Shown: piece by piece, positions 1 through 64,000 of the stretch
How the letters are laid out: every line of letters begins with the position of its first letter
Position numbering within the stretch: position 1 is the first letter of the stretch
Origin: Amanita rubescens
Lineage: Eukaryota; Basidiomycota; Agaricomycetes; Agaricales; Amanitaceae
Assembly (NCBI GenBank): GCA_015039365.1
Contig: WION01000019.1
Location: 248,001 to 312,000 of the forward strand
Reading direction: 5' to 3'
Length of the DNA stretch: 64,000 nucleotides
Made by a program: the position numbers and the translations under genes
Notes under the pieces: model-generated
Seen by the model: the letters and a program-made list of their open reading frames with translations, nothing else
The model's database searches: none
Told to the model about the DNA's origin: nothing

Positions 1-490
1 TAATAGAGCACTTACTTCCTGCATATGTATCGCACATTAATGTGACAAGAAGGATTTGCCTATAGGTACAGTAGCACTCACCTCCTGGTACAATGAGCCA
101 CCTTATGTACATATCCAAATGTCAAGTAGTACTTACAGTCTAATTGTTGGCATGAATTCTGAACTAGAAATGGGACAGGTTCACGCACTTGCTTTTGGTG
201 ATGCAATCAGACCTCATTGGCATCAGTTATATCTCATCATCACTTACCCACTGTTGTCTATTGCATTAGATCTGGTTGCAGGTGCAGTTATAATATTGCT
301 CACTTTCATCAAAAAATGCTATTTTCAAGAAAATTGCATCACTATGTCAGCATACCAGGTTGAGCAGAACTACACACATCCTTCACCATGGTGTTTAGAA
401 AATAAAATTTACAGCAAAATGTGAAAGTGCACTCACATTCTGATTCATGTTTTTTGAACATCTACTGTTTTAGGTATGGCTATGAAAAGC
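1..490 (-). repeat. Serial 3-nt micro-exon array, copy 1 (partial)
   Basis: Read on the minus strand, splice-site pairs enclose exactly three bases at 437-439 (AAT), about 380 (GAT), 248-250 (TGG), about 190 (CAA), about 136 (ACT), 82-84 (GAG) and 16-18 (GAA). One 15-nt exon lies near 306-320. Each is preceded by a pyrimidine/branch-like stretch and YAG or AAG, and followed by GTGAGT, GTAAGT or GTGYGT. Spacing is about 55-65 bp. The order AAT, (GAT), 15-nt, TGG matches the plus-strand copy at 22231-22371. The array continues past the left edge. Confidence 0.75.
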
Positions 491-1846
491 ACAGTACTTA
501 CTTTTTTGATGAACTTGCCAGGGCTTAACATTACTAGTCTTCTCAAAGGCATTTACAGCTTACCCAAAAGTATGGAAAGCAGTTGAGGGCATTCCAAATA
601 ACCTGACTCCATGAAAGCTCATGATTAACTAGGGCTTGTCTGAAAATTGTCAAAATTTATCACTGGAATTTGGAATGTGACTCTCACTTAAGGGCTGACT
701 TGACACAAAGATTAAGATTGTTCATTTGTGTTGAGACAAAGAGCTCATATAAGCTGGTATCATCAATTGCATCAGCAGTTTTCTCAGTCAATTCAGAACA
801 GTCCATCTCTGGTGTATCCATGTCTGTTGAACAATGTATTAGTATCTCTCATGATTCAAAAAATGTTAATTATTTTCACCTTGCAAGTGCACATATGCCT
901 TTGGAGGAAATTGAACATTTAGAACTTTGGAAAGGTATGTCTCCTGGAAAACAGTGTCAGCTTTTTCCTCAGCTTTAGCCCACCTATCTGATCCATCTTG
1001 TTCATCATTCAATTTAGCATATTCCTGAATCACCAGAGCATCAAATTTGGTGAATGCATTCACCAAAGGGACTGTGAATATGTCATTTAGGACACAAAAA
1101 TGAAATCAATAAAAGCACTGGATTTATTTGTGTCAGCTTACCTTTCCCTGTCCCTTTAGTAAAGAACTCAAGTTCTGATGATAGAATGGGACGAGAGCCA
1201 TCCATGGGTATACAATACCTATGAAAATGTTGACCAACTGGCCACGGCCATGTAGAAAAAAAATAAGAATACCAAATTGCATGCAACTGATCTCCTACTT
1301 CAATTGCAGCAGATCGCCTCTCAATGAATTTCCAAACATCCTGAAGCTCCTTGTTGTCCCCAGCTTCAAATCCCTGTGAATCATGGAAGATAAAGTTACT
1401 TCCAGCATATGTAATCTGGTCCTCTATATTGTGTATGCCTCGCTGAAAATATTGCATATCAATCCTAAGTTTCATGCAGAAGTTTACTCACCTCCATCGA
1501 TGGTGCCAAATGCATTGGCAAAAGTTCTGATTATTGGTGTCAAAAGGCAACCGCGGCCCCATAGTGCAGTACAGATGAAGATCAAGCATGCCTTCAAGCT
1601 CAATACCATTTTGATCATATACGATGGGCTTTGTCCCCTTTGCCACACCACAAACCTTCTCAAGGATAGTGGTCTTGCCTGCATTGGCCCTTCCTATGAT
1701 GAGAATGCGGAAATGGCGGCATTTGTATCGCTCTTTGAGCATATTAACAGAGCCTACATGATGAGAAATTTGAACTAGTAAATGACAGTGTATGCAGATT
1801 GCAACGTACATGATTCATTTGTGTTAGAAGCCTCCGACTGCGACAT
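1..1846 (-). CDS. P-loop GTPase, copy 1 (3' part off the window)
   Basis: Predicted GTP-binding protein of the AIG1/MMR_HSR1-like G-domain type common in Agaricomycetes; the cellular role is unknown. A start codon at 1846 gives a short exon, then an intron, then the G1/P-loop GRANAGKTT. The next exon has G3-like HDSQGFEAG, followed by KDQLHAIWY-type sequence, then CIPMDGSRP, and TKFDA (G4) near 1040. A further exon reads MDTPEMDCSELTEKTADAIDD. Five or more introns of 48-70 nt with canonical borders separate these. Near 670-530 the gene ends its ordinary coding part with a segment finishing NCFPYFW, then a 12-nt exon (539-492 region), and then enters the serial 3-nt exon array at 1-490. It is the inverted paralogue of the gene at 20733. 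CpG is nearly absent below about 1480 but normal in the P-loop exon. The end is not in the window. The GTPase assignment is secure by motifs; function is not. Confidence 0.8.
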
Positions 1847-2657
1847 GAGTTTTGCTTGTGCTGGACGGAAACAAGTCCTAGATACGGACGACAGCCCATC
1901 AGAGCGGACCAATGTTTGCGAAGTAGGAAAAAGTACGTTACTAGAGAGGCGCGTTCAAGAAGCAACGAAGTGGGGGTCGAGGTTTAAGAAGCGGCTGATG
2001 ATGGAGGTAGCCGGTAACCAGCTTCGATGCTTACTACTCCATAGGCAAACCCAGAACGAGTACATTCTGATCATCTGATAGCACATATATGCTGAGCCTA
2101 GGCTCAAATGACTCAGTCACGTCTCCGAATTCGGATTTCGGGTGACGGTACTACGATAATGCCTCAGCTGCACTTTGACCACTCGTCTGTAATGAAGCGC
2201 GAACCTTATGACATCATTATCGATTCGGGAACAACGCAACTATACGGCAAAGATCCTTTCACGTCCACAGATAACGCGGATGGGTGCCGATTACGAGCAG
2301 TATCATTGTCTTGGCGCCCGGCGTATTGATCCGATCATGAGATCTGAAAATGAGCACATACATAGCTGAGGTTGTGCGATCAGTCATCGATTCGCCATAA
2401 ACGCAATGGTACGACGAATGACAAGGAGATGCAGATGCATGACCATCCAAAGCATGGTTGGATGATTCTTGAGAATCTGAGTGTACGTCCTTATAATATA
2501 CATACTCTTTCCGGGAAGTTGCCATAGCATCGGCTCGGCTGAGGGTCAATCCGGCCGTGCGAAAGTAAAACAAGGGAATGCCCGCAGGTATTACAACAAC
2601 AAGCGGCTTGGTCAACTAGAGTCCAGCGACTAATAGTCGCATGTTCAGCGCTGGTGC
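1847..2657. other. Intergenic, with a possible aspartic-peptidase scrap
   Basis: No convincing gene. A plus-strand ORF at 2108-2329 contains IIIDSGTTQLYG, which looks like the second active-site motif of A1 aspartic peptidases. It lies 0.3 kb beyond the end of the minus-strand peptidase gene and in the opposite orientation. No flanking peptidase motifs were found, so it may be chance. The remaining open frames are short and featureless. Confidence 0.3.
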
Positions 2658-4204
2658 CTACGATTCTTGGGTTGTTTCATGAAATGGCGCCAACCCAAGT
2701 TTTGGCCTTAATTCATTCTCTGTATTAAATACGACGTATGCATTCTTCATAAAACTATGAGGTTCTGTTAGTTTTTGTCAACAGATACAGTTGGATTTCA
2801 CCTGTTGCCTAAAGCCCATGAACCTGAAGGCCATTCACCCTCGGGCATCACCTGAATTGCCCCGAGACATACATGCTCGTTGTCCGAGTGGCCTTGGTTT
2901 GAATAGGTTCCTCCGTGGTTAACAATGGTCCCGAAGAGCATAAAACTAGAATTGCGCATCAATATCAATATGCTCCTTGAGAGCCTTGCTCACCTATCAC
3001 GACTCAACGTCCAATCTTGGCCACCCCATGAAAAACTTATTTTGGGAAATGGGTGTAAGTTACACCTGAGGATCCAATGCTCATTCCTTTTGACAGCAGT
3101 TTCTATCTTGGCGTAGATCTTATCCACCTGTTCTTGAGGGCCAAATATCGTATCCGTTCCACTGATGATAAGTGTCCGCAATTTCTCTGCTATAACTTCT
3201 TCGCCCACTTTGACCTTTCCATTATCGATTGCCCAGTACGACAAGACTGCTTTTTTCAACCCCACGGCCCCCGCCTTGACGCCTGGATGGTACTCGAGAC
3301 GACTTTCGTCAAACAACTCCGGATCTCCAAGCCAGCCGATGAAGAGTTTGGAACCGGTCTCTGCGATGTGGAAAGCAAAGACGCGAGTAAGTCTGTGTTG
3401 ACTGAGGAGCTCGGCGATAACAGATTTTCCCTTGTTGAAGGACAAAGCGGGGAAAGCGAAACCGAGAATGCTGATCATTTAAATTTCAGCACAAAAATTC
3501 AAGTAGACAAATAGGAGATCGCTAACCCGTCATACGGCTGATTGTCAAAGTCTCTTGTGAAGCCCGCTAAAGCACCATATAGGTGTCTTATTACTGTTAC
3601 GCCTCCAAATATTACATTGCCTTCGTACGCTCTGCTTTTTTCATCGTTTGAATTGACTTTCAACAAACCCCGCACGCCATACTTAGGCCTATACGTTTTA
3701 ATGTATAGTGCACCTGACTTGGGTGGTATCTGCAATATAGTTTTCCGAATATCTGGATTCTCAGGCGGTTCACGAGCAACCCAGAGGTCTGATGATCCAG
3801 TATCGACTTTCACTTTGAATACAGTGTTATGGATGTTGATTCGTGCGACGAAAACATTGTCGTATTCAAATCGATTTGTTTTGTAGTGCTGGAGGTTTAT
3901 CGTGATCAGCTGCGGGTTCCGCCGTTCAATGGGTGATGCCGAAACAAACGACCCATCAGCGTGAGGGTCGATATCGTTACCCTGTGGTTGAAATTCAGCA
4001 TGTCGATAAAATAAGTAGGGGAACATGCCTCCATACCATGGTAAAAGTCTCGTCATCAGTGTAGGAGTAGTAATTTAATACGCCGTCCATTGTTGAGTTG
4101 CTGTCGAGAAGGATGAAGTCATCTTCGCTTTGTTTGCGACGGGAGCGAGCGGAGAAGGTGACAGTGGCAGTGAGGAGGATAACCACCAGCTTTGAAAGGA
4201 TCAT
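2658..4204 (-). CDS. Pepsin-like aspartic peptidase, second motif altered
   Basis: Secreted A1-family aspartic peptidase in at least five exons. ATG at 4204 (an in-frame GTG upstream is not needed) gives the hydrophobic signal peptide MILSKLVVILLTATVTFSA and a basic/acidic propeptide. Exon 1 is 4037-4204, exon 2 is 3527-3981, and exon 3 runs from 3470. The first catalytic motif VDTGSSDLWVA is intact, and FTRDFDNQPYDGILGFAFP follows across an intron. The second catalytic region reads LIISGTDTIFGPQEQV, where the family has DTGTT, so the second aspartate appears replaced by serine. The C-terminus is spread over two further exons: ISFSWGGQDWTLSRD, then CLGAIQV and WALGN, then SFMKNAYVVFNTEN and KLGLAPF, with the stop at 2658-2660. 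Length is normal for the family. It is either a catalytically dead homologue or uses an atypical residue. Confidence 0.8.
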
Positions 4205-4581
4205 CAACAAAGATCTCGTGAACACAGAGAAAAAAGAATTGGTCTGGATGATGACGACAAGGCGACATTGCCAATACGTTTTCCGAGTTGCCCGAGTTCA
4301 AGTTGCCCCTTGATAAATGGTTTCCATGAGCTATGGTCTGCTATGGTTGGTCACTGCACTCCCAAACTGATGAATTTACATACCGTTATACTCTGGTGTA
4401 CTCCGACGCATCATGGAGTACTATTTGATAGACGTTAGCAGACAAGAAGATGGTGCGGTCGGAACTGCGTAGATGCCGTACTTTATCTCGCTAAGATAAA
4501 AATTTAAACATCAACCGAACCTGAGCACAACGAAAAGCCAAACCTCGTTTTGCTCTCGTCGTCGCCGGCAGTGAGCACCGG

Positions 4582-7278
4582 ATGCTCCGAGCCTTGCGTC
4601 TTGTTTCTAGTTGCCGCCATCAGATAAGAGTCATAAGACTCGAATCACCTCCCTTATCTTTTCCCAACCACTTCTGCTCATCGTTCTCGACGGCCACCAC
4701 AACACGCGCTAGGATGGACACCATCACAGCTTCGCTTTCTGCCATCTCCATCACTCCAGTCGCCTCAGCTGTACACAATGAAACCTCTTCACCAGCGAGC
4801 TGGAAAGACGCGCTTCTAGGAGCTTCCTCTGCACCTGCCTCATACAACCTCATCAAGACCCTCGTCTACAAGCCAAAAACCCCAAAATCAACTGCCCCGG
4901 TTCCAGTCATTGTCATCGCAAACGAAATCACGGAGACTTCGTCCAGTACCCTCGGAAAAAAACTCAATCTTAAAGAACTTCGTCTCGCTTCCGAAGACCT
5001 TCTCACTGATTTTTTTTCGCTCGACAAAAACTCACGTACGTCCCCTATCTATGAGATTCTCTTCTCTACTAACGTTTGGTGGTAGTCTCCCCTCTTGCTT
5101 TGACAGAAAAAAACTTTTCTCGCGTTTCCACTGTCGTTGATGCTTCCATTGACTCAGATACCATCTATGCCCTACATGCCTCCTCCTCCTCTTCTACCAT
5201 CTTCCTCAAGGGAAAAGACGTACTCGCATATCTTCGCAATCTAGAAACGTCTGAAACCAAGCTCCAAATTGTCGATTTCGCCGAACCCGCTGCTCCATCC
5301 GCCACCAGTGCAACAGCCCCTGCTCCTGTTGTTCCAGCAAAAGAAAAGGAAGACGCAAAGATAGAGGGTGCAGTTCAGATTGCTATCGGAGTTAAGAAAG
5401 AGGTTGATTTTGCATCGTGGTATACCAATGTGCGTTTTTTTCATCGATAAATTTTTCCTTGTGCTGATTATGAGTGATTAGGTCCTGATCAAAGCGGACA
5501 TGTTAGACTATTACAGTGTCAGTGGTTGCTATATCCTCAAACCCTGGTCATACAGTATCTGGGAGGAGATCCAACGTATGATCAATGGACTACCATCGTC
5601 ATTCGCTTCTAACGTCTAAACAGAGTGGTTCAACACTCAGATCAAGGAGCTCGGCGTCCAAAATTCATACTTCCCCATGTTTGTGTCAGCCAAAGTCCTA
5701 GAGCGGGAGAAAGACCATATCGAAGGATTCTCTCCAGAAGTTGCATGGGTCACACGAGCGTTCGTACAAACTTTGCCCTTCGATCCGTTAGCTAATTGAT
5801 GACGTGTAAATCACAGTGGAAACTCAGATCTAGAAGAGCCAATTGCAATTCGCCCGACTTCGGAGACGGCAATGTACCCTTGTAAGTCTACATATGCGCT
5901 TCAGAAGAGTGCATATATTCACTCATGTGGCAGACTACGCTAAATGGATCAAGAGTCATCGTGATCTTCCACTCAAACTCAACCAATGGAATAGCGTCGT
6001 TCGATGGGAATTCAAAAACCCTCGTACGTTACTCCGCATCATTCTCCTTCTCTTTTTAACACGACTACCTTCGCAGAACCTTTCCTTCGTACACGAGAGT
6101 TTCTCTGGCAAGAAGGCCATACGGCACACCTCACCAAAGCCGAGGCTGATACCGAGGTACTGCAAATCCTCGACCTCTACCGCCAAGTATATGAGGACCT
6201 CCTCGCTGTTCCGGTTATCCCCGGTATCAAGTCCGAGAAGGAGAAATTCGCTGGAGGACTTTACACGACCACCCTGGAGGGGTTCGTCCCCACCTCTGGA
6301 CGAGGAATCCAAGCTGCTACGTCTCACTGCCTTGGTCAAAACTTTTCCAGGGCTGAGATGTTCAACATTGTCGTAGAGGATCCGAATGATCCAACTGGCC
6401 AGGGCAAGTTGCACGTTTGGCAGAACTCGTGGGGTCTTAGTACCCGTACGATTGGTGTGATGGTTATGATTCACGGAGATAACCAGGGTTTGGTCCTTCC
6501 TCCAAGGGTAGCCTCCGTTCAGGCTATCATTGTACCGTGCGGTATCACCGCTCGTACATCCGATGAGGACAGGAAGAAGATTAATGGATCTTGCGAAGAG
6601 CTTGCGGCAAAGTTGAAAAAGGCCGGGATCAGAGCCAAGGCAGATTTGAGGGAAGGATACACGCCAGGATACAAGTTCAACGATTGGGAACAAAAGGTGT
6701 GTGTTATCGTCTCTTTTGTTGACGGACGATTGTGACTGATGCTGGGACGTTAGGGTGTTCCTCTCCGACTCGAAATAGGTCCCAACGACCTCACCAAATC
6801 TCAAACTGTCACTGTCCGCAGAGATACGGGCGCTAAACATCCAATCTCACTCTCCAACGTGGAAACGACTGTGCAAACTATGCTTGACACGATCCAAAAG
6901 GAAATGTTCAATCGTGCCAAGGAGGCATACGATTCACGTGTTATTCCGGTTACCAAGTGGGAAGATGTCGTTCCCACGTTGGATAACAAGTGTATTGTGG
7001 CTATGCCATGGTGTGAGGTCGAAGCATGCGAGGATGATATCAAGGATAGGAGTGGGAGAGCGTGAGTGTCTTCAATGTTGTCTACAGGCTTTCTGAAAAG
7101 CTAACGAGGCACGCGTAGAGCTGAGCCTACGGACGAGCGCGCGCCTAGTGCCGGTGCTAAATCACTCGCTATTCCGTTTGATCAATCCCGCTGGCCGGCA
7201 ATTGAACCTGGCAAGACCAAGTGTACGGCGTGTGGTCAGGATGCGAAGAGGTGGACGTTGTTTGGTAGGTCGTATTAA
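4582..7278 (+). CDS. Prolyl-tRNA synthetase
   Basis: Class II prolyl-tRNA synthetase of the eukaryotic/archaeal type, which charges tRNA-Pro. Nine exons are inferred. An N-terminal YbaK-like editing region (about residues 45-230) is followed by the catalytic core. [15 protein letters not shown] spans an intron at about 5431-5481. Later landmarks are [20 protein letters not shown], the motif 2 region [20 protein letters not shown], and [18 protein letters not shown] with GLVLPPRVA. The C-terminal Zn-type tail has [12 protein letters not shown] and CTACGQ. It ends WTLFGRSY at 7278. The first ATG (4582) precedes a 44-residue Arg/Ser-rich, acid-free stretch resembling a mitochondrial presequence. 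A second in-frame ATG at 4714 begins MDTITASL, as expected for a cytosolic form. All splice junctions keep frame. It appears intact and is probably the only copy in the window. Confidence 0.95.
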
Positions 7279-8909
7279 TGTGTAGAGTTCCGTGGGCAGA
7301 ACGAAATTGGTGCTTTGTATATCATAATCAATTACTGTCGGGGAATACGAATAGGTGTAGCCGTTCCGGGACACACAGGCTCCTGATTCGTACTACCAAT
7401 GGTACTTGACTAGATGGCCCCGTCACGACGCTGATAAATGACCTTTCGCATCGTGGTGCTACTGCCTTAAGGCACAACCAGCATTGCGAAGTTGTTGTGG
7501 ATGTTTGCTTGGAGAAGTTCTGTTAGCGCACGCTGTGATGCGGTTATCGCCCCCTGTGGCATACTTTGTCTGACAATGTCCCGTAATTGGGGCTGCGTAC
7601 GTTGCGAGACTGATGTTTTCGGCGTTACCCTCGAATTTGGCGCGAAAGTTAAACTTTCCCTGCATCACTTCAGTTGACTCTCTGCTCACGCCATTGTCAG
7701 AGAAAATGATTGTAACCTACTACGGAGACATACCGTCGCGCGCTGACAGCCGGCTGAGTAAACTATAGCCTTCCTTCAAGGACCGTTATAAACACAGAAG
7801 CGAGAATCTTCCGTTTTCATGCTTTGAACATTTTACTATTAGATCTCGTGTTTGTCTCGCTAGAGGTAACTTTGTTCTCAATTAAAATGATATGTGCCAT
7901 GCAGTTATTCAAGATACGAACCTGACGGCTGTACAAGGTTGGTTCAATTAGTACAAAGCGTTCAAGGAACTAGTCCGGAAGTTCAGCGGCTCTGATATGT
8001 GACATGTGACATAACACATTAACAGGTTTATGACATTGACAGCACCTCATGACGGTTGAGGACGGTCGTCATTAATCAGAGAAGTTGAATTGTGAGTCTC
8101 GCATCAGGAAACACAGTGAGCAAGGGGTATTAACTTGAACTTCAAACCGTCAGCGAATCAGTCCTTTCCACGTCGCCAAGTTCATAGCCTTGACCATCCA
8201 TCCAGCTTCAAGAGCTACATGTTCCATTATGTATGTTCAGCTGTCAGCACCGCCCGCTATGAAACGTAAACCTTATTTCAGACCAAATCGGCAAATACAC
8301 CCTTGACAAGAATGACATGGTACGAGTCCTTTTTATCTTCAGCTGAATTAACGCTGAAAAATTGCTGCTCGACTTGACTCTTATGTTGCCAACATCCTCA
8401 CATCAATCGGGTCTCTTTTTCCTCGACGCATACAGTTCGATAACAGCACAATGACTCCACAGCAGGGATCTTCGTTCCGATGTCAAGGGCCAATACATAA
8501 TCTCGACGTTGATGACGGATCAGGTTGATCTACGTGAGGCACCATCTGGATCACGTCATTAAGTCAATGATGGTTGCTGGTAAGCAGAACCTAGCACATT
8601 TCTTCATAGAGGGAACTTAGAGCACTAAGTATCCATATTACTGGAATCCAACTACTATTCGGTGGCCTTACCTCACACCACTTCAATCGTCATCGTGCAA
8701 TCTCATCTTTCGCTCCTACGATCAGTCGCTCTTAGAAACCTGTCAGCGGGAACAGATGATGTATAACGTCATCTTTGGACTGCGAAACAAGGCTGTAACT
8801 ACAGGTCGTTTTTGGTAATCGTTTATATCAAGATGCAAGGGAACTAGATGAAACACGGATTTCAATTTATATACGTACGTTCCTGCAATTATCCAGGTCG
8901 TCACTCTCA
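7279..8909. other. Duplicated 5' flank of membrane gene A
   Basis: No gene. From about 7780 the sequence is recognisably related to 37620-38680 and 50970-51630. Shared strings include CTCGTGTTTGTCTC, GGTTCAATTA and the block at 8518-8565. It is therefore the upstream part of a segmental duplication that carries the membrane-protein gene. Nothing was recognised in 7300-7770. Confidence 0.6.
8518..8565 (+). promoter_or_regulatory. Conserved upstream block of membrane family
   Basis: The string GTTGATCTACGTGAGGCACC and the following GGATCACGTCATTAA recur upstream of other copies at 38261-38315, 51245-51290 and (diverged) 63755-63797. It lies about 350-400 bp before the start codons. Conservation may simply reflect recent duplication. 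Confidence 0.35.
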
Positions 8910-10704
8910 ATGCTTGCCCATAAGGTGCGTCAGTGTACCCAATCACAGGCCATCTGTGACACTTAACCAAAACAGCTTCCTGTCGGACTAGTACTTCTGT
9001 TATCCTTTTTCACCGTTGCTCTTGGTTCAGGCCCCAACTGAGCTGCGTGCCTACAGCAAGCCCTTCAAAACAACGGTTCGCTCGAAGGCACCGTTGATAC
9101 CAACGGAAATCCAACAACAAACACAAGCCAGATAACTGGGCTCACGTACGATCGTTGCGTGGCAGATTGCGGTCATGGATCAGTTAGTTTCGACTGGCAC
9201 ACGTTCTCCCAGCAATTTACTTCGTGGCTCCTCCCGTGGCTAGCCCTTATTTCTCAGCTGCCGTACGGTTCACGAGATACGCTGAGCAACTGCCTAGCTG
9301 TGCTCCTGACGATTGGATCCTTGCAGCATACTCTCTCGCACTCTCTGTCATCAGTAATCGATGGATGGTCAAACGGTTTGGAAGGAGCAACTATCTCAGC
9401 AGTCGTTTGGCAGCCCAGACTCTGAGTAATCTTCAACAGGTGTCTCTGGACCTTCCTGACGATGATCATGTACTGCCGTCCCTAATCGTTATTCAAAAGA
9501 ACCAGCAGTGGTGGCAAAAGCTCGCTCAGGGCCTTGATTATGCAGTACCAAAGTGGACGTTGGCTTCAATCATGTCCGTTGTGTATGTTGTATTGGCCGA
9601 TCTCTTCACGTGGATCGATACCCTTTCTGGGCCTCTTTCCAATGTCGTCGTCAATGCCACTGGTGGAGGCATTTCGTCGCTTTGGTTATGTTTCTTGCCT
9701 ATCGTCATTGGGAACCTACAACTATCCCCTAAAACCGACCCTAATCGCATTTGTAGAGCTTTTGATCACGCCAACCCGTGCCTTTTTGTCGCTATGGATG
9801 AGGGCCCGCCAAAACAGGCTCGCGGCTCCTTATTAATAAATATTCGGACGGAACCCCGCGATGCCATTGAAGAGGATGAACTATCCTCAGCGCCTGTGTA
9901 CTTTTATGCTCGGGCCTTCACATGGATACGCTTGGCACGGAAAGTAGCTGACGGTTTCGACGCTGCTTCACAACATGCGTCCGATCATCGTACAAGTGGC
10001 GTTCCTCCAAGCAAGCGGGAAGATGTCATTGAATATTGCAAGAGCGATAACCAAACAAATACGCATTTATATGAAATTTATAGCATCTTTGTGACATCCG
10101 CACTTCTGGCGATGTTTCTACAATGGGGTACGACATGAGCTTCGATTATGGCTATGTTCTTCACACCCACCAAAGGTCAGCTCATCCGATCATGATCGTG
10201 TATTGCCATTCTTACGGATTTCATCATCTAGGCCTCGGATGCCGTTCCGGAGCTTACCTGCTCTATGGAATCAACTCCACTTTGATTTGGCTGCTCTGTG
10301 TCCTATCGAGCATCCTTGCTCATTGCTACAAGGAGTCTAAGAAGGGTACTGCTACCAGCACATTTATTTGGGGAGCTTCCCTTGCTCTTCGTCACACGGC
10401 TAAAACCCTGGCTGCGTGTAATGCCGTTTGGCTGTTTCTGAGCGCAATATTTCAATTCACCAATCTTGACGATACTTGCTGGTGTAACACGAGCAAGCTT
10501 AGTCTTCACAGTAAAGCATACACTGTGATAACATACAGGGATCCGCTTTTAGCGAGCATCAAGATTGCTTGGGCTGGTGGGCTGACGATGGCATTTCTTA
10601 CGGCAGCCCTGTTCCTTGTCGCGCTCAACGTTTTACGGAAACGTCCGGCGAAGCAGCCGGAGAGTATACTGTTGCAGCCGATGGGACCGGAGAGCAGCCA
10701 CTAG
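8910..10704 (+). pseudogene. Membrane-protein family copy A, disabled
   Basis: Homologue of the five intact genes at 31504, 35028, 38681, 51634 and 60750, of unknown function. Exon 1 is 8910-8924, exon 2 is 8976-10175 and exon 3 is 10232-10704. Three lesions break it: an in-frame TGA at 9039-9041 just after the signal peptide, a 7-nt deletion near 9318 where other copies read GGATCTCCGACCCTTGC, and a TGA at about 10136 in the segment that is GTTGAAIMAM elsewhere. The remaining sequence is close to copies D and E, so inactivation looks recent. Splice sites of both introns are preserved. Confidence 0.85.
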
Positions 10705-11172
10705 GATCCTACGCCCAGTTCCGCGTTTTGCAAGCGTGCCTCATTGTAGTTCTCGTTTAAATCTGGTTTTTGGCATAATTTTGGTGACATGGAGAGAATA
10801 GTGGTGCTGGCGGTATTTATATATTATTTAAATCTCTATGGTCGATGGCGGCGAGTGTATTAATCTGAACTGTAGCCTACACAGTATTCTTCTTAACTTT
10901 TTCTCATCATTGCTGCACATAATATGTTTTGGATATTAAAATACGTACCGTACTACCTGTCGGACTAGTGACTGCGTGGCCGATGGTTCAATCGTAGGTC
11001 GTTATAGATCTCATAGCCATTACTGCCCTACAACGATTTTCAGATCCTTCGTTTTCTACATATCTAAGTGCGCACGTTTTGTCCCACCCATTGGGAAATA
11101 CGTAAAACGAAATTTGACCGCCAATCGCGAACGTCGAGCCGTAATTTGAGAATTTCTCTTTCAGAAGTTTGA
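10705..11172. other. 3' flank of copy A
   Basis: No gene. The segment 11020-11150 (CAACGATTTTCAGATCCTTCG and following) resembles 53600-53740 downstream of copy E, so the duplication unit includes downstream sequence. Confidence 0.45.
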
Positions 11173-11361
11173 TTATTTACTTAAAGCAACTCTGACGCGT
11201 GTTCCTGAGGTAAGCCTCAGCATCGCGGCATGTATAGTGTCGGACCCAATCTCCCGGAGCGGCGCTGATGCCAGTGCTTTCGTGGTATAATCACCAGCAA
11301 TATCGAAGTTCATCTCAACATTACTAATGGCGAAATTATCCGCTGCTGCGAAGAACGGCAT
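11173..11361 (-). pseudogene. Fragment of short Asn-rich protein family
   Basis: Starting at ATG 11361 the frame reads MPFFAAADNFAISNVEMN then DIAGDYT. This matches the N-terminal motif of the genes at 11996, 17418 and 26534 (MPFF..A.NF.....MNDV.GDY). The Asn-rich second half and later exons are absent, and the frame runs on into unrelated sequence. It is probably a decayed or truncated member in inverted orientation to its neighbour. Confidence 0.45.
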
Positions 11362-11995
11362 ATCGAGTGGAGGATGAGATGGCGGGGCAGGTGAAGGTGC
11401 GGGATACATCGACAACTTGGAAAGCTATGCGGCAGCGCTTAACCAAAGCTGCTTTGGGGAAACTGCCCCATATGCGCATGCACAAGTCTTTGAACACTAC
11501 TTAGAGTGCAACCAAATTTAAAACTAACCTCCCACACTCCAAGAAGCTCAATGTCCGATACACAAGCACCCATGCCAACGGCACTTTGCTTCGTAGCAAT
11601 GGATTATTGAATAGCACCAGTCATATTTTTAGCCCCGCCAAGTTTCATTATATCTTCTCGCGACATAACCTCGATTAGTATAATGAACTCCCAACAAAGC
11701 AGCGATTGAATTGGCACCCGTAGTAAATGCCGATCATTCACGTTCCCGCTTGCAAACTTTCTTTTGTTATAACACTCGTAATTGTCTAATTGAGACTGAT
11801 AAAATAATCTGACTGCTAGTCCGAGACTGGACGCATAGCTGTTCAACAGAATCGGTGAACAATCGACTCTTTATTTTTACGTGAGTAACAGCTCTCCTTC
11901 AATGTATAAAAACCTCACAGGAGTGATAGGACACCTAAGTCCAACCTTAAAGTCGCGCACATCCATCCTAACCTACAAAACTCTTCCATTGCGAC
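11362..11995. other. 5' flank of short-family gene
   Basis: No gene. 11550-11990 is similar to 26110-26520 upstream of the member at 26534 (for example TAGTATAATGAACT and GCAAACTTTCTT). The two genes were therefore duplicated with about 450 bp of promoter. Confidence 0.5.
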
Positions 11996-12469
11996 ATGCC
12001 TTTTTTCGAAGGGGCGCACAACTTCCGCGTTCACGATAACAGGATGAACGACGTGGCCGGAGATTATAAAGAGAACGGAACGCAGAATACCACGAACAAC
12101 GCTGATTCAAATAACCGCTATTCGTCCTCGGACGTGAACAGAGGAAACAACGTGACGAACACTAATAGGATCGGTGTGTACTTTTATCACGGCTCGCGAC
12201 GCCCGTCTTGATTCGTTGAAGGGGATGGCGATGGCGACACTATTTCAAATGCAAATGGCCCACAGACCGGCGGCGGTACGTTTCATGGCAGTATTGGATA
12301 AGTCTTGTTATAACTCTCGTCTTGAATAGCTGTCCCAGTGAACCCCCAGAACGTTGCCCGGAAGCCGGAGTACATTGTACCATTGTCCATATGTAGTATT
12401 TTCCTGCTTCCTTTGTCTTTTGTCCTTCTGCGTTTTTGCGGCTACACGGTAGCTCTGAATCCCGTGTAA
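11996..12469 (+). CDS. Short Asn-rich protein, truncated C-terminus
   Basis: Member of an unnamed family. Exons are 11996-12173, 12222-12275 and 12330-12469, totalling 372 nt, about 123 aa. Exon 1 starts MPFFEGAHNFRVHDNRMNDV and is rich in Asn and Thr. Exon 2 is Gly/Asn-rich (DGDTISNANGPQTGG). Exon 3 begins VPVNPQNVARKPEY. Compared with the gene at 26534, the Pro/Ala/Gln-rich C-terminal domain is missing. The frame joins directly to sequence that is 3' UTR in the sister gene and ends in a hydrophobic tail. Exons 1 and 2 have the same lengths (178 and 54 nt) in all three full members, which supports the model. It may be a pseudogene. Confidence 0.5.
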
Positions 12470-12859
12470 CTGAGTTTGTAGAATTATATGGTTCGCTCTA
12501 TGAATAAGTACCGCGTGGAGTTGAAAGACGCACCATCTAATTAGCTATCATGATGCTCAAAAGGTAAGAAACCCCCTTGACCAATTCTGTATCATAGGGT
12601 TAGTACTGTGCAAATAATAACATGATGCAAAGTACCAGTAACATCATGGCCCCCACCAGACTGCTACCGCTGCTAGCTTACTTAATAATATTGTGTAAGC
12701 TTTTGGTCGAGGCGTGAATGAATGTTGCATGTTTTGTGATGTAGTACTAATCGCGTTTTCCGCTGGTCATGGTAGAATCAAAATCGACGTTTTTCAAATG
12801 ACATGCATTTTTATCCCCCTCTATGGCATCTCGCATCTCTTCATCGCGACTCCTGCATT
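12470..12859. other. Intergenic
   Basis: AT-rich spacer between the convergent genes at 11996 and 12860. A 62-codon plus-strand ORF at 12714-12902 overlaps the last exon of the minus gene and is judged a shadow. Nothing else was recognised. Confidence 0.4.
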
Positions 12860-14047
12860 CTACTTTAACGCAAACAGATCAGTCACAGTAGGCCTCAGCT
12901 AAAGAAATTAACATTGTTAGATAAGCGAGCCGATCGAAAAGCTTACCCATTCATGAACAAGTTGCACAATCTCGCGTAAGGGCAGGTCAGTGTTCTCCAC
13001 GACGTCTCTGCTCAGACGGCGTGTTGCCGATTCATAATATGTCAGTGTGTTGTTTTCCGACTTCAAAATAAAGAAAATCCATGTCTGCCCATCAGATAGA
13101 CAGAAACAGACTTCTGGAAGGCTGTATGGCAATGCTCAAGAGACGAAGTGAAGTAGGCAATGATGACTTACATAGCGGACTTCAGTAGTGCAATTGCCTG
13201 ACTAACGGCTTCAGGGATACAGGAAATCAAGCTCTGTTCGAGATTCTGGCGTTTGGCTTGAACTAGGAATAGGCGACCGTTTGCAATCTCGAATGCATCT
13301 TCTCTGGATCCACCAGGGGAGAGCAAGCGGTCTAAGAAGGTTGTGAAGCAATTCTTGGAACGATACTCTGACTTACCCTTGTTGTCCATCACACTCAATA
13401 ACCGCATAGTCAACATTACCGCTCAACCACAATTCATATCCGGAAACAGGGTGACAAATTTGGACCCTATCACCTTGAGCAGTCCTCATCTCGGGAAGAA
13501 TGGCGACTTGAAGCAATTTTCCGCAACGCAAGACGTATTGCGTCAATAATCATGCGTGAACCTGGTTCATAGATAGTGATTTAGACGACAGAACACAAAA
13601 GTGATTCACGCAAGACGCACATCCATGTTAACGCCCGCATAGATGTCTTTGATTCTAGTGTGTAGATCCGCAATTTGAGCCTCAGCGTCCGATGTCAGCT
13701 CCTTCGTTAAGTCGGTTTTTTCGCGGGCACAAAAATTCCTCTTGACGCCAGCCTTCTTGAGGTCTTCTGATGAAACGGTTGAGAAAGTTACTCTCTAGAG
13801 CGTCATCAATAATAATAATGGCACATAACGTGAGGAATATGCAACATACTGGTTTCTTGGCACCATTTAGTATGTCCTCCAGCGCCGTGAAATGCTCCGA
13901 GATGGTGCGCAATTCCTCCTCCGTTTCTTCAATCCCATCCAGCTCTTCCTTGAGGGCTTCGAGATAATTTAGCGCCATCCTCATTTTGGATAGGTCGACA
14001 GATGAGTCCTGCAGACTACGCTTGCGCTTGCGAGTGCGTTCTGGCAT
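12860..14047 (-). CDS. PD-(D/E)XK-like nuclease family protein
   Basis: Protein of a family abundant in Agaricomycetes. ATG is at 14047. The N-terminus is basic (MPERTRKRKR) and then helical/acidic, a likely coiled coil (residues 20-65). After an intron come VTFSTVSSEDLKKAGVKRNF and a second helical part. The C-terminal half has YELWLSGNVDYAVIECDGQQ, an intron, and RLLSPGGSREDAFEIANGRL with LFLVQAKRQ. The D...(Q/E)xK spacing resembles a restriction-endonuclease-like fold with glutamine in place of the usual acidic residue. ISCIPEAVSQAIALLK and VCFCLSDGQTWIFFILKS follow. The last exon (stop at 12860-12862) completes HEWLRPTVTDLF. It is divergent from the kinase-type gene at 14123, with 75 bp between starts. 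Nuclease activity is inferred only. Confidence 0.6.
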
Positions 14048-14122
14048 GGGTAGTGAGTGAGAGGCGATGTTAGACTCATATCCACTCCCTCAGAGTCCGC
14101 TTGACGGTCATTGAAGTTGACG

Positions 14123-16478
14123 ATGTCTGCCTCGCGTCACGTGTGCGCAACCTTCATGTCCTCATCCGTTGCAAAACCACCCGTACTCGAGATCCAATGC
14201 TTGCTCGTCTGGGAACCGATCTCTTGTGTTTTTCGTATGAATATTGAAACAAAGGATGAGCAAGGCAACGACACTACGGTTGATCTACTCAAACGTAGGA
14301 TTCACGCAGACCCATCGCTACTATCCTCCGGCATTCCGCTTCACCACTTATCTCTGCACCGTGTTTCTATCGACCTCGATGACCAGGCGTCCCTGCCGAA
14401 AACGATCTTAAAGTGCACTGAGAGGCAAAATATCATGAATGATCATCAAACCATCACGGAATGTTTCCCGGAGAAACCGGATGCAAGACGTCTTCATGTT
14501 CTCGTGGATTACGTTGGTCGTCGTGAGTGCTTCAGTGCCTTGCCTTATTTATGATTCACAGATTATCGATATGTAGAGATTACTCTTGAATTGTGCTGCG
14601 TCATGAACACTTCGAATGTTACTAATAACGACGTGTTCTCAGTATCAATCGATGGAAATTCAAATGTTTCGAGCCTCAAAGAAGCCATTAAGCGCCAACA
14701 AGGTTACGATCCGCCATCTAGCTCCCTTACGCTCTTCGATGTCTCCGATTTGTCAATAACATATAGCGACGCTATTGTCGAGCGCCTCAGGAGCATCGAC
14801 TTTGGCAGCAAGCAGTTCTTGCAGCCATTCCAGCGTCTGTCAGGCATATTTTCGTCCATTTCCGACGAGTGCCTACATATTGTCGTGCAGGTGCCATCTG
14901 AACGCAAGCCCGACTTGTTCCCGGCAATAGAAACTTAATAATTCTTCACGCGTAGCGCTTTCCCCAACGTTGGACTATGAAAAAAGAGGTACCATTGCAG
15001 CGCTGACTAACCGTTTGTGTTCAGTACTTTCGATTTGCATAGGCCAATCAGCTATTTTCAGGCTTTGAAAATACGATTCAAATTTTTGGAACACCTAAAG
15101 CCCTACGACCTTCGAATTCCGCGAGATTGTCTCGATCTGTAGCCACTCAGAAGTCTTATGGTATTTGCGACGGCCGTAACGATTCAGCTCCCGGGATGCC
15201 AATCGAGCTCTTTCACCCCGTCTTTGGACACTTCAAAGACGATGCGGCAAAGCAGTCTCCGGTTCCTGAAGATGTTGCCTATTACACTGCAGAGTATATG
15301 GTAACTGCATCCAGGATGTATGCTAATGAAAACATGCGCCGAACTGCATTAAAGGCCATCCTTTCCGAACTCGTTGGTTTTCCGATAAGCCTGGAAGAGA
15401 GCAATGACAATACTGGTCCCGATGGCATAGTGAAATGCAAAACTCAGTGTGGCGAAGCTGTGCTTCTCCTCAAGGAAGATGAAAACGAATTAGGAATTGG
15501 CCATCCTGACCCATCCACGGAGGCCGGGTTCTCGTATGTTCGTATCTGGGTTCAGAGCAATGTGAGTATGATTCTCTGTTCAGAAACTTCTAACCTTTCA
15601 TGATCTTTCGTCAGTACGAAGAAATTCGCGATCTTACTTGTTGCCCGACGTTCTTAATAGCTACTAATGGACCTTGGATCACGATTCTCGGGGCTGTCTT
15701 CACAGATCGCGTGGTCGTCCAGCGCCTAACTGATTTTCTATGGCTTGGGATCGACACTGCAATTCATGATTCCCGCTGTCCTCCTTTGGCGAATGCCTTC
15801 TTTGCCTTAAGAAGGAGCTTAGCAAAGCTCAAAACCTATTATGACGGCGTGCGACCTAGTATCAACGCAATCAGAGATGGCTTGCGCTTCTTTCCTTCGA
15901 TTACATCATTCATCGAGAACGGAGAAATTGTTCACTTCAAGTATTCTGGATTCGCGGAGGGATGGGACGATGCTTCTGTTATTCTTCGTGCACGCACAAT
16001 CAAGCGGCCGTGCAAGGACATTATCGTCAAATTTGTCGACAACTACGGGATAAAAGCACACACGAAACTGGCTGCCGTAGGTCTGGCTCCCAAACTTCTT
16101 TATTATGGAACACCTCATTTTGACCACGACGATCCATCTTATGGCAATTATCGAATGGTAGTCATGGAGTACATAGAAGGTAGAACGCTATTAGATGCCG
16201 GGAACGCGGTCGACAGGGAATATGTCAAGAATCGAATTCGAGAAGCCGTAGAGCTATTGCATGGCGATAACCTTGTCTTTGGTGACCTTCGTTCACCTAA
16301 CGTGATGATCACAGACGAAAACGATGTTAAGCTTGTTGACTTTAACTGGGCTGGAGAAGACGGACAAGCTCGATACCCATACCTGATATCCTCTCAAGTT
16401 GCCTGGGCACCTGGTGTCAAGAGGCATGGTATTATGAAGAAAGAGCATGATCTATACATGTTGGAACAATTGTTTTAG
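14123..16478 (+). CDS. Crinkler-like protein with kinase-type C-terminus
   Basis: ATG at 14123 is preferred over the upstream TTG. Exon 1 (14123-14516) and exon 2 (14577-14890) each encode a ubiquitin-like header segment. The first has IQCLLVWEPISCVF and LHHLSLHRVSIDLDD; the second repeats the layout with VFSVSIDGNSNVSSLKEAIK and CLHIVVQ. This is the N-terminal pattern of Crinkler (CRN) effectors, here apparently duplicated. The last exon (15615-16478) holds a kinase-like lobe with MEYIEGRTLL, the catalytic-loop equivalent GDLRSPNVMI and the metal-binding DFNWAG. HRD histidine and DFG glycine are replaced (FGDLR, DFN), so activity is uncertain. The middle, 14891-15090, has two introns whose borders I could not fix. 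The gene shares a bidirectional promoter of about 75 bp with the nuclease-like gene. Confidence 0.6.
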
Positions 16479-17417
16479 CGGAAGTTGCTTACGCAATATA
16501 CCTGGGCTCTTTGATATGGCGTAGTCTGATCCGCCCAAAACTTACCTGCGAACTATGAGTCATCGTTCTCTGCGCTAATACCAAACGTATCCAATCGCTG
16601 ATCAAACGGCAAAATGGAGCACCGAGAAACATTCGGTCCGTGTCGTGATCGACTATTCTACTCATGTATAGATGAAAGGTACCCGTCGCAGCAGTTCCCT
16701 TATAAAGCACTTAACTCACCATCTATAGATTCTTCTATTTATACATAAATGAAAGGTAGCCGTCGCACCATGTTCTCTCATTAAAGTACTAAACTCACCA
16801 TTTATAGTCCTCCCTATTGATAAGGATCTGTACAGCACTTTTACAACAATGGGGAGAAACGAATTACGCCCGAGTGGTTGGCGTCTCTTCTCTGTTATGA
16901 ATGGGAGCTTAACACTGCGCGGGCACAGCCGCGCCATAAAGCAACGTTAGAAAGACAATTGATTTCTGAAAAGAGCGATACTCCGATCGGAAGGTCGGCT
17001 TAAAGTCCATATAGGGATATGTATATCAAGTACCGCATTATCGTGCAATTTGCTGTTCTTCTATCGGTTGACAACGTCTTGTTGTAAGCAAGGCCGTCTC
17101 TAATGAGATTTCTCAGAGGCTAACAACCCGCTATGACTCGAAGGCACAGCCCTTATGATCTATCCCACGGCTATCCTTGTCATAACCGTCAGACCAGCTT
17201 CCGTGCAAGACAATTCTTTGTGTTGATTACGTATGTTCTTCCAATGTGCTCAGAAAGCATAGCTACATGGCTGTTGTTCGCACTAATCCGTGAACAATTG
17301 GTTCATAAGTACGTCAGGTCCTTCCTTATATATAAGGACTACGCGGATTACATTCAATATCGACCTAGGTTACGCGCTACATTCTCCACCCTTCTATTTA
17401 CACCATCCTCAATTGCG
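16479..17417. other. Intergenic with a diverged tandem repeat
   Basis: No gene. Two related units of about 75-80 bp lie at about 16662-16735 and 16737-16812, both containing ATGAAAGGTA, CCGTCGCA and ACTCACCAT(C/T)TATAG. The long plus-strand frame beginning at 17133 is 5' flank read through into the true start at 17418. Confidence 0.45.
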
Positions 17418-17975
17418 ATGCCCTTCTTCCAAGAAGCGCATAATTTCTCCGTTCATAATGCGAAGATGAACGATGTCGGTGGCGACTACACCGAGAACAG
17501 GCAGACGACGGAAACGAACAATAGCGACTCCAATAACCTTTACGTCGGGTCCTCAGTGCGCAAAGGTAATACAGAGACACATACCACGACTATTGGTACG
17601 TATCGTCGTCAGCATCCATAACAATCAAGCTGATTTACGGAAGGGGATGGCAACCACAATACTATTACACGTGGAAACAGCGGAGCAGCAAGCAACGGTA
17701 CGTTCTCATAGCCATTTTGAAAAAGACCCGTCGTAATTTTATCCTCAGCAACAACCGCGACGAACTTCCTGACGCCAGAAGTGCTTCGAATCATTCAGGC
17801 AGCGTCACAGCCACCTGTGATCACGCCAAAGAGTACACCCGGACTCCCTCCTGATGTCTCCAAATCTCTTGGAATTTTGCAAGAAGTGCCAGGAGATGCG
17901 TGGACGTCAGATATGATCACGGCACTGGAATATTGCGTAGGATTTATTAAGTCAGCAGCCATAGCGAGCAAGTAA
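17418..17975 (+). CDS. Short Asn-rich protein, full length
   Basis: Exons 17418-17595, 17644-17697 and 17749-17975 total 459 nt, 152 aa. Exon 1 begins MPFFQEAHNFSVHNAKMNDV followed by GGDYTEN and an Asn/Ser/Thr-rich stretch (ETNNSDSNN). Exon 2 is Gly/Asn-rich (DGNHNTITRGNSGAASN). Exon 3 has FLTPEVLRIIQAASQPP, a Pro/Ser linker, and AWTSDMITALEYCVGFIKSA. The architecture equals that of the gene at 26534: motif, Asn-rich region, Gly/Asn hinge, then Pro-rich and helical C-terminus. No signal peptide or membrane segment is present, so it is probably cytosolic. The N-terminal composition is compatible with an aggregation-prone region, but that is inference. Its exons 2 and 3 are duplicated at 19821. 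Confidence 0.65.
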
Positions 17976-18352
17976 ACCAGTCGTACTCCTCTACACCGTA
18001 TTATAGTGTCCTTTCATGCGTCCTATAGTGTATTTTCCGCGTCTCCTTTCTGTATTGCTTGTAATTGGAATCAGACGAATCTATGGATAAATGCCCAATT
18101 AAAGTTGACGATCTAGTCCAATGAGCTGCTATGCTTCTGGATTTCTGCACGTACCAGGTCATGTAGTAGACTTTCAAGTCACATTTGCTCGACCGCAAAG
18201 TGCTCTGAGAAATCGGTCATGGCATGGTAAGCTGGACTTGATAGATTTGAAGTCTTGATAGACCATTTAGCTTTCAACAACATTCCGGCCGCAGCGCTGA
18301 CTACGGATTGACCATGATCCTAAACCAGACACTGCGCGGTGCGAAGTTAGTA
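17670..18352 (+). repeat. Direct repeat, left copy
   Basis: About 0.68 kb that recurs at 19821-20514 with only scattered differences. It contains the end of exon 2, intron 2, exon 3 and the 3' flank of the gene at 17418. The pair brackets the HNH gene at 18366-19693. Confidence 0.85.
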
Positions 18353-18365
18353 CACTGAACATGAT

Positions 18366-19693
18366 CTAATTTGTCTCGGGATCCTCCACTGATTCTAACC
18401 ACTTCTTAACACCTTCGTTGCGAGAAAGATTCGATGCATGAACATCTTCTGTCTTTTTCTTGCCCATCCTCGAAGACTGCATCCACAGCGCGCACACTCC
18501 ATTCATCAAATCAGCCAAGCGGCTCTCTTTCGGGGGAACGTTTGACGTTCTGTTCCTGCTACGTAGAGCGTAACGTCCGTATCCAGATTGTCCTGTTGTC
18601 TGATCGCCCATCTGTGCATCAACATGACTTGATCCACTACTATCCGACACATTGTCATCATCTTCATCTTCCCCTTCGGGATAATAAACATCGCTCGACT
18701 GTTCCCGGACATAGTCGATAAAGGATTTTGGACTCCATGCATTCATAGCGGCCACGGCATAGAAGAGATCAACAATGACAGCAGGTGGCCATTCACTGGT
18801 GTCTTGTGGTTGCCGCGCATCACAGTTGTGGGGAGCGAGATTGGGGATCACGCGGCCAAGCTGAGGTAAATCGACGAAATGGTGCAGCGTAAGGCGACTG
18901 GCCGGGCCCTCTTCATCTGCTGCGTTTGGTTGATTGTAAGGAATGTCATCAACAGTCAAACCAAAGTTGGGCGTCTGAGATACTTAAGATTCAGAATAGC
19001 CCTGGATGGAAATAACAGCAAACCTTCAGGAACGCTATGCGAGCAGCTCCAAACGGGAAATGGAGTTGGTTGACTAACAGAAGTCCATTCCGAGTGTCAT
19101 TAATGTCGTTAATGTCATCGTCTGGTCCGCCGCGGTGATGGACGACGTTCGAGATGTACTTGATTAAGTCAGAAAGTTGCCAAAGAAGATTGGTAAGGCC
19201 GCACGTTGCTTCCCTTCGCATGGGGGAGAATATGGCACGCAGTGCAGTATTCATCTATATCATCCGTTATCACGCAGGTTCCATCTCGCTCAACCACGTT
19301 GGTCCTAAAATCTCTTCGGCGGATAGTTAAATTTGAAGTAATTGATGTTCTGTCGTCCACTGCATCGACATCGACAAGGCGGGGTGAACCTGAAAAGGCA
19401 AACCACGTTAGCGAGGTATTATCGTATGCCGGTCACTCCACCTTACCCTCTGAGACGAAATAGTATGGACGGGCCTCTATAGGTGCTGTATAATCACCGA
19501 GATCTAGGCCATCTTTCGATAGGGAGAGGTGGCCTTCGCGTCCGTAGATGGCAAACCCTAGAAATCGAAGCCATTTTAGAGGGTTAACAACAAAGGTGAC
19601 GCATTTATCAAGTGGGATCGACAGCGCAAGCTTGGCCCGGGTCACATTGGGGAAAGACAGCCGTAACCTGACTTTGGGCGTGGTTGCAGACAT
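18366..19693 (-). CDS. HNH endonuclease-domain protein
   Basis: ATG at 19693, stop at 18366-18368, four exons. Exon 1 (19447-19693) is a beta-rich N-terminus. After an intron it continues SPRLVDVDAVDD. The HNH core reads VVERDGTCVITDD then YCTACHILPHAKGS, which has the usual C-x-H pattern. After an intron it continues DDINDINDTRNGLLLVNQLH and FPFGAARIAFLK, then TPNFGLTVDD in the last exon. The C-terminal region has FVDLPQL and an acidic low-complexity linker. This is the domain order of the large Agaricomycete HNH family; nuclease targets are unknown. It is transcribed against the short gene at 17418 and lies between two direct repeats, which suggests a mobile or recently inserted cassette. 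Confidence 0.75.
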
Positions 19694-19820
19694 GATCTAC
19701 AGCCTGACGTTTGATATGGTTCTGTCGGCGAAACAGCACTGGAGGAAATATATGGAGATTGATGCGCAGGATGACGTCTGTCCTCAGATTTTTTCAATCT
19801 CCGACTCAGATGGTGCTGGA

Positions 19821-20134
19821 CGTGAAAACAGCGGAGCAGCAAGCAATGGTACGTTCTCATAGCCGTTTTGACAAAGACCCGTCGTAATTGTGTTCTCAGC
19901 AACAACCGCGACGAACTTCCTGACGCCAGAAGTGCTTCGAATCATTCAGGCAGCGTCACAGCCACCTGTAATCACACCAAAGAGTACACCAGTGACCAGG
20001 ACTCCCTCCTGATGTCTCCAAGTCTCTTGCAATTTTGCAAGAAGTGCCAGGAGATGCGTGGATGTCAGATATGATCACGGCACTGGAATATTGCGTAGGA
20101 TTTATCAAGTCAGCAGCCAGAGCGAGCAAGTAAA
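19821..20134 (+). pseudogene. Exon 2-3 copy of short Asn-rich gene
   Basis: Duplicate of the exon 2 end, intron and exon 3 of the gene at 17418, without exon 1. A 7-nt net insertion near 19990 (ACACCAGTGACCAGGACT against ACACCCGGACT) shifts the frame. It cannot make the original protein. Confidence 0.8.
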
Positions 20135-20514
20135 CCAGTCGTACTCCTCTACACCGTATTAGTGTCCTTTCATGCGTCCTATAGTGTATTTTCCGCGTCT
20201 CCTTTCTGTCATCTATTGCTTGTAATTGGAATCAGACGAATCTATGGATAAATACCCAATTAAAGTTGACGATCTAGTCCAATATGCTTCTGGATTTCTG
20301 CACGTACCGGGTCATGTAGTAGACTTTCAAGTCACATTTGCTCGAGCGCAAAGTGCTCTGAGAATAGGTCATGGCATGGTAAGCTGGAGGTCACGGATCT
20401 CGATAGATTTGAAGTCTTGATAGACCATTTAGCTTTCAACAACGTTCTGGCCGCAGCGCTGACTACGGATTGACCATGATCCTAAACCAGACATTGCGCG
20501 GTGCAAAGTTAGTA
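19821..20514 (+). repeat. Direct repeat, right copy
   Basis: Partner of 17670-18352. Both copies share the 3' flank including ATCTATGGATAAAT and CTTTCAACAAC. Identity looks above 90 percent by eye, so the duplication is young. Confidence 0.85.
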
Positions 20515-20732
20515 GCGATCATACGGATTGATGCGCATGTGTCACACCGGGCCGCCAAATTCAACATTCGAAGGTGTGACACAATGTGACGCTCCATCGA
20601 TCATCTCGCCCTCAGTGTACATCTTGCGAGCTTAAACACCATCCATTGCCCAGTTTCCAGTTGGGCTTGCCAGTACTCACATAGTACCCAAATCAATCGC
20701 TTGTCTTATTTTCTGCGTCGGCCAACACAATA
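20515..20732. other. Spacer with short inverted repeat
   Basis: Upstream region of the plus-strand GTPase gene. An inverted repeat TGTCACAC...GTGTGACA lies at about 20540-20583. No function is assigned. Confidence 0.3.
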
Positions 20733-23700
20733 ATGGCAGAGACCCCTGGCAGTAGGAACAATTAAATGTATTTGACTGCAACAAAACTTAAGTGCTGGAT
20801 ACAGACAGCGTTACAGCTCTGAAGGAACGATACAAATGCCCCCATTTTCGCATTCTAATTATTGGGAGAGCGAATGCAGGAAAAACGACTGTTCTCGAGA
20901 AGGTTTGTGGGGTAGAGCAAGGAACAAAACCAATCATATACGATGAGAATGGTAAGCTGGATTAATGTGGCAGCCACTTTTGCATATTCATGAGTCATGA
21001 CTTTATAGGCACTGAACTAGAACCTTCTACACACCTGACACCATCAATGGAGGTGAATAAAAAAATCAATTGCAGATGTCATTGGCATTAATATGCAGCA
21101 ACTTCTAGAGAGGCACACACAATATTGAGCACCAGATTACATACCATGGGAGTAATTTCATTTTCCATGATTCTGAGGGTTTTGAATCTGGGGCAACTGA
21201 GGAGTTGGAGCATGTTTGGAAGTTCATTGGGAAGCGGTCCACTACAACTGAACTAAAAGATCAGTTGCATGCAATTTGGTATCTTTGAATTTTGGTTGTT
21301 AACAGGATCAGATGACCAAGATCTCTCAGGTACTGTGTACCTATGGACAGTCCCCGCCCTCTGCTATCTGCAGAACTTGATTTCTTTAATAAAGGGACAG
21401 GGAAAGGTGAGCTCTGAGGTTAATCAACACTACCACAGTGCTTGGCTTGGTATGGTGAGAAGCCTCTACTTTGCAGCAATGCATACAATTTTATGTTCAT
21501 GACTTGCCTGCATATCATGCAATCTACCAGTCCAAGCTATGGCATGGCAACTAGAATTATTTTCACAGTTCCTTTGGTGACCATATTCACAAAATTTGAT
21601 GGTCAAATAATAGCAGAATATGTCAAATTGAATGATATGGAGAGTGCTCAAGATAAGTGGGAGAAGGCTAGGGAGAATGCTGAAAATACTTTTCAGACAA
21701 TTTATCTTCCAAAAATATTGGATAGTAAATGTCCTCCCAAAGCCCATGTGCGACTACAAGGTGAGAGTTATGGACATTTCTTAGCAGGAGATGCCAACTC
21801 TTTGTAGATATGGACATTCCAGAGAACAATTGTCCTGAACTGACAGAGAAGACTGCTGATGCAATTGATGATGACATTCTACATGATCTGTTTGTCTCAA
21901 CACAGATGAACAATCTTGATCTTTGTATCAAATCTGCCCTTCAGTATGAATCACATTAACAATAACATTCCACACTTTTGACAGCATCCAGATATGTTTT
22001 GATTCAACAAGAACCTACATGGCATGGAGTTCTCATCATGGTCCTTTCTAAATTCCCACATTTCTGGGTATTTTAAAAATGCTTTTGCATGTAGTGCTAA
22101 GGCTGAAAGAGGGACAGGTCAATATAAAGGTGGGCTGCTTGATATCATAGGCATCTTATTTGCCAAAATGGGTAACAGGATGTAAGTATAGTGAGATGCC
22201 CTTTACTAATTAAACAATGATGATGATTAGAATGTATGTGACACTGTACTTCTACTGCAAGGAAGTGCAAGATGTGTAATGATTCTGCATGAACAGTTGG
22301 AAGTTCTACATGTGAGTGGTACTCTAACCCTCTCTGGATCAGGATCTGATGGTATCCATATATGACAGTGGGTAAGTGGTGTGGAATAGATGTAGAATTT
22401 GATAAGTTATGATCCTACAACAGGGGGTAAGTGGCACTACATATTCTGCAACAAGTCTCATCAAATCTCATGTTCCACAACAGAAAGTAAGTGACATTGC
22501 ACTTGGAAGTTCCACACATTACATGTGATTATGAATAGAGAGTAAGTGATTTCAGTCATACCAGAGGCTCATCATTGCTGATGTATCATATGATCAGAGA
22601 GTGGGTGCATTTGTTTCTGGCATTTTGATCCTATTTTATCTTCAGTTTTATAGGAGGTCAGTAGCATTCGTTTTTTCTGCAAGTAGACCTTGTTACATAC
22701 ATCTTGAACAACAGAGGGTGAGTTGTTTTTATGTTAAGCTATTGCATCACTGAGTCTCATCCCATAAATCGAAGGAAGTGAGTCACACTAAGTTTTTTCA
22801 GCTAGGTGGCAGTTGTCACATTGCTTTCATGGCATACAGGCAGTGAGTGACTGAGTGTTCACTGCTAAGCAATCTGACTCTCACATCCTGTCCAACAGTA
22901 TGTGAGTTATGGTGATTTCTGCTAGGAAGGTTCATCACACATTTTTTTAACAACAGGAGGTAAGTGATGGCACTGTGTTTTGTTTTGCAGTCTCAATTCA
23001 TGTCATCCCATGGCCAACAGTCAGTGAGTGATAACAGCTTTTTTTTGGAAAGGTAGTCTTGTTGCATCTCACATCTTTTACAACAGGAGGTAAGTCATAC
23101 TGCAATTACAATGTATTTCCACCCAGAAATCACCATATCTCACCTCATGACAGTATGTGAGTAACAGCCACTGTTATTCTGACATATACATACTATGATC
23201 TCCTATGAAAAAAAAAAAAACAGGTTGTGAGCAACCTTTCCTCTCTCCTAGTTTGTATAAGCACATCTCATCCCACAACTAACAGTATGTAAGTCACACT
23301 ACAACCTGCTTTGCAAGACAAAGTTGTGTCCCATTTCAGCTCATGACCAACAGGTTGTGAGTGATATATATTTCAGTTTCTCCTGCCATGTGACATCATT
23401 ATCACAATCATTCATAACAAACAGAGGGTGAGTCAGTTTATTTTTAGGCTCACTACATCACATCTAACAATCAACAGGATGTAAGCACTACTGTTGCATT
23501 TCTTGCAAGGCTATTGCATCACAGCTCATTTTTTAACCAACTTTAGGCTGTGAGTAGCAGTAGTTCTTCTGCCAGGCAATCTCATCATGCCTCATATCCT
23601 GATCAACAGCAAGTAAGACATGCTGCATTTTTCTGCCAGCTGCTGCATCAGGCTTCTCACTCATTAATTGACAGGATGTGAGTAGCACTTCTGTTTCTTT

Positions 23701-25621
23701 GATCCTTCTTACATGATTACATCTCATCCCACAGGGTGTGAGTAATACTGTGCTATTGCTATGAGCTATTTTATGACACTTCCAATAGCTTGTAGGTGAC
23801 ACTCTACTCCATAATTTTTCCAGACAATCAGAGCATATCACTCATTGCATGACCAACAGGATGTGTGTGACACTGCATGTTTTTCTGGGACCTGAAGTTG
23901 TCTCATCAACCACCTTATCCTATCATCAACAGGAAGTGAGTGTTGCAATTATTGCTGCAAAGCATTTTGTCCCAACTACTTTGGCCAACAGACAGTAAGT
24001 AGTATGCAGTGACTGTTCATGAGAAAATTGCCAAATGGTCACATCACATATGAATAAAAGACTGTATGTGGAGTTGAATATTGAAATTTGTGCAGTTTGA
24101 TAATCTTATCACATTGCCAACAGTCTGTAAGTCTTATTCAATTTCCAGCCATCTGATCTTACTCACTCAATAGGCTGTGAGTGATGCTCCAATCTTTTCT
24201 TGAGTCTCACCCTGCTGATTGTGTGATCAACAGCAAGTGTGTTTTATTGCATTTTGTTCTGCAAAAGTTATCTCATCATATTTCGACCCATGAATAGGAA
24301 GTGAGTTATGCTGCAGTTTTTTCTGCCAGGTTATCTTATACATGTCTCATACTAACAGCTTGTGAGTGAAGTTATGTTTTTCTCCTAAGCAGTCTCTTCA
24401 CAGAATTTTTTCATAATCCCTAGGAAGTGGGTGACACATCCTGCCTTCAATACAGACTTCTCATCATAAAACCAACAGGGAGTAAGCCATTTATCACTTT
24501 CATCTGCTAGGTAACCCTTCACATGTCATGACAGCGTGTAAGTGACTTTGAACTACTTTCTTGAAGTCACACATCCCATTTTTGACTAACAGCGAGTGAG
24601 TTACATTGCTTAGTATGCAAGTGGCTTTCATCATATTTCAAACAGGGAGTGAGTGAAATTGCAATTTCTCTCACTGTGTAATCTTATTTAAGATGATCCT
24701 GGAATGGCCAAATAGGAAGTAAGTGACATTAACACTCTTTTTTACCTTCACCTTTATTCACCCTATTTCATGGTCAACAGCAAGTGAGTGATACAGTTTT
24801 TTCAACTGCTACACTGTCTTATGCATCACATACTTCAAATAAAAGCTTGTGAGTGATTCTACAGGTATGTTTTGCCTTCATTGCAATCTAATTTAAGAAC
24901 CAAAAGAGAGTGGGTCATACTCATGGCAGTGTTTCTCCATAAATAATCTCATAATGTCTTTGATTATTAGACAGTAAGTAACACCGGATTTCTTTGCTCA
25001 CTGTGTCATTTTTCATCTGACCTAACAGAAAGTGGGTAAATGTTATTTGTTTCAATCAATCTTTTTATGCTAATATTATGATATGTGGATAGATTGTAAG
25101 ATACACTAAGGATTCTCTAATAGCTACCTCTTGATTTGTATCAAGGCAAGTGATGAAAAAGAGCAAATAAAATATGCTGACAAACATATAAGGTTGTATG
25201 TCCACTGCTGAGATTCTATTGAAAATTTTGCTCCCTCATTCTTACTAGTCTAAACTGCAATACCTCTTTGGTGATGAATCAGAAAAACTTTCAAGAACCA
25301 GTGTAAGGCCTGTGTCTGATTAATTCTGCACTATGCAGCTGATGTTGTAACCAGCCCACAGCCTGTCAGCTGTTAGCTGGTAAGTCACTGTATTTTATTT
25401 GTTGTTTTATTTGTCCTAATAGTTACTAAGCAACTAATATCCTTGCCAAGCTGTCATTTTGGATCAGGAAACCAATCTATGAATCAATCATGGATGCCTT
25501 GGAACAGTTTGAAAGACAAGATGATGTGAAGAAACTGAAGCTACAAATCACTTCTGAATCAATGCCTTCCAATTTGGAAGATTTAATTGCTTTTCTTTAT
25601 GATCAGGTCATCCACATTTGA
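20733..25621 (+). CDS. P-loop GTPase, copy 2, with about 48 serial micro-introns
   Basis: G-domain protein, paralogue of the minus-strand gene at 1-1846. Exons inferred from splice consensus are 20733-20751, 20793-20951, 21009-21052, 21109-21278, 21330-21406, 21569-21760, 21808-21943, 21992-22067 and 22102-22181. They keep frame throughout. Motifs are FRILIIGRANAGKTT (G1), FHDSEGFESGATEELEHVWK (G3 region), KDQLHAIWYC, and PLVTIFTKFDG (G4 TKFD). Then come FVSTQMNNLDLCIKSAL, VLSKFPHFW and LLDIIGILFAKMGNR. From 22182 the gene becomes an array of introns separated by single trinucleotides. Coding resumes at 25124 (YLLICIKASDEKEQIKYAD), then SKLQYLFGDESEKL near 25250, and a final exon with ILAKLSFWIRKPIYESIM ending TGA 25619-25621. 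Borders of exons after 25190 are uncertain and the last intron may lie beyond. Function is unknown. Confidence 0.75.
22182..25123 (+). repeat. Array of 46 three-base micro-exons in short introns
   Basis: Consensus (C)AACAG-NNN-GTRAGT repeats every 50-73 bp. The exon trinucleotides begin at 22231 (AAT), 22369, 22424, 22484, 22539, 22598, 22654, 22715, 22775, 22840, 22899, 22957, 23021, 23087, 23154, 23224, 23286, 23354, 23425, 23478, 23547, 23610, 23675, 23735, 23789, 23860, 23933, 23992, 24061, 24124, 24174, 24234, 24298, 24359, 24424, 24479, 24535, 24593, 24646, 24716, 24781, 24846, 24907, 24971, 25029 and 25093. One unit (22297-22311) is 15 nt. Introns of 47-70 nt carry CTCAT/CTAAC/TGACC-like branch sequence close to AG. 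Unit interiors are related but diverged (GTGAGTGACACTGCA, TTTTTCTGCCAGG and CTCATCACATCTCAT are recurrent). The trinucleotides are diverse and purine-rich. Confidence 0.85.
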
Positions 25622-26533
25622 TGGTATGCATTTGATTTACAAGTTATTGTCATCTTCATTTACAATACTTTGTAAAACCAGCTCTACTGCTCCATCCTAC
25701 TTCCCTTGTGCATCAGGATTTTAACCCCTATGTGGCATTTGCTGCCCAACTTCTTTCACTTCAATGTAGGGAATGACAGAGGAGATAAACCTAGTCATTC
25801 TGCAGCTGAACCATTTTTTACTTGAACACTTTTTACATTCATACCATAAAGACAGAGTCTAGAGGTCCTCATTCACTGCCAATGAGTGCTGAACAAGAGA
25901 TTTATGGAGATGATAAATAACTCAGAGATGTAAGCTGAGGGGACAAGAAACAATCATGTGCAGCATCAGTCACCATTTGTAAGCCACAGCCCACAGAAGA
26001 TAGTTGAAGAGCAAAAATGAAGCGGAAAAAACAGGCAGTTACAGCAGGTGTCCAGGATATGGAAGACTCTGAGGCCAGGCTATTCTTCAATATCTCGTCG
26101 CCACAGGCAATGTCCGATCAGTACGTGAGTGCCCATGACGGCACTTGTACGCCTTGCTTCCCAGCAATGGACTACTGCACAGCATCAGTCATATTTTTAA
26201 TCCCAAGTCACGCATCATAACCCCGTTTAGTATAATGAACTGGCGACTGAATTGGCACTTGTAAATGTCGCGATCACCTTCCCGCAAGTTGCAAACTTTC
26301 TTATATTAATTGCCATAACACGCGCATTTGTTCAATTGAAGCTGTGATAAAACAATGACGCTGCTAGGTCGAGACTGGATGCACAGCTTTTCATCCGAAT
26401 CAGTGAACAATTGACTCTTTGTTTTGTGGGAGTCACAGCCCTTCTTACACGTATAAGAACGGCAGAGGACACCTACCCTAAGTCTAACATCGTCTAGATT
26501 CCATCCTAGTCTCCTAGAAACCTCGATTGCGAT
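25622..26533. other. End of CpG-poor region, then 5' flank of short gene
   Basis: 25622-26080 is AT-rich and almost free of CpG, continuous with the GTPase locus. It may hold a 3' UTR or unrecognised last exons. From about 26095 CpG is normal and the sequence resembles 11540-11990 upstream of the gene at 11996. No separate gene was seen. Confidence 0.45.
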
Positions 26534-27162
26534 ATGACTTTCTTCGAAGGAGCACACGACTTTAGCCTTCACAACAACAAAATGAACGATGTGAAGGGAA
26601 ATTACAATGTAAACGAAACAAAGAATGTCACGAACAACACTGATTGCAATAATCGCTATCTGTTCTCCGACGTGAGCAGAGGAAACAATGTGACGCACAC
26701 TAATAGCATCGGTATGTCCTTTTATCACGGTTCGCGACACCCGTCCTGATCCATTGAAGGGAACGGCAATGGAAACATAATTTCAAATGGAAACGGCCCA
26801 CAGACTGGTGGCGGTACGTTTCACGGCAGCATTGGAAAGCCTTGTCATAACTCTCGCTCTCGTCTTGAATAGCTGCCTCAGTGAACCCGCAGGACATTGC
26901 CCGAGTGCTTTTCGCAGCAGGGGTATTCAATACCGTGATTCCCGCAGCACAAGGATCGGTTGCGCCACAAAGCGCGCCACAGCAGCCCACGCAGAGCGCA
27001 GCACCTACCCCTGCTGCCCCCATTCCCATGAATGGTATAATGGAGAGCATCCAATCGGGAACATGGACGCCCGAGATGATGAGCACCTTTAACGCATTCT
27101 TGAAATACATACAGCCAGTGACGCAGACAGACGGGAAGCAGCCCCCGAATAGCCAGCAATAA
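26534..27162 (+). CDS. Short Asn-rich protein, full length
   Basis: Exons 26534-26711, 26760-26813 and 26873-27162 total 522 nt, 173 aa. Exon 1 starts MTFFEGAHDFSLHNNKMNDV and continues with an Asn/Thr-rich stretch (NETKNVTNNTDCNNR). Exon 2 is NGNGNIISNGNGPQTGG. Exon 3 reads ASVNPQDIARVLFAAG, then a Gln/Pro/Ala linker with APQSAPQQPTQSAAPTPAAP, then NGIMESIQSGTWTPEMMSTF and NAFLKYIQP. It has the same architecture and the same lengths of exons 1 and 2 as the gene at 17418. The closest relative in the window is the truncated gene at 11996. No membrane segment was seen. Function is unknown. Confidence 0.7.
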
Positions 27163-27378
27163 CTTTGACGTTCTACACTGTATCATTGTCCGTATGTGTA
27201 ATATTTGCCAAGTTTCCAGGTTCCGGTTGTCTTTTTTTTCTTTCTTTTTTGCTTCTGTGTATGTCTAGAAAGATACGATGATTCCTGTAACGGAGATTGT
27301 AGAATCGTACAGTGACAATTCTGTATCCCACGGTTAGCAGTATGCAAAGAATTACATAATCCCTTGAAGCCCCGCATC

Positions 27379-27985
27379 ATGGCGGCCGCTGTGAGACGCG
27401 TACAGAAAGCCTTGCTCAGACCAACGGAGAGACTTGCCAGAGATGCGAATACGGGAAAAGCCATGGAGCATGCTCTCCACCTAGTTAAAGACGTTTTGGC
27501 AAAGAACCTCACTCCCGAGGGGCTCACCACCGCAGAGATATTCAAGCTCTCCCAAGAACACAAACCCCCTCCCGACTTCAAGCCTGCGCACCTTCCAAAG
27601 AATTCTACCATCCCTCCGAAACCGGACTCTGTTATTCGATCCCCCCAGTGAGTATAGTAATGCATCAAGCCGTTTACAGCTCATCATTCAATTGCGCAGT
27701 TATCTCAAAAAATGGATTTTGCCCTTATTGCGGGCAGACGGCTTCATTCGTATGGCGCCAGTACAGCGGGGGCCCAAGGAGGAGATATGGGCATGGGTCC
27801 CTGACCCACTCGCAGAAAGGTGGACGGATCGGATAGGAAAAACAAAACCCCATCGTCGCAGAGGACAATTTCGACGCGTTGAAGAAGCGAGAAAGCGATA
27901 TCGTGAGCTGCGAGAAGCCATGCGGATGCAGGATGAACTCGTAGAAAAACCACTCGTAGAAAACCCGTTGAAGGAAGATCGGTAG
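27379..27985 (+). CDS. Small basic conserved protein, possibly mitochondrial
   Basis: ATG at 27379 (the upstream TTG is not needed). Exon 1 ends near 27650 at a GTGAGT, and the 3' site is at about 27710. The protein starts MAAAVRRVQKALLRPTERLA, an Arg-rich, acid-poor N-terminus that fits a mitochondrial presequence. It continues with LTPEGLTTAEIFKLSQ, a Pro-rich segment, YLKKWILPLLRADGFIRM, EEIWAWVPDPLAERW, and an Arg/Glu-rich helical C-terminus (RRVEEARKRYRELREAM). Total is about 185 aa. I cannot name the family; a fungal mitoribosomal or other mitochondrial protein is a guess based on composition. It is convergent with DCP1. Confidence 0.65.
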
Positions 27986-28082
27986 CAGTGGTCGTGGATA
28001 GGTTACTTAGCATTACAACAACGTATACTATTACTACCCAAGATGAGATGCTAATGAATGCGCGTTCGAGGTTGAGCACGGT

Positions 28083-30814
28083 CTACGCATCCAACCTATC
28101 CAGATAGTCCCTCCAGAGGGTCTCCACAAAGGATTTATCAGTCTACGTGAAATAAATCACCAAACGTCCAAAATACACAAAACAACCCACTCACATGAAT
28201 CAACGTCAACACCTCCCGGACAAACGCATTCTTCTCCAACCTTCCCGGCTTTTGCGAACAGCCCGACAGCGTCCCAATCAGACTGTCTTTAACAATTTCG
28301 CTATCAACCGCTGTCCCCAGATTTCCATTCACAACTGGTGGCTTCTTCGTCTGATGAGGATGTGAGATGGCACCATTAACAACCTTGTCCTTCCTAGATG
28401 GCGTTGGCGACCTAGCCATTCCCAGGCCAAGCGGCACGGCAGGGGGAGGATTCGAAACAGGCACCGGTGTATCCCAACTGTTCTCGATCTGCTCCCGCTT
28501 CTCCGCCTCCTTCTCCTTCCGAGTCTTCTTCCGTCCTCTCCCTCTCCCATTCACATCGAATCCTTCCGCCCCAGACCCAGCACTACTCACACTCGCATTC
28601 GCATTCGTCCCGTGACTCCTCTCCTTTCCCTTCCTCATCGCCTTCTTAAACGCATTCATATCGCTCAAAGCGCTCGTCTCTTCAAAATCGAGCTCGAGTA
28701 TCTCCCCATCATCTCCATTCTCCCCCCCACTCGTGCTCAAATCAGACGAGTTCGGTCGCAAGGGGTACGGCCATAACTCAGAATCAGCCGAAAAAGGTAC
28801 CAGAGGCCGGTGCTTCGGTCCATTCGCGCCCGACTCTGCAGACCCGTTTGGTTGTCTTTCATCTGCCTGGTTTGCACGCGTACTAATCGGCGCAGCGCGC
28901 ACAGTCGATGTCGATAAAGACAACTCAACAGGCGGCGCCGTAGGTGGAACGCTCGCTCTTCCATCCGCCTTCTCTCCTCCCCGCTGTATGCGCGCCGTAC
29001 CCTGCAACCTCGACGTGGAGCTCATCCGCAAGAGAGACGAATGCATGCTGGTCGGAAGCGGCGGACGTGGCGTAACGTCACCGTTCGTGTCGCCTTGTTC
29101 GTGCGAATTCCGCCCAATCACCGTCTGCGGATTTCCTCTCAACAACTCGGTAGCTTGCCCCAACGATGGCCGCATCCCGCTCCTGGACGCACCCCTTTGG
29201 ATCGCGTCGAGTGCAGCTTCGGCGTTGAGCACGTTGCTCAATTCGGAGTGTCCTCCATCAGAAGTATACAGACCCGTCCTAGATCCAATTCGCCGAGATC
29301 GCCGGCTGGGTCCTCTTTCGCTTGCACTGGTGATCAAGCTTTCGGCATCGTCGTTCCTGCCAGCATCACTGTCTTCTTCGTCATCTCCTTCCCTTGAACT
29401 TGGATGTGAACGAGCGCTAAGCATACTAGGTGCATTGCTGCTATATGTGCTCGACGCAGAAACGACAGAGGCGCTCCTGGAAGGTGGGAAACCAAGAAGA
29501 TTGGATAGAACATCTTGGGATAGAACTTGGGGTCCTGAAGACGTCGTTGTGGGTGCTGGAGAATTAATATTCGTAGGTAGAGTATTCGTACTTGAAGGTG
29601 TCGCTGACGCAAAAATAGAATTCAATAAACAAGTAGCTTTCGTGTTTGTAGTTATGGTGGGCGGTTGTAGTGATGTTGAAGATTGGTTCGAGTCAGGACC
29701 CGACAATACAGCAAAAAGAGAATCAACGGTCATTTTAGACGTAGATTGTGGTACAGGTGGTATAGCCGTGGAAGAGATAATGTTATGAGTTGCTGATACA
29801 GAGTTGACAGGAGATGGGGCAGATGGAGGTTGAAGTTTCATGAATAGTTTATCAAGATCAGAAAGGCCATCGGGAGGTGGGGAAAAGACGTCTTCATATG
29901 AAGCGACAGAATCATTTTCACTTGTGGGATCGGGCGATTGGATGGATTTGGTCGGACTGGTATCGACTGTTTACAGGATATGAGGGGGATCATGGGCAAA
30001 AGGGAACGGGGTCGAACCTCTATTTGATCTGCGCGAATTTGGATTGGGAGGTGGTGGCCTTCCAGGACCGTACCTGAACTCTTCAGGATATGGCAGATTT
30101 TTCTTAATATATGAATGAAGGCTGAAGGAGATTAGTCGATGATCCACTACTTTGGTGTGACCCGACATACCGCAACATGACGTCTATCATTGGCTCTCTA
30201 GCGTCAGTGGCGAACATCCAGAGACCGACAGTTTGTGATCGCCCTTTGTCGTTATATCCCAGCTTGTCCAAGTTTGGCACAAGGTACACATCAGAGAACT
30301 TGTCTGGTAGAGTTTCGTGTGAAGAATCGACGGCATTTAGTCTCTCGGTGGTGAAGTCGGGGTAAGAACGGATCATGAGGTAGCTGGCATGGGCGCCAAT
30401 GTCATCTTCAGGATACAGACGATGTATATAGTCTTCCATTCCCATACGGTTGAGGATGTAGAAGCCATAAGGGGGGTAGGACTCTCTTTGACGAGATCAG
30501 TACCAACCCTTTTGACCGTTATGACCGCTGACGTACCGCTCGTATAAAAACATACTTCCTTCAAAGCCCTGTTTTTCCCATTTCATGCCATTGTGGTGGT
30601 ACACGCAGACATGACTGAACTGATCAAAGATTGAGATGATGGAAGGATCTCGTCGGCGTAAGACCTTGAGATTGTGGTTATATCTTGAGGTGGGAGACAT
30701 GCCCATGTTTTGAGGAGGCTGGGTTGGCGCTGGCGTACGGTTTCGTGGAGCCCTTGGATGTCTTGAAGAGCTCGCTGGCCTGTCGGCCGCGGCGTCATGT
30801 GTGGCAGCATTCAT
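28083..30814 (-). CDS. DCP1: mRNA-decapping enzyme subunit 1 (DCP1)
   Basis: Regulatory subunit that activates Dcp2 for 5' cap removal in cytoplasmic mRNA decay. ATG at 30814 precedes a Pro/Arg-rich leader and the EVH1-type domain: NLKVLRRRDPSIISIFDQFS, HVCVYHHNGMKWEKQGFEGS, then across an intron SYPPYGFYILNRMGMEDYI and SQTVGLWMFATDAREPM. A long Ser/Pro/Thr-rich, probably disordered region follows, with an acidic patch (REGDDEEDSDAG) and a KR-rich segment (GRGRGRKKTRKEKEAEKREQ). The C-terminus has the trimerisation helix KNAFVREVLTLIH, an intron, and TDKSFVETLWRDYLDRLDA with stop at 28083-28085. It is much longer than yeast Dcp1 because of the linker. At least four introns. The gene appears intact. 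Confidence 0.9.
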
Positions 30815-31503
30815 GGAGGTTTCAAGACTTTGGCCAAGTGACTTGATGGCCGCACGCGAGCGTATTTGGCACAGTGGCTGATGCCAAATACAGGACTTGT
30901 CGCGTGCCAAATTGATCTCCGCACGCGAGAACAGCAACTGTTGCCTTGAACTTGAATTGCACCAGCCCTCCGAAATATTCCAATTGGCGGGCGACTCCTA
31001 TATATGTGACTTGTTCTCGTTCCGAAATTTTCTATTTGTAAGCACCAAATCGAACCTTTGCTCTTTGTCGCCGAATTTTTGTGCCTAGTATCTGGCGACT
31101 GCAAGAATAGCAAATGTAAGCTATTCATGCCAACTGAAGTTTGTCATCTCATGAAATTGTAGAAGCAGAATTTAATGCAATTCCCCATATCGCCGTTCAC
31201 GCGCACAGCCCCCGGGCTTAAGTTGAGCTTCCTCGATATTACGAATGACGTTATGTCAGGCCCAAGGAATTAAGTGTTGCGCATGCTTTCCCACCGCACA
31301 GCTTCAAGTTCCCCACTGTAATAAGTCCCATCAGGTGGCGATGTCAGTGCGGCCGCTCAACGCAACGGTCACCAAGTCAGATCCTCCACAACCCCGTTCC
31401 CACGCTGTCATTTAAAACACGAGATACGGTGCCAGATCCGGGCTAAATGATATATATGTAGGCCTGTGGTCCGTCTGCATCAGGGTCTGGGCTGTTGCTC
31501 GGA
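30815..31503. other. Intergenic between DCP1 and membrane gene B
   Basis: Contains divergent promoters for DCP1 (minus) and copy B (plus). No gene or clear repeat was recognised. Confidence 0.4.
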
Positions 31504-33348
31504 ATGCTTGTGCCCAAGGTGCGCCAGTTTAAATAACTAATCAAAGACAAGACGATGCTAAATCAAAACATCAAAACAGCCTCGCGTTCCGCTTGCGGTT
31601 CTGCTTTCGCTGCTGTCAATTTGTACTCTCGCCCTCGGCGGAGGCCCTAACTTCGAAGCATGCCTATCAAACGTGATCAATAGTGGTTCCCTTGAAGGCA
31701 CCGTTGATATCAACGGTGCTCCAACGACAAACATTAGCCTGATAACCGGGCTCACCTACGATCGTTGCGTAACGGCTTGTGGGCGTGGGGCAGTGGCATT
31801 TGATTGGCAAACATTTTCACAGCAATTCACTTCTTGGCTTCTTCCCTGGCTCGCCCTCATTTCTCAGCTTCCTTACGGCTCAGGGGATGCGCTAAGCAAC
31901 TGCTTAGTTGTGTTTTTGACAGTCGGCTCCCCCACGCTTGCAGCATATTCCCTCTCTCTCGCCATCATCAGTAACCGATGGATGGTTAAGCGATTCGAAA
32001 GAACCACCTACACCAACAGCCGTTTGGCCGCCCAGAGCCTGAGTAGTCTTCAACAGGTGTCTCTTGACGTTCCTAAAGAAGAGCATGTACTACCTTCCCT
32101 GATTGTTCTGCCAACGAACCGGAAGTGGTGGAAAAAGCTCGCTCGTGAACTTGATTATCCAGTCCCAAAGTGGACGCTGGCCTCGACAATGTCCGTTATA
32201 TATCTAGCATTGGCAGACATCTTTGCGTGGGTAAGCAATCTTGCGAACCCCCTCTCTAACGGTCAAGTTTATGCGACCGGACAAGGCATTTCATCGCTCT
32301 GGCTATGTTTCTTGCCCGTTGTTATAGGCAATCTTTTATTATCACCAAAAAGCGATTGGGACCGAATCCGTCAGGCCTTTAAACTCGCAAATTCTTCTTT
32401 CCAGGCTGCTAGAGGTGATGGCTTGCTTAAACGAGGTTTGCCGAAGCGAGGTTTGCCAAAACGAGATTTATCCAAGCGAGATTTGCCTAAGCGAGGCAAC
32501 GAATCCCAACTTATCAAGGTTCGGACGGCACCGCGGGACGCCATCGAGGAAGATGAGATATGCTCAGCGTCTGTATTCTTTTATGCACGCGCTTTTACAT
32601 GGCTCCGTCTGGTGGAGAAAGTCGCGGACAGCTTTGATGCCGCTTCACAACGTGCATCCGTCCGTAGTGCGAATGAAATCCTCCCCCGTACGCGGCTCCA
32701 GGTCATCGCTTATTGCAAGTCCGAAGATCAATCAGTAACTGGACATACTACCTATGAGATTTATAGCATCTTCGCAAGGTCTGCTTTCCTCGCAATTTTT
32801 TTACAGTGGGGTACCACGGGAGCTGCGATTATGGCCCAATACTTTACACCCACCAAAGGTCGGTTTATTGACGCGAATAGCATTTTTACCGATTTCATGA
32901 TATATGTCCAGGTCTTGGATGCCGATCAGGAGCTTATCTGCTCTATGGCAGCATCTCCACCTTGATCTGGCTTCTCTGTGTGGTGTCAAATATCCTGGCC
33001 CATAGTTACAGGGCCTCCAAGAAGCGCACCATATCCCGCGAAATTGTTTGGGGATTTTCTATCGTTTTTGGTCACGCGGCCAAGGTTTTGGCTGCGCTCA
33101 ATGCAGTTTGGTTGTTTTTGAACGCGATAATTCAATTCAGCAATATTGAAGATAATTGCTGGTGCAACTCCAGCAAGCTTAGTCTTGGCAATAAAGCATA
33201 CACTGTCATAGTTTTCCCGAATGGTTTTTCGGAAAGCATCAAGTATGCGTGGGCTGGTGGATTAGTGGTATCGTTTGTGACGGCAGTGATATTCCTTCTC
33301 TCCATTATCCTTTTGAGAAAGCCTGTTGTCAGCAGAACATCTCGCTGA
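31504..33348 (+). CDS. Polytopic membrane protein family, copy B
   Basis: Exons 31504-31518 (15 nt), 31580-32858 and 32912-33348 total 1731 nt, 576 aa. A signal peptide (VPLAVLLSLLSICTLALGGG) is followed by a short luminal part with GTVDINGAPTTNISLITG and TYDRCVTACGRG. About eight hydrophobic segments include SWLLPWLALISQLPYGSGDA, SLWLCFLPVVIGNLLLSPKS, FLAIFLQWGTTGAAIMAQYF, STLIWLLCVVSNILAHSY and SFVTAVIFLLSIILL. It is the most diverged intact copy. Between the fourth and fifth hydrophobic segments it carries a private tandem repeat of (L)PKRG/D units at about 32424-32500. Function is unknown; the family appears fungal and unnamed. Confidence 0.8.
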
Positions 33349-35027
33349 ATGATTAGCAATATATAGACGTTGGGTATTTATTTACTGGTATTTATTAGTA
33401 GCTGTATTTATTCGCATGTTTAATTGCGCCTTCGTGAGCTGGCTCAGGTATTATGACCGTTTTGTGAATATGAAGGCTATCCGCTTTATCCCAGTGGAAT
33501 GGTCCACACCGCCAGCTGTCAACAGCATTTGGCAGATAATCACATCAATACGGCAAGCAGGGACGTCGGTACCGTTAGAGGCGTTACCATGCGGCACTCC
33601 GATTCTGGCACAGGTTTGAAATTTGAAATTTGAAGTTCCACTCGTAATATTTTTAGTCATCGTCAAGACCGCTCTGGGGAGTCTCCCTCTTAGGCTATTT
33701 TCCCGTGTACAAATGACCAACCTAACAGATGTCATACGGCCTGCCATAGGTGCCATGGACGACCGATCCTGAGCAAAGAAATCGAAGAAAGGTGTAAATG
33801 TCTTTCGAATTTGGATCAAGCGACCCAACGCCTCTGCTAGCCGGCCCACCATTGTTGCCGATGTTGGTGCGTAACTTTGCCATGCATAATTTATCGCTTT
33901 GACATTGCCATGTCTGTAGACTGAATCCATCCGCAAATATGAACGCCTCCGATATATCCCCATGGCTTTACTGGGCAGACTTGAAGTCAACTTAAGAATG
34001 TTAATGGATTTACCGACACTAGCGTTATTATCGCTGATGTGACATCCGTTTGAGACGTGCATCCGAAGACAGCCACAGAGGAAACAGCAATTATCGATGA
34101 AGCGAACTGGTTACAAGCGCACATCCACAAAGCGCACATCACAATGTACACAGCCACCATACGCACAGTCCTGTATACAGGCCCTCTGAAAGTTGCACTC
34201 TGGCCAGCTGGATGGGTTTGTCATCTGCGCCCGCAAGCGCAACCACTGGCATCAGCGAAACATAGACATGGGAGAGCATCCATGGTTGCCGTCAATAGCT
34301 ATACAAGTGTAACACCAGCAGCTTCAGCGTGGTTGATGGGTGTAAAGTGGACGGCGATGATCGATGTACCGAGTCTTGCACTTACTTAATAGTGGCCGCG
34401 CTGTAGTATCCCTAGCAGTAATGACAGATGGGTTGCTTTTGACATAGGTCAGGTATACAAAAAGCGGAGTGCTCAAACCCCATAATCTGCGGTCAACAGC
34501 ATTTGGTTGATCATCGATCAGGTACATCAATACGGATGCGGAGAAGAGAACTTGTTGCGTTGGTGTGCGGCGTGCGCGAGCATGAAACATATAAAGTTTT
34601 GTGTGTCACGCGCCACGGCTCACACGAATGATCCAGAATTGGTAACTCGTTTCCTACACCGCCTCATCGTCAGAGTCGATCATCCTAGTCCTGGCCAAGT
34701 CGGCGGCGGCTTGAGCGTGCGATCATCCCTCAGATTCCAGCACAGATAAGTTCCGGACTTGCCTTGCGCAATATTTAGTCGACGTTAATTCAAATTGGAA
34801 TCTACGAAACAGGATTTGTCGACCTCCATGTTAAGGAACAACCCACAGCCTTCGACTGTTAACGTCACTCTCCGCTCAATACTTATTCTTTCAGGTGTGA
34901 GATACATGGCGTTTTTGGGCCGCATAACCAAATGGCTACTGCATTAGGATCGAGATGCAAGGGAATCGGGTGGGATGCGGATTAGAAAGTATAAATGCCC
35001 CTTTTATGGTCCGAGTCGTCACTCCAA
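33349..35027. other. Intergenic, uncertain minus-strand ORF
   Basis: Contains a 203-codon minus-strand frame (33451-34062), a plus-strand frame (34057-34389) and no recognisable domain. 34490-35027 resembles 60090-60749 upstream of copy F, sharing GGTCAACAGCATTTGG, GCGCGAGCATGAAAC and ATCAATAC. It is therefore the duplicated 5' flank of copies C and F. I do not call a gene. Confidence 0.4.
34990..34996 (+). promoter_or_regulatory. TATA-like box of copy C
   Basis: TATAAAT 32-38 bp before the ATG at 35028. Copy F has TATAAA in the equivalent place. Confidence 0.45.
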
Positions 35028-36816
35028 ATGCTTCTCCCTAAGGTTCGTCGCTATATCCAGCCATAGACCGGCGCTTAACCCAAAGTGACAGCTCCCTGTT
35101 GTGCCGACTCTTCTGCTTTCACTCTTGTCATTCTGCATCGTCGCTCTCGGTTCTGGCCCAGACCAAGTGTGCCTTCAGAATGCACTCAATAGCACGCTCG
35201 GAGGCACTGTTGACCAGAACGGAAATCCGACGACAAACATAAGCCAGATAGTTGGGATCACGTACGATCGTTGTGTAGCAGCTTGTGGGTACGGACCAGT
35301 CGGCTTTTATTGGCCGGGCTTTTCCGCGCAGTTCACTTCTTGGCTCCTTCCCTGGCTAGCCCTTATTTCCCAGCTACCACACGGCTCAGGAGACGCACTA
35401 ACCAACTGCTTAGCTGTTCTCTTGGCAGTTGGATCTCCAACCCTCGCGGCATACTCTCTCGCACTCGCAGTTATCAGTAACCGATGGATGGTCAAGCGGT
35501 TCGAATTAATCACCTATCCCAACAGTAACCTGGCTGCCCAAACTCTGGGTGAACTTCAGCAGGTGTCTCTTATCCTTCCAGAAGAGGAGCATGTGCTACC
35601 ATCCCTGATTGTTCTGCCTGATAACGAGATTTGGTGGAGAAGACTGGCTCGTGGACTTGACTATATGGTACCGACATGGACTTTGGCCTCGATAATGTCT
35701 GTTCTATTTGTTGTATTGACCGACATCTTCAATTGGGCAAGCATCTTTTCAGGTCCTCTTGTCGAGATCTTAAGGAATAACGGAGGGTCCTTTTCGTCAC
35801 TTTGGTCATGTTTCTTGCCTATCCTCATAGGTTACCTCCAATTATCCCCAAAGAGCGAATGTGATCGAATTCGCAGAGCATTCGACTACGCCAATTCTTC
35901 CTTCCATGTCACCACAGACGAAGGCAAACCTGAACCCGGCCGTGGCTCTCTATTGATTAAAGTTCGGACTGCGTGCCGTGATCCTATTGACGAAGACGAG
36001 ATAAGCTCGGCGCCTATCTTCTTCTATGCACGGGCTTTCAATTGGCTTCGTATGGTGCGGAAAGTAGCCGACGGCTTTGATGCCGCCTCACAACACGCAT
36101 CATCCGATCATCACACAGATGGTATTCCTCCCAGCAAACGGCAGCAAGTGGTCGAATATTGCAAGAGCAAGGATCAAATAGATGGGAACACGCACGAATT
36201 CTTCAACATCTTCTTGACATCTGCATTCCTTGCAATACTTTTACAATGGGGTACCACCGGATCTGGAATTATGGCCATGTACCTCTCATCTCCCAAAGGT
36301 CAGCCTATCTCATCATTATCGTTGATTTCGCTCATAAAATATCTAGGCCTTGGATGTCATTCCGGAGCGTATCTGCTTTATGCATGCCTCTCCACTCTGG
36401 TCTGGCTGCTCTGCGTTGTATCGAGTATCCTTTCGTATAGCTATAACGCATCTCAGAAACGCAGCGCAATCGTTTGGGGACTATCTATCGCTTTTCGTCG
36501 CATGGCTAAAATCTTGGCTACGATCAATGCAATCTGCTTGTTCTTGTCTGCATTATATCAATACACCAATCTCGGCAATAATTGCTGGTGCAGCTCGACT
36601 AAACTCAGTCTTCACCAAAAAGCATATGTTCCGGTAATAACCCCAAAGGATCTCGCGATTAGCGAGGCATTGATTTGGGTCGGTTCATTGGTGATGTCAA
36701 CTCTTGCAGCCGGCCTATTCCTCCTTGCCATCAATCTTTTGCGCAAACGCCCGGAACGGCTATATGAGCCATCGAGTGGATGGGAAGAGTTACAGAGTTT
36801 GAATACTCGTCACTAG
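35028..36816 (+). CDS. Polytopic membrane protein family, copy C
   Basis: Exons 35028-35042, 35092-36298 and 36347-36816 total 1692 nt, 563 aa. The start ATGCTTCTCCCTAAG is followed by GTTCGT and a 49-nt intron. A signal peptide (PTLLLSLLSFCIVALGSG) precedes VDQNGNPTTNISQIVGITYD. Hydrophobic segments include FTSWLLPWLALISQLPHGSG, LASIMSVLFVVLTDIFNW, WSCFLPILIGYLQLSPKS, AFLAILLQWGTTGSGIMAMY and STLVWLLCVVSSILSYSY. CWCSSTKLSL lies between the last two membrane segments. It is closest to copy F. The second intron (36299-36346) is 48 nt with no in-frame stop, so an unspliced message would add 16 residues. Confidence 0.85.
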
Positions 36817-38680
36817 ACAATCCGTACGTGCTTCTTGTCGATATATTTGGCGCTCTCATTCATTCTTGAGCTACGGTTATCTTTTCAGGTTGTCAGCGTC
36901 CAGAAGTTGCCACCCAGTAGACATGAACTAGATGCATCTGTTATTCAGGTATTACATTCAGGAAGAGCTCTATCAACATTTATACCATAATTTATATACT
37001 ACTGTATCAATACATATTTCATTTTCATTATAATGAACTCGTGTATAAAATTTGACTTGTGCCAATCGGGCCGTATATGCCCGTCACGCGTCACGCATCG
37101 CGCATCGCATCCCTTGAAAGACTCAAAACAACTTCGCTCATATCAAATCAACTTAGATATGGGTACGTAAAAAGGTCACCAGCTGATTGTGGTCAGTCCA
37201 TAAGTACGGTTCAATGTATATTTCGCGTCAGTACCTCTGAAATTTTCTTCAAGATTGTCACGTTCAGGGTAAAAACTGGAAACTAGTAGAGCTCCTGACG
37301 ACTCGGATTGTGCCGTTGGTTCATGATAGCCCAATTTCCGGTGGTAGCATGTTATCATCTGTCATATTGGCTCCTGCATCGCCGCGTCAGCATTCTGATG
37401 CAAACGGACCGCAATCGGTCTTTGTCGTTCAATTTGTACTACAAGTCGTTTGGGGTTGCACTGGTATGCGGTTGCGCTGCGCTCTTAGCGGAGCCCGCTG
37501 ATCTGTTATCAGAAGGTTCAAGAGTCATCTTGACGCATGTTTGGCAGTTTTGCGAATGGAATCAATTCAACTCGGACAAACTTGGAGCTGTACTTGCGTT
37601 ACATAACAATCGTACTTTGTTGGTGGCGCGCTTTACATGTTGAACATTTCTCGTGTTTGTCTCTCTGGCGGTAACTTCGTTCTCAATTAAAATGACACGT
37701 GCCCCACAGTTATTCAACATACGAACCAGACGCCTGTATGAAAATGGTTCAATTAATACACAGCGTTGTATGCAGCAGCTTCGATATGTGACTCAGACAT
37801 TGGATGGCCGTTCGCATGAGCGCATCGCCATTAATTAGCCGCACTTGAAAATCGACGGAGAAGTTGTGCGTCTCACATTAGGCAACATGCAATCATAGGG
37901 GTATTAACGTGTCAACGAATTAATCCTTTCCAAGCAATCAAGTTCACAGCCCTGTTCATCCTTCCAGTTCGAGACCTACAATTATGTATGCTCAGCGGAG
38001 GTCAGCACCGCCTATGGTGCATAAACCTTAATTTCCAGCCCAACTAGACGTCCTTGACAAGAATGACTGGTCAAACGTGGTACGAGTCCTTTTATCAGAA
38101 TCAATGCTGAAAAAAAAACTGCACAGACTTGTTAAGTTGCCAACATCCTGACATATGGCGATCAAGTCTCCCTTGGGCACGGTTCGAAGTAACGGCACAA
38201 TGCCCACAGGATCTTCGTTCCGATGCCAAGGGCCAATAACCTCGCTCCATGTGGTTCACGGATCAGGTTGATCTACGTGAGGCACCATGTGGATCTGAGA
38301 TCACATCATTAAATTAACGGTGGTTGCCGGTAAGCAGCAGAGCAGAGCAGAGCCAGCACATCTCTTCATTGAGGGAACTTAGAGCACTAAGTAGTATCAG
38401 TCTCATACTACTGGAATTCAACCGTTAAGGCTTGGTCGTCTCCGTCGCACCGCTTCAATCATTGTCGTCGAATTGGGCTGTCTTTCGCTCCCACGAGTTA
38501 CGCTTTCAGACGGGAGAAGATGATGTGAGCTGTCATAGGCTGCGAAACAAGGCTGTACAGGCTATCTGTTGTCTAGTTGGGTAATCATTTATGGCAAGAC
38601 GCCAGGAAGTCGGGTCAAAGCGCTAAAGCTATATAGGTGCGTTATCTTGTCTCATCCAATGGTCTAAATCATCACTCGGA
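36817..38680. other. Duplicated 5' flank of copy D
   Basis: No gene. 37370-37640 resembles 50430-50660 and 63030-63200 (GGTTGCGCTGCGCTC and GATGCAAACGGACCGCA). 37640-38680 resembles 7820-8909 and 51000-51633. The conserved block at 38261-38315 is inside. Confidence 0.6.
38261..38315 (+). promoter_or_regulatory. Conserved upstream block of copy D
   Basis: Same string as at 8518 (GATCAGGTTGATCTACGTGA, then GGCACCATGTGGATC), about 370-420 bp before the ATG at 38681. Confidence 0.35.
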
Positions 38681-40485
38681 ATGCTTGTCCAAAAGGTGCG
38701 TTGGTTTGTCCAGCCACAGCTTACCCGTAACGCTTAACGGAAACAGCTTCCCGCTGCAATAGCACTGCTGCTATTGTTTTGCACAGTCGCTCTTGGCTCA
38801 GGGCCCAACTTTTCTAACTGCCTCAATCAAATCCTCCAAAGCAACAATTCGCTCGAAGGCACCGTTGATACCAACGGAAATCCAACAACAGATATAAGTC
38901 AGATAACTGGGCTCACATACGATCGTTGCATAGCAGATTGCGGGCACGGTTCAGCCGGTTTTGAGTGGCACACTTTTTCGCAGCAATTTACTTCCTGGCT
39001 CCTCCCGTGGCTAGCCCTTATTTCTCAGCTGCCGTACGGTTCACGGGATACGCTGAGCAATTGCCTAGCTGTGCTCTTAACGGTTGGATCTCCGACCCTT
39101 GCAGCATACTCCCTCGCACTTGCCGTTATCAGTAATCGATGGATGGTCAAACGGTTTGGAAGGAGCAACTATCCCAATCGTCGCCTGGCAGTCCAGACCC
39201 TGAGTAATCTTCAACAGGTGTCTCTGGATCTTCCCGACGAGGAACATGTGCTGCCGTCCCTAATCGTTATCCAAAGGAACCGAGAGTGGTGGCAAAAGCT
39301 CGCTCACGGGCTGGATTATGTAGTACCAAAGTGGACGTTGGCTTCGATCATGTCCGTTGTGTATGTCGCATTGGCCGATCTATTCACGTGGATCGATACC
39401 CTTTCAGGACCTCTTTCCAACGTCGTCGTCAATGCCACTGGGGAAAGCATTTCGTCGCTTTGGTTATGTTTCTTACCTATCGTCATTGGGAATTTGCAAC
39501 TATCCCCTAAAACCGACTCGAATCGCATTCGTAGAGCTTTTGACCACGCCAACTCCTCCCTTTTTGTCGCTACTGATGAAGGCCCGCCGGAACACGCTCG
39601 TGGCTCCTTATTAATAAATATTCGGGCGGAATCTCGGGATACGATCGATGAGGATGAACTATCCTCAGCGCCTGTGTACTTTTATTCCCGGGCCTTCACG
39701 TGGATACGCTTGGCACGGAAAGTAGCTGACGGTTTCGACGCCGCTTCACAACATGCATCCGATCATCGTACAAGCGGCGCCCCCCCGAGCGGGAGGGAAG
39801 GTGTCATTGAATATTGCAAGAGCAAGGACCAAACAAGCACGCATTCATACGAAACTTTTAGCATTTTCGTGAGATCTGCGTTGCTGGCAATATTTCTACA
39901 ATGGGGTACGACGGGAGCTGCGGTCATGGCTATGTTCTTCACACCGACAAAAGGTCGGCTCATTCGATTATGATCGTGTACTGCGAACCTTACGGATTTC
40001 ATCTAGGCCTCGGATGCCGTTCCGGAGCTTACGTGCTCTACGGAGTCAATTCCACTTTGATCTGGCTCTTCTGTGTCCTATCAAGCGTTCTTGCTCATTG
40101 CTACAAGTCATTTAAGAAGGGGACTGCCGCTAGCACGATTATTTGGGGAGCTTCCCTTGCTCTTCGTCACACAGCTAAATGTGTGGCTGCATGCAATGCC
40201 GTGTGGCTGTTTATGACCGCCATACTTCAATTCGGCAATCTTGACGATAATTGCTGGTGCAACTCGAGCAAGCTTAGTCTTCACAGTAAAGCATACACTG
40301 TGATAACGTACACGGATCCATTTTTAACGAGCATCAAGATGGCTTGGGCTGGTGGGCTGGTGATGGCATTTTTTACGGCTGCCCTATTCCTTATCGCGCT
40401 CAACGTCTTGCGGAAACGTCCGCCGAAGGAGACAGAGAGTATACCATGGATGGAACCGGAGAACAACCAAGGAACCTACGCCTAG
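38681..40485 (+). CDS. Polytopic membrane protein family, copy D
   Basis: Exons 38681-38695, 38747-39953 and 40007-40485 total 1701 nt, 566 aa. ATGCTTGTCCAAAAG is joined to LPAAIALLLLFCTVALGSG, a signal peptide. The luminal part has NSLEGTVDTNGNPTTDISQI and TYDRCIADCGHG. Membrane segments match the family: SWLLPWLALISQLPYGSRDT, AAYSLALAVISNRWMVKRF, SSLWLCFLPIVIGNLQLSPK, LLAIFLQWGTTGAAVMAMFF, STLIWLFCVLSSVLAHCY and VMAFFTAALFLIALNVL. CWCNSSKLSLHSKAY is strongly conserved. It is most similar to copies A and E. The frame is intact. Confidence 0.85.
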
Positions 40486-40821
40486 TACTCACGTTTTGTA
40501 AGCATGCCTACCTTTAGTTCTCATTTAAATCTGGTTTCTGGCATATTTTTGGTGTAGAATGGTGGCGCTGGCGGTATTTATGTATTCTTTAGATCTCTAC
40601 GGTCTGCAGATGTATATGGCAGACAGGTCATACGAGTGTATTAATCCAACCTGTAGAAGTACCCTTCTCGTATCATTCAAGAAAAAAAATTGTAATATAT
40701 GTTTTTGAATTTGTCAACCTTTCCGAACGTTGTCTGTAGCGAACATCAAGCCGTAATCTGAGAATTTCTCTTTCAGAATTTTGACGAAGGCAGCTTTGAC
40801 CCCGAATGTATATGATTTGTT
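40486..40821. other. 3' flank of copy D
   Basis: Similar to the region after copy A (GTATTTATGTATTCTTTA and CTACGGTCTGCAG). No gene. Confidence 0.4.
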
Positions 40822-40925
40822 CAGATTGTTTCTGGTAATGATCTCGCGAGCGGGGCAGTCATTTGGATCGGTGGATTGATGATGTCATTTCTTGCGATGG
40901 GCGGTGACGTCTCGATGCAAATCCT
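40822..40925 (+). pseudogene. C-terminal scrap of a membrane-family gene
   Basis: The stretch GATCTCGCGAGCGGGGCAGT followed by CATTTGGATCGGTGGATTGA and TGATGTCATTT is close to 62374-62430 of copy F. Only the last membrane segment is represented, with no upstream exons. It is a relic of a further family member. Confidence 0.65.
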
Positions 40926-40964
40926 GTTGAGGCAGAGGAAAAAGAGGAGATTCACACTCACCTC

Positions 40965-41351
40965 CTCCCTGTCACGACCCGAACGGCCCGATTGGTTTGT
41001 TAACTTGAAGCACGAGCTCCTTGACAAGCCCATACCCCCCTCATCTTGCGGGTCGTACATGCACTCCGGTCTCAACGTGAGGAAGCATGAACAGCCTGCC
41101 CCGTCAACTCATCCGCTGTCCCAATCACCGTCTCCGCAACACCCCAATGCAAAATCAATGCGCTCAATGTGTAGATGAGTGCTTTCGAACGTGGTGAGAC
41201 ACGCTGTTGCGGAGGGGGGCCGTAGACAATGTAGGTGTGCTGGTGACCCAACCAATGTCGGCCATGCAGGCGAACTTGTCCTCGGGGTGGACGGTAGAGG
41301 ACTGGCTGTGCGGATGGCCTCTCTACCTGGGCTTCCGAACCATCTTTTCAA
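40965..41351 (-). pseudogene. Acetyl-CoA synthetase remnant
   Basis: On the minus strand, short in-register pieces of acetyl-CoA synthetase appear in different frames. At about 41240-41262 the frame reads ACMADIGWVT, shifting to TYIVYGPLRN. Near 40980-41060 pieces read YDPQDE and LVKELVLQVNKPIGPF, matching the C-terminal ELVLQVRKxIGPF region. Several hundred residues normally between these two regions are missing. Frameshifts and the internal deletion make it non-functional. Confidence 0.6.
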
Positions 41352-41489
41352 GCATTGTCATTGGCAGAGGTGAAAACAGGGAAAGAGAAGGCGGTTTTCG
41401 TGATCGAGGTCGTGGATGTTCCGAATCCGACTGGGGATCAACCACCGCGGCCTCTGCAGAGCGTGGGGTCGAGCAGTTGTTATAGTGTA

Positions 41490-41600
41490 TTGGTAATTGC
41501 TGTCACCCATGCCGAAGACCGTAAACTTGAGCATGGTGAGCAGTTGCTTGCTGGATTCAGGGACGCCGCCGTAGTGCAAGGTTGAGGCAGGGAGAAGCTA
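41490..41600 (-). pseudogene. Flavodoxin-like reductase fragment
   Basis: The frame contains PESSKQLLTMLKFTVFGMGD then SNYQY, the FMN-binding loop seen in diflavin reductases (sulfite reductase or NADPH-dependent diflavin oxidoreductase). No continuing domain was found on either side. It is probably a relic in the same decayed cluster as the acetyl-CoA synthetase pieces. Confidence 0.4.
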
Positions 41601-41997
41601 TGGCGAGACCACAGTGGAAGCGTTCTGGGAGCGGGTTGGCCTGGAGAGGAGGGAGAAAAGAGGTGAGAGAAGAAGAGTGAGAGAAGGGTCGAGAGAGTGG
41701 GTTGCATGAAATGGTCGCGCGAGATTTGGACAAAGGTGGGTGGAGGCGGTGGAGAAGTGGAAAAAACTTGGCGCACAGAATCGAACGAATTTCTTGGCCG
41801 CGTGCGCTGCTTTTGTTTTGGCGAAGAAGGCGTGAACTCGGTGAACGAGAAACACTTTCCAACTCTGAGCGGATAGACAGAGATTTCAACTTGAACGTCG
41901 TCGCATAGATGAAGTAAAAGGATACAAAGAGTCGAGGGCTTGCAATGATGAGACAACTCTACACAGTCGTACTCACACCCTCCGATATCTAGCCTGT
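41601..41997. other. Low-complexity purine-rich spacer
   Basis: GAGAGAGGG-type purine runs on the plus strand between the relics and the interrupted ORF. No gene. Confidence 0.35.
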
Positions 41998-42289
41998 TCA
42001 ATCCCAGCTGGGCCAAACTCCCGGAGTCAAGACGCTTTTTGCAGCCTGAGCAAGCATCTTTTCGCAGAATGGCATGTCCATCTTCTCTAACTCCTCCTTG
42101 TCCCACCCATCTACCATGACGACTACCAGGCACACATCATCATCCTCCTCAAGTCCAGCACCGATGTACTTGTACGACGTCCGCGGAAGGAGGCCGATGA
42201 TCCGTCTATAATATCTCATGTTTTGTGGATCTTCAGTTGTAGGGTAGTAACCAAGATTCTCTTCGAGCTTTGTGCGGTCAATCTTGAAC
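41998..42289 (-). pseudogene. 3' part of ORF split by the transposon
   Basis: The frame FKIDRTKLEENLGYYPTTED then RRIIGLLPRTSYKYIGAG, EEDDDVCLVVVMVDGWDK and SVLTPGVWPSWD ends at 41998. It continues in the same frame from the 13-codon piece at 49611-49649 if the transposon and one copy of the 7-bp duplication are removed, giving about 107 codons. I do not recognise the protein. More 5' exons may exist. Confidence 0.6.
42283..42289 (+). repeat. Target-site duplication, left
   Basis: CTTGAAC immediately before the left terminal repeat. An identical 7-mer lies at 49611-49617 just after the right terminal repeat. Confidence 0.85.
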
Positions 42290-42335
42290 CCCAGTGAAAA
42301 ACGCGGCAATTTCGATGCATTTCCCACGATTTGTT
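42290..42335 (+). repeat. Left terminal inverted repeat
   Basis: Begins CCCAGTGAAAAACGCGGC, identical over 18 bp to the reverse complement of 49593-49610. Imperfect matching (ATTTCGATGCATTTCCC and then CGATTT) extends to about 45 bp. Confidence 0.9.
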
Positions 42336-42843
42336 TTAGATTTACGTCGATAAAATAGAGAGAAATCGCTGTTGTCCTCTTAATAGAAGAAATCTGATTC
42401 TGGTACTAGTAGATTTCGTGAGATTTCGAATAGCTCTGCCCTGCAGGCTCCTGCTCCCCACCTGTTGATTTCTCTCAATTTTCGTCGATTAATCTCAATT
42501 TTCACACATTATCGTTGTTCTAGACCACCATCGATTGCAATCTATTCTATAATCGATGTTTCGATTTATCCCGATTCCCTCCGATGCTCCCCATCGTCTC
42601 CCAATTCCATCTATTTCCATCTATTTTCACCCATTCCCTTTGGTTTTCCTCGTCTTCAATTATTTTTCTTTAAGTTGAGTGCTGAAAGCGAAAGCGAGCA
42701 TATTATCTTGAGCTGAAAGCGTAGGTGCGCAAAGGAGCGAGTGATAGGCGAGAGCGAATGATGGCGGTGCAAAGTATCAGCGAGATTCTGCTGTGATTAT
42801 GTATTACGTACCTTCTTGAGTTAGTAACGAAAATGCGAGCAAC

Positions 42844-44833
42844 CTAAATGAAAGCAACAGTGAGGAAGACCGTTATACTAGTTAGTACAAAGTTTGTATT
42901 ACGTACCTCAGACTGCTCCAGCTGCGAATAATGCAGCGGCAATGTTCTTCTGACGTGACTTCTGCGCTTCTGTGAGTTGTGTAATTGATTGGAACATTGC
43001 CAGCGACGTACTGCTTTAGTAGTTTTCGGGGCAGCAGTGCCAGCAGCGGCCTGACTATAGTTGAGTAAACGATCACATTTTGATGGTATACGCACCGGCG
43101 TGCCATTCCCTTTCTTCCGTTGGCTCTTGTAGTATTTTTCGAAGTCGGCTTCGAGACCATCAGGATTCTGGTCCAACCATTGTTGCCTTGCGATATTCCT
43201 AACGAATCATGTCTATCGTGACCCATGGAATTGGTTTCGTGATTTTACTTAGCTGTTTTTCTTGTCCCTGGGACAAGAACCTTGGGCCGCTTGGATGGCC
43301 GCTCTGTATCCTGTGATTGATGTGGCCCAGTCCCCGAGTTGTCTTCACCGCCTTCACCCTCGGACTCGCCTCCCTGCCCACCTCCCTCACCCGCAGTACC
43401 TGCTTCTTTATCCATGCGATCTGGTTCATTCATATCATCACTAGTTTACCCAGGCCACGAGTCAGTTCAGTATCGAGTACATGTAGTATAGACTTCTTAC
43501 CATGGTCTCCTGATTCTCAATGTAATGCGTGTCGGTCCTCCGGCATTCCCTGAAAAGTTGGGATTGTCAGTAGTTGATGGCAAATGATTGTTGGTACCTT
43601 CAGGGTTTGTACGGTTGGCAGATGAGTCTGCTCCGCTATTGGCACCTGTACCTTCAGGGGTCCTATTGATATCCGAACCGTTGCCGCTGTGAGTACCTCC
43701 AGAGCCAGGGCCATCGTCATTATTGTGTCTAGTATTATCTGAGTCGTCGTCACCAGGACGTCGATTATCTGAGTTGTTGTCACGAGTGTGTTGATTATCC
43801 CAGCTATCGTTACCAGGAGCGTCACGTTGATTATCCGAGTCATCGTTTCCGGGAGCGCGTCGATTATCCGAGTCATCGTCATCAGGAACGCGTTGATTAC
43901 TATCTGAGTCGTCGTCATCAGGATTGTCGCCAGGAGTGGATCGAGTGCCATCAGAAGAGCTTGAAGGGCCATTGGAAGAACTGGGAGAGGTGTTGCCAGT
44001 TACATTGCTTGAGCCAGAAGGGGAGGAAACTGTATCATTTCGTTTTCTTTTCTTCTGATTTGTCTGATACCAGGACGAATAGTTCTTGCTGGTCCACAGA
44101 TCCAGTTTCCAATTTCCGTCACCCAGTCGGAATTCGAAGCAGTGGTTGAGCATTTCTCTTGAATAATAATTGTACGCAACTTCACTCATCGCCGTTGAAC
44201 TCGTAGGAGCGAGTCCTGCATCATCCAAAGCATACCATAACCGCCGGGCCTTTTTTGAGATGTTGTAGAGTCTGCTTTTACCAACTGGTTTCCCATCAGC
44301 GTCCTCGATGTATGGGTGACGATCTTCATCGTTCTGAGAAGCATTGGAGGGCCGCCCGCGCCTAACCTGCTGTTGTGACAAACCGTCAGTAACCCCCTTT
44401 TGCCGTGTTGACCAGCGAGTATATGCGCTTCGATTCCAGAAGCGAACGTTGGGGAAAGTCTCTTTTTGCAGAGGCGGCGGCATTTCAAGGTTACTTGTTG
44501 GAAAATTTGATTGTCGAACAGAAGTAGCAGGAGGTTCACAGGCATTTGATTGGCCTGTCCGCGATATCGTGACCGTGGTCATACGGTCAAGTAGCTTCCT
44601 ACTCACGGTGGTAGTAACACAATTGGCGAATATAAAACAGGTACGTACTCTGTCACTTTCGCAGTTATGTGAAGCTCCTGATTCTCTTGTTGGAGGAGTT
44701 CATTTTGTTGCTTCAGGGATTCGATTGATGCCAAAGAGTTGAGGTACGCTTCATTCCGATGACCAGCGAGCAGTTCGGCCGTTGCCCACCTCAAAACTTC
44801 GAATTCATTTGGATTAGGTTCACGGGAAGCCAT
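42844..44833 (-). CDS. Transposon accessory protein, coiled coil and acidic repeats
   Basis: ATG at 44833. Exon 1 (44649-44833) encodes MASREPNPNEFEVLRWATAE and a heptad-like ESLKQQNELLQQENQELHI coiled coil. Exon 2 (about 43504-44601) has RKLLDRMTTVTISRTGQSN, SKKARRLWYALDDAGLAP, FEFRLGDGNWKLDLWTSKNY and SSWYQTNQKKRKRND (possible nuclear signal). A long Asp/Ser/Asn/Gly low-complexity region follows, with recurring DDDDSDN(Q/R)R units. Later exons add NEPDRMDKEAG, SKRPKVLVP and ADFEKYYKSQRKKGNG. The 3' end near 42.8 kb is uncertain. It lies inside the transposon on the same strand as the transposase, so it is probably an element-encoded DNA-binding or accessory protein. Confidence 0.6.
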
Positions 44834-45265
44834 CTGGAGGAGGGGGGAACTAGAGGGAAGCCGGGGAGCAGATGACAGTAGAAGGCAAGGTAAGTATATG
44901 CACAATGAAATCGAGATATATTTCTCTGAATTTACGGGAACAGCTCTTGTCCCCCGGTTCATTGCCCCATCCTTAGTACCGATATCCCCTCATTGTCCCG
45001 TCCAGCTGCTACTGCTACCAATGTGCCCTCTTTCAAGGGTTCTATTGCTACAACCCGTATGTATGTATCTTGATGTAAATATAATTTCAATGTGGTGAAA
45101 TTCAGAATGGCAGCGTGAAATCCAAATTTGGACATCGAAGCTTGTCACATCCTGACGCGACGCGCATCCCCACTACACAGTTTTCACTTGTCCGCTCATA
45201 TAGCGCTCATATCCTGCTTATTAAACCCCACAAACGCGCACCAAAAACAAAAATCCAGGCATAAA

Positions 45266-45941
45266 ATGGATGTGGAGCGCGAGCGCATCATGGAAATCAT
45301 CAAAAAAACGCTGCAGGGACTTCATCCATCCATGAAGCTTGTTCGTCGGGTATCTTATCGAGAGGGTGGGCATCCCTTGGTGTATACTGTCTCGGGACGT
45401 GTAGAACCAGTTGAGGTATGTGATAACGAGTCTTGATTTCCAAAATCCTGATGGTAGTCTACGCCACATATAGCGACCGATAGTATATCCCAATGGCAAG
45501 GAAAGTTGGAATTTTATCAGCCAATATGAACTGGATCAAGCACTCGACGTGGCTCTGAAATCTCTCTCTGCACAACCCCCCGAACCTCTCGCTGCTGAGA
45601 GATCTCTTAGCAACCAGGCGCGCGCTCTTGTCCGCCGAGCGGAATTAATTACGGCCGCTGCCAAACGCTTGCTTACCAGTGGCCCACTTTCCCAACCTCA
45701 TGTAATTGCTGCTGGTTCTCTTGCAGCTGCTGCCATTTCCCTTGCAGACGCTGCTCTGTCGCTCACTGAAAAATTAGATGTGAGCGAAGTTGACAAGACG
45801 CTCGTCGATGACAACAATGAGGCCATTGAAAAAAGTGATGTAGGAGACATATTGAAGGATATGGATACGAGAAATGGGGTGGTCTTTAAGGCAGAATATT
45901 TGAATTCCGTGGCGGTCCGGGTCGAGGAAGAGTTGTGTTAA
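45266..45941 (+). CDS. Small unknown protein inside the transposon
   Basis: ATG at 45266. Exon 1 ends near 45415 (VSGRVEPVE before GTATGT), an intron of about 58 nt follows, and exon 2 runs to 45941. The protein starts MDVERERIMEIIKKTLQGLH, then RPIVYPNGKESWNFISQYEL, then an Ala/Leu-rich helical region (IAAGSLAAAAISLADAALSL) and an acidic end. It is the only gene on the plus strand of the element, lying between the two minus-strand genes with only 49 bp between its stop and the transposase stop. I recognise no domain. It could be cargo, a regulator of transposition or a nested insertion. Confidence 0.6.
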
Positions 45942-45990
45942 TAAGCACCGTACAATACAGACAATGGTGTTAACGTTACAATTATTTTAA

Positions 45991-48900
45991 TTAAGCTGCA
46001 TCCCCATCAGCGTTATCCCCATCGGATTCATCTTCGTTATCCTGTTCGTCTGACTGACGGAAGTACGTGAGCTCCAAATACGGTTTCTCCACAAGGAAAT
46101 GCTCCGTTGGCGATATTTGTATCTCTCCAGTCTCTGGAACCACTTTGAAGTAGGGAACCATGGCCACGAGCATCTTGATGCAGCTGATGTTGCAAGCTAC
46201 TAATGCGCTATCGCCTTGATAATGACACGAGTATACTGTATGATTCGATTCTTGCAGTAATTGTACATCCGGATGAGAAAATTTGGAAAGAACCACAATT
46301 GTATGTATGACCTTGTCAAATTTGAGCCGAAAAAAGTACCTGCATTCGCCGAACTCAATCTTGTCGTTTAGAATGAACTAGACATGTCAAGGTAGGTAGC
46401 TGAGATTGTATTATGAAGAGGCACATACCCTTACAATTGTTGTTCGCTTACGCTTACGACGTAGTGACCGCCCCTCCCCCCAAGCTGAACACACTTTCTG
46501 GCCATTAGGGAGACGAAGCCGTGCCCAGCGTATGACTGTCTTGTGATTGGCCCATCCATCGCGATTCGGCCATTTTTCCTTATCCCATAAGTTAAGGATA
46601 GCTTGAGCGTCTTGAGTTGAAACCGCGCGAGCTACAGAATCACATGCTCGCAGCAACGTGTAACCCTGTCCGAGGTCCACCGAATTATCAGGGAGTTTCT
46701 CCTTATTCTTGAGAGATAAACCAGGCATCATTGAGTTTATTGAGTTCATCTGCGCTCGGATGATGCCCCGTTGAGAGATGTTGGCATACGGGTCGTAGTC
46801 TTGGCGGATTTCCTCGCCGAGATTGCCAATCGCGTTTTCCATCGTCCACTGAGAGTAGCAAGCTAGCGGACCAACACGAGAGATCTCTGGAGCAATGTGG
46901 CTAAGTAGGTGGATGCTTTGTCGGATAAAGTGGATACGGTCGGGATTTTTTTGATAATACAATTGTTCGTATTCATGCTGGAACTCGTTAAGGAGGCGCA
47001 TCCCTGCCAGGAGTTGGTCATACGGTATTGACCGTTGCTGGAGCAGTTGTATTCCACGGACGAGTTTGCAATAATTTCTCCAGTACGGTTCTGGTAGGAT
47101 GGATTTGAGAAGCGCGGGTCCGAGGGCGAAAATGTACAGGAGGAATTCCCAAGCCTTGTATCCGGAGTTAATCTTCTCTGCTGGGTTGCGTGGTGCACGA
47201 TCAAATGATGTGGGTAGATAAGGTGCCGCCATCGATACCGTCTTCCCATGGGCCTTCCAGACGCGTTTATCTTTCAATACACACCACGGCCATTTCTCAT
47301 GTTTGTCGTCCCCATAACATTTGAGCGTTCCTCGCCAGAGTCCAAGAAGGAGGTCGGGGTCATTTATAGCAACGAGATGCATGATATCCAGGACAAATAT
47401 GTTTGGGATTCCAAGCGTTCCAATCAGACCGCTAAATATTGTTGGTTTGCAGATGCCGGTTTCAAGCCGATTACTATTGAATCGATTTGTGTTTGCTGAC
47501 TGGCACAAAATTTCGAGATTCTTACGATAGCGTTCAGCCGTATTTGCTCGAAAATGTTGGAGATCATATTGTGATACATCATGGTGATCACAGCCTTCAA
47601 CATTGTAGTTCGATGGCTTCAACAAGGCAGGATAATAATGCCCATCGCCCTCCCGATGTCGGCCAGGTAATCCGCAGTAAAGTCGGCACCCATACTTCCC
47701 CTGGTGTCCAACCATACCTGCCATGCTTGCCATACCCGGTGTATCTGCTGTTGCAAATAAAAGGAATGGCACAACGTTCTTGATACGTTGTTCAGTTGAT
47801 GCGTCGTATATATGTAATCCTTCTCGTTGTAAAGCTGACAAGTGATATAGCGCAGGAAAGAGGAAAGAGTCGATATGCTTAGGCTTTTTGGGTCCAGGAA
47901 TAAAGCCGCCAGGAATAACATAGTCTTTTGTGTAGCGATAATCAGGAGGAAGATCGTGGATGACATAAATGTACATCCAACAATCGGAGTCCTTGTCTCT
48001 GAAAAGCTGTGCACCGTCGAGCGACATTTGGATCACGATGTCGTCTGGCTTGATTTTCCCATTTGCAACAGCTTCCAGATAGTCACTTCCTACGTAAATG
48101 TCGTCATATACCTCGATTTTACCATCGTTATTGCGTAAATAAACAATAATTTGTTCAGTTCGTTGACGACGATGGTGCATTCGGCGGGCGCTCTCGGGTG
48201 ACCGGTAGAGCGCTTGTAATACGAAGCCGAGTGGAATCGTATGGTATTGGCGCCTTGGGACTCGTTTAGGTCGTGGGCCGGTGGTGTACTGGTAGCGAGG
48301 CTCGGAACAGAGGGGACACTGTTCAAGGTCCTTGAAAGGACCGGTGAATGCAGCACATGTGTCAATACACATGTCATGGGTAATGGGGACAATGCCGCTA
48401 ATCTGTTGAATGCGACGTTTGATTTGATCGTACGACAAGAAGACATGATCTTTGGGGTGTCGGATGAGATAGGCATCACGAAATGAGTTGTAAACATCTT
48501 GAGAAGCGTTGTTAACGGCGAGGAATGTTCGGAGTGAGAGCAGAAAGTCAGGATCGCACACGTCGAATGGAAAGTCTTTCGGTGCTTCACGTAAACGGGC
48601 TATATCATTCGGATGCATGTTGCTATTATCAAGCTTGGCATGCTTTAATTCCTCGATGAATTGCGCAGCTGTCTTGATATCGTCTATCTCGGAACCCAAG
48701 CCTACCGTCTCATTTTCAAACATAGAGAGGTTGCGTTGTATATCAGAACCAAATCCTATTGTTTCATCTTCAAACATAGAGAAATCGCGTTCATGCTCAA
48801 CCTGGGTATCATCGAAATGACGGTGCGCATCATCACTGGCAGCAGGAGATTCTTCATTTTGAGGGTGACTGGTGCTCTCGTCGTCGAGCGTATTAATGCC

Positions 48901-49373
48901 GTCACTTCCCTAGATATAACAAAGTAAGAATTTAAGAGAAAAAACATGACATAGAACACACCTGTTGACCAGGTAAGTGTTCTTGTTCTCCGGGCTGAGT
49001 TTCCTCGTTGTGCGCTAGCTCCAAGTCGTTGCGAGAGTCAGAGGCGCTCCCTTCACTAGAAGCAACGTTATTATTAACATGATGATTTGTCTACACGTCT
49101 GTAAGTAAGTATTCTTGATGGGGAACGCATAATACCTACATTGGAAAACCGATTTCGTGAACTATGATCGACATGGGTGTGGGTTGGGCCAGCACTCGAC
49201 CCTCCTGTGGATTGCGCTGTATGTGTTTGTCCCACTTCGCCGCGTGGTGGTATAATAACTCCCCTCTGTAAGCAGAACTCTCGAATCCGGGTTTCGTGGT
49301 CTTCACGTGCGTATTTTCGCCGTATCGCGCGGCGTTGAGACTCTGGTTTGATGTCTTTGCGAGAGCGCCTCAT
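45991..49373 (-). CDS. Transposase, Plavaka/CACTA-like
   Basis: The best start is ATG 49373; upstream TTG is not used. N-terminal exons are charged and low-complexity, and the repeat MFEDETIGFGSD / MFENETVGLGSE occurs near 48700-48777. The core (46411-48777) has a putative zinc site CIDTCAAFTGPFKDLEQCPL. It then has IQMSLDGAQLFRDKDSDCWM (candidate first catalytic Asp), PGGFIPGPKKPKHIDSFLFP, GKYGCRLYCGLPGRH, VLDIMHLVAIND (candidate second Asp) and QWTMENAIGNLGEEIRQDYD (candidate Glu). The last exon (45991-46290) has YSCHYQGDSALVACNISC and HFLVEKPYLELTYF. It would cut and rejoin DNA at the element ends. The frame is intact; the family call is from motif memory. Confidence 0.8.
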
Positions 49374-49565
49374 TTGATAGAGCGGGGCGCGGCAAAATTC
49401 CTCTAAGTCCGTCGCCCGCAGAGGGACGCGTGATGTTGAAGTCAAATCGTATTTTCTTCGATTGTTGAAAGTGATTTAAACGTTTAAAATAGACGATCTA
49501 TTTACAGATATCTGCGGTCTGGCTCCCACACCCCCCACAATCGAACACAATTCAAAACAATGGAA

Positions 49566-49610
49566 GAAATCGACGGGAAATAGGATCAAATAGCCGCGTT
49601 TTTCACTGGG
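49566..49610 (+). repeat. Right terminal inverted repeat
   Basis: Ends GCCGCGTTTTTCACTGGG, the reverse complement of the left terminus. It is followed directly by the duplicated target CTTGAAC. Confidence 0.9.
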
Positions 49611-49649
49611 CTTGAACCCTTTCAAGAATTTTTGGGACATATTCTGCAT
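49611..49649 (-). pseudogene. 5' part of ORF split by the transposon
   Basis: Thirteen codons starting ATG at 49649 (MQNMSQKFLKGFK) end exactly at the transposon junction. They are in frame with the downstream part at 41998-42282. Confidence 0.55.
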
Positions 49650-51633
49650 GTTCAATTAGACCTGGTTCTCCTCTCAGGGGATTAACTCACTATTCATCTG
49701 CTTTGATGTCAGACTCGCTCGTTTGCAGGTCTCTCCACCCTTATTTACGTAAGCCGTTTATCTTATCGTTAAATGATTATCTTATCGTCGATCCCATTTT
49801 CTAAAACTGGCCAATAACTTGTTATTTTCTTCATCAGTGTCTGACGAGTGCGGGCCGAATTGCCTTTTGAAGGAAAGAGGCTGTGTAATGTTAAATGCTT
49901 TGACGAACCCTTACTAATCGGAGCATTCGCCGCCAGCGAAGGCATTCCATAACCACGCCAGCATAGAGAATGGAGTAGAGGAGGGAGAAGGAGGCTATAC
50001 ACCGCCTTGTGAGTCATTTCAAGTTCCACGTCGCATCTCAAAGGTGAATTTACCTGGTTTGAATACCCTTTTTCTACTCCAGACGTCTTCTAGGTTCGTT
50101 TCAACACGTTTGAAGGGCATTCCTCAACATGCTGCTGCAAGCACTGAGCCAATTGCTCAAAAGCGCGCAGAGATACCAGCCAAACTGGCTTATCTTAAAG
50201 TACCCTTTATGCACATCCATCCATGAACAGACTTGATTTGACCGGCAATTATTTTGAGTATGTGACTGGACCTTTGTCGCGGTACATCCGTTTCATCAAT
50301 GTCTCGAAGTCAAACTCATATCAAATCAAACCAGATTTAGGTCGACCCACCAACATTAGCATTGCGAGCAACAAGGGCGCCTCAGTTAAAACAACAAATT
50401 CAATGTATGCAAATACTTCCTTTTTTGATTTGGTCTGTCGTTGTCAGTTTCCTTGCGTCAGATTTCAAATAGACTGCGATCAATCTTTGTCTTTGTACTA
50501 GATGTCTTGTGCACCTGCGTGCGGTTGCGCTGCGCTCAGCGTTGCGAAGAACTCGCTGGTCCGTAATTAGCTCATAATAAGCATGTTTGACAGTTTCGAT
50601 CATGGGAATAAGCTCAGCTCAGACAAGGAGCTGCCCATAACAACCCCGAACTTTGCCGAGTTCCAGCGGCAGACACTGGTCAACATTTCAACATTTCAAC
50701 ACTCGATTACATTTCCATGTTTCCACATGTCCGTTCAATGGCACCTGCGTGTCACAGCACTGCTCCCGTACATTGCACCGCAATTCACTTATCGCCATAC
50801 TGCACAATGCGTCGTTCGGCTTGGTGGAATAAATGAAGCAGAATTTTTTTTTCCTGAAGGTTCAAGGCCTCAATCGCGCATTGTATCGTATGAAGTTAAC
50901 CATTGAGGCCTGAGGTTTTGACCTTCGCCAGGGTCCCGGTTCGTAACTGGTAAACGTAAGCGAATATTTGGTATGTTTTGAACATCGAGCATTTCAGATC
51001 TTATGTTTGTCTCGGTGGGGGTAATCGTGTTCTATCTTTATTCAAGTTCATGCCCGCAGTTACTCAAGGCATGAACCAGGACAATGGCACAATTGTTACT
51101 TGAAAACGTTAACGTTGGCATGCAGCGGGATGTGACAATTGAAATATCAGATGGCCATTTACAATTAACCTGCATTCGGAAATCAACAGGTGAAGTTCAA
51201 ACAATTCGGACCCACAGAGTGGATCTTCGTCTATCTTCGTTCCGATGCCAGTGAGGCACCATGTGGATCACATCATTATTAAATGACGATCGGTAAGCGA
51301 GCCTATGTATATGCATTTAGGGGATTTGGAACCTCACTATCAATTAACGCGCATTCGTACTACTAGAATCCAAACATGACTTGGTACTAGTCTCCATGAC
51401 ACTTCTTCAATCGTTATCGTCCAATTCATATGTCGCTCCCACGAATTACTCCTGGAAAACTTCCAGGCGGGAGAAGGTGATGTGAGCTGTCATCTTTGGG
51501 CTGCGCAACAAGGCTGTACTCTTTTGGTAATTATTTATGTCAAGATGTAAAGGAACCAGGTGGCATGTGGGTTTAAAGGTATACAGGCGTGTGCCGTCTT
51601 GTCTTCATCCAATAGTCTAAGTCATCACTAGGA
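49650..51633. other. Duplicated 5' flank of copy E
   Basis: No gene called. From about 50430 to 51633 the sequence is related to 37370-38680 and 7820-8909. The plus-strand frame at 50583-50906 lies in this duplicated flank and is not conserved in the others. Confidence 0.5.
51245..51290 (+). promoter_or_regulatory. Conserved upstream block of copy E
   Basis: GTGAGGCACCATGTGGATCA and CATCATTATTAA match the blocks upstream of copies A and D. Confidence 0.35.
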
Positions 51634-53374
51634 ATGCTTGTCCAAAAGGTGCGTTACTGTATCCAGCCACGGCTCTCTCTCGCGACGCTTAACGGAAATA
51701 GCTTCTCGTTGCACTGGCGCTGCCGCTGTTGTTTTGCACAGTCACTCTTGGTTCAGGCCCCGACTTCCCTGCGTGCCTACAGCAAATCCTCCAAAGCAAC
51801 GGTTCGCTCGAAGGCACCGTTGATGTCAACGGACATCCTACAACAAACATAAGCCAGATAACTGGGCTCACGTACGATCGTTGCGTAGCAGATTGTGGGC
51901 ATGGTCCAGTCAATTTTGATTGGCACACGTTCTCCCAGCAATTTACTTCGTGGCTTCTCCCGTGGCTAGCCCTTATTTCTCAACTGCCGTACGGTTCACG
52001 GGATACGCTAAGCAACTGCCTCGCTGTGCTCTTGACGGTTGGGTCTCCGACCCTTGCAGCATACTCCCTCGCACTCGCCGTTATCAGTAATCGATGGATG
52101 GTCAAACGGTTTGGAAGGAGCGGCTACTATCCCATTCATCACTTGGAGTTTGCAGCCCAGACCCTGAGTAATCTTCAACAGGTATCTCTGGAGCTTCCCA
52201 ACGCGGCACACAATGTGCTGCCATCCCTAATCGTTGATCGAAGGAACCAGCCGTGGTTGGAAGAGCTCGCTCATGGGCTTGAATATGCAGTTCCCAAGTG
52301 GACATTATCCTCGATCATGTCCGTTGTGTATGTCGCATTAGCCGATCTCTTCACGTGGATCGATACCCTTTCCGGACCTCTTTCCAACATTGTCGTCAAT
52401 GCCACTGGAGAAAGTATTTCGTCACTTTGGTTGTGTTTCTTACCCATCGTCATTGGGAACCTGCAACTATCCCCTAAAACCGACTCGAATCGCATTCGTA
52501 GAGCTTTTAACAACGCCGAATCCCACCTCGTCACTACTGCTGATGAAGGCTCGCCGGAACAAGCTCGTGCCAGTGGCCCCCTATTAATAAATATGGAATC
52601 CCAAGCTACCATCGATGAGGATGAACTAGCGCCTGTGTACTTTTATGCCCGAGCCTTCACGTGGATACGCGTGGTACGGGAAGTAGCTGACGGTTTTGAC
52701 GCTGCTTCACAACATGCATCCGGTCATCGTACAAATACGCAACATGATTCATATGAAATTTTTACCATTTTCGCGACATCCACGCTTCTGGCACTATTTC
52801 TACAATGGGGTACGACGGGAGCTGCGATTATGGCCATGTTCTTCACACCCACCAAAGGTCGGCTCATCCGATTATGATTGTGTGCTGCCATTCTTACGGA
52901 TTTCATCTAGGCCTTGGATGCCGTTCCGGAGCTTACCTGCTCTACGGAGTCAACTCCACTTTGATTTGGTTCCTCTGCGTCCTATCAAGTGTTCTTGCTC
53001 ATTACTACAAGAAGGGGACTCGTATCAGCACATTTATTTGGGGAACTTCCCTCGTTCTTCGTTACACAGCTAAATGTCTCGCTGCGGGTAATACCGTATG
53101 GCTGTTTCTGACCGCAATACTTCAATTCGGAAATCTTGACGATACTTGCTGGTGTAACTCGAGCAAGCTCAGTCTTCACAGTAAAGCATACACTGTGATA
53201 ATTTATACGGACTCGTTTTTGGCGGGCATCAAGATTGCTTGGGCTGGTGGGCTTGCGATGGCATTTTTGACAGCAGCCTTGTTCCTTATTGCGCTCAACG
53301 TTTTCCCGAGACGTCTGGCGAAGGAGCCGGATCCCCGTATACTGTTGCAGCGGATGGGTGCGAGCAGGCACTAG
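51634..53374 (+). CDS. Polytopic membrane protein family, copy E
   Basis: Exons 51634-51648, 51702-52857 and 52911-53374 total 1635 nt, 544 aa. ATGCTTGTCCAAAAG, an intron, then LLVALALPLLLFCTVTLGSG (signal peptide). The luminal part has GSLEGTVDVNGHPTTNISQI and YDRCVADCGHG. It is the shortest intact copy: the cytoplasmic or luminal loop before FLQWGTTGAAIMAMFF has lost about 18 residues relative to D (after SGHRTN). It also has a small insertion SGYYPIHHLEFAAQ. The remaining membrane segments and CWCNSSKLSL are conserved. Confidence 0.85.
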
Positions 53375-53682
53375 GAACCTACGCCTATTAGGTATTTATG
53401 TATTCTTTGAATCTTTACGGTCTGCGCACGTAATGTCTTATAATACATTGATGGTACCGATACCAAGGCCTTTAGCTAGTTTTGGATATCCAGGAAAAAC
53501 CGTTTTAAAGTACGTATCGTCATCTTTCGGTAGTCTCCCGTAGTCAGACCAATAAATTCGGTCTTTTTTGACGTGATGCACGACGACACTCGACTACATC
53601 ACCGCCCCACAACGATTTTAACAATAGTTAAAAAAAATTGTAATCAAACCTCGTATTTTTATCTCTGAAGAAGTGAATCTCT
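53375..53682. other. 3' flank of copy E
   Basis: Shares CAACGATTTTAACA and TCTTCAGATCCTTCG with the 3' flank of copy A. No gene. Confidence 0.4.
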
Positions 53683-54600
53683 TCAGATCCTTCGTTTGCC
53701 GTACGGGTTGTCCCACCTGTTGAGAAATGCGTCGGACAAATTTTGGTCACCCATGGCGACCTCGGAAATCCCGTTTATCGCAAAAGATGACGCCTTACAG
53801 TGACGTTCCTCTTCAAATCTGCCCATGTTCCTTGTACTCCTTCGTCCTCCCAAAATACCGAATGTGTCGACTTCGAGAGTTACTTCGCTAGTAAATCCAG
53901 ACGATTGGTCTACCATGGACTTAACTGTAACTGTGACTCGCATTAAAACTTCCCTCGGCGGAATGGTACAAAGACACTTACTTCAAAGTGGACATCTCTC
54001 CCTCGACCTCCGTCAAGGACGGACACATCATGTTCACATTTCAGACCAACTCCCGGACACCTTCAACATCAGGAACAACGGCTTGTCCTCCCAACTTTCA
54101 CTGACATTCGACCTCCAACGTAACGGGAGTGACTTCAACTGCTAATGGTCGTAATCTGTGCAAAGCATAAACCGGAAGTAGGAAATACAAGAAACGAGAC
54201 AATGAACCTGATAACTATTCCGTTTACCGCGTTCAATTTTCTTGTTCAAATCTCAAAGTGCGACGTCTTGGTCACCTTTGCGATATTTCGCACTGGCGCC
54301 GTCAAGTTGGCTGCTAGATTGTTACGACATCCGTCAATTGGCTCCATCCCTTCTACGTCCCTCACAACAGCTTGTCCACCCAACTTGAAAAGTCCATTGC
54401 ATGCGGGCCGAATTGCCGTGGAGAACGTTTGGAAGGAAATCTGGGCGCAGTGGTTGGCGTAATGCGGGATCAATGCCAATACGGTGACGATGCCAGAGTC
54501 AAATTCGTCGCCCATTAGTTGAATGTTCAATGCCCGAATCAACGCTGAAATCTTTGCGTGCGCGTGATGCGTGACATGTGATGCCCGCTTACTAATCGTT
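53683..54600 (-). pseudogene. Decayed gene with an internal duplication
   Basis: Two minus-strand pieces share KLGGQAVV(R/P)DVEG, one near 54330-54400 and one near 54050-54130, the second broken by stops. Neighbouring frames include LIPHYANHCAQISFQTF and SSGFTSEVTLEVDTFGILGG. The repeat suggests an old tandem duplication of one domain. The family was not recognised. Confidence 0.3.
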
Positions 54601-54625
54601 CCGTAGCTCAACTCGAACCGCCAGC

Positions 54626-56775
54626 ATGTCGCACGAGTCGGCCAATATAATAAATTGGGTGTTCTATCATCCAGATCGTCCAGACCATTTTTCCACAGTT
54701 TTTACCCCAGACTTTTGTCGTGTTCAAGAAGAAGACTTGGAGAAACGCGTGGGCGACTGGATTCAACCAACTTTCGCCCATCGCATACGGAACCGGTACA
54801 AGTTCGACCTAGATGAAGATTCAATTCAGATTGCACAGGTGCTCCCTCTCGAAAATTGTCATAGAGTAACTGGATTGATGACCAGTGATAGCCGAAGAGG
54901 GCAGTGGAAGTTCTTTTCGTTGATCATAAATGGGCACAGAACTTGAATTTACTGGTCGACCCTCGTGAAAGCTTCCAATTTATACCACTAAGACACGGAA
55001 TAAGGCAACTTCTGACGATTCTCCGCGTAGATCAAAATCCTGACCATCTTCATCTCGTCGTGACCGCCGAGGCGGAAAATAAAGATAAAGTTGGGGATAT
55101 TAGAAAGACATACTACTCCCTACTGACACTCGTTTCCAGACAGCAGTGAAAAGAAAACGCGATGACCCTAGTTAGTCCTCTTCTGATGCAGCCCAAACTA
55201 AGTACTAATCACGCGCTATAGTTAACGTATCGCGAAAATTATTCGGTCTATGGGCAACACCAGTCAAGCAGAACCTCGTGCACCTGAAAGAATACCTTGA
55301 GAGGCCTCTTGATCCAGATTGGAAGGTCCCGTTGTCGCACGTCGAGTGGAAGAATCTTTTGGTCAGTGGAGTTCATGATCATGCATGCCACGACCAAGAC
55401 CTCGAATTGCTGTTTAAGCAATGTGAAGATGAAACTGCTCCTGAGGCTCGACATCAGTTGGAGACGGCAATTTTATATGGTCCACGCGGCTCAGGCGGTA
55501 CTGAAGATTCACTTCATTGCTTCTGGGATGACAACATCAGAAACATCCTCATTCAATGCTTGAATGCTAAAAGCATTCGTAATAGCAACCAGGGTACAGA
55601 AACTGGAGTTTTCCGACCTGATTTTGGTCTCCTACTCGCCGACAGTTGCGTATTTCGAGGCGAAGAAAAGCCGGAGTCGGGAGGGAAGAACGGACCTAAA
55701 GATGAACTCAAAGACAAGACCCGATGGGTATATGATCCAGCCCCTTATATTCTCGGTTGGTAGTCGTTTGTGCTTGAGGAGGTTTTCAGTCATTGACTTT
55801 TTCGGAGTCTAGCTTATTACGCCATTGGGGTCAGTGTCACTCTCGCAGCTATATTGCCACCAAAAGATGGAGAAATTCGGGTTATGGATCTAATAAAGGC
55901 TGATCTTTCTTCACGAGCTGAACGTATCAAGAATGCTTCAAGGATGATCAAGATGTGCGGCATTCTTCAATGGCTTCAGCAGGTAATCGGAGAGGGCAAG
56001 GATGAAGATATGCTTGTGCAGACCCGGTGAGCATGTTTCTTCTGCTGCCGTCTGGTATATTGACTCCAGGCTCAGCGAGGGTGGCAAGTCGATTACATAT
56101 TTTACATCACATGTGCGCAAGACGTATGGGTTAGGGGGTGATGTCGATGGCAGGGGGGATGAGGCCGATGGCAAAAAGCGCATCGAACATCTACAGGCGA
56201 TCTATGCGGCATTAGCTTCGAAGCGTGTTCCTAACGTGGACCGGCTTAAGAAAGCCGAAATTCTGCACCGTGTACGTGGCTCGTTCGTCGATCTGGAGCC
56301 AGTGGGCTTTAGCGCAGGTCCTAAATCACTCTTGGATGTTCGAAATGCTGTAGTGTGTATCCTCGAAGCTCTCAAGGTAGTCTCGATTTTTTTCTACTTC
56401 ATTAACTAATGCTCTAGTCAGGTAACCCACGCTTATCCGCCGGTATTTCATCGCGATATCCGTTGGCCGAATATTATGCAAAGCCGTGAAGACTCTTCCA
56501 AGTGGTTTCTGATCGACTGGGAAGATTCTTCCTTTGCCCCAACGAAAGCAGCACCACACTTAAGCCATACCGAGCATTCACCAAAGGTATGTGAAGATAA
56601 TCATGGTGTGGATGTGGATATATGGGCAGTTGGGCGGCTTTTATGCACTGCACGACGGCGGACTCCAGCTCTCGTGGAACTTGGACAGAGGATGAGGGAC
56701 GGTCACGTTTTGAGTGCTGAACAGGGACTGAAAGAAATATGTGATCTCCCCGAGGAGCTCTTTCACGAAGATTAG
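54626..56775 (+). CDS. Nuclease-kinase fusion protein, Crinkler type
   Basis: ATG at 54626. The N-terminal part reads INWVFYHPDRPDHFSTVF, and then, after an unresolved junction near 54840-54905, EVLFVDHKWAQNLNLLVDP. The middle part has FWDDNIRNILIQCL, RPDFGLLLADSCVF and RGEEKPESGG, which resembles a PD-(D/E)XK nuclease signature (RPDF...ExK). A further exon gives AIGVSVTLAAILPP. The C-terminal part has a kinase-like catalytic loop FHRDIRWPNIMQ (HRD with downstream N) and LIDWEDSSFAPT in the DFG position. VDVDIWAVGRLLCTARR, like a subdomain IX segment, follows, and it ends at 56775. At least five introns. REase-kinase fusions are known among Crinkler C-termini. A recognisable ubiquitin-like header was not found, so the N-terminal border is tentative. 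Confidence 0.6.
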
Positions 56776-58230
56776 ACAATAAAAGCTGGGTGTTGAATGT
56801 GAATGCACGGCACGCAATCCCTTTCACCACCGCTGACCGGCTTCGCTCAAGGTGAGTTGCAAATGAATTGTACAGTATACTATCTGACGCACTTTCCAAT
56901 CTGCTTATGCCCTGCCCTTTCCATCTCTGCCTGCAGGCCTGAGCACATCTGGATTGGGTATAGAATAGAAAAGACGACGACGACGACGACGTTTTCCTTG
57001 CTCTAACACGTGTTTTCCTCGAGTCCTTCTCTTGCAATGTACGCTATCTAATTCACGTCAGTGATGGGCACCAGCTCACGCTCATGCCAACTCAGCTCCT
57101 TCAGCTCGGCCCACCACTCCTTCCTCATAGCCCAGATCAACTACGGGGCGACGACGACCACGGATATCTTTCCTTCGTCTTCCGTAGGCCCTATCAGTGC
57201 CACGCCAGAGTGGCACCCACTTTTCCCCAGTTGACATTCCATCGCTCGCTCCTTCCTTCCCTGCTTTCCTAATGCCATAGTACAACATTGATAACCTCAT
57301 CGCGTACGCACCCCTGTTACGACTCCGGAAAAACTGTTACGGTCAGCCTTCATTAATTCTGTTTCTCAGTAGTTTCGGATCCAGTGTTCAACGTGATACT
57401 CTTCTGGGAGTTTTAATTGTTAATGAATGGGTTCGATCCATGTTCACTGGCCTGAACCAAAACTGCGGGTCCCAGGTTCATGCAACTTTTGCGATATACC
57501 GCAGTACACGACCTCCAAGCAAACAGACGCCGAGCTTGCGATCTGATCTATCTTTCCGATTTGGTTCTACGCCTTTGACACCTACAGGAATGCTGGCGCA
57601 GACTAAAGACAAGATTTGGGGCTCTTGGCACCCCCCTCATCCTGTTGCTCGCGATATTTCCCCGGTGCAAAACTCGATCCCACCGTATTAAAGGCAATAT
57701 ATACAATTCTCTCATTCTGCTGCTCGCACGCTCTGATCGGGGCATTTAGGAAATCGCTGGCGTCGACTCGCGTGACAGGCCAGTTTCACCCTGATCTCTC
57801 ACTGGGAGTGAAACATGATCTGTGTCGATGAACGGCCTCGCTTTCCATCGAGCGAAATATCTCGTTTAATCAATGATTGTAATCCCTTTCCTTGTCCGTC
57901 AACGCACTACGAGCCATTTTCCCTTGATAGTGTTACAAACAAGTTACTCCACAACAGGTGCTTTTGATCGATCTACTAGTAAAAACATACTTGTGGGCGA
58001 GGCGGGTAGATCTGTTTCGAAGTAGGATTCAAATCAGCGAGAATGACCATGCGGAACCTGTATTGGACGAAGTCAGCGTTTGCAGGTTCTGGTGAGACTA
58101 TTGATAATCAACATACGTCGCGAGATTGTGGTACTAAGGTTGATTCGACTCAATGCATGTTTCCTCGCCCAACCTGCCCTCTCTTGCGGAAGGAGTGTAG
58201 TCATAGTCAAACGGGTCGCTCACGAATCTG
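56776..58230. other. Intergenic
   Basis: Contains an (ACG)6 microsatellite at about 56975-56993 and no convincing gene. Short frames on both strands lack domains. Confidence 0.4.
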
Positions 58231-58437
58231 CTAGCTGCGCTCAAGAAGCATCGCCGACTTCAAATTGGAAAATGAACTAGAAACTTGTTTAGAAAATGGA
58301 TTAGCGGAAGCGAAATGCCTACGGACTAGCAGCGGCTCGGAAAGCGTCAGCACTTCGTCCTTGGTAAGATGCACGTCCTTGTTCTTGTCATGAATGTCGA
58401 GGAACCATTCAATGCTCTCCGTTGAGTCATTGAACAT
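58231..58437 (-). pseudogene. RabGAP (TBC/GYP2-type) EF-hand fragment
   Basis: The frame has DSTESIEWFLDIHDKNKDVH followed by LTKDEVLTLSEPLL. The loop DKNKDVHLTKDE is a canonical EF-hand. After an intron (GTAGGC...TCTAG) it continues FIFQFEVGDAS and stops, matching the LSESLLFIFRxEVGDAY segment downstream of the TBC domain in GYP2-like GTPase-activating proteins. The TBC domain itself was not found, so this is a remnant. Confidence 0.5.
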
Positions 58438-60749
58438 GACACCTTTTAAGCCGGACAGACGATACTACAATCAGCGGGTACAGATCAGGAAGAATAATTA
58501 CGAGTAAAACCTCCGCCTACCTGGAACGACAACGCACCCTGACATGACGTATCCCAGAAGCAGAACAACGGTCAATAAAGTCCCGCAGCCTAACGATCCA
58601 CACGCCGCTATCAAACGAGCAAGCATCAGCAAAACTCTCCATGACAAACGAGAGCTCACCATCAAACCGATCATAACAATCTTCTCATCCCGAGCCTACG
58701 TTCTCACAAGTGGCGGAACGTGCGCAACCCGATCCTCGTCACGCTTCTCTCCATCCCCATCATTGGTCAAGAATGATGACTACGGTGGGGGAGTCGCAGG
58801 CGGCGGCGGCATAATACACATCGTCTGAACGGATGAGACCCCGCTTGTTCCTTGCTGAATCTGCCAAAAGTCTTGAGGTTCTGAATCACGACATGGAGCT
58901 CTTGGAAGCACGTAATTGCACGCGATCGGGGTTGGATGGGCTAATTGGTCAAGGGAGGCGAGGTATTCCCTCATCACACAGAACGACAATGTGAGTGGTA
59001 TTGTCTCCAGTACGTACTTGAGGAAACTACTCTGAGCTTGTAGTAGTTTCCCCTCGTTATCTCCCATCGCAAGTCAGACCTGGTCTACCAAACGGTCATT
59101 AACACGAGAAATTCAACATAGAAAAGGTTACACGTCCTACTTGAAACAAGAGCTTGGGCCCCGTGCAGAAGAAAAAGCCCACCATCCGGAGACCATAGGC
59201 ACACTGTTGATATATCTGACACCTCTGTCAGCATCTGATCACGAAATGAGATTTCACATACGAAACCGTGGTATGGATGCTCTCTAGCAGAAGTACCATT
59301 GGTCTCTTCGCTAATTATACTACCACCTTCTCGTTCGTTGTCAGCAACGAAATAACACGTCTTGACATCTGATGTTTTCAGCGCATCTCGAAGTATCAGG
59401 CGCAACAGGCATCCGGGGTTGGATGTAACGCGTAAAGATGTCAGTACTAGTTGATCCCCTGTCGATGGGACGTCAACCGCCAGGGAGAAACACAAGACCA
59501 GGTTACGTACCTCGGTCATTGATGGGCGGATGGTGGCAGTGCAGAGTCTGCATATTTGGTTCCGGGATTTCCGGGGAGTGGCGCTTACCAAAAAGGCAAG
59601 CGTTGGCACAAGCACATTACTACATCCCGCGAACCCAAAACCCCATCACAAGAGTCCTTCATTTCAGAACAAGGAAGATAAGAGTCTTTCCGGAGAAATC
59701 GCTGCCACCGATAGCCGTTGACATACACCTTGTACAAAACAGGTACTTTCACTTCATTAACAATAACATAAAGTTGTGCCTTCATGCTGGTAAACGCAAA
59801 CATGACCTGCCACGCGTTCACGGAGTGGATAGGGAGAGAAATCGGCGCAAATATTATTATCGTTATCGGTATGTTGACCCGAGACATGACATTGCCCGAG
59901 TAACGCTGCACGTAGGTCCGCTGCCAGCGTGTCTGACATGACAACACTCAAGGAAATTTTATGACTTGGAATGCCACTCCGGGCGCAGCGGCGTAATGCG
60001 GGATTCAATGACGATGCCAGAATCAGATTCGTTGCTCACCTGTTGCAAGTCTGAATTTTCGCGAATAGGAAAAGGGTATCTGTTTCAGCCACGACCCCAC
60101 CAGCGGTCAACAGCATTTGGCTGACCATCGATCATCGATCAGCCACATCAATACATCAAATCATGTTATGCCGTTCAATGCGGAGAGGAGAGTGTTGGCA
60201 TGCGGCATGCGCGAGCATGAAACTGACATATTTACAAAAGTCTTGTATGTCACAATACAATCGTAATCGCGACTGATCATATCAGCAAAGTTGGCAACCC
60301 GTTCCCTTCACCGCCCCCGTCATCCCTCGTACAGTACGCAGTGCCCCCCCGGCCAGGTCGGTGGCATCTTTGAGGTGTGGCCATCCTTCGATTCCTGCAC
60401 TTTTCTGGACTCGGAGACTCGTGCTGCTTTTAGTTGACACCGCCGGAATCCACGCAACAGAATTTGTCGATCTCCTTGTTATGTAACGCACAGCCTCACT
60501 ACTTATTCTTTCAGGCGTGGAATCCATTGCGGGAACTGACATTTTAGGGCCGCATAACAAAATGGCTACTGTATTAGGACAAGCTGAAGGGGCGAGACGC
60601 AGGACATGTCCGAGCAACGCGAATGGCACAGCCGTAGGCGAGCCCCCTGAAGCTTGTTAGGACCGTTTATGTCAAGATGAAAGGAAAAAGGGCGGGATGT
60701 GGATTAGAAAATATAAACACGTCCTTTATGGTATGAGTCGTCGCTCCAA
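58438..60749. other. Intergenic, then 5' flank of copy F
   Basis: 58440-59620 has minus-strand frames of up to 176 codons without recognisable domains, possibly further pieces of the RabGAP remnant. 59980-60035 resembles 54445-54510 (GGCGTAATGCGGGAT and GACGATGCCAGA). 60090-60749 is the flank shared with copy C. Confidence 0.35.
60712..60717 (+). promoter_or_regulatory. TATA-like box of copy F
   Basis: TATAAA 33-38 bp before ATG 60750, in the same place as in copy C. Confidence 0.45.
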
Positions 60750-62541
60750 ATGCTTCTCCTTAAGGTTCGTCACTATATCCAGCCATAGACCACACGGCGC
60801 TTAACCCAAAGTGACAGCCTCTTGTTGTGCTGACGTTTCTGTTTTCACTCCTGTCGTTCTGCAACGTTGCTTTCGGTTCTGGCCCCAACAAAGTGTGCCT
60901 TCAGAATGCACTCAATAGCTCGCTCGAAGGTACCGTCGACCAAAAGGGAAATCCAACGACAAACATAAGCCAGATAGTTGGGATCACATACGATCGTTGT
61001 GTAGCAGTTTGTGGGTATGGATCGGTCCAGTTTTATTGGCCGAAATTTTCTGCAGAGTTCACTTCTTGGCTCTTGCCTTGGCTAGCTCTTATTTCGCAGC
61101 TACCATACGGCTCAGGAGACGCACTAAGCAACTGTTTAGCTATGTTGTTGACAGTTGGATCTCCCACCCTCGCAGCGTATTCTCTCGCACTCGCTGTTAT
61201 CAGTAACCGATGGATGGTCAAACGGTTCGAACTAATCACCTACCCCAACGGTAACCTGGCTGCCCAAACTCTGGGTGAACTTCAGCAGGTGTCTCTTATC
61301 CTTCCAGAAGAGGAGCATGTGCTGCCATCCCTAATCGTTCTGCCTGATAACGAGATTTGGTGGAGAAAACTGGCTCGTGGACTTGATTATATGGTACCGA
61401 CATGGACTTTGGCCTCAATAATGTCTGTTCTATTTGTTGTATTGACTGACATCTTCAATTGGTCAAACGTCTTTTCAGGTCCTCTTGTCGACATCTCCAG
61501 GAACAGCGGAGGATCCTTTTCGTCGCTTTGGTCATGTTTCTTGCCTATCCTCATAGGTTACCTCCAATTATCCCCAAAGAGCGAATGTGATCGGATTCGC
61601 AGAGCATTCGACTACGCCAATTCTTCCTTCCATTTAACCACAGACGAAGGCATACCTAAACCCGGCCGCGGCTCTCTATTGATTAAAGTTCGAACTGCGT
61701 CCCGTGATCCCATTGACGAAGACGAGATAAGCTCCGCGCCTATCTTCTTCTACGCACGGGCTTTTAATTGGCTTCGTATGGTGCGGAAAGTAGCCGACGG
61801 CTTCGATGCCGCCTCACGACGCGCATCCGATTGTCACATGGACGGTATTCCTCCCAGAACACGGCAGCAAGTGGTCGAATACTGCAAGAGCAATGATCAA
61901 ATTGATGGGAACACGCACGGATTCTTCAACATCTTCTTGATATCGGCGTTCCTCACGATATTGTTACAATGGGGCACCACTGGATCTGGAATTATGGCCA
62001 TGTATTTCACATCTCCCAAAGGTCAGCGCGTTTTATCATTATCGTCGAATTTTCGCTAATAAAATATTTAGGCCTTGGATGCCATTCCGGAGCGTATCTG
62101 CTTTATGCATGCCTCTCCACTCTGATCTGGCTGCTCTGCGTCGCATCAAGTGTCCTTTCCTATAGCTATAACTCATCTCAGAAACGCAGCGCAATCGTTC
62201 GGGGACTATCTATCGCTTTTCGTCGCATGGCTAAAATCTTGGCTACGGTCAATGCAATCTGGCTGTTCTTGACTGCAATATATCAATATAGCAATCTCGG
62301 CCATAATTGCTGGTGTAACTCGAGTAAACTCAGTCTTCACCAAAAGGCATATATTATGGTAATAACCCCAGATGATCTCGCGAGTAGCGAGGTAGCCATT
62401 TGGATCGGCGGATTGGTGATGTCATTTACTGCGCCGGGCCTATTCCTCCTCGCCATCAATCTTTTGCGAAAACGCCCCGAACGGCTGTATGATCCATCGG
62501 ATGGATGGGAAGAGTTACAGACTTTGAATACTCGTCACTAG
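60750..62541 (+). CDS. Polytopic membrane protein family, copy F
   Basis: Exons 60750-60764, 60818-62021 and 62072-62541 total 1689 nt, 562 aa. ATGCTTCTCCTTAAG is spliced to VVLTFLFSLLSFCNVAFGSG, a signal peptide. The luminal part has GTVDQKGNPTTNISQIVG and TYDRCVAVCGYG. Hydrophobic segments match copy C: TSWLLPWLALISQLPYGSGD, WSCFLPILIGYLQLSPKS, TILLQWGTTGSGIMAMYF, STLIWLLCVASSVLSYSY and SFTAPGLFLLAINLL. CWCNSSKLSLHQKAY is conserved. The second intron (62022-62071) contains a stop, unlike copy C. The frame is intact. Function is unknown. Confidence 0.85.
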
Positions 62542-64000
62542 ACAATCTTTACGTGCGTCCGATTGTCGATATATTTGACTCTCATTCATTCTTGAGCTAC
62601 AGTTCTCTCTTTAGGATCATGGACTAGACCCTAGCTTCATTGCTGTAGGCATCTATTATTCAGGCATTAGGTACATTCAGGAGAAGCTCTATATCAACAT
62701 TTATCCCGTATTTATGAACTACTGTATCAATACTGTATATATTGTGGGTGTTATATATAATATTTGACCGGATCAAGTATGTCACATGTCACACATTATT
62801 CAGACTGGCCGCATCCCACCTTATCGAGACTCAAACTCATCGTCTTGGGAACGTAACCAAAAAGGTCACCAGCATTGCGGCCAATGGTGCCTAAGTACGG
62901 ATATATACATCGCGTCCTAAGCACCTCTAAAAAAATCTTTTAGTCACGTCTAGGATAAAAGCAAGAAATTAAAGCTTCTGATGATTGTGAGCCCAATCTC
63001 CAGCGGTAGCATGCTATCGCCTGTCATATTGGCTCCCCTGCGTCGCCGCGTCTCATTCTGACGCAAACGGTCCGCACTCGGTCCTTGTCGTTGTACTGCT
63101 ATAGAAGCCTTTTGGGATTGCACCGGTACCCGGTTGCGGTGCGTTCTAGAATCTCGGTGTTGCGCAATGCGGCGGAGCCCGCTGATCTGTCATCAGACGG
63201 ATCGATGGGAATGTAACCAGCTCAGCTCATACATACGTAACAAACGTACTTTATTCGGCTCCAGGCATGCTTTGGGTATGCAGCGGCTTCGATATGGCAT
63301 AAGTGTATACTATATTGGATAGCCGTTCGCATGAGCATCGCCATTAGTTAACCGCGCTTGGAAATCCGAGACAGAATTTGTGGGTCTCATATAACATGTC
63401 AATCCTTTCCACGCAGCCAAGTTCGCAGCCCTGGCAATCCTACAGCTTTCAAGAGCTACAATTATATATGCTCAGCGGCCCGGGTCAGCACCGCCCGTCA
63501 TGGAACACAAACCTTATTTCCGACCCAAACGGGCAAGAATGGTTCATGACGGGTACGAGTCCTTATCCGAGTTAGAATCAACGCTGAAAAAAAAAATGCT
63601 GCTCGGACTTGTTATGTTGTCAACATCCTCACATATAATCAAGTCTCTTTTTCCTCGGCGCGTACAGTTTAATAACAGCAAAATGACAGCACGGATCCTC
63701 GCTCTGATGCCAAAGCCCGCCGATAACCCCATTCCATATGGTTCACGGAATAGATTGATCTACGATGAGACACCATGTGGATCACATCATTTAGTTGCCG
63801 GTGAGTAGTAGTAGTACATCTCTTCATTGAGGCCCAACTTAGAGCACTGAGTATCAGTTACTTGATGGTCTCCATCACACCGTCATCTTCCAATTCATCT
63901 TTTGCTCCCACGAGTTACTCTTGGAAGCCTTTCAGGCGGGAGAAGATGACGTGACCTGTCATCTTTGGGTTGCGGTACCTATACATTGTCTTTGGGTAAT
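62542..64000. other. 3' flank of F and 5' flank of a seventh copy
   Basis: No gene inside. 63030-64000 is colinear with 37370-38580 and 50430-51540 upstream of copies D and E. The last 100 bp (CTCCCACGAGTTACTC, AGGCGGGAGAAGATGA, CTGTCATCTTTGGG) matches about 51430-51530. The ATG of copy E lies about 100-110 bp further on, so a seventh gene is expected just outside. Confidence 0.65.
63755..63797 (+). promoter_or_regulatory. Conserved upstream block of the predicted seventh copy
   Basis: GATTGATCTACGATGAGACA then CCATGTGGATCACATCATTT, a diverged form of the block before copies A, D and E. Confidence 0.35.

Follow-up and report, generated by a model that had tools for sequence, protein, structure and literature searches.

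Exons of one to three nucleotides have been encountered singly in a few genes, such as the 1-nt exon that CYP621A of Fusarium reportedly carries and the 3-bp exon that human RPS24 is said to contain. In Arabidopsis, APC11 has a 1-nt exon, 3 nt having been the size of the smallest alternatively spliced exon before (PMC4674806), and microexons of plants are the subject of a further account (PMC8831610). Such isolated cases tell us that exons of this or even smaller size can be spliced, but they concern no more than a pair of such exons in an otherwise ordinary gene, whereas in Amanita rubescens 46 of them stand in series and the pattern is found genome-wide.

Larger numbers of small exons are seen in the bicycle genes of aphids, whose internal exons are nearly all in phase 2, and the megacycle gene contains over 100 microexons (PMC9168663). 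The aphid genes resemble the present locus in having numerous tiny internal exons that share a single phase, within a fast-evolving family, but the phase there is 2, while here 48 single-codon exons of exactly 3 nt are in phase 0, a G domain flanks the array and the introns form a repeat family. The micro-exon genes (MEGs) of Schistosoma, a parasite, reportedly encode secreted proteins with a signal peptide; they too form a variable family in which small exons that keep the frame follow one another, although their exons are said to be longer (about 6-36 nt) than the 3 nt found here.

The locus described below lies in the window, by which we mean the whole 64,000-nt stretch of A. rubescens DNA that was analysed. 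Judging from its sequence, the array is likely, with a probability of roughly 0.9, to be a serially spliced coding segment of 48 phase-0 one-codon exons that links the G domain of a GTPase-like protein to its C-terminal part. Searches of the open-access literature for single-codon, three-nucleotide or arrayed microexons, and for microexons in Amanita, found no description.

The array and its gene

The gene model (Table 1) has 61 predicted exons on the forward strand between 20733 and 25621, 48 of them exactly 3 nt long, with an intact frame of 437 aa and ordinary coding exons on either side of the array. The eight-exon 5' part ends in ...SKFPHFW in phase 0. An 18-nt exon at 21477-21494, proposed by the spliced alignment, matches nothing and was left out of the model. 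A 12-nt exon follows, whose homologues in the paralogues L010, L015, L011, L017 and L022 fix the reading phase of the array as 0. The run of 46 starts with TGG at 22369-22371 and ends with GTT at 25193-25195; between 22181 and 25193 there are 48 introns of 47-70 nt, apart from one of 97 nt. The C-terminal exons are conserved at the 3' ends of the paralogues.

Table 1. Features of the window gene and of a second family member
Feature	Position	Strand	Basis or remark
8 ordinary G-domain (GTPase-like) exons	20733..22067	+	spliced alignment to four cDNA-like proteins
Exons 1-4 of window gene	20733-20751, 20793-20951, 21009-21052, 21109-21278	+	
Exons 5-8 of window gene	21330-21406, 21569-21760, 21808-21943, 21992-22067	+	
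12-nt exon, VNIK	22118..22129	+	paralogues and spliced alignment
Single-codon exon 1, GAT	22179..22181	+	
Single-codon exon 2, AAT	22231..22233	+	
15-nt exon, LEVLH	22297..22311	+	counterpart 18 nt in L017, 30 nt in L022
46 consecutive single-codon exons, encoding WGKRREREAYESEYVYVRDAQDGLDETTSAQELEGRRGEQLRTKIV	22369..25195	+	
3 ordinary exons, conserved C-terminal part	25249-25302, 25355-25379, 25431-25618	+	spliced alignment to P0025, P0034, P0062
Stop codon TGA	25619-25621	+	
Second family member, opposite strand	18..1770	-	G-domain exons about 1751-561

The first-pass annotation had called the array a run of consecutive three-base exons, and this description stands: the motif [ACT]AG-NNN-GT[AG]NG has 47 matches in 22100-25200, and the model has 46 such exons in a row. 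With any other spacer length from 0 to 12, the same region gives 0-3 matches each. An order-2 Markov control of the region produced 1.6 matches on average and at most 8 (2000 runs); an order-4 control produced 9.3 and at most 24 (500 runs), the latter because the model partly copies the repeat itself. Chained at intervals of 44-82 bp, the motifs form a run of up to 39, a length that did not exceed 3 in the order-2 control and 5 in the order-4 control; on the forward strand elsewhere in the window (1-22000 and 26000-64000) the longest such chain is 1. The unit at 22654, which has a GTC donor and is missed by the motif, was added; together with the in-frame gene model this gives the 48 three-base exons. 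The window array goes unreported by Tandem Repeats Finder, as its introns are only about 52% alike.

Other details of that annotation fared unevenly. Its single 15-base unit corresponds to the LEVLH exon, but the flanking exons it had proposed, 22102-22181 and one from 25124, find no support; the paralogues and cDNA-like proteins place exons at 22118-22129, 22179-22181, 25193-25195 and 25249-25302 instead. Our own initial reading of the gene as MAGE-like, which followed from taking the triplets in phase 2 behind 22102-22181, was discarded, as the homologous 12-nt exon and the spliced alignments gave phase 0. The statement that the length of three is never broken holds for the run in the window, the 15-nt unit aside; elsewhere there are units of 6 and 9 nt and, rarely, of lengths that are not multiples of three.

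The array had also been noted for a single gene. It is real in the window gene, but arrays of the same pattern recur throughout the A. rubescens genome, where the unit motif has 2132 matches with three bases, 23 with 0-2 bases and 45 with 4-12 bases, and the window gene belongs to a large family (150 scored copies of one G-domain exon). Its product is predicted to be a likely GTPase. GRANAGKTT and FTKFD are present, which we take to be the P-loop and a TKFD-type G4 motif. A Pfam search with ten long open frames from the window returned only a tnp2 transposase and a partial kinase, and nothing for the window gene; PF01926 scored 20.7 bits on paralogue L022, just under the cut-off of 21.9, and relatives carry it in precomputed annotation. 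With regard to the fold of immunity-related GTPases (IRG), the best Foldseek matches were IRGa6/IIGP1 (E 1.6e-4) and GM4951 (E 2.0e-4), with TM-scores of only 0.33-0.44 for a model of pLDDT 73.

Evidence on the triplets as codons

Four lines of evidence, namely stops, conservation, codon choice and the match to cDNA-like sequence, indicate that the triplets are phase-0 codons. By motif, 2 of 413 triplets are stops, whereas the base frequencies at each position of these triplets predict 27.3 (P 2.5e-10), and by inspection there is no true stop triplet, since both are off-register motif matches on GAA units in L010. Stops occur in 3 of 382 junction codons in phase 1 and in 52 in phase 2. Phase 1 is thus also poor in stops, so that stops alone do not decide between it and phase 0, and the choice of phase rests on the flanking exons.

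As for conservation, two near-identical copies of the window gene differ from it at 0 of 135 and 1 of 135 triplet bases, the single change lying in a unit with an insertion; elsewhere the same copies have 52 and 66 substitutions and 38 and 37 deleted bases per 2776. The order of codons in the window array is kept between copies. When L010 was compared with five paralogues, two of which (L031 and L032) were represented by proximal units only, triplet identity exceeded that of the intron interiors in all five; the two comparisons put to a Fisher test gave 47/50 vs 583/762 (P 0.0025) and 30/38 vs 366/643 (P 0.007).

The codon choice of the arrays is bent by the splice sites. Codons ending in C make up 1 of 413 array triplets, as opposed to 103 of the 682 codons counted in the ordinary exons of two genes (P 1.7e-21), and the ratio of CAG to CAA is 0:47 in the triplets vs 12:14 in the ordinary exons.

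The fourth line comes from a paralogue, L017, and the 478-aa protein P0034. This protein is encoded on a contig of 1486 nt, which must therefore lack the introns of the genomic gene; the source of the contig is given as 'jgi', and its RNA nature is deduced from those missing introns. When the L017 array was aligned to P0034, 46 three-base exons were placed with 38 identical residues and a score of 276.7, against a mean of 112.8, a maximum of 146.4 and at most 18 identities for 200 shuffled segments, and 127.4 for the reversed one. In the ordinary exons of the pair, 58 of 63 residues are identical. One L017 unit, near 3497, reads four bases and is bridged in the alignment with a 6-nt piece, so that this copy may be broken or mis-sequenced. 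In another paralogue, L011, 13 of 16 proximal codons match P0005. The window array itself shows no codon-for-codon alignment to any of four cDNA-like proteins, several units being skipped or read through as longer pieces, and its closest match in the tail searches is P0122 (35% identity), with no close cDNA among the matches.

Probable splicing of the array

Alternatively, the whole array might be one large intron, or a satellite inside an intron, that is removed as a block and leaves no triplets in the mRNA. The automatic gene models of A. rubescens do end before the region or jump over it: P0002 stops at ...KSALR, P0003 ends with ...WVDRVVDGQ, and P0085 passes from FPHYW to a C-terminal part. 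Nevertheless, we consider this very improbable, as neither the avoidance of stops, nor the greater conservation of triplets than introns, nor a codon choice that depends on splice sites, nor a codon-by-codon match to an intronless contig is expected of an intron. We give still less credence to a recursive-splicing ratchet, which the first-pass annotation had put forward and in which the units would serve as intermediate steps in excising a long intron and contribute no bases to the mRNA. The array does show pairs of adjoining 3' and 5' splice sites at regular intervals. At a ratchet point, however, the 5' splice site is re-formed at the very position of the 3' splice site, while in the array three bases always stand between the two and behave as codons present in the matching protein; the 0-nt form is rare (0-2 bases together, 23 vs 2132 matches for three).

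The serially split coding segment, which had also been among the suggestions, is the reading favoured by stop scarcity, conservation, codon choice, the agreement of a paralogous array with its cDNA-like protein and the genome-wide predominance of three-base units. In the window gene model every one of the 60 introns is GT-AG and the frame is open, as in serially spliced microexon genes; joining of the exons is seen in the match of paralogue L017 to the cDNA-like P0034. Transcription of the window gene itself, its splicing in the manner of L017 and the order of splicing are inferred. The one-codon exons would be joined codon by codon, each intron of 47-70 nt being recognised by intron definition, under which the size of the exon would be irrelevant. 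With only three bases between a 3' splice site and the 5' splice site next to it, use of the one would preclude simultaneous use of the other, so the introns would have to be removed in rounds or in order. The product would carry a flexible, variable stretch of protein at this place.

Units could also be included or skipped in many mixtures, giving a library of peptides from each gene. This would be compatible with serial splicing, as an addition to it. Every exon is of 3 nt and in phase 0, and any skipped unit therefore keeps the frame; in the homogeneous arrays there are, moreover, many near-identical splice sites. We nevertheless find such combinatorial splicing unlikely: P0034 has a residue for nearly every L017 unit (46 aligned), which looks like full inclusion, the codon order of the window array is conserved between copies, and a search with the P0034 tail for further expressed proteins returned P0034 itself and nothing else, hence no pair of isoforms differing by skipped codons.

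If serial splicing is confirmed by RNA, an exon shrunk to one codon, repeated dozens of times per gene and across a large family, would be a gene architecture in its own right. It would test the limits of the spliceosome, which would have to keep order and fidelity over tens of site pairs three bases apart; it would mean that gene prediction can miss an entire segment of a protein, and it would offer a minisatellite-like route by which a protein could change codon by codon.

Intron homogeneity and possible codon turnover

The first-pass annotation had further raised an intron-like element that spreads in tandem. Part of this is borne out, since the introns of L015 and L030 are near-identical copies of one consensus; the spread, however, is not linked to the codons. 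Near-identical introns that multiply in a fungal genome are reminiscent of introner-like elements. Those elements are scattered over many genes, while the copies examined here sit in arrays with one codon between each. An ordinary exon may have been invaded by copies of one intron at successive codon boundaries, rather than built by tandem duplication of units made of a codon and its intron. Among the 92-94 unit pairs of L015 that have fully identical introns, about 20% share the same triplet; these 18-19 pairs are no significant excess over the 12.8 expected (114 and 157 of 2000 shuffles reach the observed number), and L030 behaves in the same way. A 30-mer of the consensus intron has 660 copies in the genome against 0 for the control, and the listed places cluster in arrays. 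We regard this origin as somewhat doubtful all the same: insertion alone does not explain the exact spacing of three bases, a block of three units (CTT-CAA-AAA and the introns belonging to it) is present more than once in L015, which shows that codon and intron were duplicated together, and the polishing of near-identical repeats, as in L031 and L032, could inflate the likeness of introns. Hypermutation of the triplets, considered for L015, misfits the window gene, whose triplets have changed less than its introns, but may operate in active arrays.

In such homogeneous arrays, the copying and recombination of introns are directly observable. One allelic pair has identical introns around different codons, and its members differ both in their codons and in the number of units; the introns may therefore serve as recombination tracts for codon turnover, with the caveat that assembly errors are possible in homogeneous arrays. 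The C13/C254 pair (L031, L032) was dropped as a second allelic test of this turnover: its introns are nearly all identical, its triplets include the odd CTA, ATC, CTC and GAC, there are units of 2 or 4 nt, and the whole looks like a consensus smear.

Recombination between near-identical introns might add, drop or change single codons and keep the frame. On this basis we tentatively put forward, as a possibility, a system of codon cassettes in hundreds of GTPase genes, in which homogenised introns would be the substrate for recombination and codons would be gained, lost or exchanged in frame, yielding a hypervariable peptide specific to each haplotype and possibly a self/non-self or immune-like repertoire. 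The splicing of tens of one-codon exons in every transcript would then be its price. TAL effectors, the zinc fingers of PRDM9 and the fungal NWD/HNWD receptors have hypervariable positions in homogenised units, and like them the arrays combine near-identical DNA units with variety at few positions, and their alleles differ in length. What is conserved in those systems is protein, but here it is intron, and each unit would contribute just one codon to the product.

A further array of this kind touches the window: at the second family member (Table 1), the first units of another single-codon array cross the left window edge and continue in L033.

The array in the window and its gene

The three-base-exon pattern reported by the first-pass annotation was borne out: the motif [ACT]AG-NNN-GT[AG]NG occurs 47 times in 22100-25200, where variants with 0-2 or 4-12 bases replacing the three gave 0-3 matches each, and second-order Markov sequences gave at most eight. 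The gene borders were set by spliced alignment to four homologous proteins. The exons 22102-22181 and 25124, between which that annotation had placed the array, are absent from the resulting model, in which all 60 introns are GT-AG and 61 exons join into 437 codons with no internal stop. Forty-eight exons of this likely GTPase gene are three bases long, including one with a GTC donor beyond the 47 motif matches. Three gene models listed under A. rubescens (P0002, P0003, P0085) stop before the single-codon array or skip across it.

Features of the window
Feature	Position	Strand	Remarks
Gene with array	20733-25621	+	8 ordinary G-domain exons, 12-nt exon, 2 single-codon exons, 15-nt exon, 46 single-codon exons, 3 ordinary exons, stop
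46 consecutive three-base exons	22369 to 25193	+	
Extra unit, donor GTC	22654	+	
Second family member	18-1770	-	left edge of the window; array runs on outside it in locus L033 (49 units, no stop, by motif scan)
Partial protein-kinase match	15594-16478	+	open frame; just under the Pfam cut-off
tnp2-type transposase match	46411-48909	-	open frame; PF02992, E 4.8e-11

Reading of the triplets as codons

The 413 units analysed come from 12 sources: the window itself plus 11 of 27 loci, the remainder being overlaps, near-copies or loci without a usable array. By motif scan only two units are stop triplets, where the base frequencies of the triplets themselves predict 27.3. Both lie in locus L010, at AACAG-GAA-GTAAGTGAG-like units read four bases late, so that by inspection there are no true stop triplets. 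Codons formed across the junctions are stops in 52 of 382 cases in phase 2 and in 3 of 382 in phase 1; since the latter number is also small, stops alone leave phase 1 possible, and it is the flanking exons, not the stop counts, that rule it out.

The window gene has two near-identical copies, at 95.6% and 96.2% identity. In these, 1 and 0 of 135 triplet bases are changed, and the single change falls in a unit that an insertion has disturbed; the remaining 2776 bases carry 66 and 52 substitutions. Taken alone this is a modest test, because only about three changes were expected per comparison. Between L010 and five paralogues, the proximal triplets are 79-94% identical and the intron interiors, with splice sites excluded, 57-81% (P 0.0025 and 0.007, two of the five paralogues tested). 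Codon usage is skewed as well: C stands in third position in 1 of 413 single-codon exons versus 103 of 682 codons taken from the ordinary exons of two genes; the CAG:CAA ratio is 0:47 versus 12:14. The skew may reflect splicing, as a C ahead of GT would make a weaker 5' splice site and CAG an extra acceptor.

Serial splicing of single-codon exons is our preferred reading and is well supported by the sequence. It would proceed by intron definition, the introns of about 60 nt being short enough to be recognized as units, and with neighbouring splice sites three bases apart, their removal would be forced into rounds or an order.

Probable expressed counterparts and related systems

The protein search returned homologous proteins on short, intronless JGI contigs. 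One of them, P0034, is 478 residues long; with the stop, its frame takes up 1437 of the 1486 nt of its contig. Several introns interrupt the G-domain part of the paralogues alone, so the contig most likely derives from RNA. When P0034 is aligned with splicing to locus L017, it runs through 46 three-base exons, the first for W (2251) and the last for R (5027); one unit near 3497 has no three-base parse. With the array alone, 38 of 46 residues are identical at a score of 276.7; shuffling the protein segment 200 times never gave more than 146.4 or 18 identical residues, and reversing it gave 127.4. The ordinary exons of this pair agree at 58 of 63 residues, so the codons of the array evolve at much the same pace as those of ordinary exons. 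Similarly, the protein P0005 matches the proximal units of locus L011 at 13 of 16 residues. For the window's own array, the tail search found no close expressed protein, the best being P0122 with 35% identity.

For P0034, AlphaFold2 predicts a G domain and a helical C-terminal part, with a mean pLDDT of 73. The stretch matching the array covers about residues 327-373; pLDDT is below 50 at 314-359, and confidence is better for a predicted helix that starts at 361. The best Foldseek matches, the immunity-related GTPases IRGa6/IIGP1 and GM4951, are weak (E 1.6e-4, TM-scores 0.33-0.44), so a recognition or immune-like role is only a guess.

Isolated exons of 1 and 3 nt are already known (PMC4674806; PMC8831610). 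So are gene families whose numerous small exons share a phase, such as the bicycle genes (PMC9168663), where it is phase 2; the single-codon exons here are of phase 0. We found no description of arrays of single-codon exons in the open-access literature. What sets the architecture apart is that the codon itself serves as the exon unit, with tens per gene across a family, and that the introns are a repeat family; on a stricter view, it could be an extreme variant of microexon genes.

Extent and possible turnover of the arrays

Across the genome (75.7 Mb, 786 contigs) the strict motif ACAG-NNN-GTGAGTGACA has 2132 matches, its reversed control one. Putting 0-2 bases in place of the three leaves 23 matches, and 4-12 bases 45; by our count, 32 of the 45 have a length divisible by three. 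Contig C749 holds 14 of the 23 and three 4-nt units, so that either its gene is broken or its array was badly assembled. The strict motif captures 104 of the 413 units; extrapolated to the genome, this would make some 8000 units, though the loci behind the estimate were mostly picked by that motif itself. The G-domain exon has 150 scored matches from 231 first-look candidates, a count that establishes neither an array for each copy nor a G domain for each array. The conserved FPHxW exon end was found in seven of eight array loci searched and is missing from L013. Both haplotypes appear to be present in the assembly, so gene numbers are maybe about half of the counts. At their 3' ends the arrays of L014 and L015 come close to unrelated sequence, perhaps transposon insertions; in L015 it lies directly behind the conserved ATT unit.

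The arrays are of two kinds. The window array has introns about 52% alike, and its codons do not differ between copies. The 54 units of L015 (contig C8) have introns about 89% alike, and triplets agree in only 19% of 94 fully identical intron pairs, a small, non-significant excess over shuffles (18-19 vs 12.8; reached by 157 and 114 of 2000). The allele of L015, L030 (C332), shares its proximal codons and has flanks at 98-99% identity; beyond these codons the distal ones differ, the motif scan gives 55 versus 23 units over the compared stretch, and the order of codons is as dissimilar as in shuffled arrays. In this pair, either introns are homogenised round selected codons, or the codons themselves change very fast. 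Unequal recombination would be favoured by near-identical introns, each gain or loss of a unit would be exactly one codon without a frameshift, and selection would retain or diversify the codons; for the recombination part, the basis is this one clean allelic pair. Polishing error is a real concern in homogeneous arrays: L031 and L032 (C13, C254) have almost all introns identical, blended-looking triplets and units of 2 and 4 nt, probably a consensus-polishing smear. L015 and L030 have no such blended triplets.

Two cDNA-like proteins, P0025 and P0029, have nearly identical G domains, similar C-terminal parts and very different array-coded middles, as if the middles had been exchanged or had evolved apart.
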